From Candidatus Kapaibacterium sp. (GTDB lineage Bacteria > Bacteroidota > Ignavibacteria > Kapaibacteriales > WFXC01), in the NCBI GenBank assembly GCA_015490805.1, contig WFXC01000018.1, positions 1-64,000 of the forward strand: 64,000 nucleotides of DNA, read 5' to 3'. The position numbers and the translations under genes were made by a program. Positions 1-64,000 of the stretch are shown here, piece after piece. A model generated the notes under the pieces. The model was not told where the DNA came from. It was given only the letters and a program-made list of their open reading frames with translations, and did no database searches. Numbering within the stretch: position 1 is the first letter of the stretch; the number at the start of each line of letters is the position of its first letter.

Positions 1-2
1 AG

Positions 3-266
3 CAAGATGAGCGAATCGCCCAGGTGATGGATTATCCGGGCTGGTGGCGGATAGAATCGCAGCGAAGCGATGAGGAAAGCGATGAAATTATACCGATGGT
101 TCCCCCTTCCGAAGAGCTGGCGCTATTTGCAATGCAGTGTGCTGGCGGTGACCTTAGCCTTTTTCGGACTTTGTACAATCACACCGACTTTGCCGAGCTG
201 GTGTGGCTTTGGGCGCTGCGGGTTTTTTCCGGGCAAGGCGCTCTGGCAACTCGAAGCCAACGCTAA
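3..266 (+). CDS. C-terminal fragment of an unknown protein, possibly a phage tail chaperone
   Basis: An open frame enters from the left edge and stops at 266, giving about 87 residues of a longer protein. The visible part is acidic and then aromatic and helical (motif EELALFAMQCAGGDLSLF). I do not recognise a family. The next forward frame (+1) stays open to 408, and a run of six T lies near 220, where the frames could be joined by slippage. That layout recalls phage tail assembly chaperones placed just before a tape-measure gene, and the short ORF at 387 has a tape-measure-like start. This is inference only. A hydrophobic minus-strand ORF (154-381) overlaps and cannot be excluded. Confidence 0.35.
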   Translation, partial: QDERIAQVMDYPGWWRIESQRSDEESDEIIPMVPPSEELALFAMQCAGGDLSLFRTLYNHTDFAELVWLWALRVFSGQGALATRSQR

Positions 267-386
267 TTATACCCAAAACACCAGCAATGAAATAGAGAAA
301 CAGAAAAATCACCAGAATGCTGCCTATAATTTGAAGCAGAGCATCCCAGAAGTCTTTGAGGAATTCAACAACAAATTCCATTTGCG

Positions 387-500
387 ATGGCTCGAACGAT
401 TGAACTGATATTGAAGATCATCACCGAGCCTGCCAGAAAGCAGCTCGAAGAAATAAAACGAAAGATTGCGGATCTTAGTCAGTTGTCGCTGTCTTTGTGA
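387..500 (+). CDS. Short ORF resembling the start of a phage tape-measure protein
   Basis: This ORF of 37 codons begins MARTIELILKIITEPARKQL and stops at 498-500. The amphipathic opening with a central PARK resembles the first residues of phage tail tape-measure proteins, which usually run to several hundred residues. If so, this is a truncated remnant: the frame closes 8 bases before the stop of the oppositely oriented methyltransferase gene. No ribosome-binding site is clear. It could also be a chance ORF. Confidence 0.25.
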   Translation: MARTIELILKIITEPARKQLEEIKRKIADLSQLSLSL

Positions 501-505
501 TAATT

Positions 506-1762
506 TCACTGCTTTTGCAGCACAACAATATACTCGTATCGCATCGTGCTGCTTTTTTTGCCCTTGACATTACTTGGAGAATTTTCAGAAGGCATGCGTT
601 TATTAGAAATAGCTCGGACGATTGTTTGGAGATGAGTGAACCCCACTGATTCAAAAAAGTCGGCTGAGATTTTGTCCGTTGGTAATTCTATCTCTTTCAC
701 CCGTCGGTTGCCGACAACGAAGCACACGTGCCCACCAGGCTTAACAGTGGCTCCAATGATTCGAATGGCGGCTAATAGGTCTTTGTAGAAAGCAAATACT
801 TCACGGGCGCGTTTTTCATCCCGTGCTGCGATTTTTTCTAAGTTGTGGTATAGCAAAGGCGATGGGAGATCCGGGGTAATCTCGCACGCTTTACTTCCCA
901 GCGAGGTCTTGTCAACGCGCTCTTCAATGCCCAACCATTGAAGCGCAAGTCGGGAGAATTGTCCATAAGCCACTGTTGTTCGGGAGTCACCATAAGGTGG
1001 AGAAGTAAGGACGAGATCTATGGATCCGTTTTCGAGGGGCGGATTGTGTAAAATGTTCTGTTCTTGAAGGATGACTGTGCTGGTGGAAGCAGGATAGGAG
1101 CGGTAGAAGCGAGTGAGAAGGTCGATATTTCGGAGACTTGTTGTCTGAAAGGTTTGCAGAACGTCTTGCGATGTTTCTTGTTTCTTGCGCAGCAGCTTGA
1201 ACTCATTGTATTTTGTTCGAGATACTCTCCGGACGGTTTCTGCAAAGCTCACGAGGAAGAAGTTTCGGATTGCAGAATCTTCCAGATGAAAAATTGCTTG
1301 GCGGAGTCGGGATAACTCCTCGATGGTCACATCATCGAACCAGTAGCGAATGTTGCGGAAATCTATGGGAATCGGCGAAATTTTTGGGAAATGAGTTATT
1401 AGATGTCGCAGTGTTCGTGAAAGCAAGGCGCGCGGCAAAGGGGTGGTTCGCACTTTCGCGATCAAAATCGCCAAGGGGTTAATGTCATACCCAATAAAGT
1501 GGCGCTGATGGATCAGGCTTTCGACCGCAGCGACACCAGAGCCCATAAATGGATCGAGGACCCATTGCGATTTGCTCGAAAATTGGTTGAGAAGTCGGCG
1601 GACAACACGAAAATGAAACATAGCGGGATATGGATGGATGCCATAGACGCCCCTGCTGGCAGGGATGGAGCGAAAATCGAAAGCGGGTTCTCGCTTTCGC
1701 TTGTATTCGAGAAAAGCATCGGTTTCTGGATGTGACGATTTAAATAAAAATTCTTGCCTCAT
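506..1762 (-). CDS. DNA methyltransferase of a type II restriction-modification system
   Basis: This 418-residue protein transfers a methyl group from S-adenosylmethionine to DNA bases and protects the host from the neighbouring endonuclease. The SAM-binding motif DPFMGSG is at residues 70-76 and the catalytic motif TSPPYGD at about 253-259, with the variable target-recognition region between them. The TSPPY form is typical of N4-cytosine methyltransferases, so N4-cytosine is likelier than N6-adenine. The start at 1762 was chosen because its ATG overlaps the endonuclease stop (ATGA at 1759-1762). An upstream in-frame start would lie deep inside the endonuclease gene. The pair is read as one transcript, endonuclease first. 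Confidence 0.9.
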   Translation of the reverse strand: MRQEFLFKSSHPETDAFLEYKRKREPAFDFRSIPASRGVYGIHPYPAMFHFRVVRRLLNQFSSKSQWVLDPFMGSGVAAVESLIHQRHFIGYDINPLAILIAKVRTTPLPRALLSRTLRHLITHFPKISPIPIDFRNIRYWFDDVTIEELSRLRQAIFHLEDSAIRNFFLVSFAETVRRVSRTKYNEFKLLRKKQETSQDVLQTFQTTSLRNIDLLTRFYRSYPASTSTVILQEQNILHNPPLENGSIDLVLTSPPYGDSRTTVAYGQFSRLALQWLGIEERVDKTSLGSKACEITPDLPSPLLYHNLEKIAARDEKRAREVFAFYKDLLAAIRIIGATVKPGGHVCFVVGNRRVKEIELPTDKISADFFESVGFTHLQTIVRAISNKRMPSENSPSNVKGKKSSTMRYEYIVVLQKQ

Positions 1763-2535
1763 TTCACACCTATCCGCTGTTGCAAATCCTTTGGAAGATC
1801 GCTGAGTTTTCGGATCCACGGAGATTGAGGATGCTTTTGCTGCTTGAGTTCATCTGGTACAAACGCAATGAGATTATGACTCTGGATTTCTTGTGCTTTT
1901 TGTTCCGAAAGCTCTTGATCGATAGTAATTAGGTAGACGGTTTGGTTCGGTCCAATTTGGGGAATCTCTTGCTTCCATCGCTCACGGAGTGTACGCTTGC
2001 ACGTAAGGAAGATCGCTTTGTCAGGAGTCTTAAGGGCGGTTTGAACGTCGGGAATGACTAAATCGATTCTTCGTAGCTTCTGCCGGATTTCTTTTCCTTT
2101 TGGGATTTCTGCCGGAATTCCGATGCTGCCCAGAGACTTCTGGAGTAAAAGCTCAAATGTTTTGCCTCCGCGGGCTTTTCGCATATTTCCCACACGTTTT
2201 TCAAAAAGTTGCACAGCCGATGCAAAGTCAATGAACAATGACTGATAGTGCTTAACAAAAGCGTAGATTTGATCCTCTCCAGAAAGCTTCAGTGAGGAGA
2301 TTTGGTGTTTGTTTGCTTCTACCCACAGCAAAAAAAGATGCTGAATAGCTTGCTGTTCGTAATAGCGGAATAGGGAGGTTGCTTGTGCATCTAAGCTGAT
2401 AAGCACGGAGGAAAGGTTTTGAGAAATCTGTTTTTCCGAGAACTGGCGTTGAGCCCAGACTTTGTCTAAGATTTCCTGGAGCGAAGGGATGCTGTCAAGG
2501 GCAGACTTGACAATTTGTTCATAGGGATGAAGCAT
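1759..2535 (-). CDS. Type II restriction endonuclease, PD-(D/E)XK fold, EcoRII/PspGI-like
   Basis: This 258-residue protein is the likely endonuclease partner of the methyltransferase that follows it with a 4-base overlap. The N-terminal two thirds is helical. The C-terminal half carries RGGKTFELLLQ, then RRIDLVIPD, then CKRTLRERWKQEI. The order E, D, K-x-x-x-RERW is the catalytic layout of the EcoRII, PspGI and SsoII group, which cut CC-rich sites. The recognition site cannot be read from sequence. The frame stays open upstream to 2724, but that extension lies inside the tmRNA gene, so the ATG at 2535 (MLHPYEQ) is taken as the start. Confidence 0.75.
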   Translation of the reverse strand: MLHPYEQIVKSALDSIPSLQEILDKVWAQRQFSEKQISQNLSSVLISLDAQATSLFRYYEQQAIQHLFLLWVEANKHQISSLKLSGEDQIYAFVKHYQSLFIDFASAVQLFEKRVGNMRKARGGKTFELLLQKSLGSIGIPAEIPKGKEIRQKLRRIDLVIPDVQTALKTPDKAIFLTCKRTLRERWKQEIPQIGPNQTVYLITIDQELSEQKAQEIQSHNLIAFVPDELKQQKHPQSPWIRKLSDLPKDLQQRIGVK

Positions 2536-2613
2536 ACAACGCTGTAAAATTATTTGTATCACGAAATCCAGAAGGGAAAACACGCGGCAGGCAACTTTAT
2601 TGTTGGAGTTTTG

Positions 2614-2974
2614 TGGAGATGGCGGGAATCGAACCCGCGTCCAGGGCAGTGAGGCAGTAGCCTCTACATGCTTAGTCGCTCTATGAAGTTTCGCGGATGC
2701 GTTCACCGAGCGACAGGTGCACATCCGCTATCGGCAGTGAAGTCTTAGGCAAGGCAGCTGCCGACCTGCCTTACCGCAGCCTGCTAAGGTCGACCCCTCG
2801 TGGAAGGTGAGCAGGCACACCCTCCAGAGAGGATGGCGCCTTTAATTAGGCAGCCATTGCGTATGTGTGCGTGTTGGCACTTCTTCTTTGCCGGGCTGAA
2901 TTTACGTGCGGCACCGGCACGCACGGCATGCAGCTATCTGCCGCATGCTGCCCTGTCGAATCCATTTCATCCCC
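2614..2974 (-). ncRNA. ssrA: tmRNA, encoding the tag ANTHTYAMAA
   Basis: tmRNA rescues stalled ribosomes by acting first as an alanine tRNA and then as a short message. Read on the minus strand, the 5' end is GGGGATGAAATGGATTCGAC and the 3' end is GGTTCGATTCCCGCCATCTC plus CA. The ends pair as GGGGATG with CATCTCC. The final CCA is not encoded, because the genome continues CAA after the discriminator A. The tag reading frame is 2846-2878: resume codon GCC, then ANTHTYAMAA, then TAA. The tag resembles that of Chlorobium. The 3' end of the gene faces the restriction-modification genes, and such 3' ends are common integration sites. Confidence 0.95.
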
Positions 2975-3025
2975 AAAGGCAGGTTTTATGACGAAAGCAA
3001 GAGAATTTTATTGCTGCCGTTTGTG

Positions 3026-3290
3026 CTGGGAGCACCAGTTTCGTTGGCAAGAAATGCACCCTAAAGGGTGCGTTCCCAGTAACAAGGAGCGCCGGCTTTC
3101 GTTGGCAAAATATGCACGCTGAAGCGTGCGCTTCCAGTGCAATGGTAGGGGCGAAGCAGTGCTTCACCCGGTGGGTGACCGGCCGGATCGCCGCTACTGG
3201 GAGCGCCGGCTTTAGCCGGCAAAAATGTATGCTGAAGCGTGCGTTCCCGGTGTAGGGGCGCAGCGGCGCTGCGCTCCTACGGATGCAATG
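3026..3290 (+). repeat. Dispersed repeat cluster 1 (three forward units plus a hairpin)
   Basis: Units at 3026-3079, 3085-3137 and 3197-3250 follow one plan. Outer arms CTGGGAGCGC and GCGTTCCCGG pair with each other. Inside are two hairpins, one of the type GCCGGC-TTTA-GCCGGC and one of the type GCACGCTGAAGCGTGC. Between units two and three is a stretch beginning GGTAGGGGCGAAGCAGTGC, which recurs in altered form near 12172. An almost perfect inverted repeat lies at about 3252-3285. No gene is supported between the tmRNA and the lipoate ligase. Confidence 0.85.
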
Positions 3291-3323
3291 AGGAGGATGA
3301 TAAGGAGGAATTTGCGCATCTGC

Positions 3324-4187
3324 TCATTCTTCCAGCAACACCGTAGGAGCCAGCGCTGAAAGGTCCAGCCGGTGCGGGCAGGTTTCTGGCACACCGGCGA
3401 TAGGACGTCCCTGCTTGATTGTAACCTCGTATTCCTGCCCGTTGCAGCGATGCCGCAGGGTGAATGCTGGCGTCCGTTCGTACAGCCAGCGGGGGGAACG
3501 GAATTGCTGGAGCAGCGGCGGTTCAGCGTGTTCGTATGCGTCCGGCACCGGATGCGGTGTGGCTGCAAATTCCTGCCGGAAATGTTCCACCAGTGCGGCA
3601 AGGAATGCTTCCACTGGTGGAGGTGTGGAAAGGTGGTCGGCAACGTTGGTGACAGAACTGCGCCGGGAGGCAACGGCGCGGGAAGCGGTGACCACAGCCG
3701 CCGGCTGGAGCGACCTGCGCAGATGATCCAGATCTGCCTGATACAGCAATGTGCCGTGGGAAAGCAAGCGGCGGTGTGTTGTAAATTGCGCATTGCCGGA
3801 AATTTTTCTGCCACCTAACAGCAGATCGCCTTTGGGCGTCTGCTGCACCGGCAGTTCCCACCGGAGGAGGAAGTCGCAGAGCGGTTGCAGAAATGGTTCG
3901 TATCGGTTGTACAGTTTCTGTTCCAGCGGGAGAATGAAACTGAAGTTGAGGTTGCCGGGGTCGTGGTACACCGCACCGCCACCGGAAATGCGGCGAAGCC
4001 ACGGGATTCGGTGACGCTGGAGGTATGCCACGTTCACTTCTTCCAGTGGGTTCTGATGTCGTCCAATCAGGACGCTGGGTTCGTTTCGGTAGAAAATCAA
4101 CCAGGAATCATCGGTGTGGCGGAGTAAAAATTCTTCGAGTGCCAGGTTCTGAAGCGGATGAGTAAAGGGGGAGAGAATCAGTTTCAT
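3324..4187 (-). CDS. lplA: Lipoate-protein ligase A family
   Basis: This 287-residue enzyme attaches lipoate to the swinging-arm lysine of E2 or GcvH proteins. The family core RRISGGGAVYHDPGNLNFSF is at about residues 66-85 and the lysine-bearing LLGGRKISGNAQ at about 138-149. Both are characteristic of the LplA/LipB/BirA fold. The start at 4187 is set by an ATGA overlap with the symporter stop (4184-4187), so the two genes are translationally coupled. Whether it uses free lipoate or acts as an octanoyl transferase (LipM or LipL type) cannot be decided from sequence alone. Confidence 0.85.
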   Translation of the reverse strand: MKLILSPFTHPLQNLALEEFLLRHTDDSWLIFYRNEPSVLIGRHQNPLEEVNVAYLQRHRIPWLRRISGGGAVYHDPGNLNFSFILPLEQKLYNRYEPFLQPLCDFLLRWELPVQQTPKGDLLLGGRKISGNAQFTTHRRLLSHGTLLYQADLDHLRRSLQPAAVVTASRAVASRRSSVTNVADHLSTPPPVEAFLAALVEHFRQEFAATPHPVPDAYEHAEPPLLQQFRSPRWLYERTPAFTLRHRCNGQEYEVTIKQGRPIAGVPETCPHRLDLSALAPTVLLEE

Positions 4188-5617
4188 TGCTGTGTTGACT
4201 GCGCTCTGGAAGTAGTCAACAGGCTCACCAGCCAGACGGCAAGAAGCGCAAGGATGAAGCTGCTGAACCGCTCTGGAAGAATCTCCTGCCACGGCGTTTC
4301 TGCCCAGATAATCGTTGCCAGCGATCCGGTGAGCAGTCCGGCGATGGCGCCCTGCCGCGTGATTTTTTTCCAGTAGATCATCAGGACAATCACGGGACCA
4401 AAGCTGGAGCCGAGACCGGACCAGGCGTAGGAGACAATGTTGTAGACGGTTTCCGTGGAAAAGAGTGCCAGCACAAAGGCGCCGATGGCAACAACTGCCA
4501 TCACCAGGCGGTTGAGCTGGAGCAGTTTCCGTTGTGGCAGGGTGCGTCCCAGAAACTTCACATACACATCTTCGGTGAGCGAAGAGGTTGCGACCAGCAA
4601 CTGGGAATCAGCAGTGGACATCATTGCAGCAGTGGCGCCGGAGATCAGGATACCGGCAAACCAGAGGGGCACCAGGGTCATCGCCATTTTCGGCATCAGA
4701 AATTCCTGATCTTCTAAGGTTCCAATGCCGAAGAGGGCAGCGCCGATGAGTCCAAGGAAGAAGGCGCCGAAGAATGCAAAGAAAGCCCAGGTGAGGGCAA
4801 TTTGCCGTCCCCGTCGAATTTCTTCCGGCTGTCGAATCGCCATATAGCGCACCAGCAGGTGCGGTTGTCCCAGATAGCCGAATCCCCAGCTCAATCCCTT
4901 CATCACGGCAGCAAAAGCAGCGATACCAACCGCTCCACCGACCCAGGACAAATGGTTAGCAGGCAGCGTCGCCAGCGAACCGTTCTGGTCCAGCAAAGCG
5001 ATGTAGCCAACGATGGGGAGCACCACTAAAGCGGTGAACATAATCAGTGCCTGCACAACGTCGGTCCACACCACGGCGAAAAAGCCACCCAGCAGCGTGT
5101 AGAGAACAATTACGCCGCCGCCAATCAGCATTCCCGTTTGCGCATCCAGTCCAAAGGTGGTGTGCAGGACTTTGCCAGCGGCAACGAATTGGGCAGCAAC
5201 ATAGAACACGAAGAAGAAAACGATAATCGCAGTGGATAGAAGCCGGATGGTGTGGGATTCGTGGTGGTCAACCTGGAAGTGGGCACTGAGCAGATCCGGA
5301 AGGGTCAAAGCGTTGTAGCGTCCCGCCAGTTCCCGGAGCGGTTGAGCGATAAAAAACCACGAGGCAACGATTCCAGCCAGGCAGCCAATGACGGTCCAGA
5401 TTTCCATCATTCCGATAGCATACGCCGTGCCCGGAAGGCCAACAATTAACCAGGCAGATTCCGCACTGGCGCGTTCTGACAGCGAAATTGCCCACGGTCC
5501 CAGGCGGCGACCGCCCAACAGAAAGTCAGCGTGGGTCTTGCTTTGCCGGGCAGAGACAAAGCCCACAACCAGAATGACAGTCAGGTAAATCAATAGCCCA
5601 AGCGTTAGCGCATCCAT
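4184..5617 (-). CDS. Sodium/solute symporter, SSS family, PutP-like
   Basis: This 477-residue integral membrane protein has about 13 hydrophobic segments, as usual for sodium/solute symporters. Conserved family stretches are present: FLLGGRRLGPWAISLSERAS, the TLPDLLSAHF loop and YLGQPHLLVRYMA. The last is typical of the proline (PutP) branch, so sodium-driven uptake of proline or a similar solute is likely. The gene lies between aspartate semialdehyde dehydrogenase (18 bases upstream) and the lipoate ligase (4-base overlap), and the three probably form one transcript. The substrate is inferred from family only. Confidence 0.85.
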   Translation of the reverse strand: MDALTLGLLIYLTVILVVGFVSARQSKTHADFLLGGRRLGPWAISLSERASAESAWLIVGLPGTAYAIGMMEIWTVIGCLAGIVASWFFIAQPLRELAGRYNALTLPDLLSAHFQVDHHESHTIRLLSTAIIVFFFVFYVAAQFVAAGKVLHTTFGLDAQTGMLIGGGVIVLYTLLGGFFAVVWTDVVQALIMFTALVVLPIVGYIALLDQNGSLATLPANHLSWVGGAVGIAAFAAVMKGLSWGFGYLGQPHLLVRYMAIRQPEEIRRGRQIALTWAFFAFFGAFFLGLIGAALFGIGTLEDQEFLMPKMAMTLVPLWFAGILISGATAAMMSTADSQLLVATSSLTEDVYVKFLGRTLPQRKLLQLNRLVMAVVAIGAFVLALFSTETVYNIVSYAWSGLGSSFGPVIVLMIYWKKITRQGAIAGLLTGSLATIIWAETPWQEILPERFSSFILALLAVWLVSLLTTSRAQSTQQ

Positions 5618-5635
5618 TCTTTCCCGAAAGCTTGT

Positions 5636-6643
5636 TCAACTTTTTTGCAGTTCCATCCACAGTTCAGCAATTTGTACTGCGTTGGTTGCTGCCCCTTTGC
5701 GCAAATTATCAGCGACAACCCAGAGTGCGAACTGGTAGCCTTCTTCATCCTCCTGCCGAATCCGCCCAACAAATACCTCATCCCGTCCTTCAACTGCTAT
5801 GGGCATTGGGTACTCCCGTGGATCTTCCATCACCACGACGCCGGGAGCTGTGCGGAGAATTTCGAGGATTTCGTCTCGCGAACTTTTGCGCCGGGTCGTG
5901 AAGTGCACCGCTTCGCCGTGTCCCCCTTTGATCGGTACGCGTACGCAGGTTACCCGGAGTGCAAAAGACGGATCATCCAGAATCTTTTTCGACTCATTGC
6001 GCATTTTGGTTTCTTCCTCTGTGTATCCCGTCGCAGGGTCGATGGGGTGAAAGATGGTGTTAAACGCGATCGGTCGATCGAAAGCGGGAGGATCTGGGGG
6101 AGCCGTGCCAGACAGCTCTGCATTGAGCTGCTGCACGCCGCTATAGCCAGCGCCCGATGGTGCCTGGTAGGTGCTCACAACAACTTCGCGCAGCCCGATG
6201 GAACGGTGGAGCGGCGCGATAGCAACCATCAGTTGGATCGTGGAGCAATTGGGATTGGCAATGATACGATCGGTCGGGCGGAGATGATCGGGATTGACCT
6301 CCGGAACGATCAGCGGGATGTTAGGCGTCATTCGCCAGGCACTGCTGTTGTCAATCACGGTGCACCCTGCTTTCACGAACCGGGGAGCAAATTCCCGGCT
6401 GACCGATCGACCGGCGGAAAAAAGCGCCAGATCCAGCGATTCCAGCGACACATCGGGCGTGAGCGGTTCTACTTCGATGGTTTTGCCCTCAAATTCCAGC
6501 ACTGTGCCAGCGCTGCGGGGGGAGGCAAACAGGCGGAGGGAACGAATAGGAAATTGCCGTTCTGCCAGAACAGTCAGCATTGTGCGTCCCACCAGCCCCG
6601 TTGCGCCCACAACGGCAACGCGATATGTTTGTTGCCTGCTCAT
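5636..6643 (-). CDS. asd: Aspartate-semialdehyde dehydrogenase
   Basis: This 335-residue enzyme reduces aspartyl phosphate to aspartate semialdehyde with NADPH, feeding lysine/diaminopimelate, threonine and methionine synthesis. The nucleotide-binding motif GATGLVGR is at residues 13-20. The catalytic cysteine is C133 in IIANPNCST. The later motifs APSGAGYSGVQQL and the substrate-binding RVPIKGGHGE are also present. The start at 6643 (MSRQQTYRV) replaces a longer frame that opens at 6685 inside the promoter. A -7 box lies directly upstream, so the message may be leaderless. It heads the asd-symporter-lplA unit. Confidence 0.95.
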   Translation of the reverse strand: MSRQQTYRVAVVGATGLVGRTMLTVLAERQFPIRSLRLFASPRSAGTVLEFEGKTIEVEPLTPDVSLESLDLALFSAGRSVSREFAPRFVKAGCTVIDNSSAWRMTPNIPLIVPEVNPDHLRPTDRIIANPNCSTIQLMVAIAPLHRSIGLREVVVSTYQAPSGAGYSGVQQLNAELSGTAPPDPPAFDRPIAFNTIFHPIDPATGYTEEETKMRNESKKILDDPSFALRVTCVRVPIKGGHGEAVHFTTRRKSSRDEILEILRTAPGVVVMEDPREYPMPIAVEGRDEVFVGRIRQEDEEGYQFALWVVADNLRKGAATNAVQIAELWMELQKS

Positions 6644-6648
6644 CAACG

Positions 6649-6656
6649 CAAATATA
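6649..6656 (-). promoter_or_regulatory. Predicted -7 promoter box for asd
   Basis: On the minus strand this reads TATATTTG, matching the Bacteroidota -7 consensus TAnnTTTG. It lies only 5 bases upstream of the asd ATG, so transcription would start at or near the start codon. No TTG at the usual 19-21 base spacing is seen. Confidence 0.5.
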
Positions 6657-6708
6657 CAAAATTTGACAGCACGGAAGTTGGGCAAGGGATGCGAAATGGC
6701 TGCGACGA

Positions 6709-6739
6709 TTGGCTATTTCCACAACTTTTCCTATTTTCG
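6709..6739 (+). promoter_or_regulatory. Predicted promoter for the esterase gene
   Basis: TTG at 6709-6711, a 20-base spacer and TATTTTCG at 6732-6739 approximate the TTG-N19-21-TAnnTTTG arrangement of Bacteroidota promoters, with one mismatch in the -7 box. The start codon is 27 bases downstream. The divergent asd promoter is about 50 bases away. Confidence 0.4.
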
Positions 6740-6766
6740 ACGCCAGCGGACGAAGATAGCAGATTG

Positions 6767-7936
6767 ATGGCTGAAAGTCAGGACTTGTGGAAGCTGTTCG
6801 AGCAGTTGGTGCAGGAGCCTGATCTCGCTGTGCGGCGGATCAAGAGTGAAGCGTTCTGGCAACTGGTGTTGCACCAGAAGCGAAATCCCATTTGCGTCGG
6901 GAATCAGGCGCTGTTTGTCCATAGCGCTCCTGCACACGATGTGGCGGTAGTTGGCGAATGGAGCTACTGGCAGCAGCCGGTGCCGATGGAGCGGATCGAG
7001 GGAACCCAGTTGTTTTACTGCATCATCCCGTTCCCGCCACACTCCCGGTTGCAGTACAAATTGATCCGCGATGGAGAATGGATCGTTGATCCTGCTAATG
7101 CGGTTTTAGCACCCGAAGGATTCGGGGTCAACTCGGAATTTCAGATGCCGGAATATCAGCCGCCAAAGGTGTGGGAATTGCAACAGGCGGGGGCGGTGCC
7201 ATCGGGACAGGTCCAGCAGGAATTTATTGACAGCCGGGACTATGGACGACGAGAATTTTTCCTGTATACTCCCGCAGGCGATTGGCATACAACAACGTTA
7301 CCGGTGCTGATCGTTCACGATGGGGAAGAAGCATTGCGATTGGGACAGTTCCACCAGTTGTTGGATGTACTGATTGCCCACCGCACCATCGAGCCGTGTG
7401 TTGCCGTGTTCATTCCGCCGGGATTCCGAAATGCGGAGTACACCGATCCGCAACAGTATAGCCGCTTTTGCTTCGAGGAAGTGCTGCCTGCTGCAGAGGA
7501 TCGGTGGCGCGATCGGGGAGTGCCCATTGCGCAGACACCGCCGCGGCGAATGGTGATGGGCGCTTCGCTGGCAGGGCGGCTGGCGACGGTGCAATTGCTG
7601 CTCTATCCGCAGGTGCTGGAAGGATGCATTGCCCAATCGCCTTCCTACTGGTGGCGCCAGGGCGATATTTTCCGAATGCCGATTCTGCGGAATGTGCGAG
7701 GAAAGAAAGTGGTGCTGCAAACGGGAACGATTGCCGATGCGCAGCAGTTGACCCGCCGGATGTATGAAGTGCTGCTGGGATTGAGCGCTGAAGTGATTTT
7801 GCTGGAATATGCCCAGGGGCATAGCTGGAGCAACTGGCGCTCGAATTTCGGGGATGCAATGATCGCCTGGCTGGGTAAGCCGCATCAGCAACAGGAATTG
7901 TTGGCGCGACAGCGACGAAAAGTGTCGGGGGAATAA
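6767..7936 (+). CDS. Esterase of the enterochelin-esterase/EstD family with an N-terminal sugar-binding-like domain
   Basis: This 389-residue protein has two domains. Residues of about 40-130 resemble the early beta-sandwich of glycogen-binding or isoamylase-N domains (VAVVGEWSYWQQPVPM, then YKLIRDGEWIVDPAN). Residues 155-385 form an alpha/beta hydrolase of the putative esterase family, with nucleophile S267 in MGASLAGR and a likely catalytic histidine H352 in AQGHSW. The substrate is unknown; relatives act on siderophore, sugar or mycolate esters. No signal peptide is visible, so a cytoplasmic location is likely. The same open frame extends back to 5645, but that part is the antisense of asd. 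The ATP-grasp gene follows after 18 bases. Confidence 0.8.
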   Translation: MAESQDLWKLFEQLVQEPDLAVRRIKSEAFWQLVLHQKRNPICVGNQALFVHSAPAHDVAVVGEWSYWQQPVPMERIEGTQLFYCIIPFPPHSRLQYKLIRDGEWIVDPANAVLAPEGFGVNSEFQMPEYQPPKVWELQQAGAVPSGQVQQEFIDSRDYGRREFFLYTPAGDWHTTTLPVLIVHDGEEALRLGQFHQLLDVLIAHRTIEPCVAVFIPPGFRNAEYTDPQQYSRFCFEEVLPAAEDRWRDRGVPIAQTPPRRMVMGASLAGRLATVQLLLYPQVLEGCIAQSPSYWWRQGDIFRMPILRNVRGKKVVLQTGTIADAQQLTRRMYEVLLGLSAEVILLEYAQGHSWSNWRSNFGDAMIAWLGKPHQQQELLARQRRKVSGE

Positions 7937-7954
7937 AAAAGGAGATTGGAGGCA

Positions 7955-9169
7955 ATGGCAGACAAACCAGCGGTTTTGTGCATCGCAGGAGCACTTTTTG
8001 GCAGGCCCTTCCTCATTCAGGCAAAGCAGTTAGGCTGGCGCGTGTATTTGATGACCGTACCGAAGCTACTTCAAGAGGCGTGGCCCCGCGATGTGCTGGA
8101 TGACATTTTTGCCGTCCCGGATTTGTTCGATCGGAAGGTCGTTCGCCGGGTCGTTTGCTACCTGGGGCGGAACATTCCCTTTCAGCGGATCATCGGATTG
8201 GGTGAGTTTGATATCGAAGTTGCTGCCGATCTTCGGGAGTATCTCCGTATTCCGGGGATGGGGGAAACAACTGCCCGGTATTTCCGCGATAAGCTGGCGA
8301 TGCGGATGAAGGCGGAGGAAGAAGGCATCCCCGTGCCGAAGTTTTCCCGGATTTTCTACTACCCCGATCTGGAGGAGTTTCTGGATCAAACGACGCCACC
8401 GTGGTTGTTGAAAGCCCGCTTTAGCTCCACGTCGTACCAGATCCTGAAGCTGGAATCGCAGGAGGAAGTATGGCGCAAACTCAGTGAGCTGGGGGATCAT
8501 CAGAACGATTACCTGATCGAGCAATTCGTGGAAAGTGACGTGTATCACGTCGATTCCCTTATCTACAACGGTGAGGTCGTGTTTGCCGTAGCCTCACAGT
8601 ATGGAAGTCCGCTGCTGGAACTTACCGCTTCCGGCGGCGTCTTTGTGACCCGGATGCTGGAGCGAGGGAGCGAGGAGGAACAACAGCTCCAGGAATTGAA
8701 TCGCAAAGTCATCGAGAGCTTTGGAATGAAGCGTGGCGTGACGCATATCGAGTTTCTGCGGAGCCGGTCGGATGGACAGTTTTATTTGCTGGAAGCCGCT
8801 GCTCGCGTCGCTGGAGCACGGATCCCCGATGTGATCTGGCACGCGACCGGTATCTGTCTGTGGCACGAATGGGCAAAGATGGAGTTGTGGGATGCTGAAG
8901 GGAAACCGTACGAGCTGCCGGAATGGACACCGCACTACGGTGCCGGGATCTTTACTTTAGCACGGCAGGAGTGGCCCGATCTGTCTGCGTATAACGATCC
9001 GGAAGTTGCGTGGGTGCAGAAGAAAAAGTACTATGCAGGGCTGGTGCTTACATCGCCTGATCCACAGCGGCTCAATGAGCTCATTGCTGATTATGTCCCC
9101 CGATTCCAGAAAGATTTTTCCGCCGCGGCGCAGTATCAGTTCCGTCCGGACGTTGCGGCGGGGCTGTAA
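7955..9169 (+). CDS. ATP-grasp superfamily ligase, unknown substrate
   Basis: This 404-residue protein has the layout of ATP-grasp carboxylate-amine ligases. Residues 1-100 form a Rossmann-like pre-ATP domain, the middle part holds the ATP-grasp core (KLAMRMKAEEEGIPVPKF; PWLLKARFSS; YLIEQFVESDVYHVDSLI) and HIEFLRS....FYLLEAAARVAG gives the metal-binding end. The start at 7955 was chosen over a TTG at 7946 because GGAG and GGAGG sequences precede it. The gene follows the esterase by 18 bases, suggesting joint expression. Close relatives are often annotated as biotin carboxylase-like or carbamoyl-phosphate synthase-like, but no substrate can be named. Confidence 0.8.
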   Translation: MADKPAVLCIAGALFGRPFLIQAKQLGWRVYLMTVPKLLQEAWPRDVLDDIFAVPDLFDRKVVRRVVCYLGRNIPFQRIIGLGEFDIEVAADLREYLRIPGMGETTARYFRDKLAMRMKAEEEGIPVPKFSRIFYYPDLEEFLDQTTPPWLLKARFSSTSYQILKLESQEEVWRKLSELGDHQNDYLIEQFVESDVYHVDSLIYNGEVVFAVASQYGSPLLELTASGGVFVTRMLERGSEEEQQLQELNRKVIESFGMKRGVTHIEFLRSRSDGQFYLLEAAARVAGARIPDVIWHATGICLWHEWAKMELWDAEGKPYELPEWTPHYGAGIFTLARQEWPDLSAYNDPEVAWVQKKKYYAGLVLTSPDPQRLNELIADYVPRFQKDFSAAAQYQFRPDVAAGL

Positions 9170-9346
9170 AGAAAGGATGATGTCGTGCGACTTTTCCCTG
9201 GTGAGATGTTTCCACACGGAGCGTAAGGTGTCCGGCTGGTTGAAAGGATTGCTTTTGCTGAAATAAAGATGGATCGCTGTCGGAGTCGTGGAAACTGGCG
9301 GTATGGTTGATGGAGGATGAAGCGGGAAGTGAAAAGGAGCGCAGCA

Positions 9347-11683
9347 ATGGTGAAGCGATTTTCAATGCAGATGTTCGGATGGATCGTTGCGCTGGGAATG
9401 ATGCCCGGATGGGGATGGGCGCAGTGGGAGAGTACGTGGGTTTCCGTACCACTGGAAACGTTGACAGGTAGTGTACTCTATGATGGCGCAGTCGCGGGAG
9501 ATACGATCATTCTGGTTGGTGGTGCCGGAGTGGTTCTGCGAGCGGGCGGTCCAATGCAGCAGTGGACGGTGCAGCAACTTGCGGATGCACCGACATTACG
9601 ATCAGTTACGGTGATCCCGCCTGAAACTGCCATTGCTATCAGTGAGGAAGGCGCAGCATATCGATCGACCGATGGCGGACAAACCTGGGAAGTGATTGGT
9701 TTCCAGTTTGGTGTTCCGCTCCGGAAAGTGCGGGCAGATGGAGAACGGGTTGCTGTGGCTGCTGCTTCAGGAAGTGTTTTTGTGTCAACAGATGGCGGAG
9801 ACACGTGGGTGCAGCAAGCATTGCCCTTTGCCACCACATTGCATAGCATAGCAGTGCGCCGTTCGCTGCTGGTCGTGGTTGGGGATTCAGCAGTGGTGGG
9901 CGTTTCTTCGGATAGTGGGCTAACCTGGCAGCGGCGGCGATTGGAGGATCGCGCAGACGCTCTTCGGGATGTTGCGATCATCGATGATACTACCATTGTG
10001 GTGGTGGGCGATAGCGGGATAACGGGGTACTCGACCGATGGAGGGAATACCTGGCAGTTGACTGCATTTCCAACGGCAGATAATCTGATTGCAGTGCGAT
10101 TTCCAAATGCTGGCGAGGGCTGGGCGTTAGCGCAATCTTCAGCAGATTCTGTTACCCTGTGGCGGCTTACCACCAGTAATTGGAACTGGGAGGTGATCAC
10201 AGATGCTATCACGGGGAATCCCGGCTGTAGCGCTGTTCGCTGGCACAGGCTCATTGCGTCCGGACAGCACTGGATCGTTGCGGGTGGGTGTGCAGAAAGT
10301 GCGGCGGTGGTCGTCGGACTGCCGCGGCAGGGGTGGCGCTGGGCTTTCTGGGGCCAACCGTCGAAGGCAACCGTCATTGTCGGAGGACAGGTGCGGCACT
10401 GCCGACAGGTGCGGCTGGTTGTCGGCGAACCGCAGCGACCGCGGGTGCTGGAATACGACGGTGAAACCGGAGCGTGGACGACTTTTGCCTCGCTGCCCGT
10501 TATCGATTTTGCGGGACAAACGCCGGAAGGGTGGTATTTCCAGGGGGCACGGGCGGGGAAAATGGTGATGAACGGTGCTTACGGTGTCATTCAGAGTGTG
10601 GATCCGCTGCCAGTGCTCTGGGTGTCCTCTGATACCGGGCGGAGCTGGCAGGTGCAATCTATCGGTACTTTGAAGATCAACGCCGTGTTTCCTTATGGCA
10701 CCAGCGGTTTTGGTGTCCTTGCCAGCGAGGATGGAGTAACGCCAACGGTGCTGCAGTACAGTGCCGATGGAGGAGCAACGTGGCAGGTGATGCTGGATGT
10801 GAGCGGGTCAGGGCAGCGGCTGGATGCAGCGCAGTTTCCAACTGAACAAATCGGCTGGGTGGCGGTTCATACGGGACAGCGGATGGAGCTGTGGAAAACC
10901 GAAAACCGCGGATCTACCTGGACACCGTACGTGCTGAATATTCTCTTTCACCACGCCGCTGCCGATACGATGCTGGATCAGCAGGTTTATGCGATGGTGG
11001 CGTATAGCCGCCTCCATCTGGATATGCTCCTTGGAGGATTGGTGGTGAAGGATGGGACATCGTTGGGATATACCGTTGGACTGTGGTCATCGACCGATGG
11101 CGGTAGTAGCTGGCAGCTTCGCTGGTGGATGGATCAGGTTGATCCGAGCTGGCAGTTGAGCAGTCGTCCACCAGTGGCAGAAATTGCCGGGCAGGATCGG
11201 CGCGTGAAGGCTGTGCTGGTCGAGTCGCCAGAAAACGGTCGGCGTTTGCTGTTTTCGGAAAATGGGCTGGCGTGGTCCGTCCATCCGTTTGCAACCAATG
11301 ATCCCCGGCGCTACCACCTGATTGATTTTCGCAATGGGTGCCTCTGTAGCGTTGCGAATGGGATTGCGGTAGGAAGAGAAACCGAAATGCTATTGATGCG
11401 GTTTCCCAATGTGTCGGCGGTTGAGCAGCCGGCGAAAGAAGATATGCCCACTGTGACGCTCTTTCCCCAGCCGGCTACCCGATGGGTAGCAGTGCGTTTG
11501 CCAGTTCGCTGGCAGCAACAGGTGCTGGCAATAGACATTTTCGACCTGTACGGCAGGCGACAGTGGCACTTGGATCAATTTGTCCCGCAGGTGCCAGTCC
11601 GTTCGCTTCCAGCAGGGACCTATCATCTCCGGCTGATCTTTCCAGACCGTACCGTCACACTGCCATTCTGGATTGCTCGCTGA
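9347..11683 (+). CDS. Secreted BNR/Ycf48-like beta-propeller protein with T9SS sorting domain
   Basis: This 778-residue exported protein starts with a signal peptide (residues 1-26, ending GWGWAQ). It contains at least seven BNR-type motifs: STDGGQTW, STDGGDTW, SSDSGLTW, STDGGNTW, SSDTGRSW, SADGGATW and STDGGSSW. These fit a beta-propeller of the sialidase/Ycf48 kind. The last 80 residues (LFPQPATRWVAVRLP, then LYGRRQWHL, then LPAGTYHLRL) form a type A T9SS C-terminal sorting domain, so the protein is probably cell-surface or secreted. The start at 9347 has AAGGAG upstream; an in-frame ATG at 9317 is less likely. No sialidase active-site set is recognised. Confidence 0.85.
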   Translation: MVKRFSMQMFGWIVALGMMPGWGWAQWESTWVSVPLETLTGSVLYDGAVAGDTIILVGGAGVVLRAGGPMQQWTVQQLADAPTLRSVTVIPPETAIAISEEGAAYRSTDGGQTWEVIGFQFGVPLRKVRADGERVAVAAASGSVFVSTDGGDTWVQQALPFATTLHSIAVRRSLLVVVGDSAVVGVSSDSGLTWQRRRLEDRADALRDVAIIDDTTIVVVGDSGITGYSTDGGNTWQLTAFPTADNLIAVRFPNAGEGWALAQSSADSVTLWRLTTSNWNWEVITDAITGNPGCSAVRWHRLIASGQHWIVAGGCAESAAVVVGLPRQGWRWAFWGQPSKATVIVGGQVRHCRQVRLVVGEPQRPRVLEYDGETGAWTTFASLPVIDFAGQTPEGWYFQGARAGKMVMNGAYGVIQSVDPLPVLWVSSDTGRSWQVQSIGTLKINAVFPYGTSGFGVLASEDGVTPTVLQYSADGGATWQVMLDVSGSGQRLDAAQFPTEQIGWVAVHTGQRMELWKTENRGSTWTPYVLNILFHHAAADTMLDQQVYAMVAYSRLHLDMLLGGLVVKDGTSLGYTVGLWSSTDGGSSWQLRWWMDQVDPSWQLSSRPPVAEIAGQDRRVKAVLVESPENGRRLLFSENGLAWSVHPFATNDPRRYHLIDFRNGCLCSVANGIAVGRETEMLLMRFPNVSAVEQPAKEDMPTVTLFPQPATRWVAVRLPVRWQQQVLAIDIFDLYGRRQWHLDQFVPQVPVRSLPAGTYHLRLIFPDRTVTLPFWIAR

Positions 11684-11746
11684 GTGGTGCCGGAGCGTTC
11701 CTCCAGGCAACTTTCGTCCGAAAGAGCAGGTTTTCACTGGCATACA

Positions 11747-12280
11747 CTGGGAGCGCCGACTTCAGTCGGCAAAGCTGCACACTGAAGTGTGCGCTCCCGG
11801 CGGACTGGGAGCGCCGGCTTTAGCCGGCAAAGAAACTGCACACAGAAGTGTGCGCTCCCAGTAGATGTACCCTAAAGCGTGTGCTCCTCGCGGACCGGGA
11901 GTGCCGACTTTAGTCGGCAAAGAGTTCCCCCTTTCTCTGGGAGAGGGATAGGGTGAGGGCAATGCACGCTGAAGCGTGCGCTCCCGGCGGACTGGGAGCG
12001 CCGGCTTTAGCCGACAAAGAAACTACACACTGAAGTGTGCACTCCCAGTTAGGCGGCCAGTTGGTTTGCGCCTATGGGTATGTAGGCGATCAACTGGTTG
12101 CGCCTGCTGGGAGCGCCGACTTTAGCCGGCAAAAGATTGAAGAATGCACACTGAAGTGTGCGCTCCCGGTGCGATGGTAGGGATGAGGAATGGTGCTTCG
12201 CCCGGCGGGCAAGCACGGGGAGTTATCCCGCGGATGGGAGATGAATTTGCAGGGGCAGGCTTGTAAGCCTGCCCTCTGTT
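11747..12280 (+). repeat. Dispersed repeat cluster 2 (five units, one split by an inserted repeat)
   Basis: Forward units lie at 11747-11800, 11805-11861, 11895-11986, 11992-12048 and 12107-12169. Outer arms GGGAGCGC and GCGCTCCC pair. The first hairpin alternates between GCCGGC/GCCGGC and GCCGAC/GTCGGC, and the second between GCACAC/GTGTGC and GCACGC/GCGTGC, so paired positions change together. The third unit is split at about 11923-11960 by a different C/G-rich repeat with arms around CCCCCTTTCTCTGGGAGAGG. Further repeats follow at 12172-12230 and a hairpin GGGCAGGCTT-GTA-AGCCTGCCC near 12253. The gap between flanking genes (11684-12326) holds no supported gene. Confidence 0.9.
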
Positions 12281-12326
12281 GGGAACACCAGGGTTAGCTG
12301 CTGCTGGCAGACGCTGATCCCGGTCC

Positions 12327-13439
12327 TTAGGATCGAACCTTTTTTATCTCTGACTGGAGACGCCTGCGGAACTTTGCTGCGGTGCAGGCAGTGATTCTGT
12401 ATTTGCGGGCGGTTGCTTCGGAAATAGGGGAACTGGCGGTGATGACAAAAGATCGAGATACGGGAATGTTCAGTCGCGAGCAGAGATCCTGGTACTTTGC
12501 TAAGTCGCGTGCCTCGATCCCGCCACTTTTTGCTTCAAAACAGAAAGCGGTGTCATTGAGCAGGAGGAAACAGTCAATTTCCCGCCGTTGTTGGGATTGT
12601 TGAGGTGAGTTGCTATCAAAAGTGACTTTCAAATTGCATGCCCATATAACAGAGGAGAAACTCAGCGAGCTGGTTGTCTCGAGAATGGTGTTGATGATGA
12701 AGAGTTCTAACCATTTACCATTGAAAAAGTGTCGCGCAGCAGTGTTGTCGGCAATTTTTAGTGAGAAATTGTAGCCGTTGCGGGATGCTATACGGTAACA
12801 GTGAAATTTGCTCAGCAAACCGGCTTTGCGAAGCTCATAGCATAACTGGTAGAACGAATTGAGCTTTTTGTTTGATTCTGCGTCGCCGACTTCAAGGTAA
12901 AAATCACAATCGGGATGCAAGTTGCTTTTTGAAAGTTGCCGTTTGGTATTGTCAAGGAAAGACTGAAAGTAAGGGTACAACCTCCCAAGCCGCTTGCTGA
13001 TGTTCAACAGCAGTGGATCTGGCAATGCAGTGTTTGCTTCTTCCAGTTCGATTCGTTGCGCCTTGAACCATTGAGCGAGCCGTTCCCTGGGACCTGAGGG
13101 AGTGGCCGTTTCCTCCCGCTTATTGTGATGCGGAAGGGATGGGGAAAGGACGATGTTTTGAGACGGTGGAGACTTCGCACCATCGGCGACCTGATCGCTG
13201 GAAGGCGAGGTATCTGCAGGTAGCCGATCTGTCTCAGCCGATGCTTGTTCGGCTCCTGCCTGTTTCGATCGCTGCAATGCTTCTTGCAACGTCACGATCA
13301 GTTTTTCCAGTACTGGAAGCAGTTCCAGCAAAGACTCCGTGTGCAGGATGAGCAGTTCCAGCTCCGTGGCTTTCTCAACTAATTGAGCAATGGGCGAGGC
13401 AAGAAGATCCAGCGGATCTTTGGGGAATCGTTTTGCCAT
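12327..13439 (-). CDS. Unknown protein with Card1/DUF1887-like PD-(D/E)XK nuclease domain (small partner)
   Basis: This 370-residue protein has no confident family. Residues 1-60 are leucine-rich and helical, 60-120 low-complexity, and 140-370 a conserved region. That region ends in a nuclease-type core: GKWLE (E245), REIDCFLLL (D289) and FCFEAKSG (E302, K304). The order is that of PD-(D/E)XK nucleases and resembles the nuclease half of Card1/Can2 (DUF1887), but no CARF domain is present. Residues 147-320 align by eye with residues 228-470 of the protein from 13676-15775, so the two are paralogous. It is preceded by the shared element at 13540. It could be a defence or DNA/RNA-processing nuclease; the function is unknown. 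Confidence 0.7.
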   Translation of the reverse strand: MAKRFPKDPLDLLASPIAQLVEKATELELLILHTESLLELLPVLEKLIVTLQEALQRSKQAGAEQASAETDRLPADTSPSSDQVADGAKSPPSQNIVLSPSLPHHNKREETATPSGPRERLAQWFKAQRIELEEANTALPDPLLLNISKRLGRLYPYFQSFLDNTKRQLSKSNLHPDCDFYLEVGDAESNKKLNSFYQLCYELRKAGLLSKFHCYRIASRNGYNFSLKIADNTAARHFFNGKWLELFIINTILETTSSLSFSSVIWACNLKVTFDSNSPQQSQQRREIDCFLLLNDTAFCFEAKSGGIEARDLAKYQDLCSRLNIPVSRSFVITASSPISEATARKYRITACTAAKFRRRLQSEIKKVRS

Positions 13440-13539
13440 TAAGTCTTCCTGTTTTTGTGGAACATCCGTTGTTTGTTTGCGTCATCGACGCCGCTCTAAA
13501 ACACGCAATCGGGACAAAAAGAAGGGTAACGGTGAGCAT

Positions 13540-13551
13540 TTTGAGAAGGTT
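13540..13551 (-). promoter_or_regulatory. Shared upstream element, copy A
   Basis: The plus strand reads TTTGAGAAGGTT, followed by CTT. It lies 101 bases upstream of the small nuclease gene. The same 12 bases occur upstream of the larger partner gene and of cas8. At the equivalent 37-base distance lies TGTTTTAG (minus strand 13503-13496), a poor match to the -7 consensus. The core contains the inverted repeat AGAA-GG-TTCT. Confidence 0.55.
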
Positions 13552-13675
13552 CTTAAATGTCGAAAAGTGGTTTCCCGGCGTGGGATTCGTAGGCAGGGCA
13601 GCGGGGTGATTGACACACCCGGTTTGGGCAGTAAGCGGCTAAGGCATTCAATTTGTGAACAGGATTGCCACTGTG

Positions 13676-15775
13676 TCACGTTTTCTTATCGATGCCACCA
13701 ATCAAATCATTGCCATCGGGCAGATCGTCGTTGCCAGTAGCATCATCGTTGCCCATCAGATCATCGATATCAGTGAAGTCATCGAGATAGTCATCCGTGC
13801 AGTCATCGATCCATTTCCTGTTGATATGCATTGTTGTGAGCTCTGCTATTTTGAAATACCCTCTTAGTACCATTGCGTCGATTGCCTGTTGGAGTAATGC
13901 TTTGAGTTCTTTCCTTTGTTCCTGATTCGTTTCCAGAAAGTCGCTGCTTGATACGTCGGACAACCCGGAGAGAATTTTGACAACCGGATGGGGAAGGCCC
14001 CCAGCGGAGTCGCGTTCCAGCATCATATCGGACATTGCTACCTTCAACTCGCTCACTAAGGGGTGTTCATGATAGAAGTCAAGGCTGTTTAAAGTTTTCA
14101 GGAACTGCTCAGGGAATACGGCTGGTGTACAGATCCGAAGGTGTGGTGATAAGCCAACCTTAGTAGCTTTGTATTCACTTTGGTGACTGAAGAAGGGCAT
14201 TTTTGCTTCCCATCCCTCCTTTTGTCCATAGAGCTCGGAGTTCCACTGCGGCAGTGATCGAAGGGAGGAGACAAGCGGGGCGGAGCGGAAGCTGGGGGAA
14301 ATAGTGAAACCATAGCAGGAAAGTGGGGGACCGAAGGGGTCCGCGTAGTCCCGCAGGTTGAAGAGGAAGAGCTGTTGACAGTAATTGTCCAGAAAGAGGC
14401 TGTTCGTATGTTGACCGGGAGTTTCGATCCAGAGCGGCTTGTCGTCGAAGATGAGGAAAAAGTCAATGGTATGAGTGCGCTGGAGGGAGGGACGAAGTGG
14501 ATCTGGATAGCCGATCCTTAGATTGCGTACCCAGGGGATGCGAGTAGTCGAGTGTTGAAATATTTCCAGCAACTTCAAGATGTCCTCCTCGTGTGCCCGG
14601 AGAGGGGCGGAGGTGATGGATTGCAGCGTTTCCAGTAGCTCTGGAAGATCTTTGTTGCGCATCCAGAGAATGAGGGTGGTGACCATAGAGAGGGGGTTGA
14701 GGAAAGCGAATTTTACTGCGTACAGTGCTGCTGCCTGGCTGAACAGTTTCATCCATTCTCCAGCGAGAAACAGCAGCGCTTCCGTGTCTGGATTGAGCTG
14801 TATCTGGAAAGTGAAGGGGTTGCGTTCCTGATAATTCCGAAGGAGGTTGGCGGTATGGGTCAGATAGTGCAGCAATTGTCGAGTTAACTGGAAGGCGTAG
14901 GCTTGATCAAAAGTTGCTTCTCCAGTATAATCCAGCTCGCGAAACCCGGTCAGTTGGAGCATGTGGTCCTGATCAAGGTGCGGAATAGGAGCAAGAGTGA
15001 ACGCAAAATGCTCCTGCCTTCGAGCAATAGCCTGCTCGGCGGCAGCGAGGAATCGCTGGAGATGTGGGTAAAATTTCCCGATAACCAGGCTGGCAGTAAT
15101 CAATCGATGGTCTGGGGGTTCAATGGTCCCTCCGAGGATCTGAAGGTTTCGTTCCTCAAGCCATTGTTGGAGATCTTCCCACGAGCTTTCCGGAAGTCCG
15201 AAAGATGTCCAGGTATGAAGGCGCTCCATGATTGTTTCTGGATCGTCGGTCGGTTGGGAAGGATCGGTAAGCCACTCGATAATCCACGAGACCCGATCTT
15301 TTTCTTCTTGAAGCTCTAAGAGTTTTGTGCGTACCGCTTCGAGCAATGCCGGGTTCTTGACCAGCCGTTCTCTCAGCAGCAAATTTTCTTCCTTGAGTTC
15401 CAGAAATCTTGTGCGGATCTTTTTATTTGCCAGAATCTCTTTCAGCAGATTTTTTGCCTGTAAAAGCGCTGCCACTCTTGGGCGTATTTCTTCGATGAGT
15501 TTCTTCTGTTGATAATCGGAAATAGATGACTTTCGGAGGCGTGTTTCTATGATCGCTTTTGAAAGCAGCAGTTCATCTGATACATCCGGCAGGTGGAGGG
15601 CTGTGAGCTTTTCTGCAAGCTGCGTAAAGAACCGGCGGAACGTTGTGGGAGAATGCAAATGCGGAGCGATGAGATTTTCCGTAAAGTAGGCGATGAGCTC
15701 AAGGATTTCATACTCAGGAAATGGTTCCAGAACACACGTGGGCGGCAACCACCGTAATGCCTCTGGGCCTAACAT
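13676..15775 (-). CDS. Unknown protein, inactive-looking paralogue of the small nuclease (large partner)
   Basis: This protein of about 699 residues is unrecognised. Residues 1-170 are helical with a charged coiled-coil section (about 85-165). Residues 228-470 match the neighbouring 370-residue protein: IGKFYPHLQRFL against LGRLYPYFQSFL, FLAGEWMKLF against FFNGKWLELF, and HTIDFFLIFDDKPLWIE against REIDCFLLLNDTAFCFE. The catalytic ExK is replaced by ETP (E451-T452-P453), so this copy probably does not cut. The tail (655-692) is very acidic with repeated GNDD. The ATG at 15775 is taken as start; a TTG at 15799 would add 8 residues. The two genes are tandem, 236 bases apart, and probably work as a pair. 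Confidence 0.7.
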   Translation of the reverse strand: MLGPEALRWLPPTCVLEPFPEYEILELIAYFTENLIAPHLHSPTTFRRFFTQLAEKLTALHLPDVSDELLLSKAIIETRLRKSSISDYQQKKLIEEIRPRVAALLQAKNLLKEILANKKIRTRFLELKEENLLLRERLVKNPALLEAVRTKLLELQEEKDRVSWIIEWLTDPSQPTDDPETIMERLHTWTSFGLPESSWEDLQQWLEERNLQILGGTIEPPDHRLITASLVIGKFYPHLQRFLAAAEQAIARRQEHFAFTLAPIPHLDQDHMLQLTGFRELDYTGEATFDQAYAFQLTRQLLHYLTHTANLLRNYQERNPFTFQIQLNPDTEALLFLAGEWMKLFSQAAALYAVKFAFLNPLSMVTTLILWMRNKDLPELLETLQSITSAPLRAHEEDILKLLEIFQHSTTRIPWVRNLRIGYPDPLRPSLQRTHTIDFFLIFDDKPLWIETPGQHTNSLFLDNYCQQLFLFNLRDYADPFGPPLSCYGFTISPSFRSAPLVSSLRSLPQWNSELYGQKEGWEAKMPFFSHQSEYKATKVGLSPHLRICTPAVFPEQFLKTLNSLDFYHEHPLVSELKVAMSDMMLERDSAGGLPHPVVKILSGLSDVSSSDFLETNQEQRKELKALLQQAIDAMVLRGYFKIAELTTMHINRKWIDDCTDDYLDDFTDIDDLMGNDDATGNDDLPDGNDLIGGIDKKT

Positions 15776-15860
15776 TACTCTTTTCAAGATTTTGTTCAAC
15801 TACCAATCGATTTCCGCAAATGTGACGATTCCAGCGTTTCTGGAGGGCAGCGGAAGAAGA

Positions 15861-15872
15861 TTTGAGAAGGTT
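15861..15872 (-). promoter_or_regulatory. Shared upstream element, copy B
   Basis: TTTGAGAAGGTT on the plus strand, 86 bases upstream of the large partner gene. A -7-like box CACATTTG (minus strand 15824-15817) lies exactly 37 bases away, the same distance as in the cas operon copy. At the -33 position there is CCT rather than TTG, as expected for an activator-dependent promoter. Confidence 0.65.
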
Positions 15873-15910
15873 TTCTTTTAGATCGGCAAAGGAGATGGGA
15901 AGGAGAACAA

Positions 15911-15940
15911 TTGCTACCTGCCCGAAATCTTGTAATTTTG
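15911..15940 (+). promoter_or_regulatory. Predicted promoter for the thioesterase gene
   Basis: TTG (15911-15913), an exact 19-base spacer and TAATTTTG (15933-15940) match the Bacteroidota -33/-7 promoter. The start codon is only 13 bases past the -7 box, so the leader is very short. Confidence 0.7.
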
Positions 15941-15953
15941 CACAGTTTCAATA

Positions 15954-16487
15954 ATGAGCAGGAAACCGCTGATGACGCTGGACTATCCAAATCTTCGAAC
16001 CGAAAAGCCGAGGGAACAACTGGAAAAAGCGGTGGATTTGACCTTGTTCCGACATCGGATTCGGGGTAGAGTCCGAACTTTTGAAGTGGATCGGCAAAAT
16101 ATTGTGCACAATGCTGTTTACCTCCAATGGCTGGAAACAGGGCGGGTAGAGTACTGGCGAGCGCTGGGATTGCCCATTGATCAACAAACGTTTGTGACGA
16201 AGTATCGGTTTGTTGTCGCCCATCTGGAAATTGACTATTTGTGGGCAGCCCGGTTTGATGAAGAATACGAAGTCCTGACCCGAACGGTTTTTGTGAAAAA
16301 TTCTTCGTTTGGGATGGAGCAGATTGTGCAATTGCTGGATGGAACATTGCTGGTGGTGGCAAATCTGGTGCTGGTCAACCTGAACGCTGCGACCTGGAAG
16401 CCACAGCGGATATCGGACGCATTGCGGAAACTGATTCGAGAATTTGAGGGGGAACGTGTCCGGTTTATTGAAGCAGTTACCGGATAG
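15954..16487 (+). CDS. Acyl-CoA thioesterase, hot-dog fold (4HBT/YbgC-like)
   Basis: This 177-residue cytoplasmic protein has the hot-dog thioesterase signature. The segment FEVDRQNIVHNAVYLQWLET, at about residues 43-62, corresponds to the family motif D-x-x-G-x-V-x-x-x-x-Y with Gly changed to Asn. It likely hydrolyses acyl-CoA or acyl-ACP thioesters, perhaps aromatic ones as in 4-hydroxybenzoyl-CoA thioesterases. An N-terminal extension of about 30 residues is longer than usual. A good promoter lies directly upstream. The gene begins a plus-strand run that continues into the GH3 glycosidase after 15 bases. Confidence 0.8.
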   Translation: MSRKPLMTLDYPNLRTEKPREQLEKAVDLTLFRHRIRGRVRTFEVDRQNIVHNAVYLQWLETGRVEYWRALGLPIDQQTFVTKYRFVVAHLEIDYLWAARFDEEYEVLTRTVFVKNSSFGMEQIVQLLDGTLLVVANLVLVNLNAATWKPQRISDALRKLIREFEGERVRFIEAVTG

Positions 16488-16502
16488 GCTGGAGCTGGAA
16501 CC

Positions 16503-18059
16503 GTGGAGAATCTTACCAGAGAGCAGATCATTGCACAGAGTGTATTCCCGCGTCTGGCGGCAGATCGTTTTCGGGAAGAAGGGCAGTATCGGGAAACCAT
16601 TGAGCAGTTGGTGCAAAAGGGGGTCGGCGGGTTTTGCGTTATGAGCGGTACGCCGGCACAGGTCGCCGGCGTCATTGCCGAATTGCAGCAGCAGGCGCCA
16701 CGTCCTTTGCTGTTTGCTGCCGATTTTGAATGGGGTTTGCCAATGCGGCTGGAGGGAGGAACACCCTTTCCCAATGCGTATGCCTTAAGTGTTGCCAATG
16801 ATGAACCGCTGACGTTTCGCGTGGCAGAATGTATTGCCCGCGAAGCGCAGGCGATCGGCATACGGTGGATTTTTGCACCCGTCACGGATGTGCTCCTTGA
16901 GCCGCAGAATGTTGTGATCGGTGTGCGTTCTTTTGGGGCAAATGTGCAAACGGTCGTTCGGCACAGTGTGCCGTTTCTCCAGGGTATTCAGCACCATCAA
17001 CTGCTGGCGTGCGCGAAGCATTTTCCGGGGCACGGCGCAACCACTACGGACTCGCATCATCATCTGCCTATTGTGCGACAAACGTTACAGGAGTTGAGCA
17101 GCAATGAGTTGATGAGTTTCGCAGCGGCAGTCCAGTATGGTGTGCGGTCGGTGATGGTGGGACACGTGGCGTATCCATTGCTGGAACCCGATGAAGCAGT
17201 TGTGCCAGCATCCCTGTCATCAACAATTGTTCGCCATCTGTTGCGGGAGCAGTTGGGCTACGATCACCTAGTGGTCACCGATGCGCTGGATATGGCAGCT
17301 ATTACGGAGTGGGGAACGGTGGCAGCGGCGATTGTGCGGGCAAAGCAAGCGGGAAATGATGTGCTCCTGATGCCGCCAGATCCGATGGAGGCGATAACGT
17401 TGTTACAGACAGCGGTTGAGGATGGTGTGGCGGATTTTGCCTCTTTTGAAGCGACGTTGGAGCGACTGGAAGCAGCGCGGCAGTACGTGGGATTGCAGGG
17501 AGAGGCGCCGGTGGAACCACAACTGGCGGTGGAAGAGCATCGGCGCGTTGCACTAGTCGCTGCACAACGGGCATTGCGATGGGCAGATGATCGCAAACCC
17601 GATTGCCTGCCGCTGGATCAGTGGGAAGAAATAGCCGTCCTGGCATTTGTTGACAATGATCCTGATATGGGCTACGCTACGTATGCGTTTCAATACATTC
17701 CGCAATTTTACGATCGGGAATGTCACGTAGGGTATCTGGATCACACCATTACGGATGAAGACATTGCCAAACTTCAGGATCACCTGCTAACCTCTGAAAC
17801 ACTGGTGTTCCTTATATTTGCAACTCATCGTGCGCAGGCTTTGCTGCAGCATCGGGAAAGAATTGCTGCGGTGATACAGGCATTTCGACAGGATCGGCCA
17901 GCCATAGCAGTGATCTTTGGAAATTCCGTAATGGGTGAGCAACTTCCCGTCGATGGCATTTTGTATACTTATTCGTTTACAGAGCCGAGCATTGTAACGG
18001 CATTAGCATCACTGTTTGAAGTAGAACAGGTAAAGTCAAACAAAACCGAGGAATCGTGA
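16503..18059 (+). CDS. Glycoside hydrolase family 3, beta-N-acetylhexosaminidase (NagZ-like)
   Basis: This 518-residue enzyme starts with GTG. The GH3 barrel carries the hallmarks of the N-acetylglucosaminidase branch: KHFPGHGATTTDSHHHLP, where the His-Asp pair acts as the acid/base loop, and the nucleophile aspartate in LVVTDALDM. NagZ enzymes of about 340 residues release GlcNAc from muropeptides during peptidoglycan recycling. Here the barrel is followed by about 170 extra residues, as in two-domain GH3 proteins. No signal peptide is seen. A peptidoglycan role fits the presence of PgeF three genes downstream. The stop overlaps the next start (TGATG). Confidence 0.85.
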   Translation: MENLTREQIIAQSVFPRLAADRFREEGQYRETIEQLVQKGVGGFCVMSGTPAQVAGVIAELQQQAPRPLLFAADFEWGLPMRLEGGTPFPNAYALSVANDEPLTFRVAECIAREAQAIGIRWIFAPVTDVLLEPQNVVIGVRSFGANVQTVVRHSVPFLQGIQHHQLLACAKHFPGHGATTTDSHHHLPIVRQTLQELSSNELMSFAAAVQYGVRSVMVGHVAYPLLEPDEAVVPASLSSTIVRHLLREQLGYDHLVVTDALDMAAITEWGTVAAAIVRAKQAGNDVLLMPPDPMEAITLLQTAVEDGVADFASFEATLERLEAARQYVGLQGEAPVEPQLAVEEHRRVALVAAQRALRWADDRKPDCLPLDQWEEIAVLAFVDNDPDMGYATYAFQYIPQFYDRECHVGYLDHTITDEDIAKLQDHLLTSETLVFLIFATHRAQALLQHRERIAAVIQAFRQDRPAIAVIFGNSVMGEQLPVDGILYTYSFTEPSIVTALASLFEVEQVKSNKTEES

Positions 18060-18490
18060 TGAAAAAGCTCTTTGCGCTGAGTATTGCGCTATTGATGGCA
18101 ACTGTCAGTGTGGCAATGTACGCACAGCAGAATGCACAGACGCCTGTACTGGAGCCCAAATTGACGGTTGCGGAAGTTCAGTTTGCATTGCAATTGCTCA
18201 ATCGAGTCACATTGCAGGGGAACGAAGTTGAAGCATTTCTGGAGGTGCAACGCACGTTGCAGAATGCTTTACAGCAGGCGACGGATGCGAAAAAGGGTCC
18301 GCAGGACGAGGTAGGACTTAAATTGCCGTTGCCAGTAGCACAAAATCTTTTGGCTTTTATGCAGCGGGCGCAGTTGACTGGAGCAGAGGCACCGGTGTAC
18401 AAGCAGATTACGGACAAAATCATCGCTTCTGCACGGGTATTAAACCAGCAGAATCAACAGCAAGGCGGGGGACAGCAAGGGGGCAAATAA
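18059..18490 (+). CDS. Small secreted protein of unknown function
   Basis: This 143-residue protein has a clear signal peptide (MKKLFALSIALLMATVSVAM, cleaved after about residue 23) and a helical body, ending in a low-complexity QQGGGQQGGK tail. No family is recognised. The ATG overlaps the GH3 stop by one base, and the response regulator begins 11 bases after its stop, so it is part of that operon. It could be a periplasmic helper or sensor component; there is no direct evidence. Confidence 0.7.
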   Translation: MKKLFALSIALLMATVSVAMYAQQNAQTPVLEPKLTVAEVQFALQLLNRVTLQGNEVEAFLEVQRTLQNALQQATDAKKGPQDEVGLKLPLPVAQNLLAFMQRAQLTGAEAPVYKQITDKIIASARVLNQQNQQQGGGQQGGK

Positions 18491-18500
18491 TGGGCGTCTG

Positions 18501-19154
18501 ATGGCGGACGAATCGGGAAAAATCCGGCTTGTAATTGCCGATGATCATCAGGTTGTCCGCATAGGTCTTCGTTCTATTCTGGCTTTAAGCGACGATTTTA
18601 CAGTAGTTGGCGAGGCTGCCTCAGGAACGGAGACGATCGAAGTGGTGCAGCAGCAGCAGCCGGATCTGGTGCTAATGGATATCATTATGCCGGAAATGTC
18701 GGGCATTGAAGCGACGAAGCGGTTGCAGAAGCAGTATCCGGAGTTGCCCATTGTAATGATGACATCGCTGGAAGATCGCTTCCATTTGCAAAAAGCGCTG
18801 AAAGCTGGCGCTCGCGGCTATTTGACCAAGGACATTGAGCCGGAGGAACTCTTTGCATGCCTGCACAAGGTGCTGGAAGGATCGAGAGTATACAGCACAA
18901 CGGTGCTCCGCCTGATGAATGATCCTGAAGCACCCATTCTGGGTGAAATTGTCGATGTCAGCACCATTGAGTTGACACAGCGGGAGCAGGAAATTCTGCG
19001 GTTGCTGGCAGCAGGATTGACTTCAAAAGAGATCGCGGAACGGTTGTATATCAGTCCTCGAACCGTCGATACCCATCGAACACGGTTGATGGCAAAGTTG
19101 AACGCTCGCAACGTTGCTGATTTAGTCCGGTTTGCGCTGTTGCACTTATGCTGA
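18501..19154 (+). CDS. Response regulator, NarL/LuxR family
   Basis: This 217-residue transcription factor has an N-terminal receiver domain with acidic residues D14 and D15, phospho-acceptor D60 in LVLMDIIMPE and the conserved lysine in GYLTKDIEPEE. A C-terminal LuxR-type helix-turn-helix follows (LTQREQEILRLLAAGLTSKE, then YISPRTVDTHRTRLMAKL). It should bind DNA when phosphorylated. No sensor kinase gene lies nearby, so its partner is encoded elsewhere. Its place between GH3/secreted protein and PgeF suggests envelope-related control, which is inference. Confidence 0.92.
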   Translation: MADESGKIRLVIADDHQVVRIGLRSILALSDDFTVVGEAASGTETIEVVQQQQPDLVLMDIIMPEMSGIEATKRLQKQYPELPIVMMTSLEDRFHLQKALKAGARGYLTKDIEPEELFACLHKVLEGSRVYSTTVLRLMNDPEAPILGEIVDVSTIELTQREQEILRLLAAGLTSKEIAERLYISPRTVDTHRTRLMAKLNARNVADLVRFALLHLC

Positions 19155-19825
19155 TATCGCCGACCATTTTCCCATCGGATATTGTTGCTGGTGTTGTTCT
19201 GCACGGACCACGGCAGTGTGCTGAAGTCCCGCAGTTTTTGACAACAGTGCTTCCGAGGTTCGCCGAGCCATCCTGGACCATAGCGGCAGTCAAGCAGGTA
19301 CACGGCAGCACGGTGCTGGAAGTACCACCGCTGCCGCACTGTGCCGAAGCAGATGCGCTGGTGACAGTACAGCCGGAAATATGTCTGACCATCCGTACCG
19401 CCGATTGCGCAGCCGTGCTGTGCGCTGAGGTGCAGCGAGGTGTTGTGGCAGCGATTCACGCTGGATGGAGAGGGTTGTATCAGCAGATTGTATATCATAC
19501 GCTGGAACTCCTGCGGCGTCGATTTGCGGTCGATCCTTCCCGGTGTTTATGCTACGTTTCGCCCTGCATTTCCGCTGATGTCTACGAAGTTGGAGCAGAG
19601 GTTGCCGCACTCTTTCCCGATACTGCTATCTGGCAGCCTGAGCGTCAGCGCTTTGTGCTGGATATTCGAGCGGAAGTCCAGCGGCAGTTACGGGCAGCGG
19701 GAGTGCCTGCTGCGGGTATTGAGATCAGTCCTCTTTGTACCTATCAAACGCCTGCGTGTGCTTCCTATCGCCGGGATGGCGAGCAGGCAGAGCGGATGGT
19801 TGCTTTTATCGGGCGTCGCTCTTGA
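19148..19825 (+). CDS. pgeF: PgeF/YfiH family (multicopper polyphenol oxidoreductase fold)
   Basis: This 225-residue protein belongs to the DUF152/YfiH family. E. coli YfiH (PgeF) removes wrongly built muropeptide precursors, and other members have purine nucleoside phosphorylase activity. Metal-site motifs are visible: KQVHGSTVLEV, RTADCAAVLC and AIHAGWRGL, with the conserved H and C residues, and a final SPLCTYQTPACASYRRDG. It overlaps the response regulator stop by 7 bases, so the two are probably translated together. Confidence 0.88.
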   Translation: MLISPTIFPSDIVAGVVLHGPRQCAEVPQFLTTVLPRFAEPSWTIAAVKQVHGSTVLEVPPLPHCAEADALVTVQPEICLTIRTADCAAVLCAEVQRGVVAAIHAGWRGLYQQIVYHTLELLRRRFAVDPSRCLCYVSPCISADVYEVGAEVAALFPDTAIWQPERQRFVLDIRAEVQRQLRAAGVPAAGIEISPLCTYQTPACASYRRDGEQAERMVAFIGRRS

Positions 19826-19837
19826 TGAGAAGTTATC

Positions 19838-19947
19838 CTGGGAGCGCCGGCTTTAGCCGGCAAGAAAATGCACACTGAAGTGTGCGTTCCCAGTGAATGG
19901 ACGTTGAAGCGTTGGCTTCCAAACACGCTGAAGTGCGGGTTCCCAGA
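19838..19947 (+). repeat. Dispersed repeat cluster 3
   Basis: One full forward unit (19838-19893) with arms CTGGGAGCGC and GTGCGTTCCCAG and the two inner hairpins, followed by a decayed partial copy (19894-19947) in which the arms have lost pairing. It fills the gap between pgeF and folC. Confidence 0.8.
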
Positions 19948-20015
19948 GAGCATTTTAGTAGTGCAGGAAGGATGGCGGGTATTCGTGACAATGCGGGAAC
20001 AATGGAAAATGAGCG

Positions 20016-21335
20016 ATGATGGGAAAAGTTGATCAACTGCTCCAGCAATTGTACCAGCGACGAAATCGGGGCGTGAAACTCGGACTGGAGCGAATCCAGC
20101 AATTGCTTGAGCAATTGGGGAATCCACAACATCGTTTCCCCGTTGTCCACATTGCTGGAACCAATGGCAAGGGCACGGTAGCATCCCTGATTGCTGCTAT
20201 ATACGCTGCTGCTGGTTACCGCACGGGACTGTTTACATCGCCACATCTTCAGCACTTCTTCGAGCGTATTCGGATCAACGGCGCTACCATTCCTGAGGAT
20301 GCGTTTGCAGAAATAATCGCAGCATTGTTGCCTCTTGCAGATCGTTACGAAGCAACTTTTTTTGAAATTACCACTGCCTTAGCGTTTCAGTATTTTGCAG
20401 ATCAGCAGGTGGATGTTGCTGTTATGGAGACCGGGATGGGCGGGCGGCTGGATGCCACCAATGTTGTTCTCCCTGTGTTGACGATTATTACAGCAATCGA
20501 TCTGGATCATACGCGGGAATTGGGGACGACCCGCGAGGCAATTGCCAGAGAAAAGGCAGGCATTTTAAAACCGGGTATTCTTGCGTTGGTGCTGGATCGT
20601 GATCTGTTTCCGATATTTCAGGCGATTGCGCAGGAGCGTGGCGTTCCTGTGTTCCTGCTGAGTGATGCTGTGCATTATCGGGTGGTAGAGCGAGCGGTGA
20701 ATGGACAGTCTTTCCATTACCACTCACCCCAGCAGTCAGAAACTTTCTGGCTGCCATTGATCGGGGAACACCAGTTGCATAATGCGGCGCTGGCGATTCG
20801 AGCGGTTGAGATGCTGCAACCGCACTTTCCAGTGACCACGTCGGCGATCCAGAAAGGGCTGGCAGAGGTTCACACACTGACGGGGTATCAGGCGCGGCTG
20901 GAAGTGTTGCGAGCGCAACCGCCGTTCATCCTCGATACAGCCCACAATCTGCAGGGAATCAGGGCAGGTGTTCGGGCGGTGCAGCACCATTTCCCGTCCG
21001 TTGATCAATGGCTGATTGCTTTTGGCGCTTTGCGAACGAAGAACTGGGAAGCGATGTTGGAGCAGTTGATGAATATTGCCCGGCAGTTTCTGCTGGCACC
21101 AATCGATGAGCCGCGGGCGCTGAGCCCTCACCAGTTGGCGCAGGAGGTTCGGGGTGTTCCGGCAATGGTGTTTCCATCTGCTGCCGAGCTGGTCGAAGTG
21201 CTGGGAGAACAGCCATTGCCGGTGCTGGTAACGGGATCTTTTTATTTCGCCGGAACGTTACTGCAAGCAGGATTGCGAGCAGCGATCAAGCCGATAGCGG
21301 ATCGATCTGTGCGCCGCTGTGATATTGCTCAATAG
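20016..21335 (+). CDS. folC: Dihydrofolate synthase / folylpolyglutamate synthase
   Basis: This 439-residue Mur-ligase-family enzyme adds glutamate to folates. The ATP-binding loop GTNGKGT is at residues 48-54. The family motif TSPHLQHFFERIRING is followed by ETGMGGRLDATN and DLDHTRELG, all typical of FolC. Two adjacent ATGs (20016 and 20019) are possible starts. The last 50 bases overlap the end of the opposite-strand ABC gene. Confidence 0.93.
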   Translation: MMGKVDQLLQQLYQRRNRGVKLGLERIQQLLEQLGNPQHRFPVVHIAGTNGKGTVASLIAAIYAAAGYRTGLFTSPHLQHFFERIRINGATIPEDAFAEIIAALLPLADRYEATFFEITTALAFQYFADQQVDVAVMETGMGGRLDATNVVLPVLTIITAIDLDHTRELGTTREAIAREKAGILKPGILALVLDRDLFPIFQAIAQERGVPVFLLSDAVHYRVVERAVNGQSFHYHSPQQSETFWLPLIGEHQLHNAALAIRAVEMLQPHFPVTTSAIQKGLAEVHTLTGYQARLEVLRAQPPFILDTAHNLQGIRAGVRAVQHHFPSVDQWLIAFGALRTKNWEAMLEQLMNIARQFLLAPIDEPRALSPHQLAQEVRGVPAMVFPSAAELVEVLGEQPLPVLVTGSFYFAGTLLQAGLRAAIKPIADRSVRRCDIAQ

Positions 21336-21948
21336 CCAGCGTGTGGGTGCAGTGAGCTAAATCGGCGGGATCGTTCGAGGCGATCAGGATGAGGCTCTGT
21401 GGAGCGCATTGCTGAATCGCTGCCTGCAACTGCTTGCTCCCCTGATGATCTAAGGTCGCACCGGGTTCGTCAAGGCAGAGTAGCGGTGGATGATGAACAA
21501 GGGCTAACACCAGACGGAAGCGTTGCAGCATACCGGAAGAAAACGTTGCAAGGGGGCGATGGGCAACGGCCGCAATGGCGAAGTGTTCCAGCCACTTTTC
21601 GGCAGCTTCCGATTCAAAGGCAACGCCGCGGAGTCGAGCAGCCAGACGCAGATGTTCCCACGGCGTGAGCTCAGTGTAGAGATGCAGGTAGGGAGCAGCA
21701 AATCCCAGATGCGGGTGGATGCGATCAGGATACAGCTCTTTCCCATCAAGCTGGATGGAAACAGTTCCCTGGCTCGGGGCAAAAATGCCCGCGATGATCT
21801 TGAGCAACGTCGATTTGCCAGCACCATTCCGTCCGGTAATTCCCACAACGTCGCCTGTTTGCCAGCGAGCAGAAATGCCAGAGAAAATCCAGCGGTAGAA
21901 GAAGGATTTTCCGAGATTTTCTATCCGGAGCTTCATGATCTGCTTCAT
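21286..21948 (-). CDS. ABC transporter ATP-binding protein (CcmA-like)
   Basis: This 220-residue ATPase has Walker A GRNGAGKS, a degenerate signature loop FSSGMLQRF, Walker B LLCLDEPGATLD and a likely switch asparagine in ASNDPAD where histidine is usual. The size and sequence recall CcmA and similar single-domain exporter ATPases. No permease gene is adjacent. The start at 21948 is fixed by an ATGA overlap with the stop of the secreted HExxH protein (21945-21948). Its C-terminal 50 bases overlap folC on the other strand. The substrate is unknown. Confidence 0.82.
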   Translation of the reverse strand: MKQIMKLRIENLGKSFFYRWIFSGISARWQTGDVVGITGRNGAGKSTLLKIIAGIFAPSQGTVSIQLDGKELYPDRIHPHLGFAAPYLHLYTELTPWEHLRLAARLRGVAFESEAAEKWLEHFAIAAVAHRPLATFSSGMLQRFRLVLALVHHPPLLCLDEPGATLDHQGSKQLQAAIQQCAPQSLILIASNDPADLAHCTHTLAIEQYHSGAQIDPLSA

Positions 21949-23459
21949 CGGTGTATGACGGTGAATTTTCCCCACAAAGACCGATCTTTTGCAGAAATGC
22001 GATAGAGGTAGACGCCAGCGCGCAGCGGGCGGTCGTTGAGCAACCCGTTCCATCGCGCATTCCAGTAATTGTTTGCGAAGACAACGGGCAACTGCTGAGT
22101 GCCAAGGAGTTCCAGTGCGGTGGAAAAAATTTCCAGTCGGACGGATTCCAGTATACCGGACACCCTGGGGACAGGGAAGTACAGAAAGCGGTGCTGATCG
22201 GGATCGAATGGCTGCGGGTAAGGAGTTTCCGAAATGGAGTAGGGAGCCGATGGAGAAAGCAGCGTATCCCAACAACCGATGGAGTCAGTGGGCAGGAACG
22301 AAAGATCGAGGGAGTGATCGGGAGCTACTGCCAGCCGGTATTCCACTTTGTGCTGGATGTGCGTTGCTGCTGCAACGTCAGCAGAAGCGAGCACCAGATT
22401 GAGCGTGTCAGGCGCAGGGGAGACCGATGGGAGGAAGAAGCGGAAGAATCGGAGTTCCATCGGATCGAGGGAGCCTGTCAGCATTACTGGAGTGGCGCTC
22501 ACACGCTGTTGTTCAAATGGCTGCGGGGCGAAAAGGAGCCGGGAATGGGGGAGCGGAGCATCAGAACGGTTGAGACGTAAAAGGATCTCAGCAAACTGGC
22601 ACCATAGGTGAGCAAGGGATTGGTATTGTTCGGACAGGGCTGCGTCCAGTGCTTCATAGAAACTCCCGCTGACGGAGCGCAGTTCCCACATACGGCGGAT
22701 CAGGGAATCGCTGCTCTGCGTTGAGCAATACCAGGCAAAGGGGGCATAGGCATAGCCAGCAAGGGGATCGGTGGCATTGCTGAAGGGAAACCGGTCGGGA
22801 TTCTGCAGCAGCAGGCGAGTCCAGGGGACAAAACTGGGAACATCCGGGTAGGCGAGCATTTCGACCCAGCTACTACTGAGCTCGTGGAACAGCGCTTCGT
22901 CTAAGAAGCGCCCGTAGATTCCAATCTGGATAGCGTGAAAAAATTCATGGACAGCAGTGGTTCGCAGCGCCGGTTCGGGGGGCAGAAAGTATACTGGCTC
23001 GTTGTACAACGAATCGGCACTGCTGTAGTCGTTGTCGATGATAATGAAGGTGGTAAAACGATCAGCAGCGCCGCCGGAACCGATAAACCGATCGATGGCG
23101 GTTAGCCCGTAAAGTCCCTGCGATCCCAGGTTCTGGATAAAAACGGCGTAGAATTTCCCGCTATCCAGCGGAGGAATAGGAAATCGAAGTGTGTGGATGA
23201 GAACGTTCCACGCCGAGTCGAAGGCTATGCCTACGGTATCAACAAAATCCGGAACGCCATTGTGATCCCGGTCTGGGGAGCGTACGCCGTTTGCACCAGC
23301 GGTATCGTAATGGATGGCAAAGTGTCCGCTGGGGGAAAAGGTCCGAAAGGGAAGCACAGGGCGTTGCTGAAGGGTTGTGATCCGGCACGGAACCTGTGGT
23401 GCTGTACTGCTCCAGCTGGGAGTTTGCACACACAGCAGGAGCACCAGAATAAGCCACAT
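21945..23459 (-). CDS. Secreted MXAN_6640-like putative metalloprotease with FlgD-like sorting domain
   Basis: This 504-residue exported protein has a signal peptide (residues 1-18). The segment SGHFAIHYDTAGANGV, then DRDHNGVPDFVD, is typical of the MXAN_6640 putative metalloprotease family. The zinc motif HEFFH is at 171-175, with acidic candidates in FHELSSSWVE near 193-200. The C-terminus (WNARWNGLLNDRPLRAGVYL) resembles the FlgD-like/T9SS sorting module, so surface export is likely. A start at 23492 is possible; 23459 was chosen for its AAGGGA and better signal peptide. Confidence 0.78.
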   Translation of the reverse strand: MWLILVLLLCVQTPSWSSTAPQVPCRITTLQQRPVLPFRTFSPSGHFAIHYDTAGANGVRSPDRDHNGVPDFVDTVGIAFDSAWNVLIHTLRFPIPPLDSGKFYAVFIQNLGSQGLYGLTAIDRFIGSGGAADRFTTFIIIDNDYSSADSLYNEPVYFLPPEPALRTTAVHEFFHAIQIGIYGRFLDEALFHELSSSWVEMLAYPDVPSFVPWTRLLLQNPDRFPFSNATDPLAGYAYAPFAWYCSTQSSDSLIRRMWELRSVSGSFYEALDAALSEQYQSLAHLWCQFAEILLRLNRSDAPLPHSRLLFAPQPFEQQRVSATPVMLTGSLDPMELRFFRFFLPSVSPAPDTLNLVLASADVAAATHIQHKVEYRLAVAPDHSLDLSFLPTDSIGCWDTLLSPSAPYSISETPYPQPFDPDQHRFLYFPVPRVSGILESVRLEIFSTALELLGTQQLPVVFANNYWNARWNGLLNDRPLRAGVYLYRISAKDRSLWGKFTVIHR

Positions 23460-23521
23460 TGGTTTCCCTTGCCCGGCGGAAAATAAAACCATCCAATAAA
23501 CTTCTTAAAGTGCCAAATTTT

Positions 23522-23529
23522 CAAAATTA
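23522..23529 (-). promoter_or_regulatory. Predicted -7 box for the secreted HExxH protein gene
   Basis: Minus strand TAATTTTG matches TAnnTTTG. At the 19-base upstream position the sequence is ATG rather than TTG. It sits in the divergent gap between this gene and queA. Confidence 0.45.
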
Positions 23530-23572
23530 GGAAATTTGAACAAATTGGCATTGGATGACGATGGGACGGGGG

Positions 23573-24622
23573 ATGCGCTTATCAGAAATCCGGTATTCTG
23601 TGCCGAAAAATCTCATTGCTCAGTATCCGGTAGAGCCACGAGATGCTTCGCGCCTGATGGTCGTCGATCGATCAACGGGCACGATCGAGCATCGGCAATT
23701 CACCGACATTCTCAAGTACCTGCGCAAAGGCGATTGCCTGGTGGTGAACAACACCAAAGTTTATCCGGCACGAATGTATGGCAAAAAGGAGAAAACGAAC
23801 GCGCACATTGAGGTGATTATGCTGCGCGATTTGCGGCCAGAGGATAAATTGTGGGAAATTTTCGTCGAACCAGCCCGTAAGGTGCGCATTGGCAATAAAA
23901 TTTACTTTGACGATTACCGGTTTTACTGTGAAATTCTGGACAACACCACGTCGCGAGGGCGAACGGTTCGATTTAATTATCAGGGAGATATCTATCAGGT
24001 GCTGGAGCGGATTGGAGAAATGCCCCTGCCCAGTTACATTACCCGCAAGCCCACCGAGCACGATAAACTAACCTATCAGACGATTTTTGCCGAGCGCCTG
24101 GGATCGGTGGTTGTGCCTTCTGCAGGACTCCATTTCACCAAAGGGTTGGTGTCGAAACTGAAGCGCAAGGGCGTGAAGATTGTTCCCATAACACTCCATC
24201 TCAGCTACAGTGCGCTGGAGTGGATCGATGTGGAGGACCTGACACGCCACAAGATGTACGCCGAATACTTTGAGATTCCAAAGGAGTCGGTGGAAGTGAT
24301 CAATAAGGCATTGCAATCCCGTAAGCGTGTGATTGCCGTGGGGTGTAGCGTTGCCCGTGCACTGGAATCCAGCGTTTTAGCCAGCGGAATTGTGAAAGTC
24401 AACAAGGGCTGGACAGACAAATTTATTTATCCCCCGTACCAGTTCAAAATCATTAGCGGATTGCTGACCAATTTCCATCCTCCACGTTCAACCTCAGCGT
24501 TATTAGCAGCTGCTTTTGCAGGGAAGGAGCTGTTTTTGAAAGCGATCAAGACGGCGATCAAAGAGCGCTATCGGTTCTATGTGTATGGTGACGCAATGCT
24601 GATCCTGGGAAATCTGGAGTAG
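23573..24622 (+). CDS. queA: S-adenosylmethionine:tRNA ribosyltransferase-isomerase
   Basis: This 349-residue enzyme builds epoxyqueuosine at the wobble base of tRNAs from 7-aminomethyl-deazaguanine and the ribosyl part of SAM. The start MRLSEIRYSVPKNLIAQYP aligns with the usual QueA N-terminus, so 23573 is preferred over ATGs at 23555 and 23561. Further markers are VVNNTKVYPARM, PSAGLHFT and TNFHPPRSTSALLAAAFAG. The gene converges on sbcC, with 19 bases between the stops. Confidence 0.95.
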   Translation: MRLSEIRYSVPKNLIAQYPVEPRDASRLMVVDRSTGTIEHRQFTDILKYLRKGDCLVVNNTKVYPARMYGKKEKTNAHIEVIMLRDLRPEDKLWEIFVEPARKVRIGNKIYFDDYRFYCEILDNTTSRGRTVRFNYQGDIYQVLERIGEMPLPSYITRKPTEHDKLTYQTIFAERLGSVVVPSAGLHFTKGLVSKLKRKGVKIVPITLHLSYSALEWIDVEDLTRHKMYAEYFEIPKESVEVINKALQSRKRVIAVGCSVARALESSVLASGIVKVNKGWTDKFIYPPYQFKIISGLLTNFHPPRSTSALLAAAFAGKELFLKAIKTAIKERYRFYVYGDAMLILGNLE

Positions 24623-24641
24623 GTTGTGCCCGGCAAAAAGA

Positions 24642-27600
24642 TCAACCGGTAGTGTGAAGGGGAGGTAAAGCAGTGGTGGCAATGCGGATGCGACTGCTAC
24701 CATTGGCGGTGGGTTCAACAATGACCTGCGTCTGAAATCGCTCGCGGATGCTGTCTAAGTGAGAGATGATCCCGATGCGTTTTCCTTCTGCTTCCAGTTT
24801 TTCCAGAAGCAGCAGGAGTTGATCCAGATGTTGTTCGTCCAGGCTGCCGAAGCCTTCGTCGATAAAGAGGGTATCCATCCGGGTTCGCTGGCGTGACAGG
24901 TCGGACAGTGCCAGCGCTAAGGCGATGGAGGTCAGGAAGGTTTCGCCGCCCGAAAGGGATTTGATTGGGCGGGGTTGGTTGGCAAAGTAGCGGTCGAGAA
25001 TCTGGATTTCCATTTCATTTGCCCGCTGAAGGTGATACCGCGAGGCTAAGAGTGCCAGATAACGGTTCGCTTGCTGTAGCAAAATATCCAGCGTGTACCG
25101 CTGAACAAATTTGACCAGTTCCTTGCGCCCAATAAGTTTTTCCAGTTGCTCCCATCGCTGCCGCTCTCTGCGGATCTTCCGCAGCTCTTTTTCCAGTGCC
25201 TTTGCTTTGCTTTGTTGTTCCTGCAACGTTGCAAGTTGTTGCTCCAGCTTGCCAATCGTCTGGTGAAGATTGTTTAACTGTTTTCGGACCGCTACTTTCT
25301 GTTGCTGCAAAGTTTCCAGCGATTGCGGTGGTGGTTGCTGCAGCAGTTGCTGAAGCTGCGACTGAAGCTCCTGGATCGTTGCCTGCTTGTGCTGGAGCTG
25401 GATCTGGAACGTTCGCAATTGTTCTTCTAAGGTCTCGAAAGCCTCACGGTTTGCCAGGAGGCGGTGGGCGGCGTCGAAAGAGTCTAAGCTGGCTTGCTGC
25501 AGGAGCGGCTGAAGCTGCTCGTGGAGTGCTTGCAATTGCTGTTGTATGGTTTGTTGCCGCTCCACAAGGGTTTGTAGTTGTGTTGCAGCAGCAGTATGCT
25601 GACGGCGAAGCGCTTCCAGTTGCTGCTGATGGCTCTTTTCCGCTTGCTTGAGTTGCTCAAGCTGTCGATGTGCCTGCTCCCACTCCTGCTGCGGGTGACG
25701 ATCACCCCACCGTCGTCGATATTCCTGTTCGTTTTCAGTGAGTTCCTGCTTGAGTTGCGTGTATTGATGACGCTTGCGCTGTAGTGTCGCTTCCTTTTGC
25801 TCTATCTGCTTCATAATGCGATGGTATCGCTGCTCTGCCCGATCGAGCTCCTGCTGGTATTGACGCAGGCGAGAGTGGTGCTCCTGCCATTGGTCAATGA
25901 TGCGCTGGAGTTGCTCGGTGGCCGTGATGGGAGTGCCTGCCAGTTCCGCTAAGCGGGCAAGGAGTGGGTGGTGTGCAGCCTGTGCTGCTGCTACTTCCGA
26001 TCGCTGCTTTGTGAGTTGTTGGTGCTGCGCAGCTTTTGCTGCATACACTCCTTTGAGCTGCTCCAGTTGGTCGCGCTGGCGCTGAAGCTGCCGCTCCCGC
26101 TGTTCCAGTTGCTCTTGTGAGATTTCCATTGCTGGAGCAGCAGGGGGCGAAGAGGTAGCACCTGGATGATGCAGTGAGCCGCACACGGGACACGGCTCGC
26201 CGGGTTGCAGCGAAGAGCGAAGGCGAGCAATGAGATCATGCTCAATCTCGGTGAGATGGTGCGTTTTCCATTGCGCCAGTTGTTGCTCCTCCCGCTCGAT
26301 TTTTGCCTGGAGTTCCTGCTGTTTCTGCTGCAAGCTGGTCATTTCCTGATGCAGCGCCGCAAGCTCTGCATCAATTTGTTGCAAACGCTGGCGCAAGTGC
26401 GGCTCTTCGCGCAGGGCACTGGCGAATTCGGATTGTTGCTGGAGAATTTGATGGTAGTTCGCGTGGGTATTGACCCATTGGTGAATGCGATCGATTTCCT
26501 GGCGATGGTGTGCGATTAGCTGCTGCTCTTCTTCCGCTGCTTTTTGCAACTCGCGCAGCTCCTGTTTCAGCGTTTTGCCCTGCTCTGCCAGATCCTGCAA
26601 ATATCGACGTTGCTCACGGATTTTCGTTTCCAGCATCTGATGATCCTGAAGCTCTTTTTGCAGGTGTTGCAACTGTTGCTCCTGCTGCTCCCGCTGGTGG
26701 GCGATCGTTTCCAGCTTCTGTGTGGCATCGGTGATCTGGCGGGTAAGCTCCTGAATTTGTTGCTGGTGTTCCTCAATGCTCTGGTTGATTGTATGGCGTT
26801 CGGCTGCCAGTTGGGCATACCGGTCGAATAATGCAGCATAGTCGCGGAGCTGGCGGTATTGGGGGAGTGCAGTAGCCTGTTGCTGGAGGTGCTGGTGCTG
26901 CCGCTGGAGTTCCTCCCATTGCACCTGATGCCGCTGGAGCTCTTGCTGCTGCTGCTGAATCTGTTTCCACAGCTCTATGTGCTGCTCCAGTTCCTGAAGC
27001 TGCTGCTGATATGTTGCTGCTTGAGATTGCAACGTACGGAGTTCTTTTGTGATCGACTCGATGGCTTCCGGAGTAGCCTCAGCGAAGTCCTGGAGTCGGA
27101 TTGTTAATTGCTCTTCCTGCGCGCGCAGATCCTCTGCCTGCTGTTTGACAACCGCTTCAACATCGGCGTAAATCGTTGTTCCGGTCAGTTGTTGCAGCAA
27201 TTCTGCTTTGTCCTTCGGCTGTGCCTGGATGAATTGCGCAAAAGCGCCCTGCATCAGGATCATAGAGCGATACATTCGCTCAAAGCTCAGACCCAGGCGC
27301 TGTTCGACGGCTTTTGGCACGCGAGAGCTACCTGTTTCCACAATCTGCTCGGTAGGCGTTAATTGTACCAGCTCCATTGCTTTGTTGCCGGATTTGCAGT
27401 TGAACTCCCACCGACAGCGGTACTGTTCTGAAGCGATGGCAAAGGTGAGTTCCACGAAACCTGAAGCGGCACCCCGCGTAATGATCAATTCACCGGGTGA
27501 TTTTTTGCCGTAGCGGAAAACTTTGTCGAATAATGCTAAGGTGATGGCATCCAGAATGGTGGATTTTCCAGCGCCGGTGGGACCGACAATGGCAAAGATA

Positions 27601-27695
27601 CCTGTTTCAGAAAGCGGTGGCTGGGTAAAGTCGATCGTTTGTGGCGGCGCTTGGAGCGAAGCAATGTTGGAAATCGTGATCTTGAGAATTTTCAT
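24642..27695 (-). CDS. sbcC: Nuclease subunit SbcC (Rad50-like SMC ATPase)
   Basis: This 1017-residue ATPase, with SbcD, removes hairpins and opens DNA ends during repair. The N-terminal Walker A GPTGAGKS is at residues 38-45. Two long, very glutamine-rich coiled coils follow, separated by a zinc hook CPVCGSLHHPG. The C-terminal lobe has the signature LSGGETFLTS and Walker B LFIDEGFGSLDE. The start at 27695 overlaps the sbcD stop (ATGA); the frame extending to 27794 lies inside sbcD. The stop lies 19 bases from the convergent queA stop. Confidence 0.95.
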   Translation of the reverse strand: MKILKITISNIASLQAPPQTIDFTQPPLSETGIFAIVGPTGAGKSTILDAITLALFDKVFRYGKKSPGELIITRGAASGFVELTFAIASEQYRCRWEFNCKSGNKAMELVQLTPTEQIVETGSSRVPKAVEQRLGLSFERMYRSMILMQGAFAQFIQAQPKDKAELLQQLTGTTIYADVEAVVKQQAEDLRAQEEQLTIRLQDFAEATPEAIESITKELRTLQSQAATYQQQLQELEQHIELWKQIQQQQQELQRHQVQWEELQRQHQHLQQQATALPQYRQLRDYAALFDRYAQLAAERHTINQSIEEHQQQIQELTRQITDATQKLETIAHQREQQEQQLQHLQKELQDHQMLETKIREQRRYLQDLAEQGKTLKQELRELQKAAEEEQQLIAHHRQEIDRIHQWVNTHANYHQILQQQSEFASALREEPHLRQRLQQIDAELAALHQEMTSLQQKQQELQAKIEREEQQLAQWKTHHLTEIEHDLIARLRSSLQPGEPCPVCGSLHHPGATSSPPAAPAMEISQEQLEQRERQLQRQRDQLEQLKGVYAAKAAQHQQLTKQRSEVAAAQAAHHPLLARLAELAGTPITATEQLQRIIDQWQEHHSRLRQYQQELDRAEQRYHRIMKQIEQKEATLQRKRHQYTQLKQELTENEQEYRRRWGDRHPQQEWEQAHRQLEQLKQAEKSHQQQLEALRRQHTAAATQLQTLVERQQTIQQQLQALHEQLQPLLQQASLDSFDAAHRLLANREAFETLEEQLRTFQIQLQHKQATIQELQSQLQQLLQQPPPQSLETLQQQKVAVRKQLNNLHQTIGKLEQQLATLQEQQSKAKALEKELRKIRRERQRWEQLEKLIGRKELVKFVQRYTLDILLQQANRYLALLASRYHLQRANEMEIQILDRYFANQPRPIKSLSGGETFLTSIALALALSDLSRQRTRMDTLFIDEGFGSLDEQHLDQLLLLLEKLEAEGKRIGIISHLDSIRERFQTQVIVEPTANGSSRIRIATTALPPLHTTG

Positions 27696-28894
27696 TCTGC
27701 TACTGCTGATTGTTCCTGCGCACGCTGGAGGGCCTGGTGAAAATATTTGCGGAGAATTTTTTGTTGTTTTTTGTCGATGCCGCGTTCCTCGCACAGTTTT
27801 TCGAACATTGTTTCTGGCTGTAAGGCAGCAATGAGATCAAGTTGAGGGAATCGGTCAATGTGCTCGCCCGGTCGATCTGTGACCGATTGGATCTGGAGAA
27901 TTTCAGCATTGCGGTCCGCGGCAGCATTCCGCAGGGTTTCGATAACATCGATCCCGACGGCTGGGGCTTCAACAAGACAGGAGATCCAGGGAGAAAGTTC
28001 CAAATCGTTGGGCAGTGCCTCCACCGCTTCCAGGAGCTGGTCGACAGTGCCGCGAAGTACTTTGAGGAGCCGGAACTGCGGTACGGTGAGGAACTCGATT
28101 TCCACGGTGTTTGAATTTTGCCAGTTGCCAAAGATGACACCGTGCGGCACAGCGACCTCGTCAAAACTGAGCGGGATCGGAGCACCGCTGTACACGATCT
28201 CGGTCGCGCCTGCAACGTGCTGGTAGCGGTGAATGTGTCCAAGTGCGACATAGTCGAAGGTGTCGGGGAAAATGGCGCTGGGGACACTCCCCAGGTTCCC
28301 AATGTGGACGATTCGTTCACTTCCGGCTGTTTTTGCCGCCCGAACGAATAAATGTCCCATCGCAATCACTTTTTGACCGGGCGATTTCCGCTGAGCAGCA
28401 GTTGTTGCAATGTGCTGGTAGAACTGTTCAATGGCTTCGATAATGCGACGTTCGCGTTCTTCAACGCTGAGCCCTGCTGAGCTCTGCACGATGTCCCTTT
28501 CGCGAAGGAATGGGACAGCAGCGATCAGGAGGTCATCGGATTCAACGAAAATGTTTTCGTCTTCTGGCGTGCTGACCAGCGTTGCGTTGAGAGCGGTGAG
28601 GATCGGAGCGAAAGCCTGCAATAGCGCTGCAGAGTCGTGATTACCAGCGATCCAGACGGATCGTTCCACCGGCGTTTCCGTTGCCATTCGATGGAGGAAG
28701 GTAAAAAACAGGCGCAGGGATTCGTGGGATGGGTTGGGATGATCAAAAATGTCTCCGGCGTGCAGAAAGAGCGACACCTGATGATCGCGCAGCGTATCGA
28801 TGAGCCAGTTGAGAAACCGTTGATGCTCTTCGGTGCGCGTTCGATCAAAAAACACCTGCCCCAGGTGCCAGTCAGAGGTATGTAAAAATTTCAT
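27692..28894 (-). CDS. sbcD: Nuclease subunit SbcD (Mre11-like exonuclease)
   Basis: This 400-residue metallophosphoesterase is the nuclease of the SbcCD complex. The metal-binding motifs are in order: SDWHLGQ (about 7-13), LHAGDIFDH, IAGNHDS, MGHLF and LGHIHRYQ. It is the first gene of the sbcDC pair and shares a 4-base overlap with sbcC. It is divergent from metG, with about 100 bases between the start codons. Confidence 0.95.
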   Translation of the reverse strand: MKFLHTSDWHLGQVFFDRTRTEEHQRFLNWLIDTLRDHQVSLFLHAGDIFDHPNPSHESLRLFFTFLHRMATETPVERSVWIAGNHDSAALLQAFAPILTALNATLVSTPEDENIFVESDDLLIAAVPFLRERDIVQSSAGLSVEERERRIIEAIEQFYQHIATTAAQRKSPGQKVIAMGHLFVRAAKTAGSERIVHIGNLGSVPSAIFPDTFDYVALGHIHRYQHVAGATEIVYSGAPIPLSFDEVAVPHGVIFGNWQNSNTVEIEFLTVPQFRLLKVLRGTVDQLLEAVEALPNDLELSPWISCLVEAPAVGIDVIETLRNAAADRNAEILQIQSVTDRPGEHIDRFPQLDLIAALQPETMFEKLCEERGIDKKQQKILRKYFHQALQRAQEQSAVAE

Positions 28895-28954
28895 TTTCCT
28901 GCTGTGTTCTTTTGGTCATTGAACGATTGAGCCGACCAATTCCTGTGATTTCAC

Positions 28955-28962
28955 TACTTTTG
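28955..28962 (+). promoter_or_regulatory. Predicted -7 box for metG
   Basis: TACTTTTG followed by C fits TAnnTTTG(C). The nearest TTG (28927) is 25 bases away, longer than the usual spacing. The metG start codon is 32 bases downstream. Confidence 0.5.
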
Positions 28963-28994
28963 CACCTTGTGTAACAAACGAAGCAGCAGGAATA

Positions 28995-31136
28995 ATGGCG
29001 TGGAGTCGGACACTGGTGACGTCGGCATTGCCGTACGCAAATGGATACATTCATCTGGGACATTTAGCGGGCGCTTACCTGCCGGCGGATATGTATGTGC
29101 GATTCTTGCGACTCAACGGAGAGTCGGTGCTTTACATCTGCGGTTCGGATGAACACGGCGTGCCCATTTTGATTGCGGCGGAGAAGGAGGGCAAAACGCC
29201 GCAGGAAATTGCGGATAAGTATCACTTTGCCAATCTGGAAGCATTCCAGCGCTTTGGGATGAGCTTTGACTACTATGGGCGAACCACGGATCCCGTACAC
29301 CACCGAACCGCTCAGGAGTTTTTTCTGATGCTTTACCAGAAAGGATATCTGGAGGAACGAGAAGTGGAGCAATTTTATGATCCGGAAGCGCAGATGTTCC
29401 TGCCTGACCGGTATGTGGAGGGCATTTGCCCGGTCTGTGGATATGAGCGAGCGCGGGGAGATCAATGCGATCGATGCGGGGCGTATTATGATCAACTGGA
29501 ACTGAAACAGCCGGTCAGCCTGGTATCTGGAAAACCACCGATCGTAAAGAAAACACGGCATTGGTATTTCAAGCTGAGCCAGTTTCAACAGGCACTGGAG
29601 GAATATGTGGAGGCGCATTCGGACGATTGGAAAGAAAATGTTTTGCAACAGGTTCGATCGTGGCTGAAGCAGGGATTAGCAGATCGACCGGTCACGCGGG
29701 ATTTGCCGTGGGGAGTGCCGGTGCCCCTGGAAAATGCTCAGGGGAAAGTGCTGTACGTATGGTTTGAGGCGGTCCTGGGGTATATCTCGGCAACGAAGCG
29801 ATGGGCATCTGACAAAGCACAGCAGCCGGAAGTATGGCAGCAGTGGTGGCAGTCACCTGATACGCGCTACATTGCGTTTATCGGCAAGGATAACATCGTG
29901 TTTCATACGCTCCTGTTTCCTGCGATGTTGATGGCAGCGGAAAATTATATCCTGCCGGACAATGTGCCGGCGAATGAGTTCCTGAATCTGGAAGGGGAGA
30001 AGTTTTCCAAATCGCGGAATTGGAGCATCGATCTACGCGATTATTTGCAGGATTTCCCCGAAGACGAACACGTGGATATGCTGCGATATGCGCTGGCAGC
30101 CAATTTGCCGGAAACGCGGGATTCGGATTTTCGGTGGAAGGATTTTCAGTCCAGAGTCAACAACGAGCTGATCGCTGCTTTCGGCAATTTTGTCCATCGC
30201 ACCTTGCAGTTTTTGAAAAAGAATTTTCAGAGTCGGCTGCCAGAATTCCCGGAGTGGCAGGAATTACAAACGGTGTGGAATGGGATCTGGGAGCAGCGGT
30301 CGAAGGAAATGCTGCAAACAACAGGGGAGATGCTGACGGATCCAGAAAAAGAACTGCTGCAGACGTTGCTGGATCTGGATCAGAGCATTGATTCAGCGTA
30401 CCGGCATTTTCGATTTCGGGAGGCAACGGCAGCAACGCTGGATGTTGCGAAGGCAGCAAATAAATTTTTCAACGATTCAGCGCCCTGGGTATCGATCAAA
30501 AAAGATTCAGCACAGGCGGCACGAACGCTGTATGTCTGCGTTCATCTCTGCGCTGCTCTGTCCACGCTCTTTGAGCCACTGACTCCCTACAGTTGCCAGA
30601 AGTTGCGGCAATTGTTGAATCTATCGGAGCCACTGCCGTGGCAATCGGCTTTCCGTCTGTTCCTTCAGCCCGGACATTCCTGCCAGCCGCCGCAGCTTTT
30701 ATTCCACAAGATAGAAGATTCCCGCATCGAGGCGCAGATTGCGAAGCTGGGGGAGGGAAGCAGCGAGGCAAAGTCGGAGGAAGTCTCCCATTCAGAAGAG
30801 GAAACAGAAAACTTGGTTTCATACGAAGAATTTTCCCGCTTGCAGCTCCGCATTGCCACGATTGTCAAAGCAGAACCCATTCCAAAATCAAAGAAGCTAC
30901 TGCGATTGGAGATTGATCTGGGCACAGAACGGCGGCAAATTGTCGCAGGCATTGCTCAGCAGTATGCACCGGAGGAACTGATAGGAAAACAAATTGTGGT
31001 TGTGGCAAACCTGCAGCCAGCGAAGATTATGGGGGTTGAGTCTCAGGCGATGCTGCTGGCAGCGCATTCCGATGATGGCAAGCTGGCGTTGCTGGTGCCC
31101 GATGCCTCGATGCCGCCCGGATCACCGGTGCGGTAG
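28995..31136 (+). CDS. metG: Methionine-tRNA ligase
   Basis: This 713-residue enzyme charges tRNA-Met. The HIGH-type motif occurs as YIHLGHLAGAYLP near residue 17. The zinc-binding pairs CPVC and CDRC lie at about 143-162, and the KMSKS-type loop is KFSKS at about 336. The extra 110 residues at the C-terminus, beginning YEEFSRLQLRIATIVKAEPI, are the tRNA-binding (Trbp111-like) domain found in dimeric bacterial MetRS. It is the full-length form with a knuckle and appended domain. Confidence 0.96.
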   Translation: MAWSRTLVTSALPYANGYIHLGHLAGAYLPADMYVRFLRLNGESVLYICGSDEHGVPILIAAEKEGKTPQEIADKYHFANLEAFQRFGMSFDYYGRTTDPVHHRTAQEFFLMLYQKGYLEEREVEQFYDPEAQMFLPDRYVEGICPVCGYERARGDQCDRCGAYYDQLELKQPVSLVSGKPPIVKKTRHWYFKLSQFQQALEEYVEAHSDDWKENVLQQVRSWLKQGLADRPVTRDLPWGVPVPLENAQGKVLYVWFEAVLGYISATKRWASDKAQQPEVWQQWWQSPDTRYIAFIGKDNIVFHTLLFPAMLMAAENYILPDNVPANEFLNLEGEKFSKSRNWSIDLRDYLQDFPEDEHVDMLRYALAANLPETRDSDFRWKDFQSRVNNELIAAFGNFVHRTLQFLKKNFQSRLPEFPEWQELQTVWNGIWEQRSKEMLQTTGEMLTDPEKELLQTLLDLDQSIDSAYRHFRFREATAATLDVAKAANKFFNDSAPWVSIKKDSAQAARTLYVCVHLCAALSTLFEPLTPYSCQKLRQLLNLSEPLPWQSAFRLFLQPGHSCQPPQLLFHKIEDSRIEAQIAKLGEGSSEAKSEEVSHSEEETENLVSYEEFSRLQLRIATIVKAEPIPKSKKLLRLEIDLGTERRQIVAGIAQQYAPEELIGKQIVVVANLQPAKIMGVESQAMLLAAHSDDGKLALLVPDASMPPGSPVR

Positions 31137-31535
31137 CAGATGCTCCACAGGCAGAAGCTGGACACGGGAAAGCTGGCGGTTCTAAAGCGTTGCGAAGATA
31201 AGACGGGGATGAATGCTGCGGCAGCGGAAGTTTCTGAGCTTTCTACTTTGAGAAAGGGGTGGAGCATAAACTGCTTACCGGTCCGAAACCTGAAAACTCC
31301 GTAGCGACAGGGCCCACACGCTACTGCGTCCATTGAATTGTTGAGAATAAGGGAAACGAAAGAAGGGGGCATAGGAGATCGAAAATAGCGCCTGCCAGCA
31401 CAAAGCAATGGTATTCCTTGTTGTGGAAAGTATCGGTGCTCTTCAGAGCAGTTAGCTACTGTTTGAGAATTTTTCCTTATTATTGTGGAGTTGAAGATAT
31501 TAGACTGTGCAGTAGAAATAGGGACATAGGTATCG
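31137..31535. other. Gap between metG and the copper ATPase gene; nothing definite
   Basis: This stretch of 399 bases holds no convincing gene. A 121-codon minus-strand frame (31043-31408) lies partly antisense to metG and has a composition unlike the real genes. No terminator with a T-run and no repeat unit of the dispersed family is seen. The region should contain the promoter of the copper ATPase, but no good -7 box was found. Confidence 0.5.
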
Positions 31536-33596
31536 ATGCAAGACCATCAACATCAACGGAAGGAACATTCGATGCATACGGAGCAAAGAGGAAAGCAAGG
31601 CTCTGGAGAGCACGAACACCAACAGGGAGCAAAACATCACGATCATCACGCGCATATGATTGCTCAATTTCGCCGCCGATTCTGGGTTTCTCTGATCCTA
31701 ACCATTCCAATTCTGCTGCTTTCTCCAATGCTGCAGACGCTCTTTGGCATTGAGGGAATTGTGCGGTTCAATGGGGATACGTATGTTCTCTGGGGATTGG
31801 CGACGATCATTTTTCTCTACGGCGGTTTTCCCTTCCTGAAAGGATTTTACGAAGAACTTCGGAAGCGCAAACCGGGGATGATGACACTCATTGCCGTGGC
31901 GATTTCCAGTGCCTATTTCTACAGCAGTGCAGTGGTTTTTGGATTGCCGGGGAAGATGTTTTTCTGGGAACTGGCAACGTTGATCGACGTGATGTTGCTG
32001 GGACACTGGATTGAGATGCGGTCGGTAATGGGAGCTTCACGGGCACTGGAAGCGCTGGTGAAGCTGATGCCAGTGGAAGCCCATAAGAAATTGCCCGATG
32101 GTACCATCGTGGATGTCCCGGTTTCTGAAGTCCATGTGGGAGATATTCTGATTGTGAAGCCGGGAGAAAAGATTCCTGCTGATGGCGTTATCGTGGAGGG
32201 AGCAACGACTGTGGATGAATCGATGCTCACAGGAGAAAGCAAACCAGTGGCAAAAAAGGTCGGAGATGTTGTGATTGGTGGAGCTATTACGTACGAAGGT
32301 GCCATTACGATTCGGGTGGAGAAAACAGGAAAGGATTCATTCCTTGCGCAGGTGATCGAGCTTGTCCGGCAGGCACAGGCAAGTCGGTCGAAAACTCAGG
32401 ATTTAGCAAATCGCGCCGCAGGGTGGTTAACGGCTATCGCGTTGCTTGGGGGAGCGGTCACGTTTATCGTGTGGATCAGTGTAGCGGAAGCACCACTGGC
32501 ATTTGCAGTGGAGCGGGCTGTGACGGTGATGGTCATCGCGTGTCCGCACGCCCTTGGACTGGCTGTTCCGCTGGTGGTAGCGGTTTCTACGGCGCTGGCA
32601 GCTCGTAATGGATTTTTGCTTCGAGATCGCACCGCTTTCGAGAAAGCCAGACTGTTGACCGCCGTGGTGTTTGATAAAACAGGGACTTTAACGGAGGGGC
32701 GGTTTGGCGTGACCGATGTCGTCAGTTTGGATCCGAAAATTCCAGAGTCGGAGGTGCTACGATATGCTGCTGCTCTGGAAATCTTTTCTGAACATCCTAT
32801 TGCGAAGGCCATTGTCGAAGCGGCAGAAGCACCAGCGAAAGCCGAGCAGTTCCGTGCAATTCCGGGCAAAGGGATCGAGGGCAGTGTCGATGGACGATCG
32901 GTCAAGGTCGTCAGTCCGGGATATTTGCGCGAGCACGGCATCACCTTTGCCCACGACCGTGTTACGCCATTGTTTGAAGCTGGAAAAACCGTCGTGTTTG
33001 TCATTGTCGATGGCACATTGGCTGGCGCTATTGCGCTGGCAGACATTGTTCGAGCGGAATCGAAAGAGGCAGTAGCACAGCTTCGGCAGATGGGCATCCG
33101 GAGCATTATGCTGACCGGGGATAATGCTCAGGTTGCTGCGTGGGTGGCGCGGGAGTTGGGGTTGGACGAGTACTTTGCAGAGGTGTTGCCGCACGAAAAA
33201 GCAGCAAAGATTGAGGAGTTGAAGCAGCGGGGAATGGTGGTTGCAATGGTTGGAGATGGTGTGAACGATGCGCCTGCATTAGTTGCAGCAGACGTCGGCA
33301 TTGCGATTGGTGCAGGTACCGATGTTGCCATTGAATCCGCAGATATTGTGCTGGTTCGTAACGATCCGCGGGATGTGGTCCAGATCATTGAGCTGGCGCG
33401 ATTGACCTATCGGAAAATGGTGCAGAATTTACTGTGGGCAACCGGATATAATGCCATAACCATTCCACTGGCAGCCGGTGTGCTGTACCGGGCAGGAATT
33501 CTGCTCAGTCCCGCCGTCGGCGCTGCTCTGATGTCGCTCAGCACCGTCATCGTTGCCCTCAACGCACGATTTCTCCGCCTGCGCCCAAAGCGGTGA
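31536..33596 (+). CDS. copB: Copper-exporting P-type ATPase, CopB type
   Basis: This 686-residue P1B ATPase pumps copper or silver out of the cytoplasm. The transmembrane metal motif is CPH ([13 protein letters not shown]), marking the CopB branch rather than the CPC branch. A histidine-rich N-terminus (HDHHAHM and others) replaces the usual CxxC domain. Other motifs are TGES, the phosphorylated [16 protein letters not shown] and [10 protein letters not shown]. An ATG at 31572 has a better ribosome-binding site (AAGGAA) and would drop the first 12 histidine-containing residues. No copper regulator is adjacent. Confidence 0.92.
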
Positions 33597-33677
33597 GACA
33601 GCATACAGCAGGATGCATTTCTCAGATAAACCTCAAAAAGGGTGTTTGCTTACTGCGAATGCTTTTATCGCCGCCTG

Positions 33678-36600
33678 CTATCGCAGCACTACCATAGGCA
33701 GCACGATGGTACGAGTCCCGTCTGCGATGGTGCAGTAGTAAATCCCTGCTGCCAAGTTGCCAATATACAACATTGCTGATTGTTGCTTCGGTTGTATTTC
33801 CACCGTTCCAAGTTTCTTCCCATAGCTTGAGTAAAGCGTTATCTGAAATGGAACCGATGGACATATCGCCGAAGGAATAGCAACGTATTGCTCAGAAGCA
33901 TGGACGAGGATGGTTGTAGGATGCCAATCTCCGGATTCCGAAACGCCAGTGAAATTTGTTGCACATCCGGTAACCCGTACCCAGTACTCTTCAGGAAATG
34001 CGCTGGGATCAGGATCGCTGAAGTCGTCGCTGACCAGGACAATATCTGCATAGTCAATGCGATGTTGGGGAAGGAAAAGAATCGATAGCGTCGATTGTTG
34101 ATTGGGTGCTAAGGCTATGGGCAGAGGAAGATCGGAGAAGAAAAAGGCATCTGGATCGGAGGCGTTGACGATCAACACTGTATCAATCTGCATCTCTGAT
34201 GTCGAAATGTTGCGCATCCAGATCTGACCAACTTCATTGGAGACTATGCCAATTGGAGCACACTGGAATGAGTATCCCTGCGCCAGTAGATTCGACTGAT
34301 ATGCCTGTCCCTGCAACTTGCTCTGAAGAACATCTCCACTGCGTAAATACACGCTTGCTGTTGCCGTTAAAGTATCATTTGCCGCTGTTGGTTGCAATGG
34401 TGCGTTGAATGACACCCATATCCAGACGGTGTCATTGGGTTGGAGGGTGAAATTTTCCAGTGATGTCAGAGGAATGTTATTCTGTTGATATCCGACGATG
34501 GAAAAGAAAGTCGGAGGCGAAATGAGCAGGTGATCGATGGTGACTGGCGCAGATCCAGCATTGATCAATGCAATGGGAGCAATGTTGTGACTACCAGTAG
34601 GTCTCCAACCCCAGTTGTAACTGGTAAGGAAAGGACGTCCGGCAATGCCTACGCCCCTAACCCTGAAGCTCACTATGGGCGTTCCAGGAATGTTACATCG
34701 TAGGCGAACAGGAATGGAACGTTCACCTTCAGTACTGGGGGTGAAGCAGACACCGTTGAGAAAAATCATCGATCCCGGTGGCAGGACAATGGGAAGGTCG
34801 TGAGAGAAGGAGACTGAAGCTGTGAGGGGAGAGACCTTGGAGATAATCAAGGGTGCAGATCCGGGGTTGTAAAGACGCAGCGGGGGTGCCAGGGGATCAC
34901 CACTGCAACGGCTGGATCCAACGACGACAGCACCAGCATTCCAGTCTTCAACGATCAGGCGCGGCTGGACTCCTTGCCCCCGCAGTATTGCCACTGCTTG
35001 ATTTCCACATTCTGTTTGGATAATGAGCGTGGCGGTTTCCCATTCACCGGGAGAGGAGCGTTCCTGCTGAGGAGCATATTGCAGTGTGACAGCCAGCGTA
35101 TCGCCCGGTGGCAATGTGGTCGGAAGAGGGGGATCAGTGGTGAGGATGGTGAAGGCGGAAGTGGCATTGGAGTCGAGGATAACCCGATGGATTGTCACCG
35201 GTTTGTCCCCGGTGTTGATGCCATACCACTTCTGAGTCTTGGTCGTACCTACCAGGGTTGTGTCGAAGAAAAGGTAAGCAGAGGATCCAATGATGGAAAC
35301 GGATAGGAAGGAGATGCTATCGATCACTATGTTGCCAGCACGATCAGTGACGGCAAAGACTGCTGTTGCATTTCGGGAAGAATCGATGACGTCGATGCGG
35401 AAGATGACGGATCGGATGGGTTCACCGGTATTTTCCATGGAAGCAGGATCGATGAGGACAAGACGACAATTAGAGGATCGGTCTGGTAGCAGTGTAATTT
35501 TACTGATGCCCTGATCGATTTGGCGTGGGACATCGTGGGGATTACCGAATTGGTTTTCAGTTACTTTGAAAGCGGCACTTCGGCAGGATCGAGCAAGCAG
35601 GAAAAGAGAAGGAGCAAGTGTGTCCAGCTCGTCAATTTTGTTGATCAGAGTCGCTGCTGGCCATCCGTAGGATTCCCAGGTAGCAAAGCCGTAGATATAC
35701 CCTCCAAAGGGTGTCTCTCCTTCGATGCGATGGGGCCCAGGATTCACATTCAACACAGCATAATACACATTAGTACCTGGAATCCGCTGGCTAAGAAATG
35801 ACGGAACCCTTTGCCACACATATTGTCCATCTAACTTGATGGTTTTGAGCTTTTGCTGCTTCGGATCATTCGGATCACCAATTGCCAGGATGTTAAGGTA
35901 ATTTTTAGTAAATGCTCGATTTGACGGTGTCTGAAATATACTGCTTTTTCCGTATTGCTCAACAGGAACAATCCAGTAGTAAAATGGATCAAAATTTTGT
36001 GAATTGTCCCAGGCGGATGAATATGAATATTGACATACCAGGACAGGCTTATCAGCTGTCCATACGGAAAATCCACGAATTGACTCCAGTTGTCCCGGTT
36101 GCCATGCGTTCAGATACTCAAAGAATTCCCCTGCGTTAGCGAGAAGGCCAGATAGCTGTCCAATGGTGTCTCCCGTTTGCTTGTCATACCACGTAACTTC
36201 CCAGGTGGTGCTGTCCTGGGATGCAACGATGCGAAAGTAGTCGCCACGATTTTCCCGCAGCAGTTCTCCGGCGATGTACTGTTTGCCCCACGCGTGCACT
36301 GGTGGTGGCATTGTCAATAGATGATCTCGGCTGGTGAATTGCGCAGCAATTGGTATAATGCTCCGGACGTGGTAGGAGATAATGCCAATTGGTTTGGTTG
36401 CGGTGATTTCTGTTCCTGTAATATCAAACAATTGTTCCTGGGATTCGCCAGTAGTCTGAAAGACAAAGGCTTCTCCTTTGTTCAAGGTGATCGTATACAA
36501 TTTGTTCCAATCCCGTGGAAATTGAATTTGTTCTTTGTTGCCTTGCCAGAAAATATATCCGTTGTTCCGACCCCGAAGTCGTATCTGCACCACTGTTCCA

Positions 36601-37163
36601 AAATCCTTTGCCAGGATCACAAATCCTGAACCGCGGGGGTAATTCCAGCTTAGATCCTTGTAATCGTAGTGTCCCACGTGGATATATCGTTTGCCCCACG
36701 CTTCCACGGGGAGTGCCAGGTAGCCTTCTGAAGTAAACTGGTGAGCGGACATCACATAGACAGAAATCGGATCTTCAGCAGTAATGTGGATGGCTTTCAG
36801 CGACTTTCCACCTCCTTCATCCCGCATTTCTAAGGATTCGTTCAGCGGTCCGCCCTGCGATGAAATTGTTGTGATCTTCATCGCTTTAACCTCGTACGTC
36901 TTCGGTCCTATGCCAACGCCGGGAATATGAAGCGTGAATTTCGTGTCGACAAAAGAGGTCACATAGATTTCCAGCAGACGGAAGGCACCATCTCCACCAC
37001 TCCCACGGTAATTCGTGTTTTCATTCTGTGGAAAGGCAATCCAGAATTCACGTCCTAAGGGTCCATTGGTGAGTAACCAGTTGGCAGATGGCTGAGATAG
37101 CAACGGAGACCACGGAAGAAGAAGCAGCATCACCAGAGATGGGAGTAATCGGTGTTTCATCAT
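33678..37163 (-). CDS. Giant secreted protein with IgGFc-binding-like N-terminus and T9SS sorting domain
   Basis: This 1161-residue exported protein has a signal peptide (to about residue 23). The region after it (PLGREFWIAFPQNENTN and about 450 following residues) resembles the IgGFc-binding N-terminal domain common in Bacteroidota surface proteins. Middle sections look like repeated choice-of-anchor D or Hydin-like Ig modules (TLPPGDTLAVTLQYAPQ; LPPGSMIFLNGVCF; LAPNQQSTLSILFLP). The last 85 residues form a T9SS type A sorting domain (LYSSYGKKLGTVEI, then LAAGIYYC). AGGAG precedes the ATG by four bases. Adhesion or surface-layer function is likely but unproven. Confidence 0.82.
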   Translation of the reverse strand: MMKHRLLPSLVMLLLLPWSPLLSQPSANWLLTNGPLGREFWIAFPQNENTNYRGSGGDGAFRLLEIYVTSFVDTKFTLHIPGVGIGPKTYEVKAMKITTISSQGGPLNESLEMRDEGGGKSLKAIHITAEDPISVYVMSAHQFTSEGYLALPVEAWGKRYIHVGHYDYKDLSWNYPRGSGFVILAKDFGTVVQIRLRGRNNGYIFWQGNKEQIQFPRDWNKLYTITLNKGEAFVFQTTGESQEQLFDITGTEITATKPIGIISYHVRSIIPIAAQFTSRDHLLTMPPPVHAWGKQYIAGELLRENRGDYFRIVASQDSTTWEVTWYDKQTGDTIGQLSGLLANAGEFFEYLNAWQPGQLESIRGFSVWTADKPVLVCQYSYSSAWDNSQNFDPFYYWIVPVEQYGKSSIFQTPSNRAFTKNYLNILAIGDPNDPKQQKLKTIKLDGQYVWQRVPSFLSQRIPGTNVYYAVLNVNPGPHRIEGETPFGGYIYGFATWESYGWPAATLINKIDELDTLAPSLFLLARSCRSAAFKVTENQFGNPHDVPRQIDQGISKITLLPDRSSNCRLVLIDPASMENTGEPIRSVIFRIDVIDSSRNATAVFAVTDRAGNIVIDSISFLSVSIIGSSAYLFFDTTLVGTTKTQKWYGINTGDKPVTIHRVILDSNATSAFTILTTDPPLPTTLPPGDTLAVTLQYAPQQERSSPGEWETATLIIQTECGNQAVAILRGQGVQPRLIVEDWNAGAVVVGSSRCSGDPLAPPLRLYNPGSAPLIISKVSPLTASVSFSHDLPIVLPPGSMIFLNGVCFTPSTEGERSIPVRLRCNIPGTPIVSFRVRGVGIAGRPFLTSYNWGWRPTGSHNIAPIALINAGSAPVTIDHLLISPPTFFSIVGYQQNNIPLTSLENFTLQPNDTVWIWVSFNAPLQPTAANDTLTATASVYLRSGDVLQSKLQGQAYQSNLLAQGYSFQCAPIGIVSNEVGQIWMRNISTSEMQIDTVLIVNASDPDAFFFSDLPLPIALAPNQQSTLSILFLPQHRIDYADIVLVSDDFSDPDPSAFPEEYWVRVTGCATNFTGVSESGDWHPTTILVHASEQYVAIPSAICPSVPFQITLYSSYGKKLGTVEIQPKQQSAMLYIGNLAAGIYYCTIADGTRTIVLPMVVLR

Positions 37164-37584
37164 AATACTCCTGTTCGGTGAAACAAAACACGGTGTATGC
37201 TTAAGGCTGTATCGACCAGTTCAAGGCAGAAGTTGGTTGTGCTGCGCAGGATAGGCGGGATGGAGAGGACAAACCAGAGGAATTTTTGTATAAGAGGATA
37301 GCCGTGGCTGATACTTCCAGTTTCAAAGGTGATGTCAAAACTATCGATGTTCATTGCCAACTTGATCGGAAGTTATTTTTTGCAATTTACAAAAAAGAGA
37401 AGTTTTACAGTGCAGAATTTGCTGAACAAAAAGGTTTTCAGGTGAAGAGGGTATGTTCCTTCAGACGGGATTGAGGAGGAAGTAGCATTGGAGTACTGAA
37501 TTGGCGCCGCGGGAAAAGAGGGGCATAAGGAGGTTGCAGGAAGGTAAGGATACCGGCAGGAGTTGCCACTTTTTGTTATTGGGG
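37164..37584. other. Intergenic region upstream of the giant secreted protein; nothing definite
   Basis: This divergent gap carries only short, unconvincing frames (for example a TTG-started 62-codon frame at 37286-37474). It must contain the promoter of the secreted protein gene, but no clear TAnnTTTG box was found. The repeat cluster follows. Confidence 0.4.
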
Positions 37585-37818
37585 TGTATGCTTTAGGATA
37601 TATGGAGAGCATACACTCTTATGCATCTTTTGCCGGCTAAAGCTGGCGTCCCCGGTTCGCTGGAAGCGCACGCTTGGGTGTGCATTGCTTTGCCGACTGA
37701 ACCCGGCGCTCCCGGTCGGAGCGCACACTTTAGTGTGCATTTGATGCCGACTAAAGTCGGCGCTCCCAGCTCGTGGTGCTCCCAGTTTGCTGGGAACGCA
37801 CGCTTCGGCGTGATCCTG
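37585..37818 (-). repeat. Dispersed repeat cluster 4 (reverse orientation)
   Basis: Here the same repeat family runs in the opposite direction: partial unit to about 37654, full units 37660-37714 and 37716-37770, and a partial unit near 37789-37818. The hairpins vary in both halves, for example GCCGACTAAAGTCGGC against GCCGGCTAAAGCTGGC. A separate hairpin GTATGCTT...AGCATAC lies at 37586-37614. It lies upstream of the thiolase gene. Confidence 0.8.
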
Positions 37819-37942
37819 GCGAAAATAGGCGCTTTGGCGCTTTCCGGTGCGTTTTTCAGTTGTAATGGAGTGGACATTGTACGTCGCTGAAAAGCGGTAT
37901 TTTTGTGTTTTTGTGGAAGGTTGTGTGATTGAGAAAGGGTGA

Positions 37943-39124
37943 ATGATGGAACGTTCTGTGATTGTTGCAGCGGCGCGGACACCGATTGGGGCATTTCTGG
38001 GAAGTTTGTCCTCACTGTCTGCACCGCAATTGGGGGCAGTGGTGGTTCGGGAAGTTGTGAAGCGTGCCGGTGTGCAGCCGGATCAGGTGGATGAAGTGAT
38101 TATGGGGAATGTGTTAACCGCCGGTGTTGGGCAGGCGCCGGCCCGGCAGGCGGCGATCTTTGGTGGGTTGCCGACCAGTGTGCGGTGTATGACGATCAAT
38201 AAAGTGTGCGGCAGTGGGCTCAAAGCAGTGATGCTGGCAGATCAGGCGATTCGGCTGGGCGATGCGGAGATTATCATTGCCGGCGGACAGGAGTCGATGT
38301 CAAACGCTCCGTATTTACTCCCAAAAGCTCGCACTGGCTACCGGCTGGGGAATGGAGAAGTGATCGATTCAATGGTCCACGATGGATTGTGGGATGTGTA
38401 CAATCAGTTTCATATGGGCAATGCTGCTGAGTTGTGTGCCCGCACCTGCAATATTCCTCGCGAAGCGCAGGATGAATATGCCATTCTCAGTTATAAGCGG
38501 GCGCAGGAAGCGCAGGCAAAAGGATGGTTCAAAGAGGAAATTGTCCCGGTGGAAGTCAAACAGAAGAAAACAACGGTGATTGTTGACACAGACGAAGAGC
38601 CGGGACGGGCAAAGTTCGACAAAATTCCCCAGTTGAAACCGGTCTTTGAAAAAGAGGGGACCGTAACCGCTGCGAATGCCAGCAAGATTAACGATGGTGC
38701 TGCTGCTGTGATGGTAATGAGTGAGTCGAAGGCGCAGGAACTGGGCATTCAGCCAATGGCACGGATTATTGCGCACGAGGCGTTTGCTCAGGATCCGGAA
38801 TGGTTTACCACAGCACCTGCTGGTAGCATCAAAAAAGTGCTGGACAAAGCGGGGATGAAGCTGGAGGATATCGACCTGTTTGAAATTAACGAAGCCTTTG
38901 CGGTTGTTGCATTAGCAGCGAAAGATCAACTGGGAATCCCCATTGAAAAACTCAATGTCCACGGCGGTGCTGTTGCGCTGGGGCATCCGATCGGCGCATC
39001 TGGCGCGCGGTTATTGACAACGTTGTTGTATGCGCTCAAGCAGCATAATAAGCGCTACGGTCTGGTCAGCCTCTGCATTGGCGGCGGTGAAGCAGTTGCG
39101 ATGATTGTGGAACGAATTGGATAA
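37943..39124 (+). CDS. Acetyl-CoA acetyltransferase (thiolase)
   Basis: This 393-residue enzyme condenses two acetyl-CoA to acetoacetyl-CoA or runs the reverse cleavage. The nucleophile cysteine lies in TINKVCGSGLKAVM (about 89). The catalytic GHPIGASGARL histidine and CIGGGEAVAM cysteine are at the C-terminus, together with NEAFAVV. All three residues are present, so it should be active. ATGs at 37943 and 37946 are equivalent candidates. The isocitrate dehydrogenase gene begins 6 bases after its stop, so the two are co-transcribed. Confidence 0.93.
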   Translation: MMERSVIVAAARTPIGAFLGSLSSLSAPQLGAVVVREVVKRAGVQPDQVDEVIMGNVLTAGVGQAPARQAAIFGGLPTSVRCMTINKVCGSGLKAVMLADQAIRLGDAEIIIAGGQESMSNAPYLLPKARTGYRLGNGEVIDSMVHDGLWDVYNQFHMGNAAELCARTCNIPREAQDEYAILSYKRAQEAQAKGWFKEEIVPVEVKQKKTTVIVDTDEEPGRAKFDKIPQLKPVFEKEGTVTAANASKINDGAAAVMVMSESKAQELGIQPMARIIAHEAFAQDPEWFTTAPAGSIKKVLDKAGMKLEDIDLFEINEAFAVVALAAKDQLGIPIEKLNVHGGAVALGHPIGASGARLLTTLLYALKQHNKRYGLVSLCIGGGEAVAMIVERIG

Positions 39125-39130
39125 TCGTTG

Positions 39131-40525
39131 ATGCAGAAAATTCCGGTGGTATTGATCCGGGGCGATGGGATCGGGCCGGAGATTGCGGATGCGGTCGTGC
39201 AGATTTTCGATGCCGCTGATGTGCCGATCGAGTGGATTGAAAAAGAGGCGGGATTGTCGTGCATCCCGTCGTGTCCATCCGGATTGCCCGAAGAAACGAT
39301 CGAAGCAATTCGGACGTATCGCGTCGCACTGAAAGGTCCAACGACGACGCCGGTGGGACGAGGACACCGTTCGGTCAATGTTGCTCTTCGCAAAGCGCTC
39401 GATCTCTATGCCAATGTTCGCCCTGCCCGAACTTTGCCCGGCGTTCCAACCCGGTATCCGAACATTGATCTGATTGTTGTTCGGGAAAATGTCGAGGACA
39501 CCTACATTGGCATTGAGTACTTCCAGACCCCCGATGTAGCGCAGGGGTTGAAATTGATTAGCCGTCCCGGATCAACGAAGATCGTTCGGTATGCCTTTGA
39601 ATTAGCGCGTTCCTTGGGACGGCGTCGTGTCGTGGCGGTTCATAAGGCAAACATTCACAAGTTGACCGACGGGCTGTTTCTGGAGTGTTTCCGGGAAGTT
39701 GCCAGGGAATATCCTGACATTGAGATCGGCGATTTGATTGTGGATAACTGTAGTATGCAGTTGGTGACCCGTCCCGAACAGTTCGATGTTCTGGTGATGC
39801 CCAATCTGTATGGCGACATCATCAGTGATCTGTGTGCCGGACTGGTCGGAGGATTGGGCGTTGCGCCCGGTGGGAATATCGGGGACCACTATGCGGTGTT
39901 CGAGGCAGTCCACGGATCGGCACCGGATATTGCGGGCAAAGGGATTGCCAATCCAACTGCATTGCTGTTGTCCGGGCTCCAACTGCTGCGCCATCTGGGG
40001 CTGGCTATGCATGCGCTGGTTATAGAACGGGCTTTGCATCGAACGCTGGAAGAAGGAATCAAGACGCGCGATCTGGGCGGAACAGCAACGACCGAAGCCT
40101 TTACCGCAGCGATCATCGAACGGCTGGAAATCATTCAGTTGCCGGAGGAGGAGCAGAAAACGCATCCGATGAATCTGGGTGCCATTCCGTTGCGCTACCA
40201 TCGACCGGCAGAAGTCCGATGTGTCGGCGTGGATGTGTTCCTGGAGCATCCCGGTGCAACATTCCCGGAATTACCGCAGCAGGTGGGATCCCTTCAGTTT
40301 GTGGCGTTGACAAATCGGGGAACCAGATTATCGCTGGATGAACCTGCAACGGTGCTGCTGGTCGACCACTATCGTGCCCGGTATCAAACTGCTGATGGGA
40401 GTGCCGTTGAAGATGACCATATCGTTGCGCTGCTACAGCAGTTGACGAGCAGCGGCATTCGATGGATGCACGTTGAAAAATTGTTCGAGCTGGACGGGCA
40501 CAGGGGATTCAGTACGGAAGGGTGA
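39131..40525 (+). CDS. icd: Isocitrate dehydrogenase, Thermus-type with C-terminal extension
   Basis: This 464-residue protein belongs to the isocitrate/isopropylmalate dehydrogenase family. It opens with VVLIRGDGIGPEIADAV and has the substrate-binding segment LRKALDLYANVRPAR, the metal site NLYGDIISDLCAGLVGG and the NADP-site region HGSAPDIAGKGIANPTA. About 110 residues follow the core, like the C-terminal domain of the Thermus thermophilus isocitrate dehydrogenase, so isocitrate is favoured over isopropylmalate. The serine that binds isocitrate appears replaced in part of the loop (RSVNVALRK), as in that group. The start ATG at 39131 is preferred over TTG at 39128. Confidence 0.82.
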   Translation: MQKIPVVLIRGDGIGPEIADAVVQIFDAADVPIEWIEKEAGLSCIPSCPSGLPEETIEAIRTYRVALKGPTTTPVGRGHRSVNVALRKALDLYANVRPARTLPGVPTRYPNIDLIVVRENVEDTYIGIEYFQTPDVAQGLKLISRPGSTKIVRYAFELARSLGRRRVVAVHKANIHKLTDGLFLECFREVAREYPDIEIGDLIVDNCSMQLVTRPEQFDVLVMPNLYGDIISDLCAGLVGGLGVAPGGNIGDHYAVFEAVHGSAPDIAGKGIANPTALLLSGLQLLRHLGLAMHALVIERALHRTLEEGIKTRDLGGTATTEAFTAAIIERLEIIQLPEEEQKTHPMNLGAIPLRYHRPAEVRCVGVDVFLEHPGATFPELPQQVGSLQFVALTNRGTRLSLDEPATVLLVDHYRARYQTADGSAVEDDHIVALLQQLTSSGIRWMHVEKLFELDGHRGFSTEG

Positions 40526-40531
40526 GCGGGA

Positions 40532-40619
40532 GTCGGCGCATTTCCCGGTTGCTGGGCGTTTTACTTTTGAGTTTGAAGAAAAGAACGGATGGTCAAGGTC
40601 GGCGCATTCCCCGGTTGCT
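40532..40619 (+). repeat. Direct repeat of 22 bases upstream of tRNA-Pro
   Basis: Copies at 40532-40553 and 40598-40619 (GTCGGCGCATTTCCCGGTTG and following CT) differ at one base and are 66 bases apart. They lie between the isocitrate dehydrogenase stop and the tRNA. Possibly a leftover of a local duplication or a binding-site pair; no function can be assigned. Confidence 0.6.
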
Positions 40620-40697
40620 CGACATTCCTGAAGTACAGGAAGCGGGGAAAGTAGTGCACTACGGCGGCTGTTCTGTCGTTTACTACCTGCTGAAATT

Positions 40698-40771
40698 CGG
40701 GGCGTAGCTCAGCCAGGTAGAGCACTGCGTTCGGGACGCAGGAGTCGGAGGTTCGAATCCTCTCGCCCCGA
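40698..40771 (+). tRNA. tRNA-Pro, anticodon CGG
   Basis: A complete cloverleaf can be drawn. The acceptor CGGGGCG pairs with CGCCCCG, the D-arm GCTC with GAGC, the anticodon stem CTGCG with CGCAG around the loop TTCGGGA, and the T-arm GGAGG with CCTCT around TTCGAAT. The anticodon CGG reads the proline codon CCG. The CCA end is not encoded (A, then CAA), as for the tmRNA. Confidence 0.95.
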
Positions 40772-40800
40772 CAAGCGTTGGAAAATTTTCCCCGGAGTGA

Positions 40801-41403
40801 ATGTCGAACGATTCCCATCACCTTTCTCCATTTCCTGATCGCTTTGCCGCCGCGCTGGAACGCCTGGCAGATGTGTGGAAACAGTTTCTGATAGACACTT
40901 CCAAACAACACCGGCTCAGCCCTTTGCAACTCCAGATTTTATGGGTGCTGAATCGATTGCGGCAGCCGAAAGATCGCACAGTGAGCGCTCTTGCGCGGTA
41001 TTTTGGCGTTACGATGGCAACGATCAGTGATTCACTCCGGGTGCTGCGCCAGAAAGGATATGTGCAGTCGCAATTTCTTGCTGAAGACCAGCGGTTCCAG
41101 ATCTTCGAGCTAACTGCCAGCGGCAGGGCACTGCTGGCACAACTGCCCAACTTCGCTGATGTGTTGTCGGAAGCCTTCGAGACAATTCCCTTTCAGGCAC
41201 AGGAACAGACTTATGAGGTGTTGCTGCATATCATCGCCTCATTGCAGCAGCAAGGGGTGATACAAGTACAGCGGATGTGCTTTAGCTGCCATTTCTATCG
41301 ATCACACCATCGTGGATATCCCCATTTCTGCGCCCTGTTGCAGCAGCCATTGCAAACTGCGGAGCTGCGCTTAGAGTGCCCTGACTACCAGCCCCGTTCG
41401 TAA
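40801..41403 (+). CDS. MarR-family regulator with a C-terminal cysteine cluster
   Basis: This 200-residue protein carries a winged helix at about residues 38-115 (LQLQILWVLNRL; VSALARYFGVTMATISDSLR; AEDQRFQIFELTASGRALL), typical of MarR repressors. The last 45 residues add four cysteines and a histidine: C160, C163, H175, C177 and C193. This spacing suggests a zinc site or an iron-sulphur cluster that could sense redox state or NO. The gene starts 30 bases after tRNA-Pro. Its targets are unknown, and the neighbours give no clear hint. Confidence 0.82.
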   Translation: MSNDSHHLSPFPDRFAAALERLADVWKQFLIDTSKQHRLSPLQLQILWVLNRLRQPKDRTVSALARYFGVTMATISDSLRVLRQKGYVQSQFLAEDQRFQIFELTASGRALLAQLPNFADVLSEAFETIPFQAQEQTYEVLLHIIASLQQQGVIQVQRMCFSCHFYRSHHRGYPHFCALLQQPLQTAELRLECPDYQPRS

Positions 41404-41574
41404 AACCTGCTGCATTCTTTCACGACCATCATCTGGTGCGCTGTTTCTTCGCCGAAACGTGCTGAAATTGAGGCAAAATCGCAAACCGCATCTACATTCG
41501 CCATTCCTTTCCGGATTTTTTCGTAATTTTCCGTTCGATTCAAGGTCTAACAGAGCAGAAGATAGAGCAACAAG

Positions 41575-41991
41575 ATGGATCGAGAAAATCAACGGTCGGC
41601 ACTTTTGCGACTGCTGGCGCTGGCGTTGAGTGATGGAAATCTCCAGAGAGAGGAGGAGATTTTTCTGATTCAGGTAGCTGAGCGGTATGGGGTTAACCGC
41701 AATGAGCTACTCCAACTGTTTTTCCAGGATGGCAGCCAGGCAATGCAGATTCCTCATTCTGCCGAGGATCGGTTTGATCACCTGATTGATCTGGCGATGA
41801 TGATGTTAATGGATCAACGGATGACAGATTCCGAACGCCGATTATTTCGACTGCTGGGCACGTATCTGGGATTTACGACGCAAACGCTGGAGCGAGTGTT
41901 GATGGTCGTTCGGGAAGAAATGCAGCAGGTGTCAGATTGGATTTCTCTCAAGCAGCAATTGCGGCAGCGGTTACCGATGCTGGTTAACTGA
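41575..41991 (+). CDS. TerB-like helical protein
   Basis: This 138-residue all-helical protein resembles TerB/DjlA N-terminal domains: it has LLALALSDGNLQREEEIFLI and MMLMDQRMTDSERRLFRLLG, two related acidic helix-turn segments that may bind metal. TerB proteins are linked to tellurite resistance and membrane stress, but many members have no known role. It is probably co-transcribed with the RNA methyltransferase, which begins 2 bases after its stop. Confidence 0.7.
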   Translation: MDRENQRSALLRLLALALSDGNLQREEEIFLIQVAERYGVNRNELLQLFFQDGSQAMQIPHSAEDRFDHLIDLAMMMLMDQRMTDSERRLFRLLGTYLGFTTQTLERVLMVVREEMQQVSDWISLKQQLRQRLPMLVN

Positions 41992-41993
41992 GG

Positions 41994-42791
41994 ATGAAGC
42001 CACTTCCTCACCGTCTTCGGCAGCAAGTGCGGAAGTTGCATCAGCGGAAGTACCGTCAGGCGTGGCAGCAGGCATTGATCGAAGGGGCGAAATTGATCGA
42101 GGAAGCGCTGCAAAGCCGTATGAGTATTGAATTTGTCGTTGTCGATACGGCAAAGGCAGAGTCATTTGCGACGTTGCTTCAGCAGTGTCGCGCAGCAGGC
42201 ATTCCAGTTTATAGCGTCCGGGAAGACGGGCTGCAACCGTTGTGCACAACTCAGCATCCGCAGGGAATTTGTGCGGTTGTTCAACAACGCCGATTGCCAG
42301 TGCAGTTGCAGAAGCCGTTTTTACTGATCGATCAGATTAGTGATCCGGGAAATTTAGGAACTATTCTCCGAACGGCTGATTGGTTCGGTATTCCTAACCT
42401 CATTGTACGTCGCGGTTCTGTCGATCCCTGGAATCCCAAAGTAGTGCGAGGATCGATGGGCGCTATTTTTCGGCTGGCGCTGGAGGAAGCAGAAGACGTG
42501 GTAGCAGCGTTTCGGCAGCGGTTGCCCGATGCGCCAGTCTTCGCGCTGATGGTGGAAGATCAGGCGGAACCATTGCCATCGGTAACAGTGCCACCACAAT
42601 GGGCGTTGATAGTCGGCAGTGAAGCGCAGGGTATTGATCCCGAAATGGCAGCGAACGCAGATCGATGGATCCGAATCCCCGGACAGAATGAGCAGGCGGA
42701 TTCTCTTAATGCAGCCGTTGCTGTTGGGATTGCACTCTATGCTTTTACCGTTGCCCCCAAGACCAGCGTATACAGTGCGAGTGAGCAATAA
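41994..42791 (+). CDS. SpoU/TrmH-family RNA 2'-O-methyltransferase
   Basis: This 265-residue enzyme probably methylates a ribose in rRNA or tRNA. The knotted SPOUT core shows all three motifs: QISDPGNLGTILRTADWFG, ALIVGSEAQGI and RIPGQNEQADSLNAAVAVGI. An N-terminal domain of about 90 residues is of the SpoU substrate-binding kind. The exact target base cannot be deduced. It follows the TerB-like gene with no gap and precedes the glutamate synthase-like gene by 17 bases. Confidence 0.9.
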   Translation: MKPLPHRLRQQVRKLHQRKYRQAWQQALIEGAKLIEEALQSRMSIEFVVVDTAKAESFATLLQQCRAAGIPVYSVREDGLQPLCTTQHPQGICAVVQQRRLPVQLQKPFLLIDQISDPGNLGTILRTADWFGIPNLIVRRGSVDPWNPKVVRGSMGAIFRLALEEAEDVVAAFRQRLPDAPVFALMVEDQAEPLPSVTVPPQWALIVGSEAQGIDPEMAANADRWIRIPGQNEQADSLNAAVAVGIALYAFTVAPKTSVYSASEQ

Positions 42792-42808
42792 ACGGAAAGG
42801 AGAGACTA

Positions 42809-44482
42809 ATGGCGTATAAGCCGAGGTGGGAAACCCGCTGGCTGCTGCGGAAGGGGAAGCCAGCGCGGATGCCGTGGCGGAAAACCTTGACCGTGGTTCT
42901 GGATGTGCTCAGCGTTGCCATAGCGATCGCCGGCGTGTACTGGCTGTTTGCTGGCGCTGTGGGATGGGCACTTGCTGCGTGGGGAGTGGCAGCTATCGTG
43001 TTCGGGATTCGAGAAACCTTCGTGCAGGATCTGCATACGATTGTGCGCATTTATGGACCCCTGGGGCGGATGCGCTATCTGTTTGAGCGGGAGTTTCGAG
43101 ATAAGTTTTTGCAGTATTTCAACGAGCGGAATATGGACGGTCGCCCCATTCCCCGAATCGTCCGGGATTACATTTATCAGAAAGCGAAAGGGTTGAAATC
43201 GGTGTCCAGCTTTGGGACAGAACTGGACATCTACGACGTGGAGAATACCGTCGGTGCGCGGTTGCTGCACCGTCATTTTGGTGTTGCATTTGAACGGCCG
43301 GATGGGTTCGCTGTAGAGATCGGCGCACATCGCCCTGAAGTGCGCACGTTTGTGGTGCGGAACGTGATCAATGTTTCCGGGATGAGTTTTGGCTCTATCA
43401 ACCATCGGGCGGCGGAAGCGTTGAGTGTTGGCGCTAAGGGGGTTGCATACGTCAACACCGGCGAAGGTGGATACGGTCCACACGGTATCGCCGGCAATGA
43501 TGTGGTTTTTCAGATTGGAACCGGGAAGTTCGGGGTTGGGCGCTTTGTGACGTTACCCGATGGAAGGGAGACCCGCGCACTGGACGAAGCCCTGTTGCAA
43601 TCGCTGGTTCGCCAGCACGAGAACATCCGGATGATCCAGATTAAGCTCTCCCAGGGGGCAAAGCCGGGAATAGGCGGCTATTTGCCGGGTGAGAAGGTAA
43701 CCGAAGAAATTGCGGAGATTCGGAAAATTCCGGTTGGGAAATCGATCCAGAGTCCACCGCAGCATTACGAATTGTGGTCAAAAACACCGGAGGAAGGGAT
43801 TCGGAAGTTGCTGGAATGGATCAAGCGATTGCGGAAGCTCACGGAATTGCCCGTGGGGATTAAATTATGCGTTGGACGGCTGGAGGAAGTGGATCTGCTG
43901 ATCACGGCGATGGCGCAGACCGGAGAAGGACCCGATGCTATCCAGATCGATGGAGCAGATGGAGGAACGGGCGCTGCTGCTAATTTGTTCCTAAACTACG
44001 TGGGATTCGGCGGGGCGATCGAAACCCTGTTTTATTTTCACCGGCAATTGCAGCGCCATCGGATTCGGGATCGAGTGGTGCTCAGCCTTTCGGGACGGAT
44101 TTTTACCCCTGCCCACGCTGCGGTCGCTTTTGCATTTGGAGCTGATTACATCGATTCTGCTCGTGGTCCAATGTTGGCGCTGGGGTGTATCCAGTCGCTC
44201 AAATGCCATACCAATCAGTGTCCAACCGGTATTACGACCAATAATCCGTGGCGAATGCGAGGACTGGACATTCCAGAAAAGTCCGTGCGCGTGCGCAATT
44301 ACCTGATGGGGTATCATCAGGATATGATGGAAATCACCAGAGCAATGGGGCACACAGATCCGCGGGATATTACCCCCGATGACTTACGAATGTTTAACTT
44401 CCGCTCCCTGTTCGCTTTCCCGGATGGCGACGATCCGTGGGGAGTATTCCCATTGCCGGTGGTAGAAAAGCTACCGCAGTAA
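42809..44482 (+). CDS. Membrane-anchored FMN glutamate synthase-like protein
   Basis: This 557-residue protein has two transmembrane helices near the N-terminus (about residues 24-62) and then a glutamate synthase large-subunit-like FMN barrel. Markers are VINVSGMSFGSINHRAAEAL, GEGGYGPHGIAG, IKLSQGAKPGIGGYLPG, QIDGADGGTGAAA and the iron-sulphur ligands C-x5-C-x4-C in LGCIQSLKCHTNQCPTG. No glutaminase domain is present, so it is not a complete GltB; relatives are called FMN-binding glutamate synthase family proteins of uncertain reaction. AAAGGAGA precedes the start. It converges on cas3, 27 bases apart. Confidence 0.85.
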   Translation: MAYKPRWETRWLLRKGKPARMPWRKTLTVVLDVLSVAIAIAGVYWLFAGAVGWALAAWGVAAIVFGIRETFVQDLHTIVRIYGPLGRMRYLFEREFRDKFLQYFNERNMDGRPIPRIVRDYIYQKAKGLKSVSSFGTELDIYDVENTVGARLLHRHFGVAFERPDGFAVEIGAHRPEVRTFVVRNVINVSGMSFGSINHRAAEALSVGAKGVAYVNTGEGGYGPHGIAGNDVVFQIGTGKFGVGRFVTLPDGRETRALDEALLQSLVRQHENIRMIQIKLSQGAKPGIGGYLPGEKVTEEIAEIRKIPVGKSIQSPPQHYELWSKTPEEGIRKLLEWIKRLRKLTELPVGIKLCVGRLEEVDLLITAMAQTGEGPDAIQIDGADGGTGAAANLFLNYVGFGGAIETLFYFHRQLQRHRIRDRVVLSLSGRIFTPAHAAVAFAFGADYIDSARGPMLALGCIQSLKCHTNQCPTGITTNNPWRMRGLDIPEKSVRVRNYLMGYHQDMMEITRAMGHTDPRDITPDDLRMFNFRSLFAFPDGDDPWGVFPLPVVEKLPQ

Positions 44483-44509
44483 GCAGCAGCAGATTTCATC
44501 CAGCAGGTT

Positions 44510-46783
44510 TCATACGAAAAACTGGTCGGTCGCTTCCGCAGCCTGCGGCAGGCTCAATCCGTGGTCGGTGGAGTAAGGCAGCGTTGTGACAATGCAGCGG
44601 AGCGATGGTTCATCGTAGAAAGCCGCCGGCGCGGTGAGCCAGTAAGCAGGAACTGGTACCAGCAGTTCGGGAAGGCGCCAGCCCTGCTTTTGCTCCTTCC
44701 ACGTGACTGCTTGATCCAGATAGCATTCGGGTAAGACATCGATGGAAATCATTCCCCGCCGGGTGCTGAAGAGTTTGCGAAGGTCCTTATCGGAGAGTTC
44801 GATTGTGTAACAGCCCAGGATTTGCTGGACTTCCTGAAGTGCCGCTTTCCCGCTGTCAAACTGCTCGTGCCACCGGGGCGTGTGGTGGATGATGTGTTCG
44901 TAGAGTTGTTCGGTGGCGATGGCGAGGTCCCGGTCGGTGGGGATGTCAGGGAGTTGCCGGAGTAACTCGGCACTGTAGGCTAAGATTTCTTTGCCATAAA
45001 TGTGCTGCGATCCTTTGTCCACTGTGGTGTAAATGTGCACCGGTGCTGCTGACTGTTCCCCACGCCGGTTGACCCGTCCCATTCGCTGTACCATCGCATC
45101 CAGCGGTGCCAGTTCTGTAAGGAGGATGTCGTAGGAAATATCCAGACTGACTTCCACAATTTGTGTCGTCACGGCGATCGTTCCGGGAGCAGGATGACTG
45201 ATTGCATCTTCTTTCCGGCGTCGATCCCTGAAGGCGAATCGGGAGTGGAGAAGCATCACCCGATCCCAGCCGTGTGTTTCCCGGAGTTGATCGTACAGGT
45301 TCTGTGCTGTTTGAACCGTGTTGGCAACGATGAGAACAGTTTTGTTCTGCCTGGCATATTCCATTGCCAGCGGTAATCCTTCTTCGATAGGGGAGCCTTC
45401 AAAGCGAAGTTGATGGCGAGACCGTTTCCACAGCGGGAATTCCGCTTCGATGAGCGTTCCAGAGGGGAATAGCTCCATCAAGGAAGTGGGCAGGGTTGCG
45501 CTGGCAAAAGCAACTTTCTTCGGGGGCTCCTGTTCAAAAGCGGCGGCTAAAAGTCCCAGCGTGTATGGTTCGTAAGCGTGGATTTCATCCAGAATCACGG
45601 TTGCTGAGCGTGCCAGCGTCCGGCGTTCCTCCCAGTGACGACCGTGTAGATGACCCAGTAAGTACTGGTCTAAGGTTGCAACGGTGATGGGTTTGGCAAA
45701 GACGGAGCCGAAAAGCTGTTTTTCCAGTGGCGGTTCTTCCTCTGATAGCAGGTGAATCAAGAAGTTCGAGCGTCCGTGGACTAAACTTACCGCTTCGTCC
45801 CCGTAGATTGCTTGCAGGCGGCGGTACATTGCATTGGCAGTTGCCTGCGTTGGGAGAAGGTAGAGAATGCGAGTGGCATTGCCTGCCCAGAGCAGCAGTG
45901 CTTCCGTTTTGCCGGTTCCCGTTGGCGCCCGAAGCCAGAGCGTATCAGTTGTCTGCTGCGCTGCCTGTTGCTGAAAGTTGCGAAGCGTGAACGATCGGGT
46001 GAAGTGTTCAATGTGCTGCCTGCCGTAGTGGAGGAATAATCCTGAAATCTCCAGGATACCTGCTGAAGCCAGCCAATCGGCAAGGTGGAGTACCGCTTTG
46101 ACAGCGGCAAACTCCATCGGTGGCAGCGATTGCAGCTTTTGCCGGACGGTAACATTGGCGAGATTGTTGTCCAGCAATTCCTTGAATGAAAGCTGTTGCA
46201 GAAGTTGCTGGACCTGAGCGATAAGCCGGGAAGGATCTGGTAGTCCCTGAACACCGTAATGTTTCAGGTATTCCCACAACGCTGCGATCAAGTTCTGAAG
46301 ATGTTCAGTCAGCGAGGGAGCCTGTTCGCAATCTTTGTACAGCGTTGGCTGGAGTGGCGAGTGGTGGCTCAGGACCGCAGCGCTGGCTAAAAGATCGTTG
46401 TGCAAATTCCATCCGTTTGCTTGATTCATCGATTGTTCCGCAATGAGCACAAAGGGGAAAGAAACGAGTGCGTGCGGAAAACTTTTCTTCGTTTTGCCGG
46501 TGATGTACGCCTGGAAATCCTCATTGGCTTTGCCAATGTCGTGCAGGGCACACGCCAGCAGAGCTTTGGCTCGTAGCCGGTCGGAAAGGTTGAGGCGGTC
46601 ACAGAGGTGTTTGCCCAGGGTGAGAACCTCGATCGAGTGCTGCCACAGGGAGACATCAGGTTTGGCTAAGATACGCAGCGCTGGCGCTGAGAGATATCGG
46701 GAGGCAAGAGCGTGTGCTGGTGCATTCTCTGGATGAGATCCCGTTGGCGGCGTTTCCGATGACTGTGGTGTCAATTGTACCAT
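44510..46783 (-). CDS. cas3: CRISPR-associated helicase-nuclease Cas3
   Basis: This protein of about 757 residues nicks and unwinds target DNA after Cascade binding. The N-terminal HD nuclease shows WQHS and CALHDIGKANEDF. The superfamily 2 helicase shows RAPTGTGKTEALLLWA, VILDEIHAYE, FASATLP and QRMGRVNRRG. The start is uncertain: TTG at 46795 overlaps the cas5 stop by four bases, while ATG at 46783 follows AAAGGGA. It is the last gene of the effector operon. Confidence 0.93.
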   Translation of the reverse strand: MVQLTPQSSETPPTGSHPENAPAHALASRYLSAPALRILAKPDVSLWQHSIEVLTLGKHLCDRLNLSDRLRAKALLACALHDIGKANEDFQAYITGKTKKSFPHALVSFPFVLIAEQSMNQANGWNLHNDLLASAAVLSHHSPLQPTLYKDCEQAPSLTEHLQNLIAALWEYLKHYGVQGLPDPSRLIAQVQQLLQQLSFKELLDNNLANVTVRQKLQSLPPMEFAAVKAVLHLADWLASAGILEISGLFLHYGRQHIEHFTRSFTLRNFQQQAAQQTTDTLWLRAPTGTGKTEALLLWAGNATRILYLLPTQATANAMYRRLQAIYGDEAVSLVHGRSNFLIHLLSEEEPPLEKQLFGSVFAKPITVATLDQYLLGHLHGRHWEERRTLARSATVILDEIHAYEPYTLGLLAAAFEQEPPKKVAFASATLPTSLMELFPSGTLIEAEFPLWKRSRHQLRFEGSPIEEGLPLAMEYARQNKTVLIVANTVQTAQNLYDQLRETHGWDRVMLLHSRFAFRDRRRKEDAISHPAPGTIAVTTQIVEVSLDISYDILLTELAPLDAMVQRMGRVNRRGEQSAAPVHIYTTVDKGSQHIYGKEILAYSAELLRQLPDIPTDRDLAIATEQLYEHIIHHTPRWHEQFDSGKAALQEVQQILGCYTIELSDKDLRKLFSTRRGMISIDVLPECYLDQAVTWKEQKQGWRLPELLVPVPAYWLTAPAAFYDEPSLRCIVTTLPYSTDHGLSLPQAAEATDQFFV

Positions 46784-46791
46784 TGTCCCTT

Positions 46792-47496
46792 TCAATTGAG
46801 CCAGGTGAAACTACGATTTTGCCATTGCAGTGCCGGCATATTTGCAATGTGAATTTTGTAGTGCAGCGGCAGAAAACTAAAGGGTTGCAGATGCTCCGGA
46901 TTGCGGTAGTTCTTCTTGTCGATAGAGAATCGTTTCGGCAGCACTTCTACCGAAGGCGCTTCCATCTGAATTCCCGGTTCAAGGATAGGGCGGAAAGATT
47001 GCTGGCGGAAATCTCCCGGAATAATAGTGCCGAAGAAAACCGGATCACCGGGAGCAACGATTTGAAGTTGTAAAGAATCGATGAGGAGCAACTCATCTTC
47101 GCGCCCAAGGGAAAGCGGATAGGCAGGGTCCTGAAAAGCGCGATACAGTTGCGCTAACAGGGATTCAGGACCGCCGTAGAACAGGGTGTACTGGACAAAG
47201 AACAACAGTTCCCGAAGGTATGGAGAACGCAGCATTTTGTTGCTCTTGATCTTGAGCAGCGTCCATAAATCGCGTGCTCTGCCCGGCTCATTATGGATCC
47301 AGACAGCGGTGCGCAGGGAACGCAAAGGGGAATCCGGTGCCCAGAGCTGGAAATCACTCAGTCCCAGCGCAGCGGCTGCAATGCCGATCAATGTTGTGGG
47401 TGGCGGCAGCAGCAGCGAGCGCTGGTAGTTGTGATCCAGCGGGCGCCGGAAGGAGGCAACCGGTGCCCGCACATCGACGATTAAAACAGATTCCAT
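46792..47496 (-). CDS. cas5: CRISPR-associated protein Cas5
   Basis: This 234-residue RAMP-fold subunit of Cascade holds the 5' handle of the crRNA. The family opening VDVRAPVASFRRP, then LLPPPTTLIGIAAAALG, is typical of Cas5 of the I-B kind, here closest in style to Cas5t. It overlaps the end of cas7 by 16 bases and touches the start of cas3, which indicates one tightly coupled transcript. Confidence 0.9.
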   Translation of the reverse strand: MESVLIVDVRAPVASFRRPLDHNYQRSLLLPPPTTLIGIAAAALGLSDFQLWAPDSPLRSLRTAVWIHNEPGRARDLWTLLKIKSNKMLRSPYLRELLFFVQYTLFYGGPESLLAQLYRAFQDPAYPLSLGREDELLLIDSLQLQIVAPGDPVFFGTIIPGDFRQQSFRPILEPGIQMEAPSVEVLPKRFSIDKKNYRNPEHLQPFSFLPLHYKIHIANMPALQWQNRSFTWLN

Positions 47497-48404
47497 CCCG
47501 TTTGCAGGTCTTGTTTCGCTGCTTCAATTGCTTCGTGGACCGTGTAGATGCTTCCGTAGCGGGAAAGCTGCTCTCGAATTTCTCCTTCGTTGGCGAAGAT
47601 GCCGGGATCAATGCCGAAAATTGTGGTGGTTCGGTACGATTGGAACTTCTCCAGCGCATTGTGAAGCGGTGCAAGATCCAGCCAGAACTGTCCGGAATCG
47701 TGCTGCGCCGATAGGGCTTCCAGAAAGACCGGGTGTTTGACCGTAAGGCGGCTATAAGCAAAGAATTTCGGAGAAAGATCGCTGAGGATTCGCGCCGTCC
47801 GTCCACCGCCCCACAGGAGTTTCAGGGCTTCTAAAAGATCGGCAACCCGCTGCTTGCGCTGCGCTGGGTCTAACTGCTGGTCCTGATTCTCTTTGTGTTC
47901 CAGTTTTGGGAACACCCCAACGCGATCCAGTTCCACCAGAATGGTGCCCTTGAAAAGGTTGCTGTAGATCTCGGTCTCGAACATATTGCCACCAGCTTCC
48001 ATTTTCTGCCCAAATTTCTCAAAAGAGCGTGTCCCCAGATCCCGATCGCCGTGGAAGGGGAAAAGTCCAACAGCAGCAGAGACGCGGACGGGAGAAGTGC
48101 GGCGATTCCCGCCGGAAGGATCCAGGTAGCCGAAGAGATCTTCATCCACGAACTCCCACGGACGCACCGGTGGCGTCACTTCCTGCCCGCTGACTTCAGC
48201 AAAGGGTTCGGAAAGCTGGTAGCCCAGCTCTTCCAGTCGATCCCGGAGCATCCGACGCAACGCCTGTCCGGAGATGTAAGGAAGGGTTGTGCCGTCCGGC
48301 AGCGTCACTTTTTTGGCGACCATCACGTTTCCTTCCGTGTGGGCAGCATTGACGTTGCCGGCAGAGACTTTTGTTAAGTACCCGATTGCGATTGCTTTTC
48401 CCAT
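47481..48404 (-). CDS. cas7: CRISPR-associated protein Cas7 (Cst2/DevR family)
   Basis: This 307-residue protein forms the backbone of Cascade along the crRNA. It starts KAIAIGYLTKVSAGNVNAAHTEGN, contains LPYISGQALRRMLRDRLEE (the Cas7 G-Q-x-x-R-x-x-x-R type helix), then DEDLFGYLDP and RTSPVRVSAAVGLFPF, as in Cst2/DevR proteins. It begins 3 bases after the cas8 stop. Confidence 0.9.
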   Translation of the reverse strand: MGKAIAIGYLTKVSAGNVNAAHTEGNVMVAKKVTLPDGTTLPYISGQALRRMLRDRLEELGYQLSEPFAEVSGQEVTPPVRPWEFVDEDLFGYLDPSGGNRRTSPVRVSAAVGLFPFHGDRDLGTRSFEKFGQKMEAGGNMFETEIYSNLFKGTILVELDRVGVFPKLEHKENQDQQLDPAQRKQRVADLLEALKLLWGGGRTARILSDLSPKFFAYSRLTVKHPVFLEALSAQHDSGQFWLDLAPLHNALEKFQSYRTTTIFGIDPGIFANEGEIREQLSRYGSIYTVHEAIEAAKQDLQTGWNLF

Positions 48405-48407
48405 TGC

Positions 48408-49925
48408 TTACTCCTCCGTTGTTGGTTGTTTTTCACCCTTGTATAGAAAGGCGTTCATTGCGTAGATTGAAAGCAGGGTCTTGATCCGGATCCACGGGAC
48501 GTTGTCAATCCGCTGCGAGCGATCCAGATTCAACAGCGCTTCGGGAATGGTAATGTTCAATCGAAACTGGATGTCGTTGAGCACCTGCAAAAATGTTTCA
48601 GGATTTTTGGCATTCCGCAAAGCGTAGAGAATGCCCATTTCGCTGTGCTCTGCAGCCGCTCTGCCCAAGGAATGACCAAAACCTGCCAGGATTTTTTGAA
48701 GTTGCTCGCTCATCTTGAAGATCTCCTTTATGTAGAAACTGAACACGTCGGTTGTCTTCGGTGCTAAGGGTTTGGGGGAGGTTTCTTTGGCGCGAATGTC
48801 AAAGAGAAATTCTTCCACAAAGGGGAGTGGATCATTGAACTCCAGAATTGCCCAGGCAATTTTATCGCGCCAGATGGTTTCCTGTTTGCCCTGATATACT
48901 GCTTTGAATTGACTGAAAACCCAGCGGAGCGTCCGTGCTGGCGTTTGGGGATCAAATTGCTGAACAATGCGCAGAAATCCCCGGTACAGGTGGTAGAGAA
49001 TGTGGAGTTTGGTGATTTCCTGGAGCTTTTGCATCTGGAAAGCCTGACCCGGCTTGCCGCTGACTGCATAGAGCGTCATTGGGCGCGGAGCGGTAGGATG
49101 ATCTTCGAGAGTGACCCCCAGAATTGCTGCCAGTAGCTGTTGTCCTTCCGGTGAAAGATGGTCGGAGTCGCGAACGTGGTAGAACAGCTCCAGCAGCAAC
49201 CCCCATAGCGTTTCGTGCGGATAGGGCCCGGCAAAGGCGACGGGGACGTTCCCTCCGCTCTGCCCCTGAAGGCGAAGGGGGCTCAGAACGTTTTGATGAA
49301 AGGCAGCCAGCGTTTCCAGATCGGTGTGGAACAGGAAAAAGTGGAGCGCTTCCCGACCAACTGAGCGCCACAACAGTCCCAGCAGTGCTGCCAGACCTGC
49401 TAAGGCGCAACGAGGGCACAATTTGAAACTGCGCCACGAACTGCGCTTGCCTTTGGCACTGTGGCTGTGGCCTAAGGGGTAGAAATTGCTGAATTTATCC
49501 GGGGCGATCAGAAAAGGGAACATCCACATTTTGGCGTCTGTCGTGGGTGCAAGCTGCCCACACAGATCGCACGGTTCCACCCGCGAGCGGAGTTTGAGAT
49601 CCAGCTCAAAGACTGGCGGCTGCGTGGGATATGCTTTGCCGTCGACCTTGACCTTCTTCCCTGGTTTTCCCGCAACGCTGATGAAGGTATTTGCCGGAAA
49701 AATCCAGTTGACTTTGTCGTATTCCTCCAGTTGCCGGGTCTCAGGATTGTAGTATGTCCCTTTCTTGCCCGTGGGAGCAACTAATTTCCTGACTAAGGTT
49801 TGCAGGACGTGGGATACTGGCAATGTACCGGTGCCGAACAACTGGTGCAGTACGACGATACCGTTGTCGATCCAGAAGTTCCCCGTTGGATTTTGCAGGT
49901 CGATATGGATGTTAATTTGCTTCAT
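48408..49925 (-). CDS. cas8: CRISPR-associated large subunit Cas8 (Cst1-like)
   Basis: This 505-residue protein is the first gene of the effector operon. Large subunits recognise the PAM and recruit Cas3. Two cysteine pairs, C119-x2-C122 and C170-x2-C173, form a probable zinc ribbon, as in Cst1/Cas8 of the former Tneap group. The rest of the sequence is poorly conserved. Its position in front of Cst2-type cas7, cas5 and cas3 supports a subtype I-B assignment. The leader is about 20 bases and lacks a Shine-Dalgarno sequence. Confidence 0.78.
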   Translation of the reverse strand: MKQINIHIDLQNPTGNFWIDNGIVVLHQLFGTGTLPVSHVLQTLVRKLVAPTGKKGTYYNPETRQLEEYDKVNWIFPANTFISVAGKPGKKVKVDGKAYPTQPPVFELDLKLRSRVEPCDLCGQLAPTTDAKMWMFPFLIAPDKFSNFYPLGHSHSAKGKRSSWRSFKLCPRCALAGLAALLGLLWRSVGREALHFFLFHTDLETLAAFHQNVLSPLRLQGQSGGNVPVAFAGPYPHETLWGLLLELFYHVRDSDHLSPEGQQLLAAILGVTLEDHPTAPRPMTLYAVSGKPGQAFQMQKLQEITKLHILYHLYRGFLRIVQQFDPQTPARTLRWVFSQFKAVYQGKQETIWRDKIAWAILEFNDPLPFVEEFLFDIRAKETSPKPLAPKTTDVFSFYIKEIFKMSEQLQKILAGFGHSLGRAAAEHSEMGILYALRNAKNPETFLQVLNDIQFRLNITIPEALLNLDRSQRIDNVPWIRIKTLLSIYAMNAFLYKGEKQPTTEE

Positions 49926-49952
49926 TTGTATCCGCTGCTGTTACGCTACGGG

Positions 49953-50008
49953 CAAAACTACGAAAACTCTGGTAGTTGAAGTGGTAGAAGCAAGAATTTG
50001 AGAAGGTT
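49953..50008 (-). promoter_or_regulatory. Predicted cas operon promoter with shared upstream element, copy C
   Basis: On the minus strand the -7 box TAGTTTTG occupies 49960-49953. TTTGAGAAGGTT (plus strand 49997-50008) begins exactly 37 bases from it, the distance also seen at copy B. The -33 position reads ACT instead of TTG. This fits a promoter that needs an activator bound at roughly -50 to -60. No CRISPR repeats are present in the gap to uppP (49926-50232). Confidence 0.65.
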
Positions 50009-50164
50009 CTTTTTGGAGAATCGATTCATAGCGCTTCGACTGTGTGGTCCCGGTGCGTTGATCGCTGAAGGTGCGATCCAAATGGGAGCTGAAGTTAGCC
50101 GTCACAAAGCAGTTGCGTTGCTAAAGTGAGACGTTTGCGGATAAGCTATCCGAACACTGGATCG

Positions 50165-50194
50165 TTTCAGTGCGAGTGGACGCCGAGACTTTTG
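50165..50194 (+). promoter_or_regulatory. Weak predicted promoter for uppP
   Basis: TTT, a 19-base spacer and GACTTTTG approximate the TTG-N19-TAnnTTTG promoter with one mismatch in each box. The uppP start codon is 38 bases downstream. Confidence 0.35.
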
Positions 50195-50232
50195 CAATAA
50201 AGGGACAATGCAGAAACAGATAGAAGCTGACG

Positions 50233-51063
50233 ATGGGAATACTGGAAGCGATTTTGCTGGGAATTTTGCAGGGGCTCACAGAATTTCTGCCCATTAGCAG
50301 TACGGCACATTTGACGATTGCGGGACACCTGCTCGGATTGATCAATATGGAGCAGCCGCAGCAGTGGACTGCCTTTCTGGCAGTCGTGCAGATGGGGACG
50401 CTGGCTGCCGTGTTAGTGTACTTTGCTCAGGACATTGCTGGAATTACCAGTGATTTTCTGAAACAGGCAGTGATTCGCCGGCAGTCGTTTGCTCACTGGA
50501 CGCTCAATGCCCGGCTGGGATGGTGGATTATCGTTGGTTCAATTCCCATTGGGGTCATTGGGCTGGCGGCGAAAAAACTTATCGAGGGACACCTGACAAA
50601 GGATCCAGTGGTGATCGGCAGCGCGCTGATTGGACTGGCAGTGGTTTTATGGATTGCTGAGAAGCTCGCTCGATTTACAAAGGATCTGGCACAAATTCGG
50701 GCAAAGGAAGCACTGACAGTCGGTGTTGCCCAGGTGTTTGCCTTGATTCCGGGCGCTTCTCGGTCTGGAACGACCATCACTGGAGGGCTGCTGGTGGGAT
50801 TGAAGCGGGATGTTGCTGCTCGATTTTCTTTCCTGTTGAGCATTCCTGCGGTGTTTGCCAGCGGCGTTCTGGAATTCTGGCAGTTAGTCGATCAAGTGCC
50901 GACCGATCAATTGTTCAATGTAGCAGTGGCAACAGCAGCAGCAGCGCTGAGCGGATATGCTGCCATTGCTTTTCTGCTCTCGTATCTGCGAACGCATACC
51001 ACAATGGTTTTTGTGGTCTATCGTATTGTGCTGGGAGCGTTGGTCATTGGATTGTTGAGCTAA
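50233..51063 (+). CDS. uppP: Undecaprenyl-diphosphatase
   Basis: This 276-residue membrane enzyme (BacA family) recycles the lipid carrier for cell wall synthesis by removing a phosphate from undecaprenyl diphosphate. The two active-site segments are complete: GLTEFLPISSTAHL at residues 15-28 and IPGASRSGTTITGG near 175. About eight transmembrane helices are visible. Its TAA overlaps the next ATG by one base (TAATG), so translation of the two is coupled. Confidence 0.94.
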   Translation: MGILEAILLGILQGLTEFLPISSTAHLTIAGHLLGLINMEQPQQWTAFLAVVQMGTLAAVLVYFAQDIAGITSDFLKQAVIRRQSFAHWTLNARLGWWIIVGSIPIGVIGLAAKKLIEGHLTKDPVVIGSALIGLAVVLWIAEKLARFTKDLAQIRAKEALTVGVAQVFALIPGASRSGTTITGGLLVGLKRDVAARFSFLLSIPAVFASGVLEFWQLVDQVPTDQLFNVAVATAAAALSGYAAIAFLLSYLRTHTTMVFVVYRIVLGALVIGLLS

Positions 51064-51794
51064 TGCAGCGATGGTGGTTGATCCTGTTCTGCTGTATGGT
51101 TGCCTGCCAGCCGAAATCCCGTTCCCTGGTCCTGCCGCTCCCGCAGCCAATGCCGGTAGATTCAGAGGTGACCGTTGAAGCAGCTCTCCCTGATTCGGTT
51201 CAGCAGCCAGTTATCACGCATCTGGCAGAGGTGAAGACGACGAAAGGAACGTTCACGATTGGACTCTATGGCTACGATGCTCCTCGTACCGTGTACAACT
51301 TTGTCCGATTGGCGAACCAGGGATTTTATGATAGACAGCATATCCATCGTATTGCAAAGGGTTTTGTTATTCAGTTTGGTGATCCGAAAAGTCGCTATCG
51401 GAGTCGGCAGGAACAGTGGGGCAGCGGCGGGCGGAGTATCTGGCGGGTGCCGTTTGAGGATGAATTGAATCCGGCGACTCCCAGCTATCGACAAGGATAC
51501 CGTCGGGGATGCGTGGCGATGGCGAATCGTCGAATCCCGAATACCAATACCAGTCAGGTTTTTATCTGCCTCCGGGATTTGCCCGATTTGCCACGCAAGT
51601 TTACGATTTTCGGTAGAGTGGTGGAGGGAATGGAGGTGGTCGATTCCATCGCTGCTGTTCCGATCGTCCCGGTGCTGGATTCCACCGATGGTCGTCCTCA
51701 GCATCCGATCCGCATCCTGCGGATCCGTGCCAGTAAGGTGCCGGATCAGAAGGATTTTCGATTTCCCAAATGGGTGTATCGGAAGCCACTGTAG
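51063..51794 (+). CDS. Peptidyl-prolyl cis-trans isomerase lipoprotein, cyclophilin type
   Basis: This 243-residue protein begins with a lipoprotein signal (WWLILFCCMVAC, lipid attachment likely at C15) and so should be membrane-anchored outside the cytoplasm. The rest is a compact cyclophilin domain: TKGTFTIGLYGYDAPRTVYN, QGFYDRQHIHRIAKGFVIQF and GCVAMANRRIPNTNTSQVFI, followed by FTIFGRVVEGMEVVDSI. Some standard active-site residues differ (HRIAKGFVIQFGDP), but the fold is clear. It helps fold exported proteins. Confidence 0.88.
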   Translation: MQRWWLILFCCMVACQPKSRSLVLPLPQPMPVDSEVTVEAALPDSVQQPVITHLAEVKTTKGTFTIGLYGYDAPRTVYNFVRLANQGFYDRQHIHRIAKGFVIQFGDPKSRYRSRQEQWGSGGRSIWRVPFEDELNPATPSYRQGYRRGCVAMANRRIPNTNTSQVFICLRDLPDLPRKFTIFGRVVEGMEVVDSIAAVPIVPVLDSTDGRPQHPIRILRIRASKVPDQKDFRFPKWVYRKPL

Positions 51795-51875
51795 GGGAGG
51801 GTGAGGATGAGGATGAACAACCCTCTGGGTTAACCGGGACATGTGTCGATAGTCTGCCCTGCTATTTTCAGATTT

Positions 51876-52096
51876 GTACCGGCAAAAGCCGGCGCTCCCA
51901 ATTTGCCGGGAGCGCACGCTCTTAGGCGTGCATTCTTTGTCGACGAAAGTCGGCGCTCCCAGTAGGGTGCCGGCGAAAGCCAGCACCTCTGGAAAGGCGA
52001 TCCCAGTTCGCTGGGAGCGCACGCTTCAGCGTGCTTTCTCTGCCAACTGAAGTCGGCGCTCCCGGTAGGACGCCAACGAAAGTCGGCGTTCCCAAT
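51876..52096 (-). repeat. Dispersed repeat cluster 5 (reverse orientation)
   Basis: Full reverse units at 51906-51962 and 52011-52065, with half units at 51878-51900 and 52066-52096. Hairpins such as CCGGCAAAAGCCGG and GACGAAAGTC, and GCACGCTCTTAGGCGTGC and GCACGCTTCAGCGTGC, differ between copies but stay paired. The cluster fills the convergent gap (51795-52196) between the cyclophilin and purH. No gene is seen there. Confidence 0.82.
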
Positions 52097-52196
52097 CGGT
52101 GTCCTGGATAGTAGTGAGGCACGCCCGGCGTTCTCAGGTGCTTCAAGCATGTGTATCCGCTCGCCCCGCGGGAACGCTCCTTCAAGGCGCTTTCCC

Positions 52197-53741
52197 TTAG
52201 TGCTGGAAATGGCGGATGCCAGTGAAGACCATCGCCAGATTGTGGCGATTGGCTGCTTCGATGACTTCAGGGTCGCGGACCGAGCCACCCGGCTGGATGA
52301 TTGCCGTTGCACCCGCTTCTGCTGCTTTTTCGATGGAGTCCGGAAAGGGGAAAAAGGCGTCGGAGGCGAGAATGGTGCCCTGAAGGTCAATGTCCTGATT
52401 CTTCGCTTTCAGTACGGCACACCGCAGTGCATCGATTCGGGACATCTGTCCGGCACCGATTGCCGCTGTGCGATCGGTGAATGTGAATACGATGGCATTG
52501 GAACGAATATGCTTTACGACTTTCCAGCCGAATTCCAGAGCAGTCCATTCCGCATCGGTTGGTTGCCGATGGGTCACAACCTGGAGTTGATCCGGATTCC
52601 AGCTTAGCACATCGCGAGTCTGGACCAGATATCCAGCGAGAATTGCGCGTATGTCCCGATGCTGTGTCAGCAGTTGCCGGGCATGTTGTGGATCCCACTG
52701 GATAAGCCGCCGATTTTTTTTGCGCTTGAGAATCTCCAGTGCGGTATCGTCGAAAGCAGGAGCAAGAATGACTTCCAGGAAAATTTCGTTCAGTGCATCT
52801 GCCAGCAGCGGATCAACGGGGCGATTGCAGATGACAATGCCACCAAAAGCCGAAGTGCGGTCTGTTGCCAGCGCTTTTCGGTATGCTGCTTCAATCGTCG
52901 GAGCAGAGGCAACACCGCACGGATTGGTGTGCTTAATAATTGCCGCTGTTGGCTGGTCAAATTCTAAGATCAGCCGAACGGCTGCATCCATATCCAGAAG
53001 GTTGTTGTAGGAGAGCGCTTTGCCGTGGAGTTTCTGGAAGTACGTCAAATCGGGATCGGTGTACAACGCTGCCTGTTGGTGGGGATTTTCCCCATACCGA
53101 AGCGAGATTTTGTTCGGAATGCTGAGTACAAAGTGTGGCGGCAGATCCGCTTGATCAGTGAGATATTGCGCAATGAGCGCATCGTAGGCAGCAGTAGTGG
53201 CAAATGCTGTGGCAGCCAGTTGTTGCCGCAATGCCCGGGAAATGCCGCCAGTTGATCGCAGTTCCTCGATGATGCGATCGTATTGATCAGGCGAGCTGAC
53301 AGGAACAACCCACGGAAAATTCTTTGCCGCCGCTCGAAGGAGCGCTGGGCCCCCAATGTCGATGAGCGCTAAGGATTGCTCGATTGCAAGTTGCTGTTCA
53401 ACTGCCTGGTGGAAGGGATAGAAGTTGACCACGACCATATCAAACAAAGGGATATCGCGTTCTTCCAGTTGTTTCCGATGCTCCGATCGATTTCGGTCTG
53501 CCAGGATCCCAGCGTGAATTTTCGGATGGAGCGTTTTGACTCGCCCATCTAACAGTTCCGTGAAGCCGGTAAGATGCTCCAGCGGCTCCGCTGGAATGTG
53601 CGCCTGCTGGAGATATGCAAATGTTCCACCACTGGCGTACAGTTTGACACCAAGGTTGTGAAGCTGCTGTGCAAAAGGCTGAAGATTGGTTTTGTCATAC
53701 ACGCTCAAGAGCGCAGTGCGGATTGGTAAGGGCGTATCCAT
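52197..53741 (-). CDS. purH: Bifunctional AICAR formyltransferase / IMP cyclohydrolase
   Basis: This 514-residue enzyme makes the last two steps of purine synthesis. The N-terminal cyclohydrolase shows [43 protein letters not shown] and VVNFYPF. The C-terminal transformylase shows [36 protein letters not shown] and [20 protein letters not shown]. The start at 53741 (MDTPLPIRT) is preceded by GGAAGGA. A longer frame opening at 53822 lacks homology and is not used. Confidence 0.96.
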
Positions 53742-53877
53742 TGATCCTTCCGTTCTTGTCTCACGAGACGCAGCAACGCGAAAACTGCTGGTTGTAGCAC
53801 TCCGGAATGCTCCTGGTAGCAACGTTCAACGCGATGTCCCGACTATGTCTGTTGAGCGAATGTTGCGCGTCAATCAG

Positions 53878-54558
53878 TTAAATGTCCATCGAGGCACCGA
53901 TATCCATCAAAATGAGGTTTTTGCCTTTGCTCTGGAAGACACTCCGTGCGTGTTCTTTATCGATCTGAATCAGAGGAAAAGTGTCATAATGAACACCCAG
54001 CACATTGGTGCACTGGAGCAAGTCTGCCGCAATGGCAGCATCTTCCGCACCCATCGTGAAGCAGTCTCCAATCGGGAGGATCGCCAGGTCGAAAGTGTAC
54101 AATTTCCCATACAGCTCCATATCCGCCATTAGCGCTGTGTCGCCAGCATAGTAAATGGTCTTCCCCTCAGACTGCAGGATAAAGCCGCCAGGTTGCCCGC
54201 CATAGGTGCCATCGGCAAAGCTGCTGGAGTGTACAGCGTTGGTATACTTCACCGTACCAAAGTCAAATTTCCATTGCCCGCCGTGATTCATCGGTTGGCC
54301 ATTGCTCAGTCCCTTGTTGGCATAGTAGGTAATGATCTCGAAGTTTGACACCAGTTGTGCCCCGGTACGCTGGGCAATGCGTTCGACGTCTGCCACGTGG
54401 TCCTGATGCGCGTGCGAAATGAGAATGTAATCCGCCGGGATGCTGTCGACGTCAATGTGCGATGCCAGCGCATTGGGGGTAATGAAGGGATCGAAAAGCA
54501 GGTGTTTTCCTGCCGCTTCAATGCCGAAGCATGCGTGTCCATAATACGTCAGTTTCAT
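53878..54558 (-). CDS. Metal-dependent hydrolase, UPF0173/UlaG-like
   Basis: This 226-residue metallo-beta-lactamase-fold protein starts MKLTYYGHACFGIE, with the zinc motif ISHAHQDHVADVE, later AGDTALM and a C-terminal GVHYDTFP histidine. These mark the UPF0173 branch, whose members are annotated as metal-dependent hydrolases without a settled substrate. AAAGGAG lies upstream of the start. The gene follows the OmpA-like gene by 16 bases. Confidence 0.88.
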   Translation of the reverse strand: MKLTYYGHACFGIEAAGKHLLFDPFITPNALASHIDVDSIPADYILISHAHQDHVADVERIAQRTGAQLVSNFEIITYYANKGLSNGQPMNHGGQWKFDFGTVKYTNAVHSSSFADGTYGGQPGGFILQSEGKTIYYAGDTALMADMELYGKLYTFDLAILPIGDCFTMGAEDAAIAADLLQCTNVLGVHYDTFPLIQIDKEHARSVFQSKGKNLILMDIGASMDI

Positions 54559-54574
54559 CTGGACAGCTCCTTTT

Positions 54575-55222
54575 TTACTCAAACAAATTCCGAACCGTTG
54601 CCACTTTTATCTGAATGTCCACCGTATCGCGAACTGCTGGGTCAATCAGAAATTGCAGTCGACGCACGTAGAAGTTGTTTTTATGACGAGCGTACCACTG
54701 TTTCAGAGTGCTCAGGCGCTGCTGCAAAAGCTCTTTACTCACGCCGGGCTTAGCAGGCAATACAACTTTGAGGAACAATTGACGATTGTATCGCAGTTGG
54801 TGAAGCAGATTTTTCAGCAATTTTTCGCCATCCGGCGTAAGTTCCGCAGAGTTTGGGGCAAAGATATTTGCTTTTTGTAGCAGCAGATCCGGCTTGAGGC
54901 GGAGTACGGTAAAGGTGCGAGGCACTTCTTCGAAAGTTTCTGCCGGTACCAGTTGAATCGTGTCGCGTGTACGGAGGATCGTATAGTGAGTGAACTCGAT
55001 TTGATAGGAAGAGCCAGATCGCAGCAGCGCCTGAAAGGAGCCATCCTGTTTGACCGTTCCTTTAACAACCAGCCGCGGGTTGGCGCCTGTGGTATAAATG
55101 CGGTAGAAGATGTTTCCAACCGCCTCGCCGGAGAGCGAATCTTTGACCGAACCTACGAGGAGGACATTGACCTGCGCAGTGAGAGGAACAATTGAGATCA
55201 GCAACAGCAGTAAAAATCGCAT
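54575..55222 (-). CDS. Secreted protein with carboxypeptidase-regulatory-like and OmpA-like parts
   Basis: This 215-residue exported protein has a signal peptide (MRFLLLLLISIVPLTAQ). Residues of about 25-85 resemble a carboxypeptidase regulatory-like beta-sandwich (VGSVKDSLSGEAVGNIFY, then GSFQALLRSGSSYQI). The C-terminal part has a weak OmpA-like start (FAPNSAELTPDGEKLLKNLL), but the peptidoglycan-binding D/R pair is not clear. It is likely periplasmic or on the outer membrane. The crotonase gene lies 25 bases upstream in the same direction. Confidence 0.65.
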   Translation of the reverse strand: MRFLLLLLISIVPLTAQVNVLLVGSVKDSLSGEAVGNIFYRIYTTGANPRLVVKGTVKQDGSFQALLRSGSSYQIEFTHYTILRTRDTIQLVPAETFEEVPRTFTVLRLKPDLLLQKANIFAPNSAELTPDGEKLLKNLLHQLRYNRQLFLKVVLPAKPGVSKELLQQRLSTLKQWYARHKNNFYVRRLQFLIDPAVRDTVDIQIKVATVRNLFE

Positions 55223-55247
55223 TGACGTTACCGGTTTGTTCGACAAT

Positions 55248-56012
55248 TTACCGAGATCGGTTTAGAAAACGTTGAATACCAGACTGGCAATCGTCCGTCA
55301 TCCGGGTTAAAGCGTTCATACTGACTGCATATTGCAGCCCGGCTTCCAGCGACATTCCGTGGAGCGCCTGCAGCATTTGCTTGGTAAGCCGCAGCGCTGA
55401 GGCACTATTCCGGGCAATTTTCTGTGCCAGTTCTGTGGTAAAGCGGTCGAGCTGGTCGTCGGGGACAACGTAACTGACTAACCCCATCCGGTGGGCTTCT
55501 TCTGCTGAAATGCGTTCAGCCGTCAGAAGCAGTCGTCGGGCAGTGGTATCGCCAACTTTGCGCAGCAGATAGACCATAACGATAGCAGCAATAAATCCAA
55601 TGCTGACTTCAGAGTAGCCAAAAATGGCTTTTTCCCGCCCTGCTACGACAATGTCGCAAACGGTAGCCAATCCGCAACCACCAGCGATCGCTGGTCCGTG
55701 GACTTTCGCAATGACCGGTTTGGGGAAGGTGAAGATTTTGTAGAAAACAGTTTGCAGCAGAGCAGAGTCTTCCATATTTTCCAGAATAGAAAACTGTGCC
55801 AGTTGTTGCAGATATGCCAGATCGGCACCTGCGCAGAAAGCAGGACCATTACCTTCCAGAATGACAGCCCGGATGTCGGAGCGCTCATTTACGGTATCTA
55901 AAGTGCTTGCTAATTGCCGAAGTAAATCCGGACTCAACGCATTGCGCTTTTCCGGGCGATTGAGCGTAATCGTTGCGATGGGAGCAGAGAAAGCAAGTTC
56001 GACCAGACTCAT
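55248..56012 (-). CDS. Enoyl-CoA hydratase/isomerase family protein
   Basis: This 254-residue crotonase-fold protein has the oxyanion-hole segments FCAGADLAYLQ and IAGGCGLATVCDIVVAG. The first catalytic glutamate of classical hydratases is a glycine here (GGCGLA), while the second is kept in FGYSEVSIGF. This pattern occurs in methylglutaconyl-CoA hydratase-like and related enzymes, so the reaction may not be standard beta-oxidation hydration. A -7 box lies about 40 bases upstream of the start. Confidence 0.82.
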   Translation of the reverse strand: MSLVELAFSAPIATITLNRPEKRNALSPDLLRQLASTLDTVNERSDIRAVILEGNGPAFCAGADLAYLQQLAQFSILENMEDSALLQTVFYKIFTFPKPVIAKVHGPAIAGGCGLATVCDIVVAGREKAIFGYSEVSIGFIAAIVMVYLLRKVGDTTARRLLLTAERISAEEAHRMGLVSYVVPDDQLDRFTTELAQKIARNSASALRLTKQMLQALHGMSLEAGLQYAVSMNALTRMTDDCQSGIQRFLNRSR

Positions 56013-56051
56013 TTTACTGCCTATCTTTGATTGCTGCTGTAATCCAAATTA

Positions 56052-56059
56052 CAAAATTA
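56052..56059 (-). promoter_or_regulatory. Predicted -7 box for the crotonase gene
   Basis: Minus strand TAATTTTG matches TAnnTTTG. No TTG at the 19-base position. The start codon is 39 bases downstream. Confidence 0.45.
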
Positions 56060-56133
56060 CGAATTTGCTGTTCAATGGTGCTGTGCTAACGAAAAAAAAG
56101 TAGGAAGGAAAGAAAGGCACAGATACAATGGTA

Positions 56134-56175
56134 GAAAACAAAAACCAGAGATAAGGACCACGTCCTTATCTCTGG
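56134..56175 (-). terminator. Rho-independent terminator of the LysM gene
   Basis: A perfect 14-base-pair stem (56145-56158 with 56162-56175) and a 3-base loop. On the minus strand it is followed by TTTTTGTTTT, so it ends transcripts coming from the LysM lipoprotein gene 100 bases upstream. Confidence 0.85.
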
Positions 56176-56198
56176 CAAACGCTGTGTGTGTGTGCCCC

Positions 56199-56273
56199 TT
56201 GCTCCTTCAGCTTTCAAGTACCTCCTGCTTGAGAGTGGCCTGTTGTCCAGTAAGGACAGAGCCGAAGGAGCAA
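56199..56273 (-). ncRNA. Candidate structured RNA in the 3' region of the LysM gene
   Basis: A 13-base-pair stem joins 56199-56211 with 56261-56273. It contains one position that pairs as G-U only on the minus strand. Inside are two small hairpins (56214-56218 with 56228-56232, and 56244-56248 with 56254-56258), giving a three-way junction. The element begins 7 bases after the LysM stop codon and precedes the strong terminator. It does not show the conserved loop of SRP RNA or any riboswitch I know. It could be a processed 3'-derived RNA or merely a stabilising end. Confidence 0.4.
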
Positions 56274-56279
56274 AGCTTT

Positions 56280-57092
56280 TTATTCTGCTCGCGACGGTTC
56301 TGCTGGCGCTTCTGACTGCTCAGTTTGTGCCTGCTGTTGCAGCCGCTTGTTCCGCCAGTACCGACGCTCGGCTTTGATTTCTTCCGGTGTCTTGGGACCT
56401 TTCGGCGGAATCTTCAGTACCTGTCCGGGGTAAATCAAATCCGGGTTGCGAATCTGATCATCATTTGCCAGCCAGATTTTGGGCCACAAAAACGGATCGT
56501 TGTAAATCGTGGGTTTCCCGGCAATGTTCCACAAACAGTCGCGATCCCGTGCCCAGGTGCCAACTACATAGGTGCGGATTTTCTTCTTCTTGTATAGCGC
56601 TTTGATTTTGCTGCCCAGGGCAGCTAATCGGTTGTAGAATTCCGGCAGAAGCGAGATTTTCATCCCTCGCAGTGCCCACAATTCATCTTCCAGCTTTTCG
56701 ACTTCGGAACGCCGGTCAGCTAATTCATCGTCGCTGTATCGCTGATATTCACGAACTTTGCCTTCCAGCACGCCCAGTCGCTGGCGAAATTGCTCGACCT
56801 GTTCGGGGGTAGCGCCAATGAGTTGATAGAGTTGTTCTTCACAATCGCTCAGTTTCGCTTTTAAATCCGCCAGTTGCTTCTGGAGACCATCGTACTCCTG
56901 ATTCTGCTCTTTCAATCGCGATTCTAAGTCGTTAACCACCATCTGGTAATGGTGGATCACGGTGTCAGCTTCTGCGGCAGTCAGTGTTTGCAGCGGCTTT
57001 TTCAGAAGCTCCGATTTCGGCAGTGTCACACCCTGGGAACATCCAATAGCTGCAATGGCAAGAAAACTCAGAACGGCGATAACTCCACGCAT
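56280..57092 (-). CDS. Lipoprotein with coiled coil and LysM-type domain
   Basis: This 270-residue protein has a lipoprotein signal (FLAIAAIGCSQG, lipid site C18). It continues with a coiled coil at about residues 40-125. A LysM-like peptidoglycan-binding unit follows: TYVVGTWARDRDCLWNIAGK, NDPFLWPKIWLANDDQIRNP and YPGQVLKIPP. The tail is rich in charged and glutamine residues. It is likely anchored in the membrane and touches the cell wall. The downstream 3' region holds a folded segment and a terminator. The small lipoprotein gene at 57115 precedes it by 22 bases. Confidence 0.85.
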   Translation of the reverse strand: MRGVIAVLSFLAIAAIGCSQGVTLPKSELLKKPLQTLTAAEADTVIHHYQMVVNDLESRLKEQNQEYDGLQKQLADLKAKLSDCEEQLYQLIGATPEQVEQFRQRLGVLEGKVREYQRYSDDELADRRSEVEKLEDELWALRGMKISLLPEFYNRLAALGSKIKALYKKKKIRTYVVGTWARDRDCLWNIAGKPTIYNDPFLWPKIWLANDDQIRNPDLIYPGQVLKIPPKGPKTPEEIKAERRYWRNKRLQQQAQTEQSEAPAEPSRAE

Positions 57093-57114
57093 TTTTATTC
57101 TCCAGGCTTTTGTT

Positions 57115-57429
57115 TTACTGCTCTTGTCGAGGAACTAAAGGCTTGACTTCGGGCCACACATTGGGCCACTGTGCCAGCTTGCTTTTGACAAACTCCAGCC
57201 GCTTTTGGCAATCGTCTACAGTGCTCTGTCGCTTGTGAATTTCGGAACGCAACTGGGCAATGTCGATTTTCTTCTTCTGAATTTCATCCCTCAACATTGC
57301 CTCTTTGCGCTTGAGATCCTGAATTTGCGCCAACTGCTCTTCGGAAATTTTGCTGGTGCATCCTGCAGCACCGAAACCGAGGCTGACTACAAGCAGTAAT
57401 CCACCAAAGAGGATTCCTATCCGTTTCAC
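57115..57429 (-). CDS. Small coiled-coil lipoprotein
   Basis: This 104-residue protein begins at a GTG with a lipoprotein signal (VVSLGFGAAGCTSK, lipid site about C24), followed by a heptad-rich helix over residues 30-90. No family is recognised. It is the first gene of a two-gene envelope unit with the LysM lipoprotein. A -7 box lies about 38 bases upstream. Confidence 0.75.
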   Translation of the reverse strand: MKRIGILFGGLLLVVSLGFGAAGCTSKISEEQLAQIQDLKRKEAMLRDEIQKKKIDIAQLRSEIHKRQSTVDDCQKRLEFVKSKLAQWPNVWPEVKPLVPRQEQ

Positions 57430-57466
57430 GATTCGCCCCTGTCTTTGTTCGACAATTTCAGTCTTA

Positions 57467-57474
57467 CAAATATA
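57467..57474 (-). promoter_or_regulatory. Predicted -7 box for the lipoprotein pair
   Basis: Minus strand TATATTTG matches TAnnTTTG, and a TTG lies 22 bases upstream at 57499-57497. The start codon is 37 bases downstream. Confidence 0.55.
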
Positions 57475-57815
57475 CGAACATTTTGCTTTACTTTTGCAAA
57501 TTGGTTAAGAGCAAAGGTCGGCTGGGTAGTAAAGATCAAAAATAACAAGAATGCCGGTAGTTAATACAGTCCTGTCGGAGAGATATAAGCGTGATTGCGG
57601 GAAGTTTATGATTTGCGGTGAAACAGCAAACAAATTAAATATTCGATCAAACCAGCAGAGTAAGAATTTAGATTGGAAGGATGATTTGCGGCAGGACAAC
57701 GTACTTTATGTTTACTCTGGTAGCAGCAGTGTAGTTAAGTTTGCAGTTCTGTTTAGGATGGGAGCGTGAGAAAATGATGTTATTGAAAAAGTAAGCGGAA
57801 CAATAGAGTTCGAAG
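57475..57815. other. Divergent gap before the NtrC-type regulator; nothing definite
   Basis: This region is lower in GC than its surroundings and contains only short frames on both strands without family signals. A plus-strand TACTTTTGC at 57489-57497 resembles a -7 box but lies 320 bases before the next gene. No repeat unit is present. Confidence 0.4.
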
Positions 57816-59183
57816 ATGCGCTATCGAACAGTTGCCATCGTGGAAGATGACCAGCATATGGCGCGGTATCTACAGGGAATTCTGGAACCGCAGTATTTTT
57901 GTTGGTGGTTTGATTCGGGTGAAGCGCTCCTGGAGTTTCTCCAGCACCATTCACCGCCAGACGTTATTTTAAGCGATTACTTAATGCCGAAGATGGATGG
58001 GCTGGAATTGTTTCAGGAGTTAAAAACCCAGCACACTGAGCCTTCTCCATTTGTGCTGATTACCGCTTTTCTGGATCGTTCTGTTCAACAGCAGGCATAT
58101 CAGGCAGGTGTTTTCGATTTGGTCACCAAGCCGGTCGCGGCAGAAGAATTGCGATACCGAATTAGAAAAGCAGTGCTGTTTGCCGAATATCGATCGCATT
58201 ACTACCAGTATGTGGAACAACAGCGACAGCAGTTTGCTGTGCCGTTGCATTTTTCAGAGCGTGTAGAAGCAGCCGATGCACAGCAGGTGCTCCGATTATC
58301 AGTCAATCCGCTTCAGCATTTTTGTATTGTCGGAGAACCGGGAGTCGGGAAACGCTATGTTGCGTTGTATCTGCATTATCGAAGTCACCAAGATGTCCAG
58401 GCTCTGCTGCCTGTAGTGGAATTTACCCCATCGGATTTTCCCTCGTTGGAAGCATTGCAGCGTATACTGATCGGACAAGTAGAGCGGTTTGAAAAGCAGG
58501 AAATGTTGATCCCCGGCGTTCTCTTAAGGCTGGGGGGAGGAACGATTATTTTGCACCATTTTGATCAATTGCAGCCAGATATACAGAAGCAGGTGTTGAC
58601 TATTTTGCAACAAAAGCAGGTTGCTGTGCCTGGGCAGACAACCTCTTATCCCTTAGGGGTTCAAATGATATTGTTAGCCGATGATCCGGACTTCTCCGTG
58701 CCGGAAGCGCTGCAATCAACGGTGGTGCAATTCCGACTCAAGCCTTTGCGAACATTTGTTGAGCACATAGGGACACTGGCTGAACAGCTTTTGCAGCAAG
58801 GCCATCCTAAGAAGACTATATCTTTGGAGGCGCAGGAAAAGCTTCAGCAGCATCCGTGGTATGGTAATTGGGAAGAGCTCGTGCACGCCGTTGGCAAAGC
58901 AGCAGCGGCTGCTGGGGAGCGGCAGCAGTTGTTATTGGAAGATTTCCTGCTGGCGAAAACGGACATTGCTGACCACGCAATCGCTGGCAATGTATTTCAG
59001 GTACCAGCGGGGATTTCAATTGAGGAACTCCGGTATCGTTACATTAACTTTGTCAAAGAACGCTTTGCGCATCTGACCCGACAGCAAATAGCGGATATGC
59101 TGGGCATTAGCCGTAAAACCTTGTGGATGGTTGAAAAAGCGCAGAAGCAGAGTCGTCAACAGTCAGGGGAAGAGAAGCAATGA
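57816..59183 (+). CDS. Response regulator with a degenerate NtrC-type AAA domain
   Basis: This 455-residue protein has a receiver domain (D11, D12, phospho-acceptor D54 in LSDYLMPKMDG, K105). An AAA-like region follows, with a P-loop GEPGVGKR at 173-180, and a FIS-type helix-turn-helix (LTRQQIADMLGISRKTLW) ends the protein. The GAFTGA loop needed to contact sigma-54 is absent and the Walker B acidic pair is replaced (GGGTIILHHFDQL). It therefore probably binds DNA without activating sigma-54. It overlaps valS by 4 bases (ATGA). Confidence 0.85.
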   Translation: MRYRTVAIVEDDQHMARYLQGILEPQYFCWWFDSGEALLEFLQHHSPPDVILSDYLMPKMDGLELFQELKTQHTEPSPFVLITAFLDRSVQQQAYQAGVFDLVTKPVAAEELRYRIRKAVLFAEYRSHYYQYVEQQRQQFAVPLHFSERVEAADAQQVLRLSVNPLQHFCIVGEPGVGKRYVALYLHYRSHQDVQALLPVVEFTPSDFPSLEALQRILIGQVERFEKQEMLIPGVLLRLGGGTIILHHFDQLQPDIQKQVLTILQQKQVAVPGQTTSYPLGVQMILLADDPDFSVPEALQSTVVQFRLKPLRTFVEHIGTLAEQLLQQGHPKKTISLEAQEKLQQHPWYGNWEELVHAVGKAAAAAGERQQLLLEDFLLAKTDIADHAIAGNVFQVPAGISIEELRYRYINFVKERFAHLTRQQIADMLGISRKTLWMVEKAQKQSRQQSGEEKQ

Positions 59184-61906
59184 GTTTGGCATCGGTCTAT
59201 CAACCGCAACAGGTCGAGCACAAATGGTATCAGTGGTGGATTGAGCGAAAGTTGTTCCACGCGGATCCTTCCAGTTCCAAACCCGCTTACAGCGTGCTGA
59301 TGCCGCCGCCCAATGTGACGGGGATGCTAACAATGGGGCACGTCTTGAACAACACCATTCAGGATATTTATGTCCGGTGGCATCGAATGAAAGGCTATGA
59401 AGTGTGCTGGTTTCCGGGTATTGATCACGCTGGAATCGCAACGCAATCGAAAGTGGAGCAACAATTAGCGAAGGAGGGATTAACCCGGTATGACCTGGGA
59501 CGAGAGAAGTTCCTGGAACGCGTGTGGCAGTGGAAAGAGCAGTATGGTGGCATTATCCTGCAGCAACTGCGGGCGCTGGGTGTGTCGCCTGATTGGGATC
59601 GAACCATTTTTACTCTGGATCCCGGACCTTCCAAAGCTGTGGAAGAAGTGTTTATTCGGCTGTTTGATGAAGGACTGATTTATCGCGGCAAGCGGATTAT
59701 TAACTGGTCCCCAAAATTGCAGTCGGCAATTTCTGATGAAGAAGTGATCTATCGCGAAGTCAAGGATACATTGTACGTGCTCAAGTATTATCTGGAAGAT
59801 GGCAGTGGCTATATTCCGGTGGCGACCGTGCGTCCGGAGACAATCTTTGCCGACGTCGCTGTTGCGGTCCATCCGGAAGATCCTCGCTATCAGCATCTGG
59901 TAGGGAAAAAAGTGCGGATTCCGTTAACCGATCGATATGTGCCGGTTATTACCGATGAAGCCGTTGATCGGGAATTTGGTACGGGCGCGCTCAAGGTGAC
60001 ACCTGCTCACGATCCGCTGGACTTTGAAATTGGGCAGCGACATCATCTGCCAATGCCCAGTGTGATCGATCAGCGAGGCTATTTGACGGATCTTGCTGGC
60101 CCCTTTGCCGGAATGGAGCGGTTTGAAGCTCGCAGAGCAGTTGCTGAAGCCCTGCGGCAGCAAAATCTGATTGTAGAGGAGAGAGAATATGTTCACAATG
60201 TCGGGTTTTCTGAACGAGGCGGCGAGCCGATCGAGCCACTGCTCAGTGATCAATGGTTTGTCAAAATGAAGCCGCTGGCGGAAAAAGCACTTCGAGTTGT
60301 ACTGGAAGGTAAGATTCGATTTTTCCCGAATTTCTGGGTAAAAACCTATGAACAGTGGATGCGCAATATTCGGGATTGGTGCATTTCCCGGCAGTTGTGG
60401 TGGGGACACCGAATTCCTGTTTATTATGCCCCTGATGGACGCTATACGGCAGCGCACTCAGAGGCGGAAGCCCGGCAGAAATTAGGGCTTGGCGAAGAGG
60501 TCCCGCTCCAGCAGGATCCTGATGTGCTGGATACCTGGTTCTCTTCGTGGCTCTGGCCCCTCACCACAATGGGGTGGCTGGCGGATGGCAAAACCGAGGA
60601 TACTCCGGAGTTGCGAAAATTTTTGCCAACAAATTTACTGGTGACAGGACCGGATATCATTTTCTTCTGGGTTGCCCGGATGATTATGGCAACATTGAAA
60701 TTCAAAAACACCATTCCTTTCCGGGATGTCTATTTTACCAGCTTGCTGCGGGATGATAAAGGGCGAAAACTATCGAAATCGCTGGGAAATTCACCCGATC
60801 CGCTGAAGATTATTGAAAAGTATGGTGCCGATGCCGTGCGGTTTACCGTGATTTTCGTTGCGCCCATTGGACAGGATATCCGTTTAAAAGTAGATATTCG
60901 CTCGCAGGATATTCCCACAATGGAGATCGGGCGGAATTTTGCCAATAAGCTGTGGAATGCGACGCGATTGCTTCTTATGAAGCGGGATGAGCTGGATGAG
61001 AGTTTGGTGCCGGCAGCCATCACCAAACTTCCAGAAGAACATGCACTGCAATGGATTTTATCCCGGTTACATCGGACAATTCGTGAAAGTAGTCGGGCAC
61101 TGGAAGCGTATCGACTTCACGAGTATGCCCGAATTCTGTACGATTTTGTCTGGAAAGAGTTTTGCGATTGGTATCTGGAAATTTTCAAGGTACTGCTGGC
61201 AAAAGCGGATGAAGAGCAGGCGCGTATGCTCGTGACCGTTTCCCTTACGATCAGCGACACCATTATGAAGCTGCTCCATCCGGTAATGCCGTTTCTGACC
61301 GAAGAGTTATGGCATCGGCTGGATGAACATCGAGCTGAGCAGAGCATTTGCGTTGAGCCATTTCCCACTGTTCAGGAGGAGTTCATCCAGGATACGGTCG
61401 AGGAGGAATTTGGAACGGTACAGCGCATTGTTGAAGAAATTCGCAGCATCCGGGGACAGTTCGGTATTGCCCCGTCGCAAAAAGTACCGGTGATGATCAA
61501 AGCGCCGGAGGAGACCCTGGCGTTGTTTCAGCATTATGCGGCAATCATTACGCAGTTAGCAAATGCTTCGCCATTGGAGATTCAGCGTGATCTTCAGAAA
61601 CCGGCAGGTTCCGTTGGAGGGGTCATTGGCGATGTTGAGTTTTTTGTCTCTCTGCAGGACTCCATCGATCTGGCGAAGGAATTACGGCGAATGGAAAAGG
61701 AAATAAAGCGTCTGGAGGGACTGAAGGCAACGGTAGAGCGAAAGTTGAATAACCCGGCGTTTGTGCAAAAAGCGCCGGAAGCAGTGGTCCAGCGTGAGCG
61801 GGAAAAATTACAGAGTGTGACGCAACAACTGGAGCGGTTACGCCACTTCTACGCAGATTTAGAGGGGATGCAATCTCAGGCAGAAACGTCGCTGGATAAG
61901 GAATAA
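59180..61906 (+). CDS. valS: Valine-tRNA ligase
   Basis: This 908-residue enzyme charges tRNA-Val. The HIGH-type motif is PPPNVTGMLTMGHVLNN at about residues 37-53. The editing domain contains TVRPETIFADVAVAVHPED and TPAHDPLDFEIG. The KMSKS loop is KLSKSLGNSPDP near 530. A C-terminal coiled coil of about 65 residues (LAKELRRMEKEIKRLEGLKA) is typical of ValRS. Its start overlaps the regulator's stop (ATGA). Confidence 0.96.
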   Translation: MSLASVYQPQQVEHKWYQWWIERKLFHADPSSSKPAYSVLMPPPNVTGMLTMGHVLNNTIQDIYVRWHRMKGYEVCWFPGIDHAGIATQSKVEQQLAKEGLTRYDLGREKFLERVWQWKEQYGGIILQQLRALGVSPDWDRTIFTLDPGPSKAVEEVFIRLFDEGLIYRGKRIINWSPKLQSAISDEEVIYREVKDTLYVLKYYLEDGSGYIPVATVRPETIFADVAVAVHPEDPRYQHLVGKKVRIPLTDRYVPVITDEAVDREFGTGALKVTPAHDPLDFEIGQRHHLPMPSVIDQRGYLTDLAGPFAGMERFEARRAVAEALRQQNLIVEEREYVHNVGFSERGGEPIEPLLSDQWFVKMKPLAEKALRVVLEGKIRFFPNFWVKTYEQWMRNIRDWCISRQLWWGHRIPVYYAPDGRYTAAHSEAEARQKLGLGEEVPLQQDPDVLDTWFSSWLWPLTTMGWLADGKTEDTPELRKFLPTNLLVTGPDIIFFWVARMIMATLKFKNTIPFRDVYFTSLLRDDKGRKLSKSLGNSPDPLKIIEKYGADAVRFTVIFVAPIGQDIRLKVDIRSQDIPTMEIGRNFANKLWNATRLLLMKRDELDESLVPAAITKLPEEHALQWILSRLHRTIRESSRALEAYRLHEYARILYDFVWKEFCDWYLEIFKVLLAKADEEQARMLVTVSLTISDTIMKLLHPVMPFLTEELWHRLDEHRAEQSICVEPFPTVQEEFIQDTVEEEFGTVQRIVEEIRSIRGQFGIAPSQKVPVMIKAPEETLALFQHYAAIITQLANASPLEIQRDLQKPAGSVGGVIGDVEFFVSLQDSIDLAKELRRMEKEIKRLEGLKATVERKLNNPAFVQKAPEAVVQREREKLQSVTQQLERLRHFYADLEGMQSQAETSLDKE

Positions 61907-61917
61907 AAGGTGCTGGG

Positions 61918-63099
61918 ATGAGTTTGGCAGTTTGTACAATCGTGCGGGATGAAGAACCCTTGATTGAAGGGTATATCCACGCAGCACAGAAATTTGCACA
62001 GGAGCTGGTGGTGGTGGATACCGGATCGCGGGATTTGACTGTGGAACGGGCAGAGAAGCTGGGAGTAAAGGTATCTCACTTTGCGTGGAATAATAACTTT
62101 GCTGATGCTCGGAATTTTTCAATTCAGCAGGCAACGCAGCCGTGGATTCTGGTAATGGATCCCGATGAATATTTGCCGGAAGATTCGGTTGCGGGCTTAG
62201 AACGATTGCTGCAAAAGGGACACCACGCCTATCAGGTGATTGTGCGTAACCGGTATCCAATTCCAATGATGACGCTATCACTGGATGTTCCAGCACTTCG
62301 ACTCTTTCGCCGAAGTAAGGAGATCTTTTTTGAAGGGCGAGTGCACGAGGATATTCGACAATCCCTGTTTCGGCTGACCTATGAGCCGGCGATTTCAGAT
62401 CTGGTGATTATCCATCGTGGCTATGAGATGACAGATTTTTACCGCATCTTTCGTAATCAACGCTTGTTTGAAGCAGCACACCACGCTTATCCAACCGATG
62501 TCTGGATCCAGTTCCATCTTGCCCTTGGATATTCCCTGAGCGGAGATCTGGAAAAAGCGATCAAATTGGTGCAGTTACTGCTCAGTATTCCGGACGAGCA
62601 AATACCCAGCCGCACCCGTGCTTATTTGTTGTCTCTTGCTGCTTACTGGGCGCTGGAGCTTGGCAATATTGATGTTGCTCGGCGTGATGCTATTCGTGCT
62701 TCCCATGCCCTGGGCGGGGATAATGTTGTGTCGGAATACGTTCTGGGACTTGCAGAGCAGCGAGAAGGGAATTTGAAAAATGCCCTGGAACATTTTCACA
62801 ACATTGAAAAATTACAGTTTACGGCTAAGGAAGTTGACATCAAGATCGATGCGCTCTACAAGCAAATCGCTGCCCTGTATTTCAAGATGGGCAATTTTGC
62901 TCGATCCCTCCAGTATGTCGAATTAGCACGTCGGGAGTATCCTTCCTACGAAGTATTAACGCTGGGTGGACTGGCAGCGGAAAAGCTGGGACAGTTTTCC
63001 GTTGCGCTGCGGCTGTACCGGGAGGCACAACGGTACACGGATGATCCCGGCGCTTTGCGGCAGCGAATTGAATATTGCGAGCGGAAAGCTTCGTTGTAA
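61918..63099 (+). CDS. Family 2 glycosyltransferase with TPR repeats
   Basis: This 393-residue protein begins with a short GT-A domain: LAVCTIVRDEEPLIEGYI, LVVVDTGSRDLTVERAEKLG and the DxD-like VMDPDEYLP at about residues 77-85. After about residue 190 it becomes helical with tetratricopeptide-like units (VWIQFHLALGYSLSGDLEKA; AEQREGNLKNALEHFHNIEK; ALYFKMGNFARSLQYVELA). This arrangement is common in Firmicute and Bacteroidota sugar transferases, with an unknown acceptor. It starts 11 bases after valS. Confidence 0.85.
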   Translation: MSLAVCTIVRDEEPLIEGYIHAAQKFAQELVVVDTGSRDLTVERAEKLGVKVSHFAWNNNFADARNFSIQQATQPWILVMDPDEYLPEDSVAGLERLLQKGHHAYQVIVRNRYPIPMMTLSLDVPALRLFRRSKEIFFEGRVHEDIRQSLFRLTYEPAISDLVIIHRGYEMTDFYRIFRNQRLFEAAHHAYPTDVWIQFHLALGYSLSGDLEKAIKLVQLLLSIPDEQIPSRTRAYLLSLAAYWALELGNIDVARRDAIRASHALGGDNVVSEYVLGLAEQREGNLKNALEHFHNIEKLQFTAKEVDIKIDALYKQIAALYFKMGNFARSLQYVELARREYPSYEVLTLGGLAAEKLGQFSVALRLYREAQRYTDDPGALRQRIEYCERKASL

Positions 63100-63126
63100 G
63101 TGGAAAAGCAAAAGGAATGCAAAGAT

Positions 63127-64000
63127 ATGAGTCAGCGAGCGGTATTCATTGTTGAACCTCTGCGAACCCCAGTAGGGAAGTATGGAGGGGCGCTTGCCAG
63201 TGTCCGTCCCGATGACTTATTAGCTCTGGTGCTGGAAGCAGTGGTGGAACGGACCCGGATTGATCCAGCGGCGGTAGATGATGTTATTGTGGGATGTGCC
63301 AATCAAGCGGGAGAAGACAATCGGAACATTGCCCGGATGTCTCTGCTATTAGCGGGTTTCCCGGACTCAGTCCCCGGCGTTACGGTCAACCGCCTGTGCG
63401 CTTCCTCGTTGGAGGCAGTTATTCAAGGAGCGCGGGCGATTCGCAGCGGTGAGGCAGATCTGGTTATTGTTGGCGGCGTTGAGTCGATGAGTCGAGCGCC
63501 GTATGTGTTGCCGAAATCCACAGGACCGAAGCATCCGTATGGCAATCTGATTGCCTATGATACAGCACTGGGCTGGCGCTTTCCGAATCCTCGAATGGAA
63601 AAGCTCTTCCCGCTGGAGTCGATGGGAGAGACAGCAGAGAATTTGGTAGAGCGGTATGGTATTTCGCGCGAAGAGCAGGATGCCTATGCACTGGAATCCC
63701 ATCGCCGGGCTGTCGCTGCTCAACAAGCTGGAATTTTTGATGAGGAAATCATTCCGGTTCCCGTTCCACAACGCAAAGGAGATCCGGTGTTTGTTGACAG
63801 GGACGAAGGACCCCGTCCCGATACTTCGCTGGAAAAGCTGGCAAAGTTGCCGCCAGCTTTCCGAAAAAATGGAACTGTCACGGCTGGAAATGCTTCCTCT
63901 ATGAATGATGGGGCAGCGGTGATGATACTGGCTTCAGAAGAAGCAGTCAGGCAGTGGCAGTTGCAACCGCTGGCTCGTTATATCAGCTCTGGAGCTGCTG
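63127..64000 (+). CDS. Acetyl-CoA acyltransferase (thiolase), cut by the window end
   Basis: This frame runs from an ATG at 63127 to the right edge without a stop, giving 291 residues, about three quarters of a thiolase. The nucleophile cysteine is in [15 protein letters not shown] near residue 91, followed by [15 protein letters not shown] and the conserved [16 protein letters not shown]. The sequence is of the 3-ketoacyl-CoA thiolase/PcaF type and differs from the other thiolase in this window. The final histidine and cysteine lie beyond the edge. Confidence 0.92.

What the first reader, a model, noticed from the sequence alone, without database searches (positions are those of the whole stretch)
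12327..15775. Unrecognised tandem pair: intact and broken copies of one nuclease-type domain
Seen: the 370- and 699-residue proteins share three aligned blocks (LYPYFQSFL/FYPHLQRFL, GKWLELF/GEWMKLF, REIDCFLLL/HTIDFFLIF). The small one keeps D289, E302 and K304 of a PD-(D/E)XK site; in the large one ExK has become ETP. Known: Card1/Can2 nucleases carry a related GxWLE...D...ExK core, but with a CARF domain that is absent here. Inference: the active and inactive copies act together as a complex, perhaps a defence system, with the large coiled-coil and acid-tailed protein as scaffold or sensor. I know of no described system with this layout.
Basis: partly seen in the sequence, partly recalled or inferred. 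Interest (0 to 1): 0.85.

Follow-up and report, generated by a model that had tools for sequence, protein, structure and literature searches.

The report
CRISPR-co-regulated nucleases without the sensor domain
A bacterium carries side-by-side intact and catalytically dead copies of a nuclease normally fused to a CRISPR alarm-sensing domain; the copies lack that sensor but share a distinctive promoter with the genome's CRISPR operons, so they look like immune effectors controlled by transcription rather than by the usual alarm molecule.

Summary
Gene A (12327-13439, 370 aa) and gene L (13676-15775, 699 aa) are homologous, and their shared core is the nuclease half of Card1/Can2 without the CARF sensor. 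A keeps E245, E287, D289, E302 and K304. L has lost three of these five (WLE to WMK, EID to TID, ExK to ETP). It is not really a pair: sister genomes carry a four-gene array, C-B-L-A, with three intact nucleases and one dead copy. This genome lost B and C by a deletion between two copies of a promoter element. L is under purifying selection, so it is not decaying junk. The new result: A, L and C each have a palindromic element (TTGAGAA-NN-TTCTCAA) followed 37 nt later by a Bacteroidota -7 box. The same composite promoter precedes the type III-B cmr operon, a csx1-cas6 operon, a CARF ring-nuclease-family gene and the type I-B cas8-7-5-3 operon in this same window. The exact palindrome is essentially confined to this genus. 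Best reading: CARF-less Can2-type accessory nucleases of a CRISPR regulon, with L a dead partner, as in Can1. Co-regulation is well supported by sequence; complex formation, substrate and activation are inferred. New variant of a known kind.

The parts
12327..13439 (-). Gene A: 370 aa, CARF-less Can2/Card1-type nuclease, predicted active
   Evidence: PADLOC CARF4_PDDEXK models match residues 208-358 (E 1.8e-9); Pfam Card1_endonuc E 0.0011, below its cut-off; AF2 model best matches VC1899/Cdn1/Can2
13236..13415 (-). A residues 9-68: predicted long N-terminal helix (possible coiled coil) where Card1 would have its CARF; residues 66-112 disordered
   Evidence: AF2 model, low confidence here; no CARF TGGTK-type motif
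12330..12977 (-). A residues 155-370: Can2-type nuclease domain; conserved E245, E287, D289, E302, K304
   Evidence: pLDDT mostly about 90; motif positions; hhalign to CARF-Card1 proteins E 4e-6
13676..15775 (-). Gene L: 699 aa (707 from TTG at 15799); helical N-terminus, pseudonuclease core, unique C-terminus with Asp-rich tail
14360..14764 (-). L residues 346-480: pseudonuclease (GEWMK, HTIDFF, IETP) with an insertion of about 55 aa
   Evidence: omega 0.29, 95% 0.13-0.61
13541..13556 (-). Palindromic element of A, TTAAGAACCTTCTCAA (1 mismatch)
13496..13503 (-). Candidate -7 box of A, TGTTTTAG (4 of 6), 37 nt after the palindrome
15862..15877 (-). Palindromic element of L, only the proximal arm intact here (AAGAAAACCTTCTCAA)
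15817..15824 (-). Candidate -7 box of L, CACATTTG (5 of 6), at offset 37
15874..15888 (.). Deletion junction: about 2.5 kb with genes B and C of the sister genomes is missing; its ends lie at two copies of TTGAGAAGGTT
   Evidence: window 15874 aligns to L019:5882, window 15888 resumes at L019:8357
49998..50013 (-). Same element, degenerate distal arm (AAAAGAACCTTCTCAA), upstream of cas8b; -7 box TAGTTTTG at 49953-49960
   Evidence: found by the composite scan
44510..49925 (-). Type I-B CRISPR operon of the same regulon: cas8b 48408-49925, cas7 47481-48404, cas5 46792-47496, cas3 44510-46795
   Evidence: Cas7/Cst2 E 1.6e-70, Cas5 E 4.6e-14, Cas3 E 1.6e-67; Cas8b E 2.9e-111

Best explanation
A, and B and C in sister species, are CRISPR accessory nucleases derived from a Can2/Card1-type effector that lost its cyclic-oligoadenylate-sensing CARF domain. 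They are expressed with the genome's CRISPR-Cas operons from a common promoter type: a palindromic site centred about 58 nt upstream of the presumed start of transcription, with a Bacteroidota -7 box at a fixed distance. That position suits an activator. L is a catalytically dead paralogue kept by selection. It most likely pairs with the active copies through the shared core and N-terminal helices, and either supplies part of the nucleic-acid cleft (as the dead nuclease-like domain of Can1 does) or holds the nuclease in check. Shown by sequence: homology, active-site retention and loss, CARF absence, array and deletion, purifying selection, shared promoter. Inferred: nuclease activity, activator rather than repressor, heteromer, defence role.
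For: Nuclease kinship: PADLOC, Foldseek 1xmx E 3e-12, Cdn1 E 1e-10, Can2 E 1e-7 to 1e-5, hhalign to CARF-Card1 proteins E 4e-6 over the nuclease domain only. Active-site residues kept in A, B and C, three of five lost in L. L omega 0.32, 95% 0.24-0.44. Regulon: exact TTGAGAASSTTCTCAA occurs 4, 5 and 5 times in the three genomes of the genus and once in 116 other genomes of the order. It or a near copy stands 62-101 nt before cmr1, csx1, the CARF/NE0113 gene, a 1587-aa ATPase, A, L and C, mostly at matching places in all three species. A -7 box lies at offset 37 +/-1; 0 of 5000 rotations reach this. The composite scan then found the type I-B cas8b promoter, which was not used to define the motif. 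Cas10 keeps GGDD. Precedent for an active plus dead nuclease: Can1 (PMC6981274).
Against: No neighbouring cas gene touches the array; the link is a shared promoter, and the nearest cas operon is about 30 kb away. Not every member of the regulon is a recognised defence gene: one perfect site precedes a BNR/Ycf48-like gene. The site near cas4-cas1 lacks the -7 spacing. The offset of 37 was first noticed by eye on the same sequences before it was tested. The elements of A and L are the weaker ones of the set. No evidence of A-L contact; AF2 of L alone is poor (pLDDT 48.7).
Confidence: 0.55

Rival explanations
1. Toxin and guard: A, B and C are stand-alone toxic nucleases and L, with its acidic tail, neutralises them until infection removes it. 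The shared promoter merely raises all of them during stress.
For: L is acidic (98 D+E, 73 K+R) with an Asp-rich tail, while B and C are basic; one dead copy is kept beside one to three active ones; L is under purifying selection.
Against: L is twice the size of the nuclease, unlike a usual antitoxin, and has its own promoter element, so stoichiometry is not enforced by an operon; loss of B and C while L stayed shows no one-to-one pairing; the core of L is homologous to the nuclease, which fits a partner subunit at least as well.
Confidence: 0.17
2. Decaying relic: an old Can2 locus that lost CARF, multiplied, and is now eroding, with L and the deletion of B and C as stages of decay.
For: B and C were deleted here; omega of A and L (0.32-0.34) is higher than that of flanking genes (0.01-0.16); L lost active-site residues; the L promoter palindrome is damaged.
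Against: All ORFs are intact except a frameshift in C of G001, which may be an assembly error; omega is significantly below 1 in the L core (0.14, 95% 0.06-0.30) and in the A nuclease domain (0.41, 95% 0.24-0.68); E-x-D and E-x-K are invariant in A, B and C.
Confidence: 0.15
3. A lineage-specific nuclease array with a non-immune role (repair, competition, control of plasmids) that happens to share a stress regulator with the CRISPR operons.
For: The regulon also includes a BNR/Ycf48-like gene and an ATPase of unknown function; no cas gene lies next to the array.
Against: Most regulon members recognised are CRISPR genes, and the fold and sequence kin are CRISPR effectors.
Confidence: 0.1

Closest known systems
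Can2 / Card1 (DUF1887, PF09002; VC1899, SthCan2, TsCard1, Cdn1)
   Same: Same PD-(D/E)XK nuclease domain with GxWLE, E-x-D and E-x-K; same fold by Foldseek; belongs to a genome with a cyclase-competent type III-B system (GGDD in Cas10).
   Different: No CARF domain, a predicted helix and disordered segment instead; sequence below the Pfam cut-off; several copies in tandem, one dead; no cas gene alongside.
Can1 (PMC6981274)
   Same: One active and one dead copy of the same nuclease domain; basic residues of the dead one are needed for activity in Can1.
   Different: In Can1 both are in one polypeptide, each with its own CARF, and bind cA4; here they are separate genes with no CARF.
CoCoNuTs (PMC11090510)
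   Same: Coiled coils together with nucleases; predicted link to CARF signalling.
   Different: CoCoNuTs are McrBC-type systems built round an McrB-like GTPase; no such gene was seen among the neighbouring ORFs.
CARF-HTH regulators such as Csa3 (PMC8844856)
   Same: Idea of a regulon that ties several CRISPR modules together.
   Different: The regulator here is unidentified; the palindrome and -7 arrangement are, as far as I could find, undescribed.

Membership tests
Can2/Card1 (PF09002 / DUF1887) | PD-(D/E)XK domain with GxWLE, E-x-D, E-x-K | tested here: met
   A, B and C keep all; L loses three of five; Foldseek and PADLOC
Can2/Card1 (PF09002 / DUF1887) | N-terminal CARF domain | tested here: not met
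   AF2 model has helix plus disorder before residue 113; hhalign covers only the nuclease; no TGGTK-type motif. The full-length PF09002-type proteins recovered from other genomes do have a CARF-type N-terminus
Can2/Card1 (PF09002 / DUF1887) | Score above the Pfam gathering cut-off | tested here: not met
   A: 19 bits against 26.4
Can2/Card1 (PF09002 / DUF1887) | Activation by cA4 or cA6 | not testable with these tools
   Unlikely without CARF
Can1 | Fusion of active and dead CARF-nuclease halves in one chain | tested here: not met
   Separate genes, no CARF
Can1 | Dead nuclease-like copy paired with an active one | tested here: inconclusive
   Both copies present; physical pairing not testable here
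CRISPR regulon of this genus | Palindrome plus -7 box at 37 +/-1 nt upstream of the gene | tested here: met
   A, L and C as well as cmr1, csx1, the CARF/NE0113 gene and cas8b
Toxin-antitoxin pair | Toxicity of one gene relieved by the other | not testable with these tools
   Needs an expression test

The most novel reading that the evidence does not exclude
CRISPR effector nucleases that gave up sensing of cyclic oligoadenylate: CARF-less Can2 nucleases, switched on by a regulator that controls type I-B, type III-B and accessory modules together through a palindrome at a fixed distance from the promoter, and acting as a heteromer with a dead paralogue that replaces CARF dimerisation.
Probability: 0.3. 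Interest if true: 0.82.

Novelty: new variant of a known kind. Interest (0 to 1): 0.68.

Why it matters
Can2-type nucleases are understood as enzymes held off by CARF and switched on by a cyclic nucleotide. A family that keeps the nuclease, drops the sensor, adds a dead paralogue and shares a promoter with the whole CRISPR complement would show that such effectors can be moved to transcriptional control. The promoter element itself gives a concrete handle: it joins type I-B, type III-B and accessory genes into one regulon in this genus, and can be used to find the regulator and further, unrecognised members such as the 1587-aa ATPase.

Tried and rejected
Homologues of A were sought in phages, plasmids, viral contigs, 84,980 species genomes and 396 genomes of the phylum: none outside the genus except one ordinary CARF-bearing Card1 protein (G380). 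Direct profile comparison of L with CARF-Card1 proteins gave nothing; L is tied to the family only through A, B and C. The AF2 model of L (pLDDT 48.7) was too poor to search. Weak Foldseek hits to Alba-fold proteins for the region before the nuclease were not pursued: the published Can2 nuclease domain (residues 166-366, PMC7969007) already includes most of this region, and a PADLOC Card1 model aligns to B from residue 134. Foldseek against viral proteins gave only generic PD-(D/E)XK matches. Considered and dropped: CoCoNuT membership (no McrB-like gene seen nearby). Several near-palindromes with two mismatches elsewhere in the genome look like chance or lie inside genes and were not counted.

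Full report
WHAT IS THERE. The window lies in a 2.67-Mb genome (G000) whose closest named relative is a Candidatus Kapaibacterium metagenome assembly. On the minus strand are gene L (13676-15775 from ATG; 15799 from TTG) and, downstream of it, gene A (12327-13439). They are homologous: BLASTP E = 3e-9, shuffle test 106 against 32 +/- 4.7, profile comparison E = 2e-25. Neither reaches a curated family cut-off.

NOT A PAIR BUT AN ARRAY. Only three genomes of the genus are held. In G002 the locus reads, in the direction of transcription, C (398 aa), B (392 aa), L (709 aa), A (371 aa). G001 has C, B and the start of L before its contig ends. A, B and C are about 30% identical over the core and all have GxWLE, E-I-D and F-E-A-K. 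L is nearest to C (E 1e-45). In G000, B and C are missing: the alignment runs through L to window 15874 (G002 5882) and resumes at window 15888 (G002 8357). Both ends carry TTGAGAAGGTT, so a deletion between short direct repeats is the simple account.

THE ACTIVE AND THE DEAD COPY. A has E245, E287, D289, E302 and K304. L has K351 for the Glu of WLE, T444 for the Glu of E-x-D, and P461 for the Lys of E-x-K (707-aa numbering), and the same three changes are seen in G002. In Can2 enzymes, E276A/D278A in one variant and E302A/K304A in another abolish activity (PMC7969007), so L is predicted to be inactive. It is nevertheless selected: omega 0.32 (95% 0.24-0.44) overall, 0.14 (0.06-0.30) for residues 196-345 and 0.29 (0.13-0.61) for the pseudonuclease. 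Flanking genes are tighter (0.01-0.16).

WHAT FOLD. The model of A is good in its core (pLDDT mostly about 90 from residue 121) and shows a predicted helix 9-68, disorder 66-112, then the folded domain. The best PDB matches are VC1899 (1xmx, E 3e-12), Cdn1 (E 1e-10) and Can2 (8bao, 8q4x, E 1e-7 to 1e-5). PADLOC CARF_PDDEXK and Csx1 models match A, B and C in their nuclease halves. hhalign to seven full-length CARF-Card1 proteins aligns only the nuclease (E 4e-6). So A is a Can2/Card1-type nuclease without CARF. It fails membership of Can2/Card1 as defined (CARF absent, Pfam cut-off not reached) but very probably shares its descent.

THE PROMOTER AND THE REGULON. The deletion repeat turned out to be part of a palindrome, TTGAGAA-NN-TTCTCAA, that stands upstream of C, L and A. 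In the whole genome its perfect or one-mismatch copies stand before cmr1 of a complete type III-B operon, a csx1 (CARF-HEPN)-cas6 operon, a CARF gene of the NE0113 ring-nuclease family that is followed by an HD ORF, a 1587-aa ATPase, a BNR/Ycf48-like gene, and in the region between a CRISPR array and cas4-cas1; two more lie inside genes or with no gene start near. The same sites are found in both sister genomes for cmr1, csx1, the NE0113 gene, the ATPase and the BNR gene, usually at nearly the same distance from the start codon. The exact form TTGAGAASSTTCTCAA occurs 4, 5 and 5 times in the three genomes and once in 116 other genomes of the order; that one lies inside a histidine-kinase-like gene. 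The genome has one Cas1 locus and one RAMP operon, so these associations do not come from picking among many.

A FIXED -7 BOX. Exactly 37 (+/-1) nt after the palindrome comes a full or partial match to the Bacteroidota -7 box TAnnTTTG (consensus from my own knowledge) in seven of seven genes (TATCTTTG, TATTTTTG, TAAAATTG, CACATTTG, TACCTTTT, GTTTTTTG, TGTTTTAG). No other offset comes near, and 0 of 5000 rotations of the same sequences do as well. I had noticed the spacing by eye beforehand, so that figure is somewhat generous. Two sites are independent of it: the BNR gene (TAAATCTG at 37), and a site picked up by scanning 210 kb with the composite motif, at window 49998 with TAGTTTTG at 37. 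The latter is the promoter of cas8b-cas7-cas5-cas3, a type I-B operon in this very window. The reversed-sequence control gave four weak hits. The palindrome would be centred about 58 nt before the start of transcription, a usual place for an activator; this is inference. The cas4 site lacks the spacing and may not belong.

HOW IT LIKELY WORKS. Cas10 in this genome keeps GGDD and Csx1 keeps a HEPN motif, so cyclic oligoadenylate signalling through CARF proteins is plausible, but A, B and C have no CARF with which to sense it. The simplest reading is that the array is raised together with the CRISPR operons and that activity then depends on protein partners or substrate. L is a candidate partner: in Can1, which arose by duplication and fusion of a Can2-like gene, the dead nuclease-like half lies beside the active one and its basic residues are needed for DNA cleavage (PMC6981274, PMC7969007). 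Here the same division of labour would be split over two genes. L could equally be a brake; its acidic tail makes that worth testing.

LIMITS. Only three genomes carry the family. Expression, contact, activity and a defence phenotype were not tested. A and L carry weaker versions of the element than cmr1 or the ATPase. The HD ORF after the NE0113 gene and the frameshift in C of G001 may be assembly effects.

Noticed in passing
window 44510-49925 (-): Complete type I-B cas8b-cas7-cas5-cas3 operon with the same composite promoter as the nuclease array.
   Followed up: yes
L040:2037-6800 (-), G000 contig 2: 1587-aa protein with a P-loop-type N-terminus under a perfect copy of the palindrome in all three species; no Pfam, NCBIfam or PDB match, weak PADLOC LmuB (E 4e-5). 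Candidate unrecognised defence gene.
   Followed up: partly
L042:15269-16438 (-) and window 9317-11683 (+): BNR/Ycf48-like genes: one stands under a perfect copy of the CRISPR-regulon palindrome in all three species, another lies next to gene A. The reason is unknown.
   Followed up: no
window 11745-12170: Copies of a dispersed palindromic repeat (GGGAGCGCCGGCTTTAGCCGGC ... CACTGAAGTGTGCGCTCCC), seen in other loci of the genus too (L019:12456-12571, L020:6783-6942); MITE- or REP-like.
   Followed up: no
window 12327-13439 against L019:2318-3433: Gene A is mosaic between species: dS about 0.05-0.2 in codons 1-150 but 0.35-0.75 in codons 151-351, against about 0.23 in flanking genes; looks like replacement of the nuclease half by a divergent allele.
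   Followed up: partly
L019:5887-7065 (-), L020:12335-13507 (+): Gene B has a run of 13-15 lysines before the nuclease domain.
   Followed up: no
window 13676-13820 (-): Asp-rich C-terminal tail of L (16 D/E in the last 48 residues), partly reminiscent of a Ca-binding GNDD repeat.
   Followed up: no
L044:2994-4390 (+), G000 contig 37: CARF gene of the NE0113 ring-nuclease family followed at once by a 99-aa HD-domain ORF resembling the start of Cas10; no further RAMP genes nearby.
   Followed up: partly
L043:1410 (G000 contig 8) and L069:796 (G001): Near-palindrome between a CRISPR array and cas4-cas1, without the -7 box at 37 nt.
   Followed up: partly
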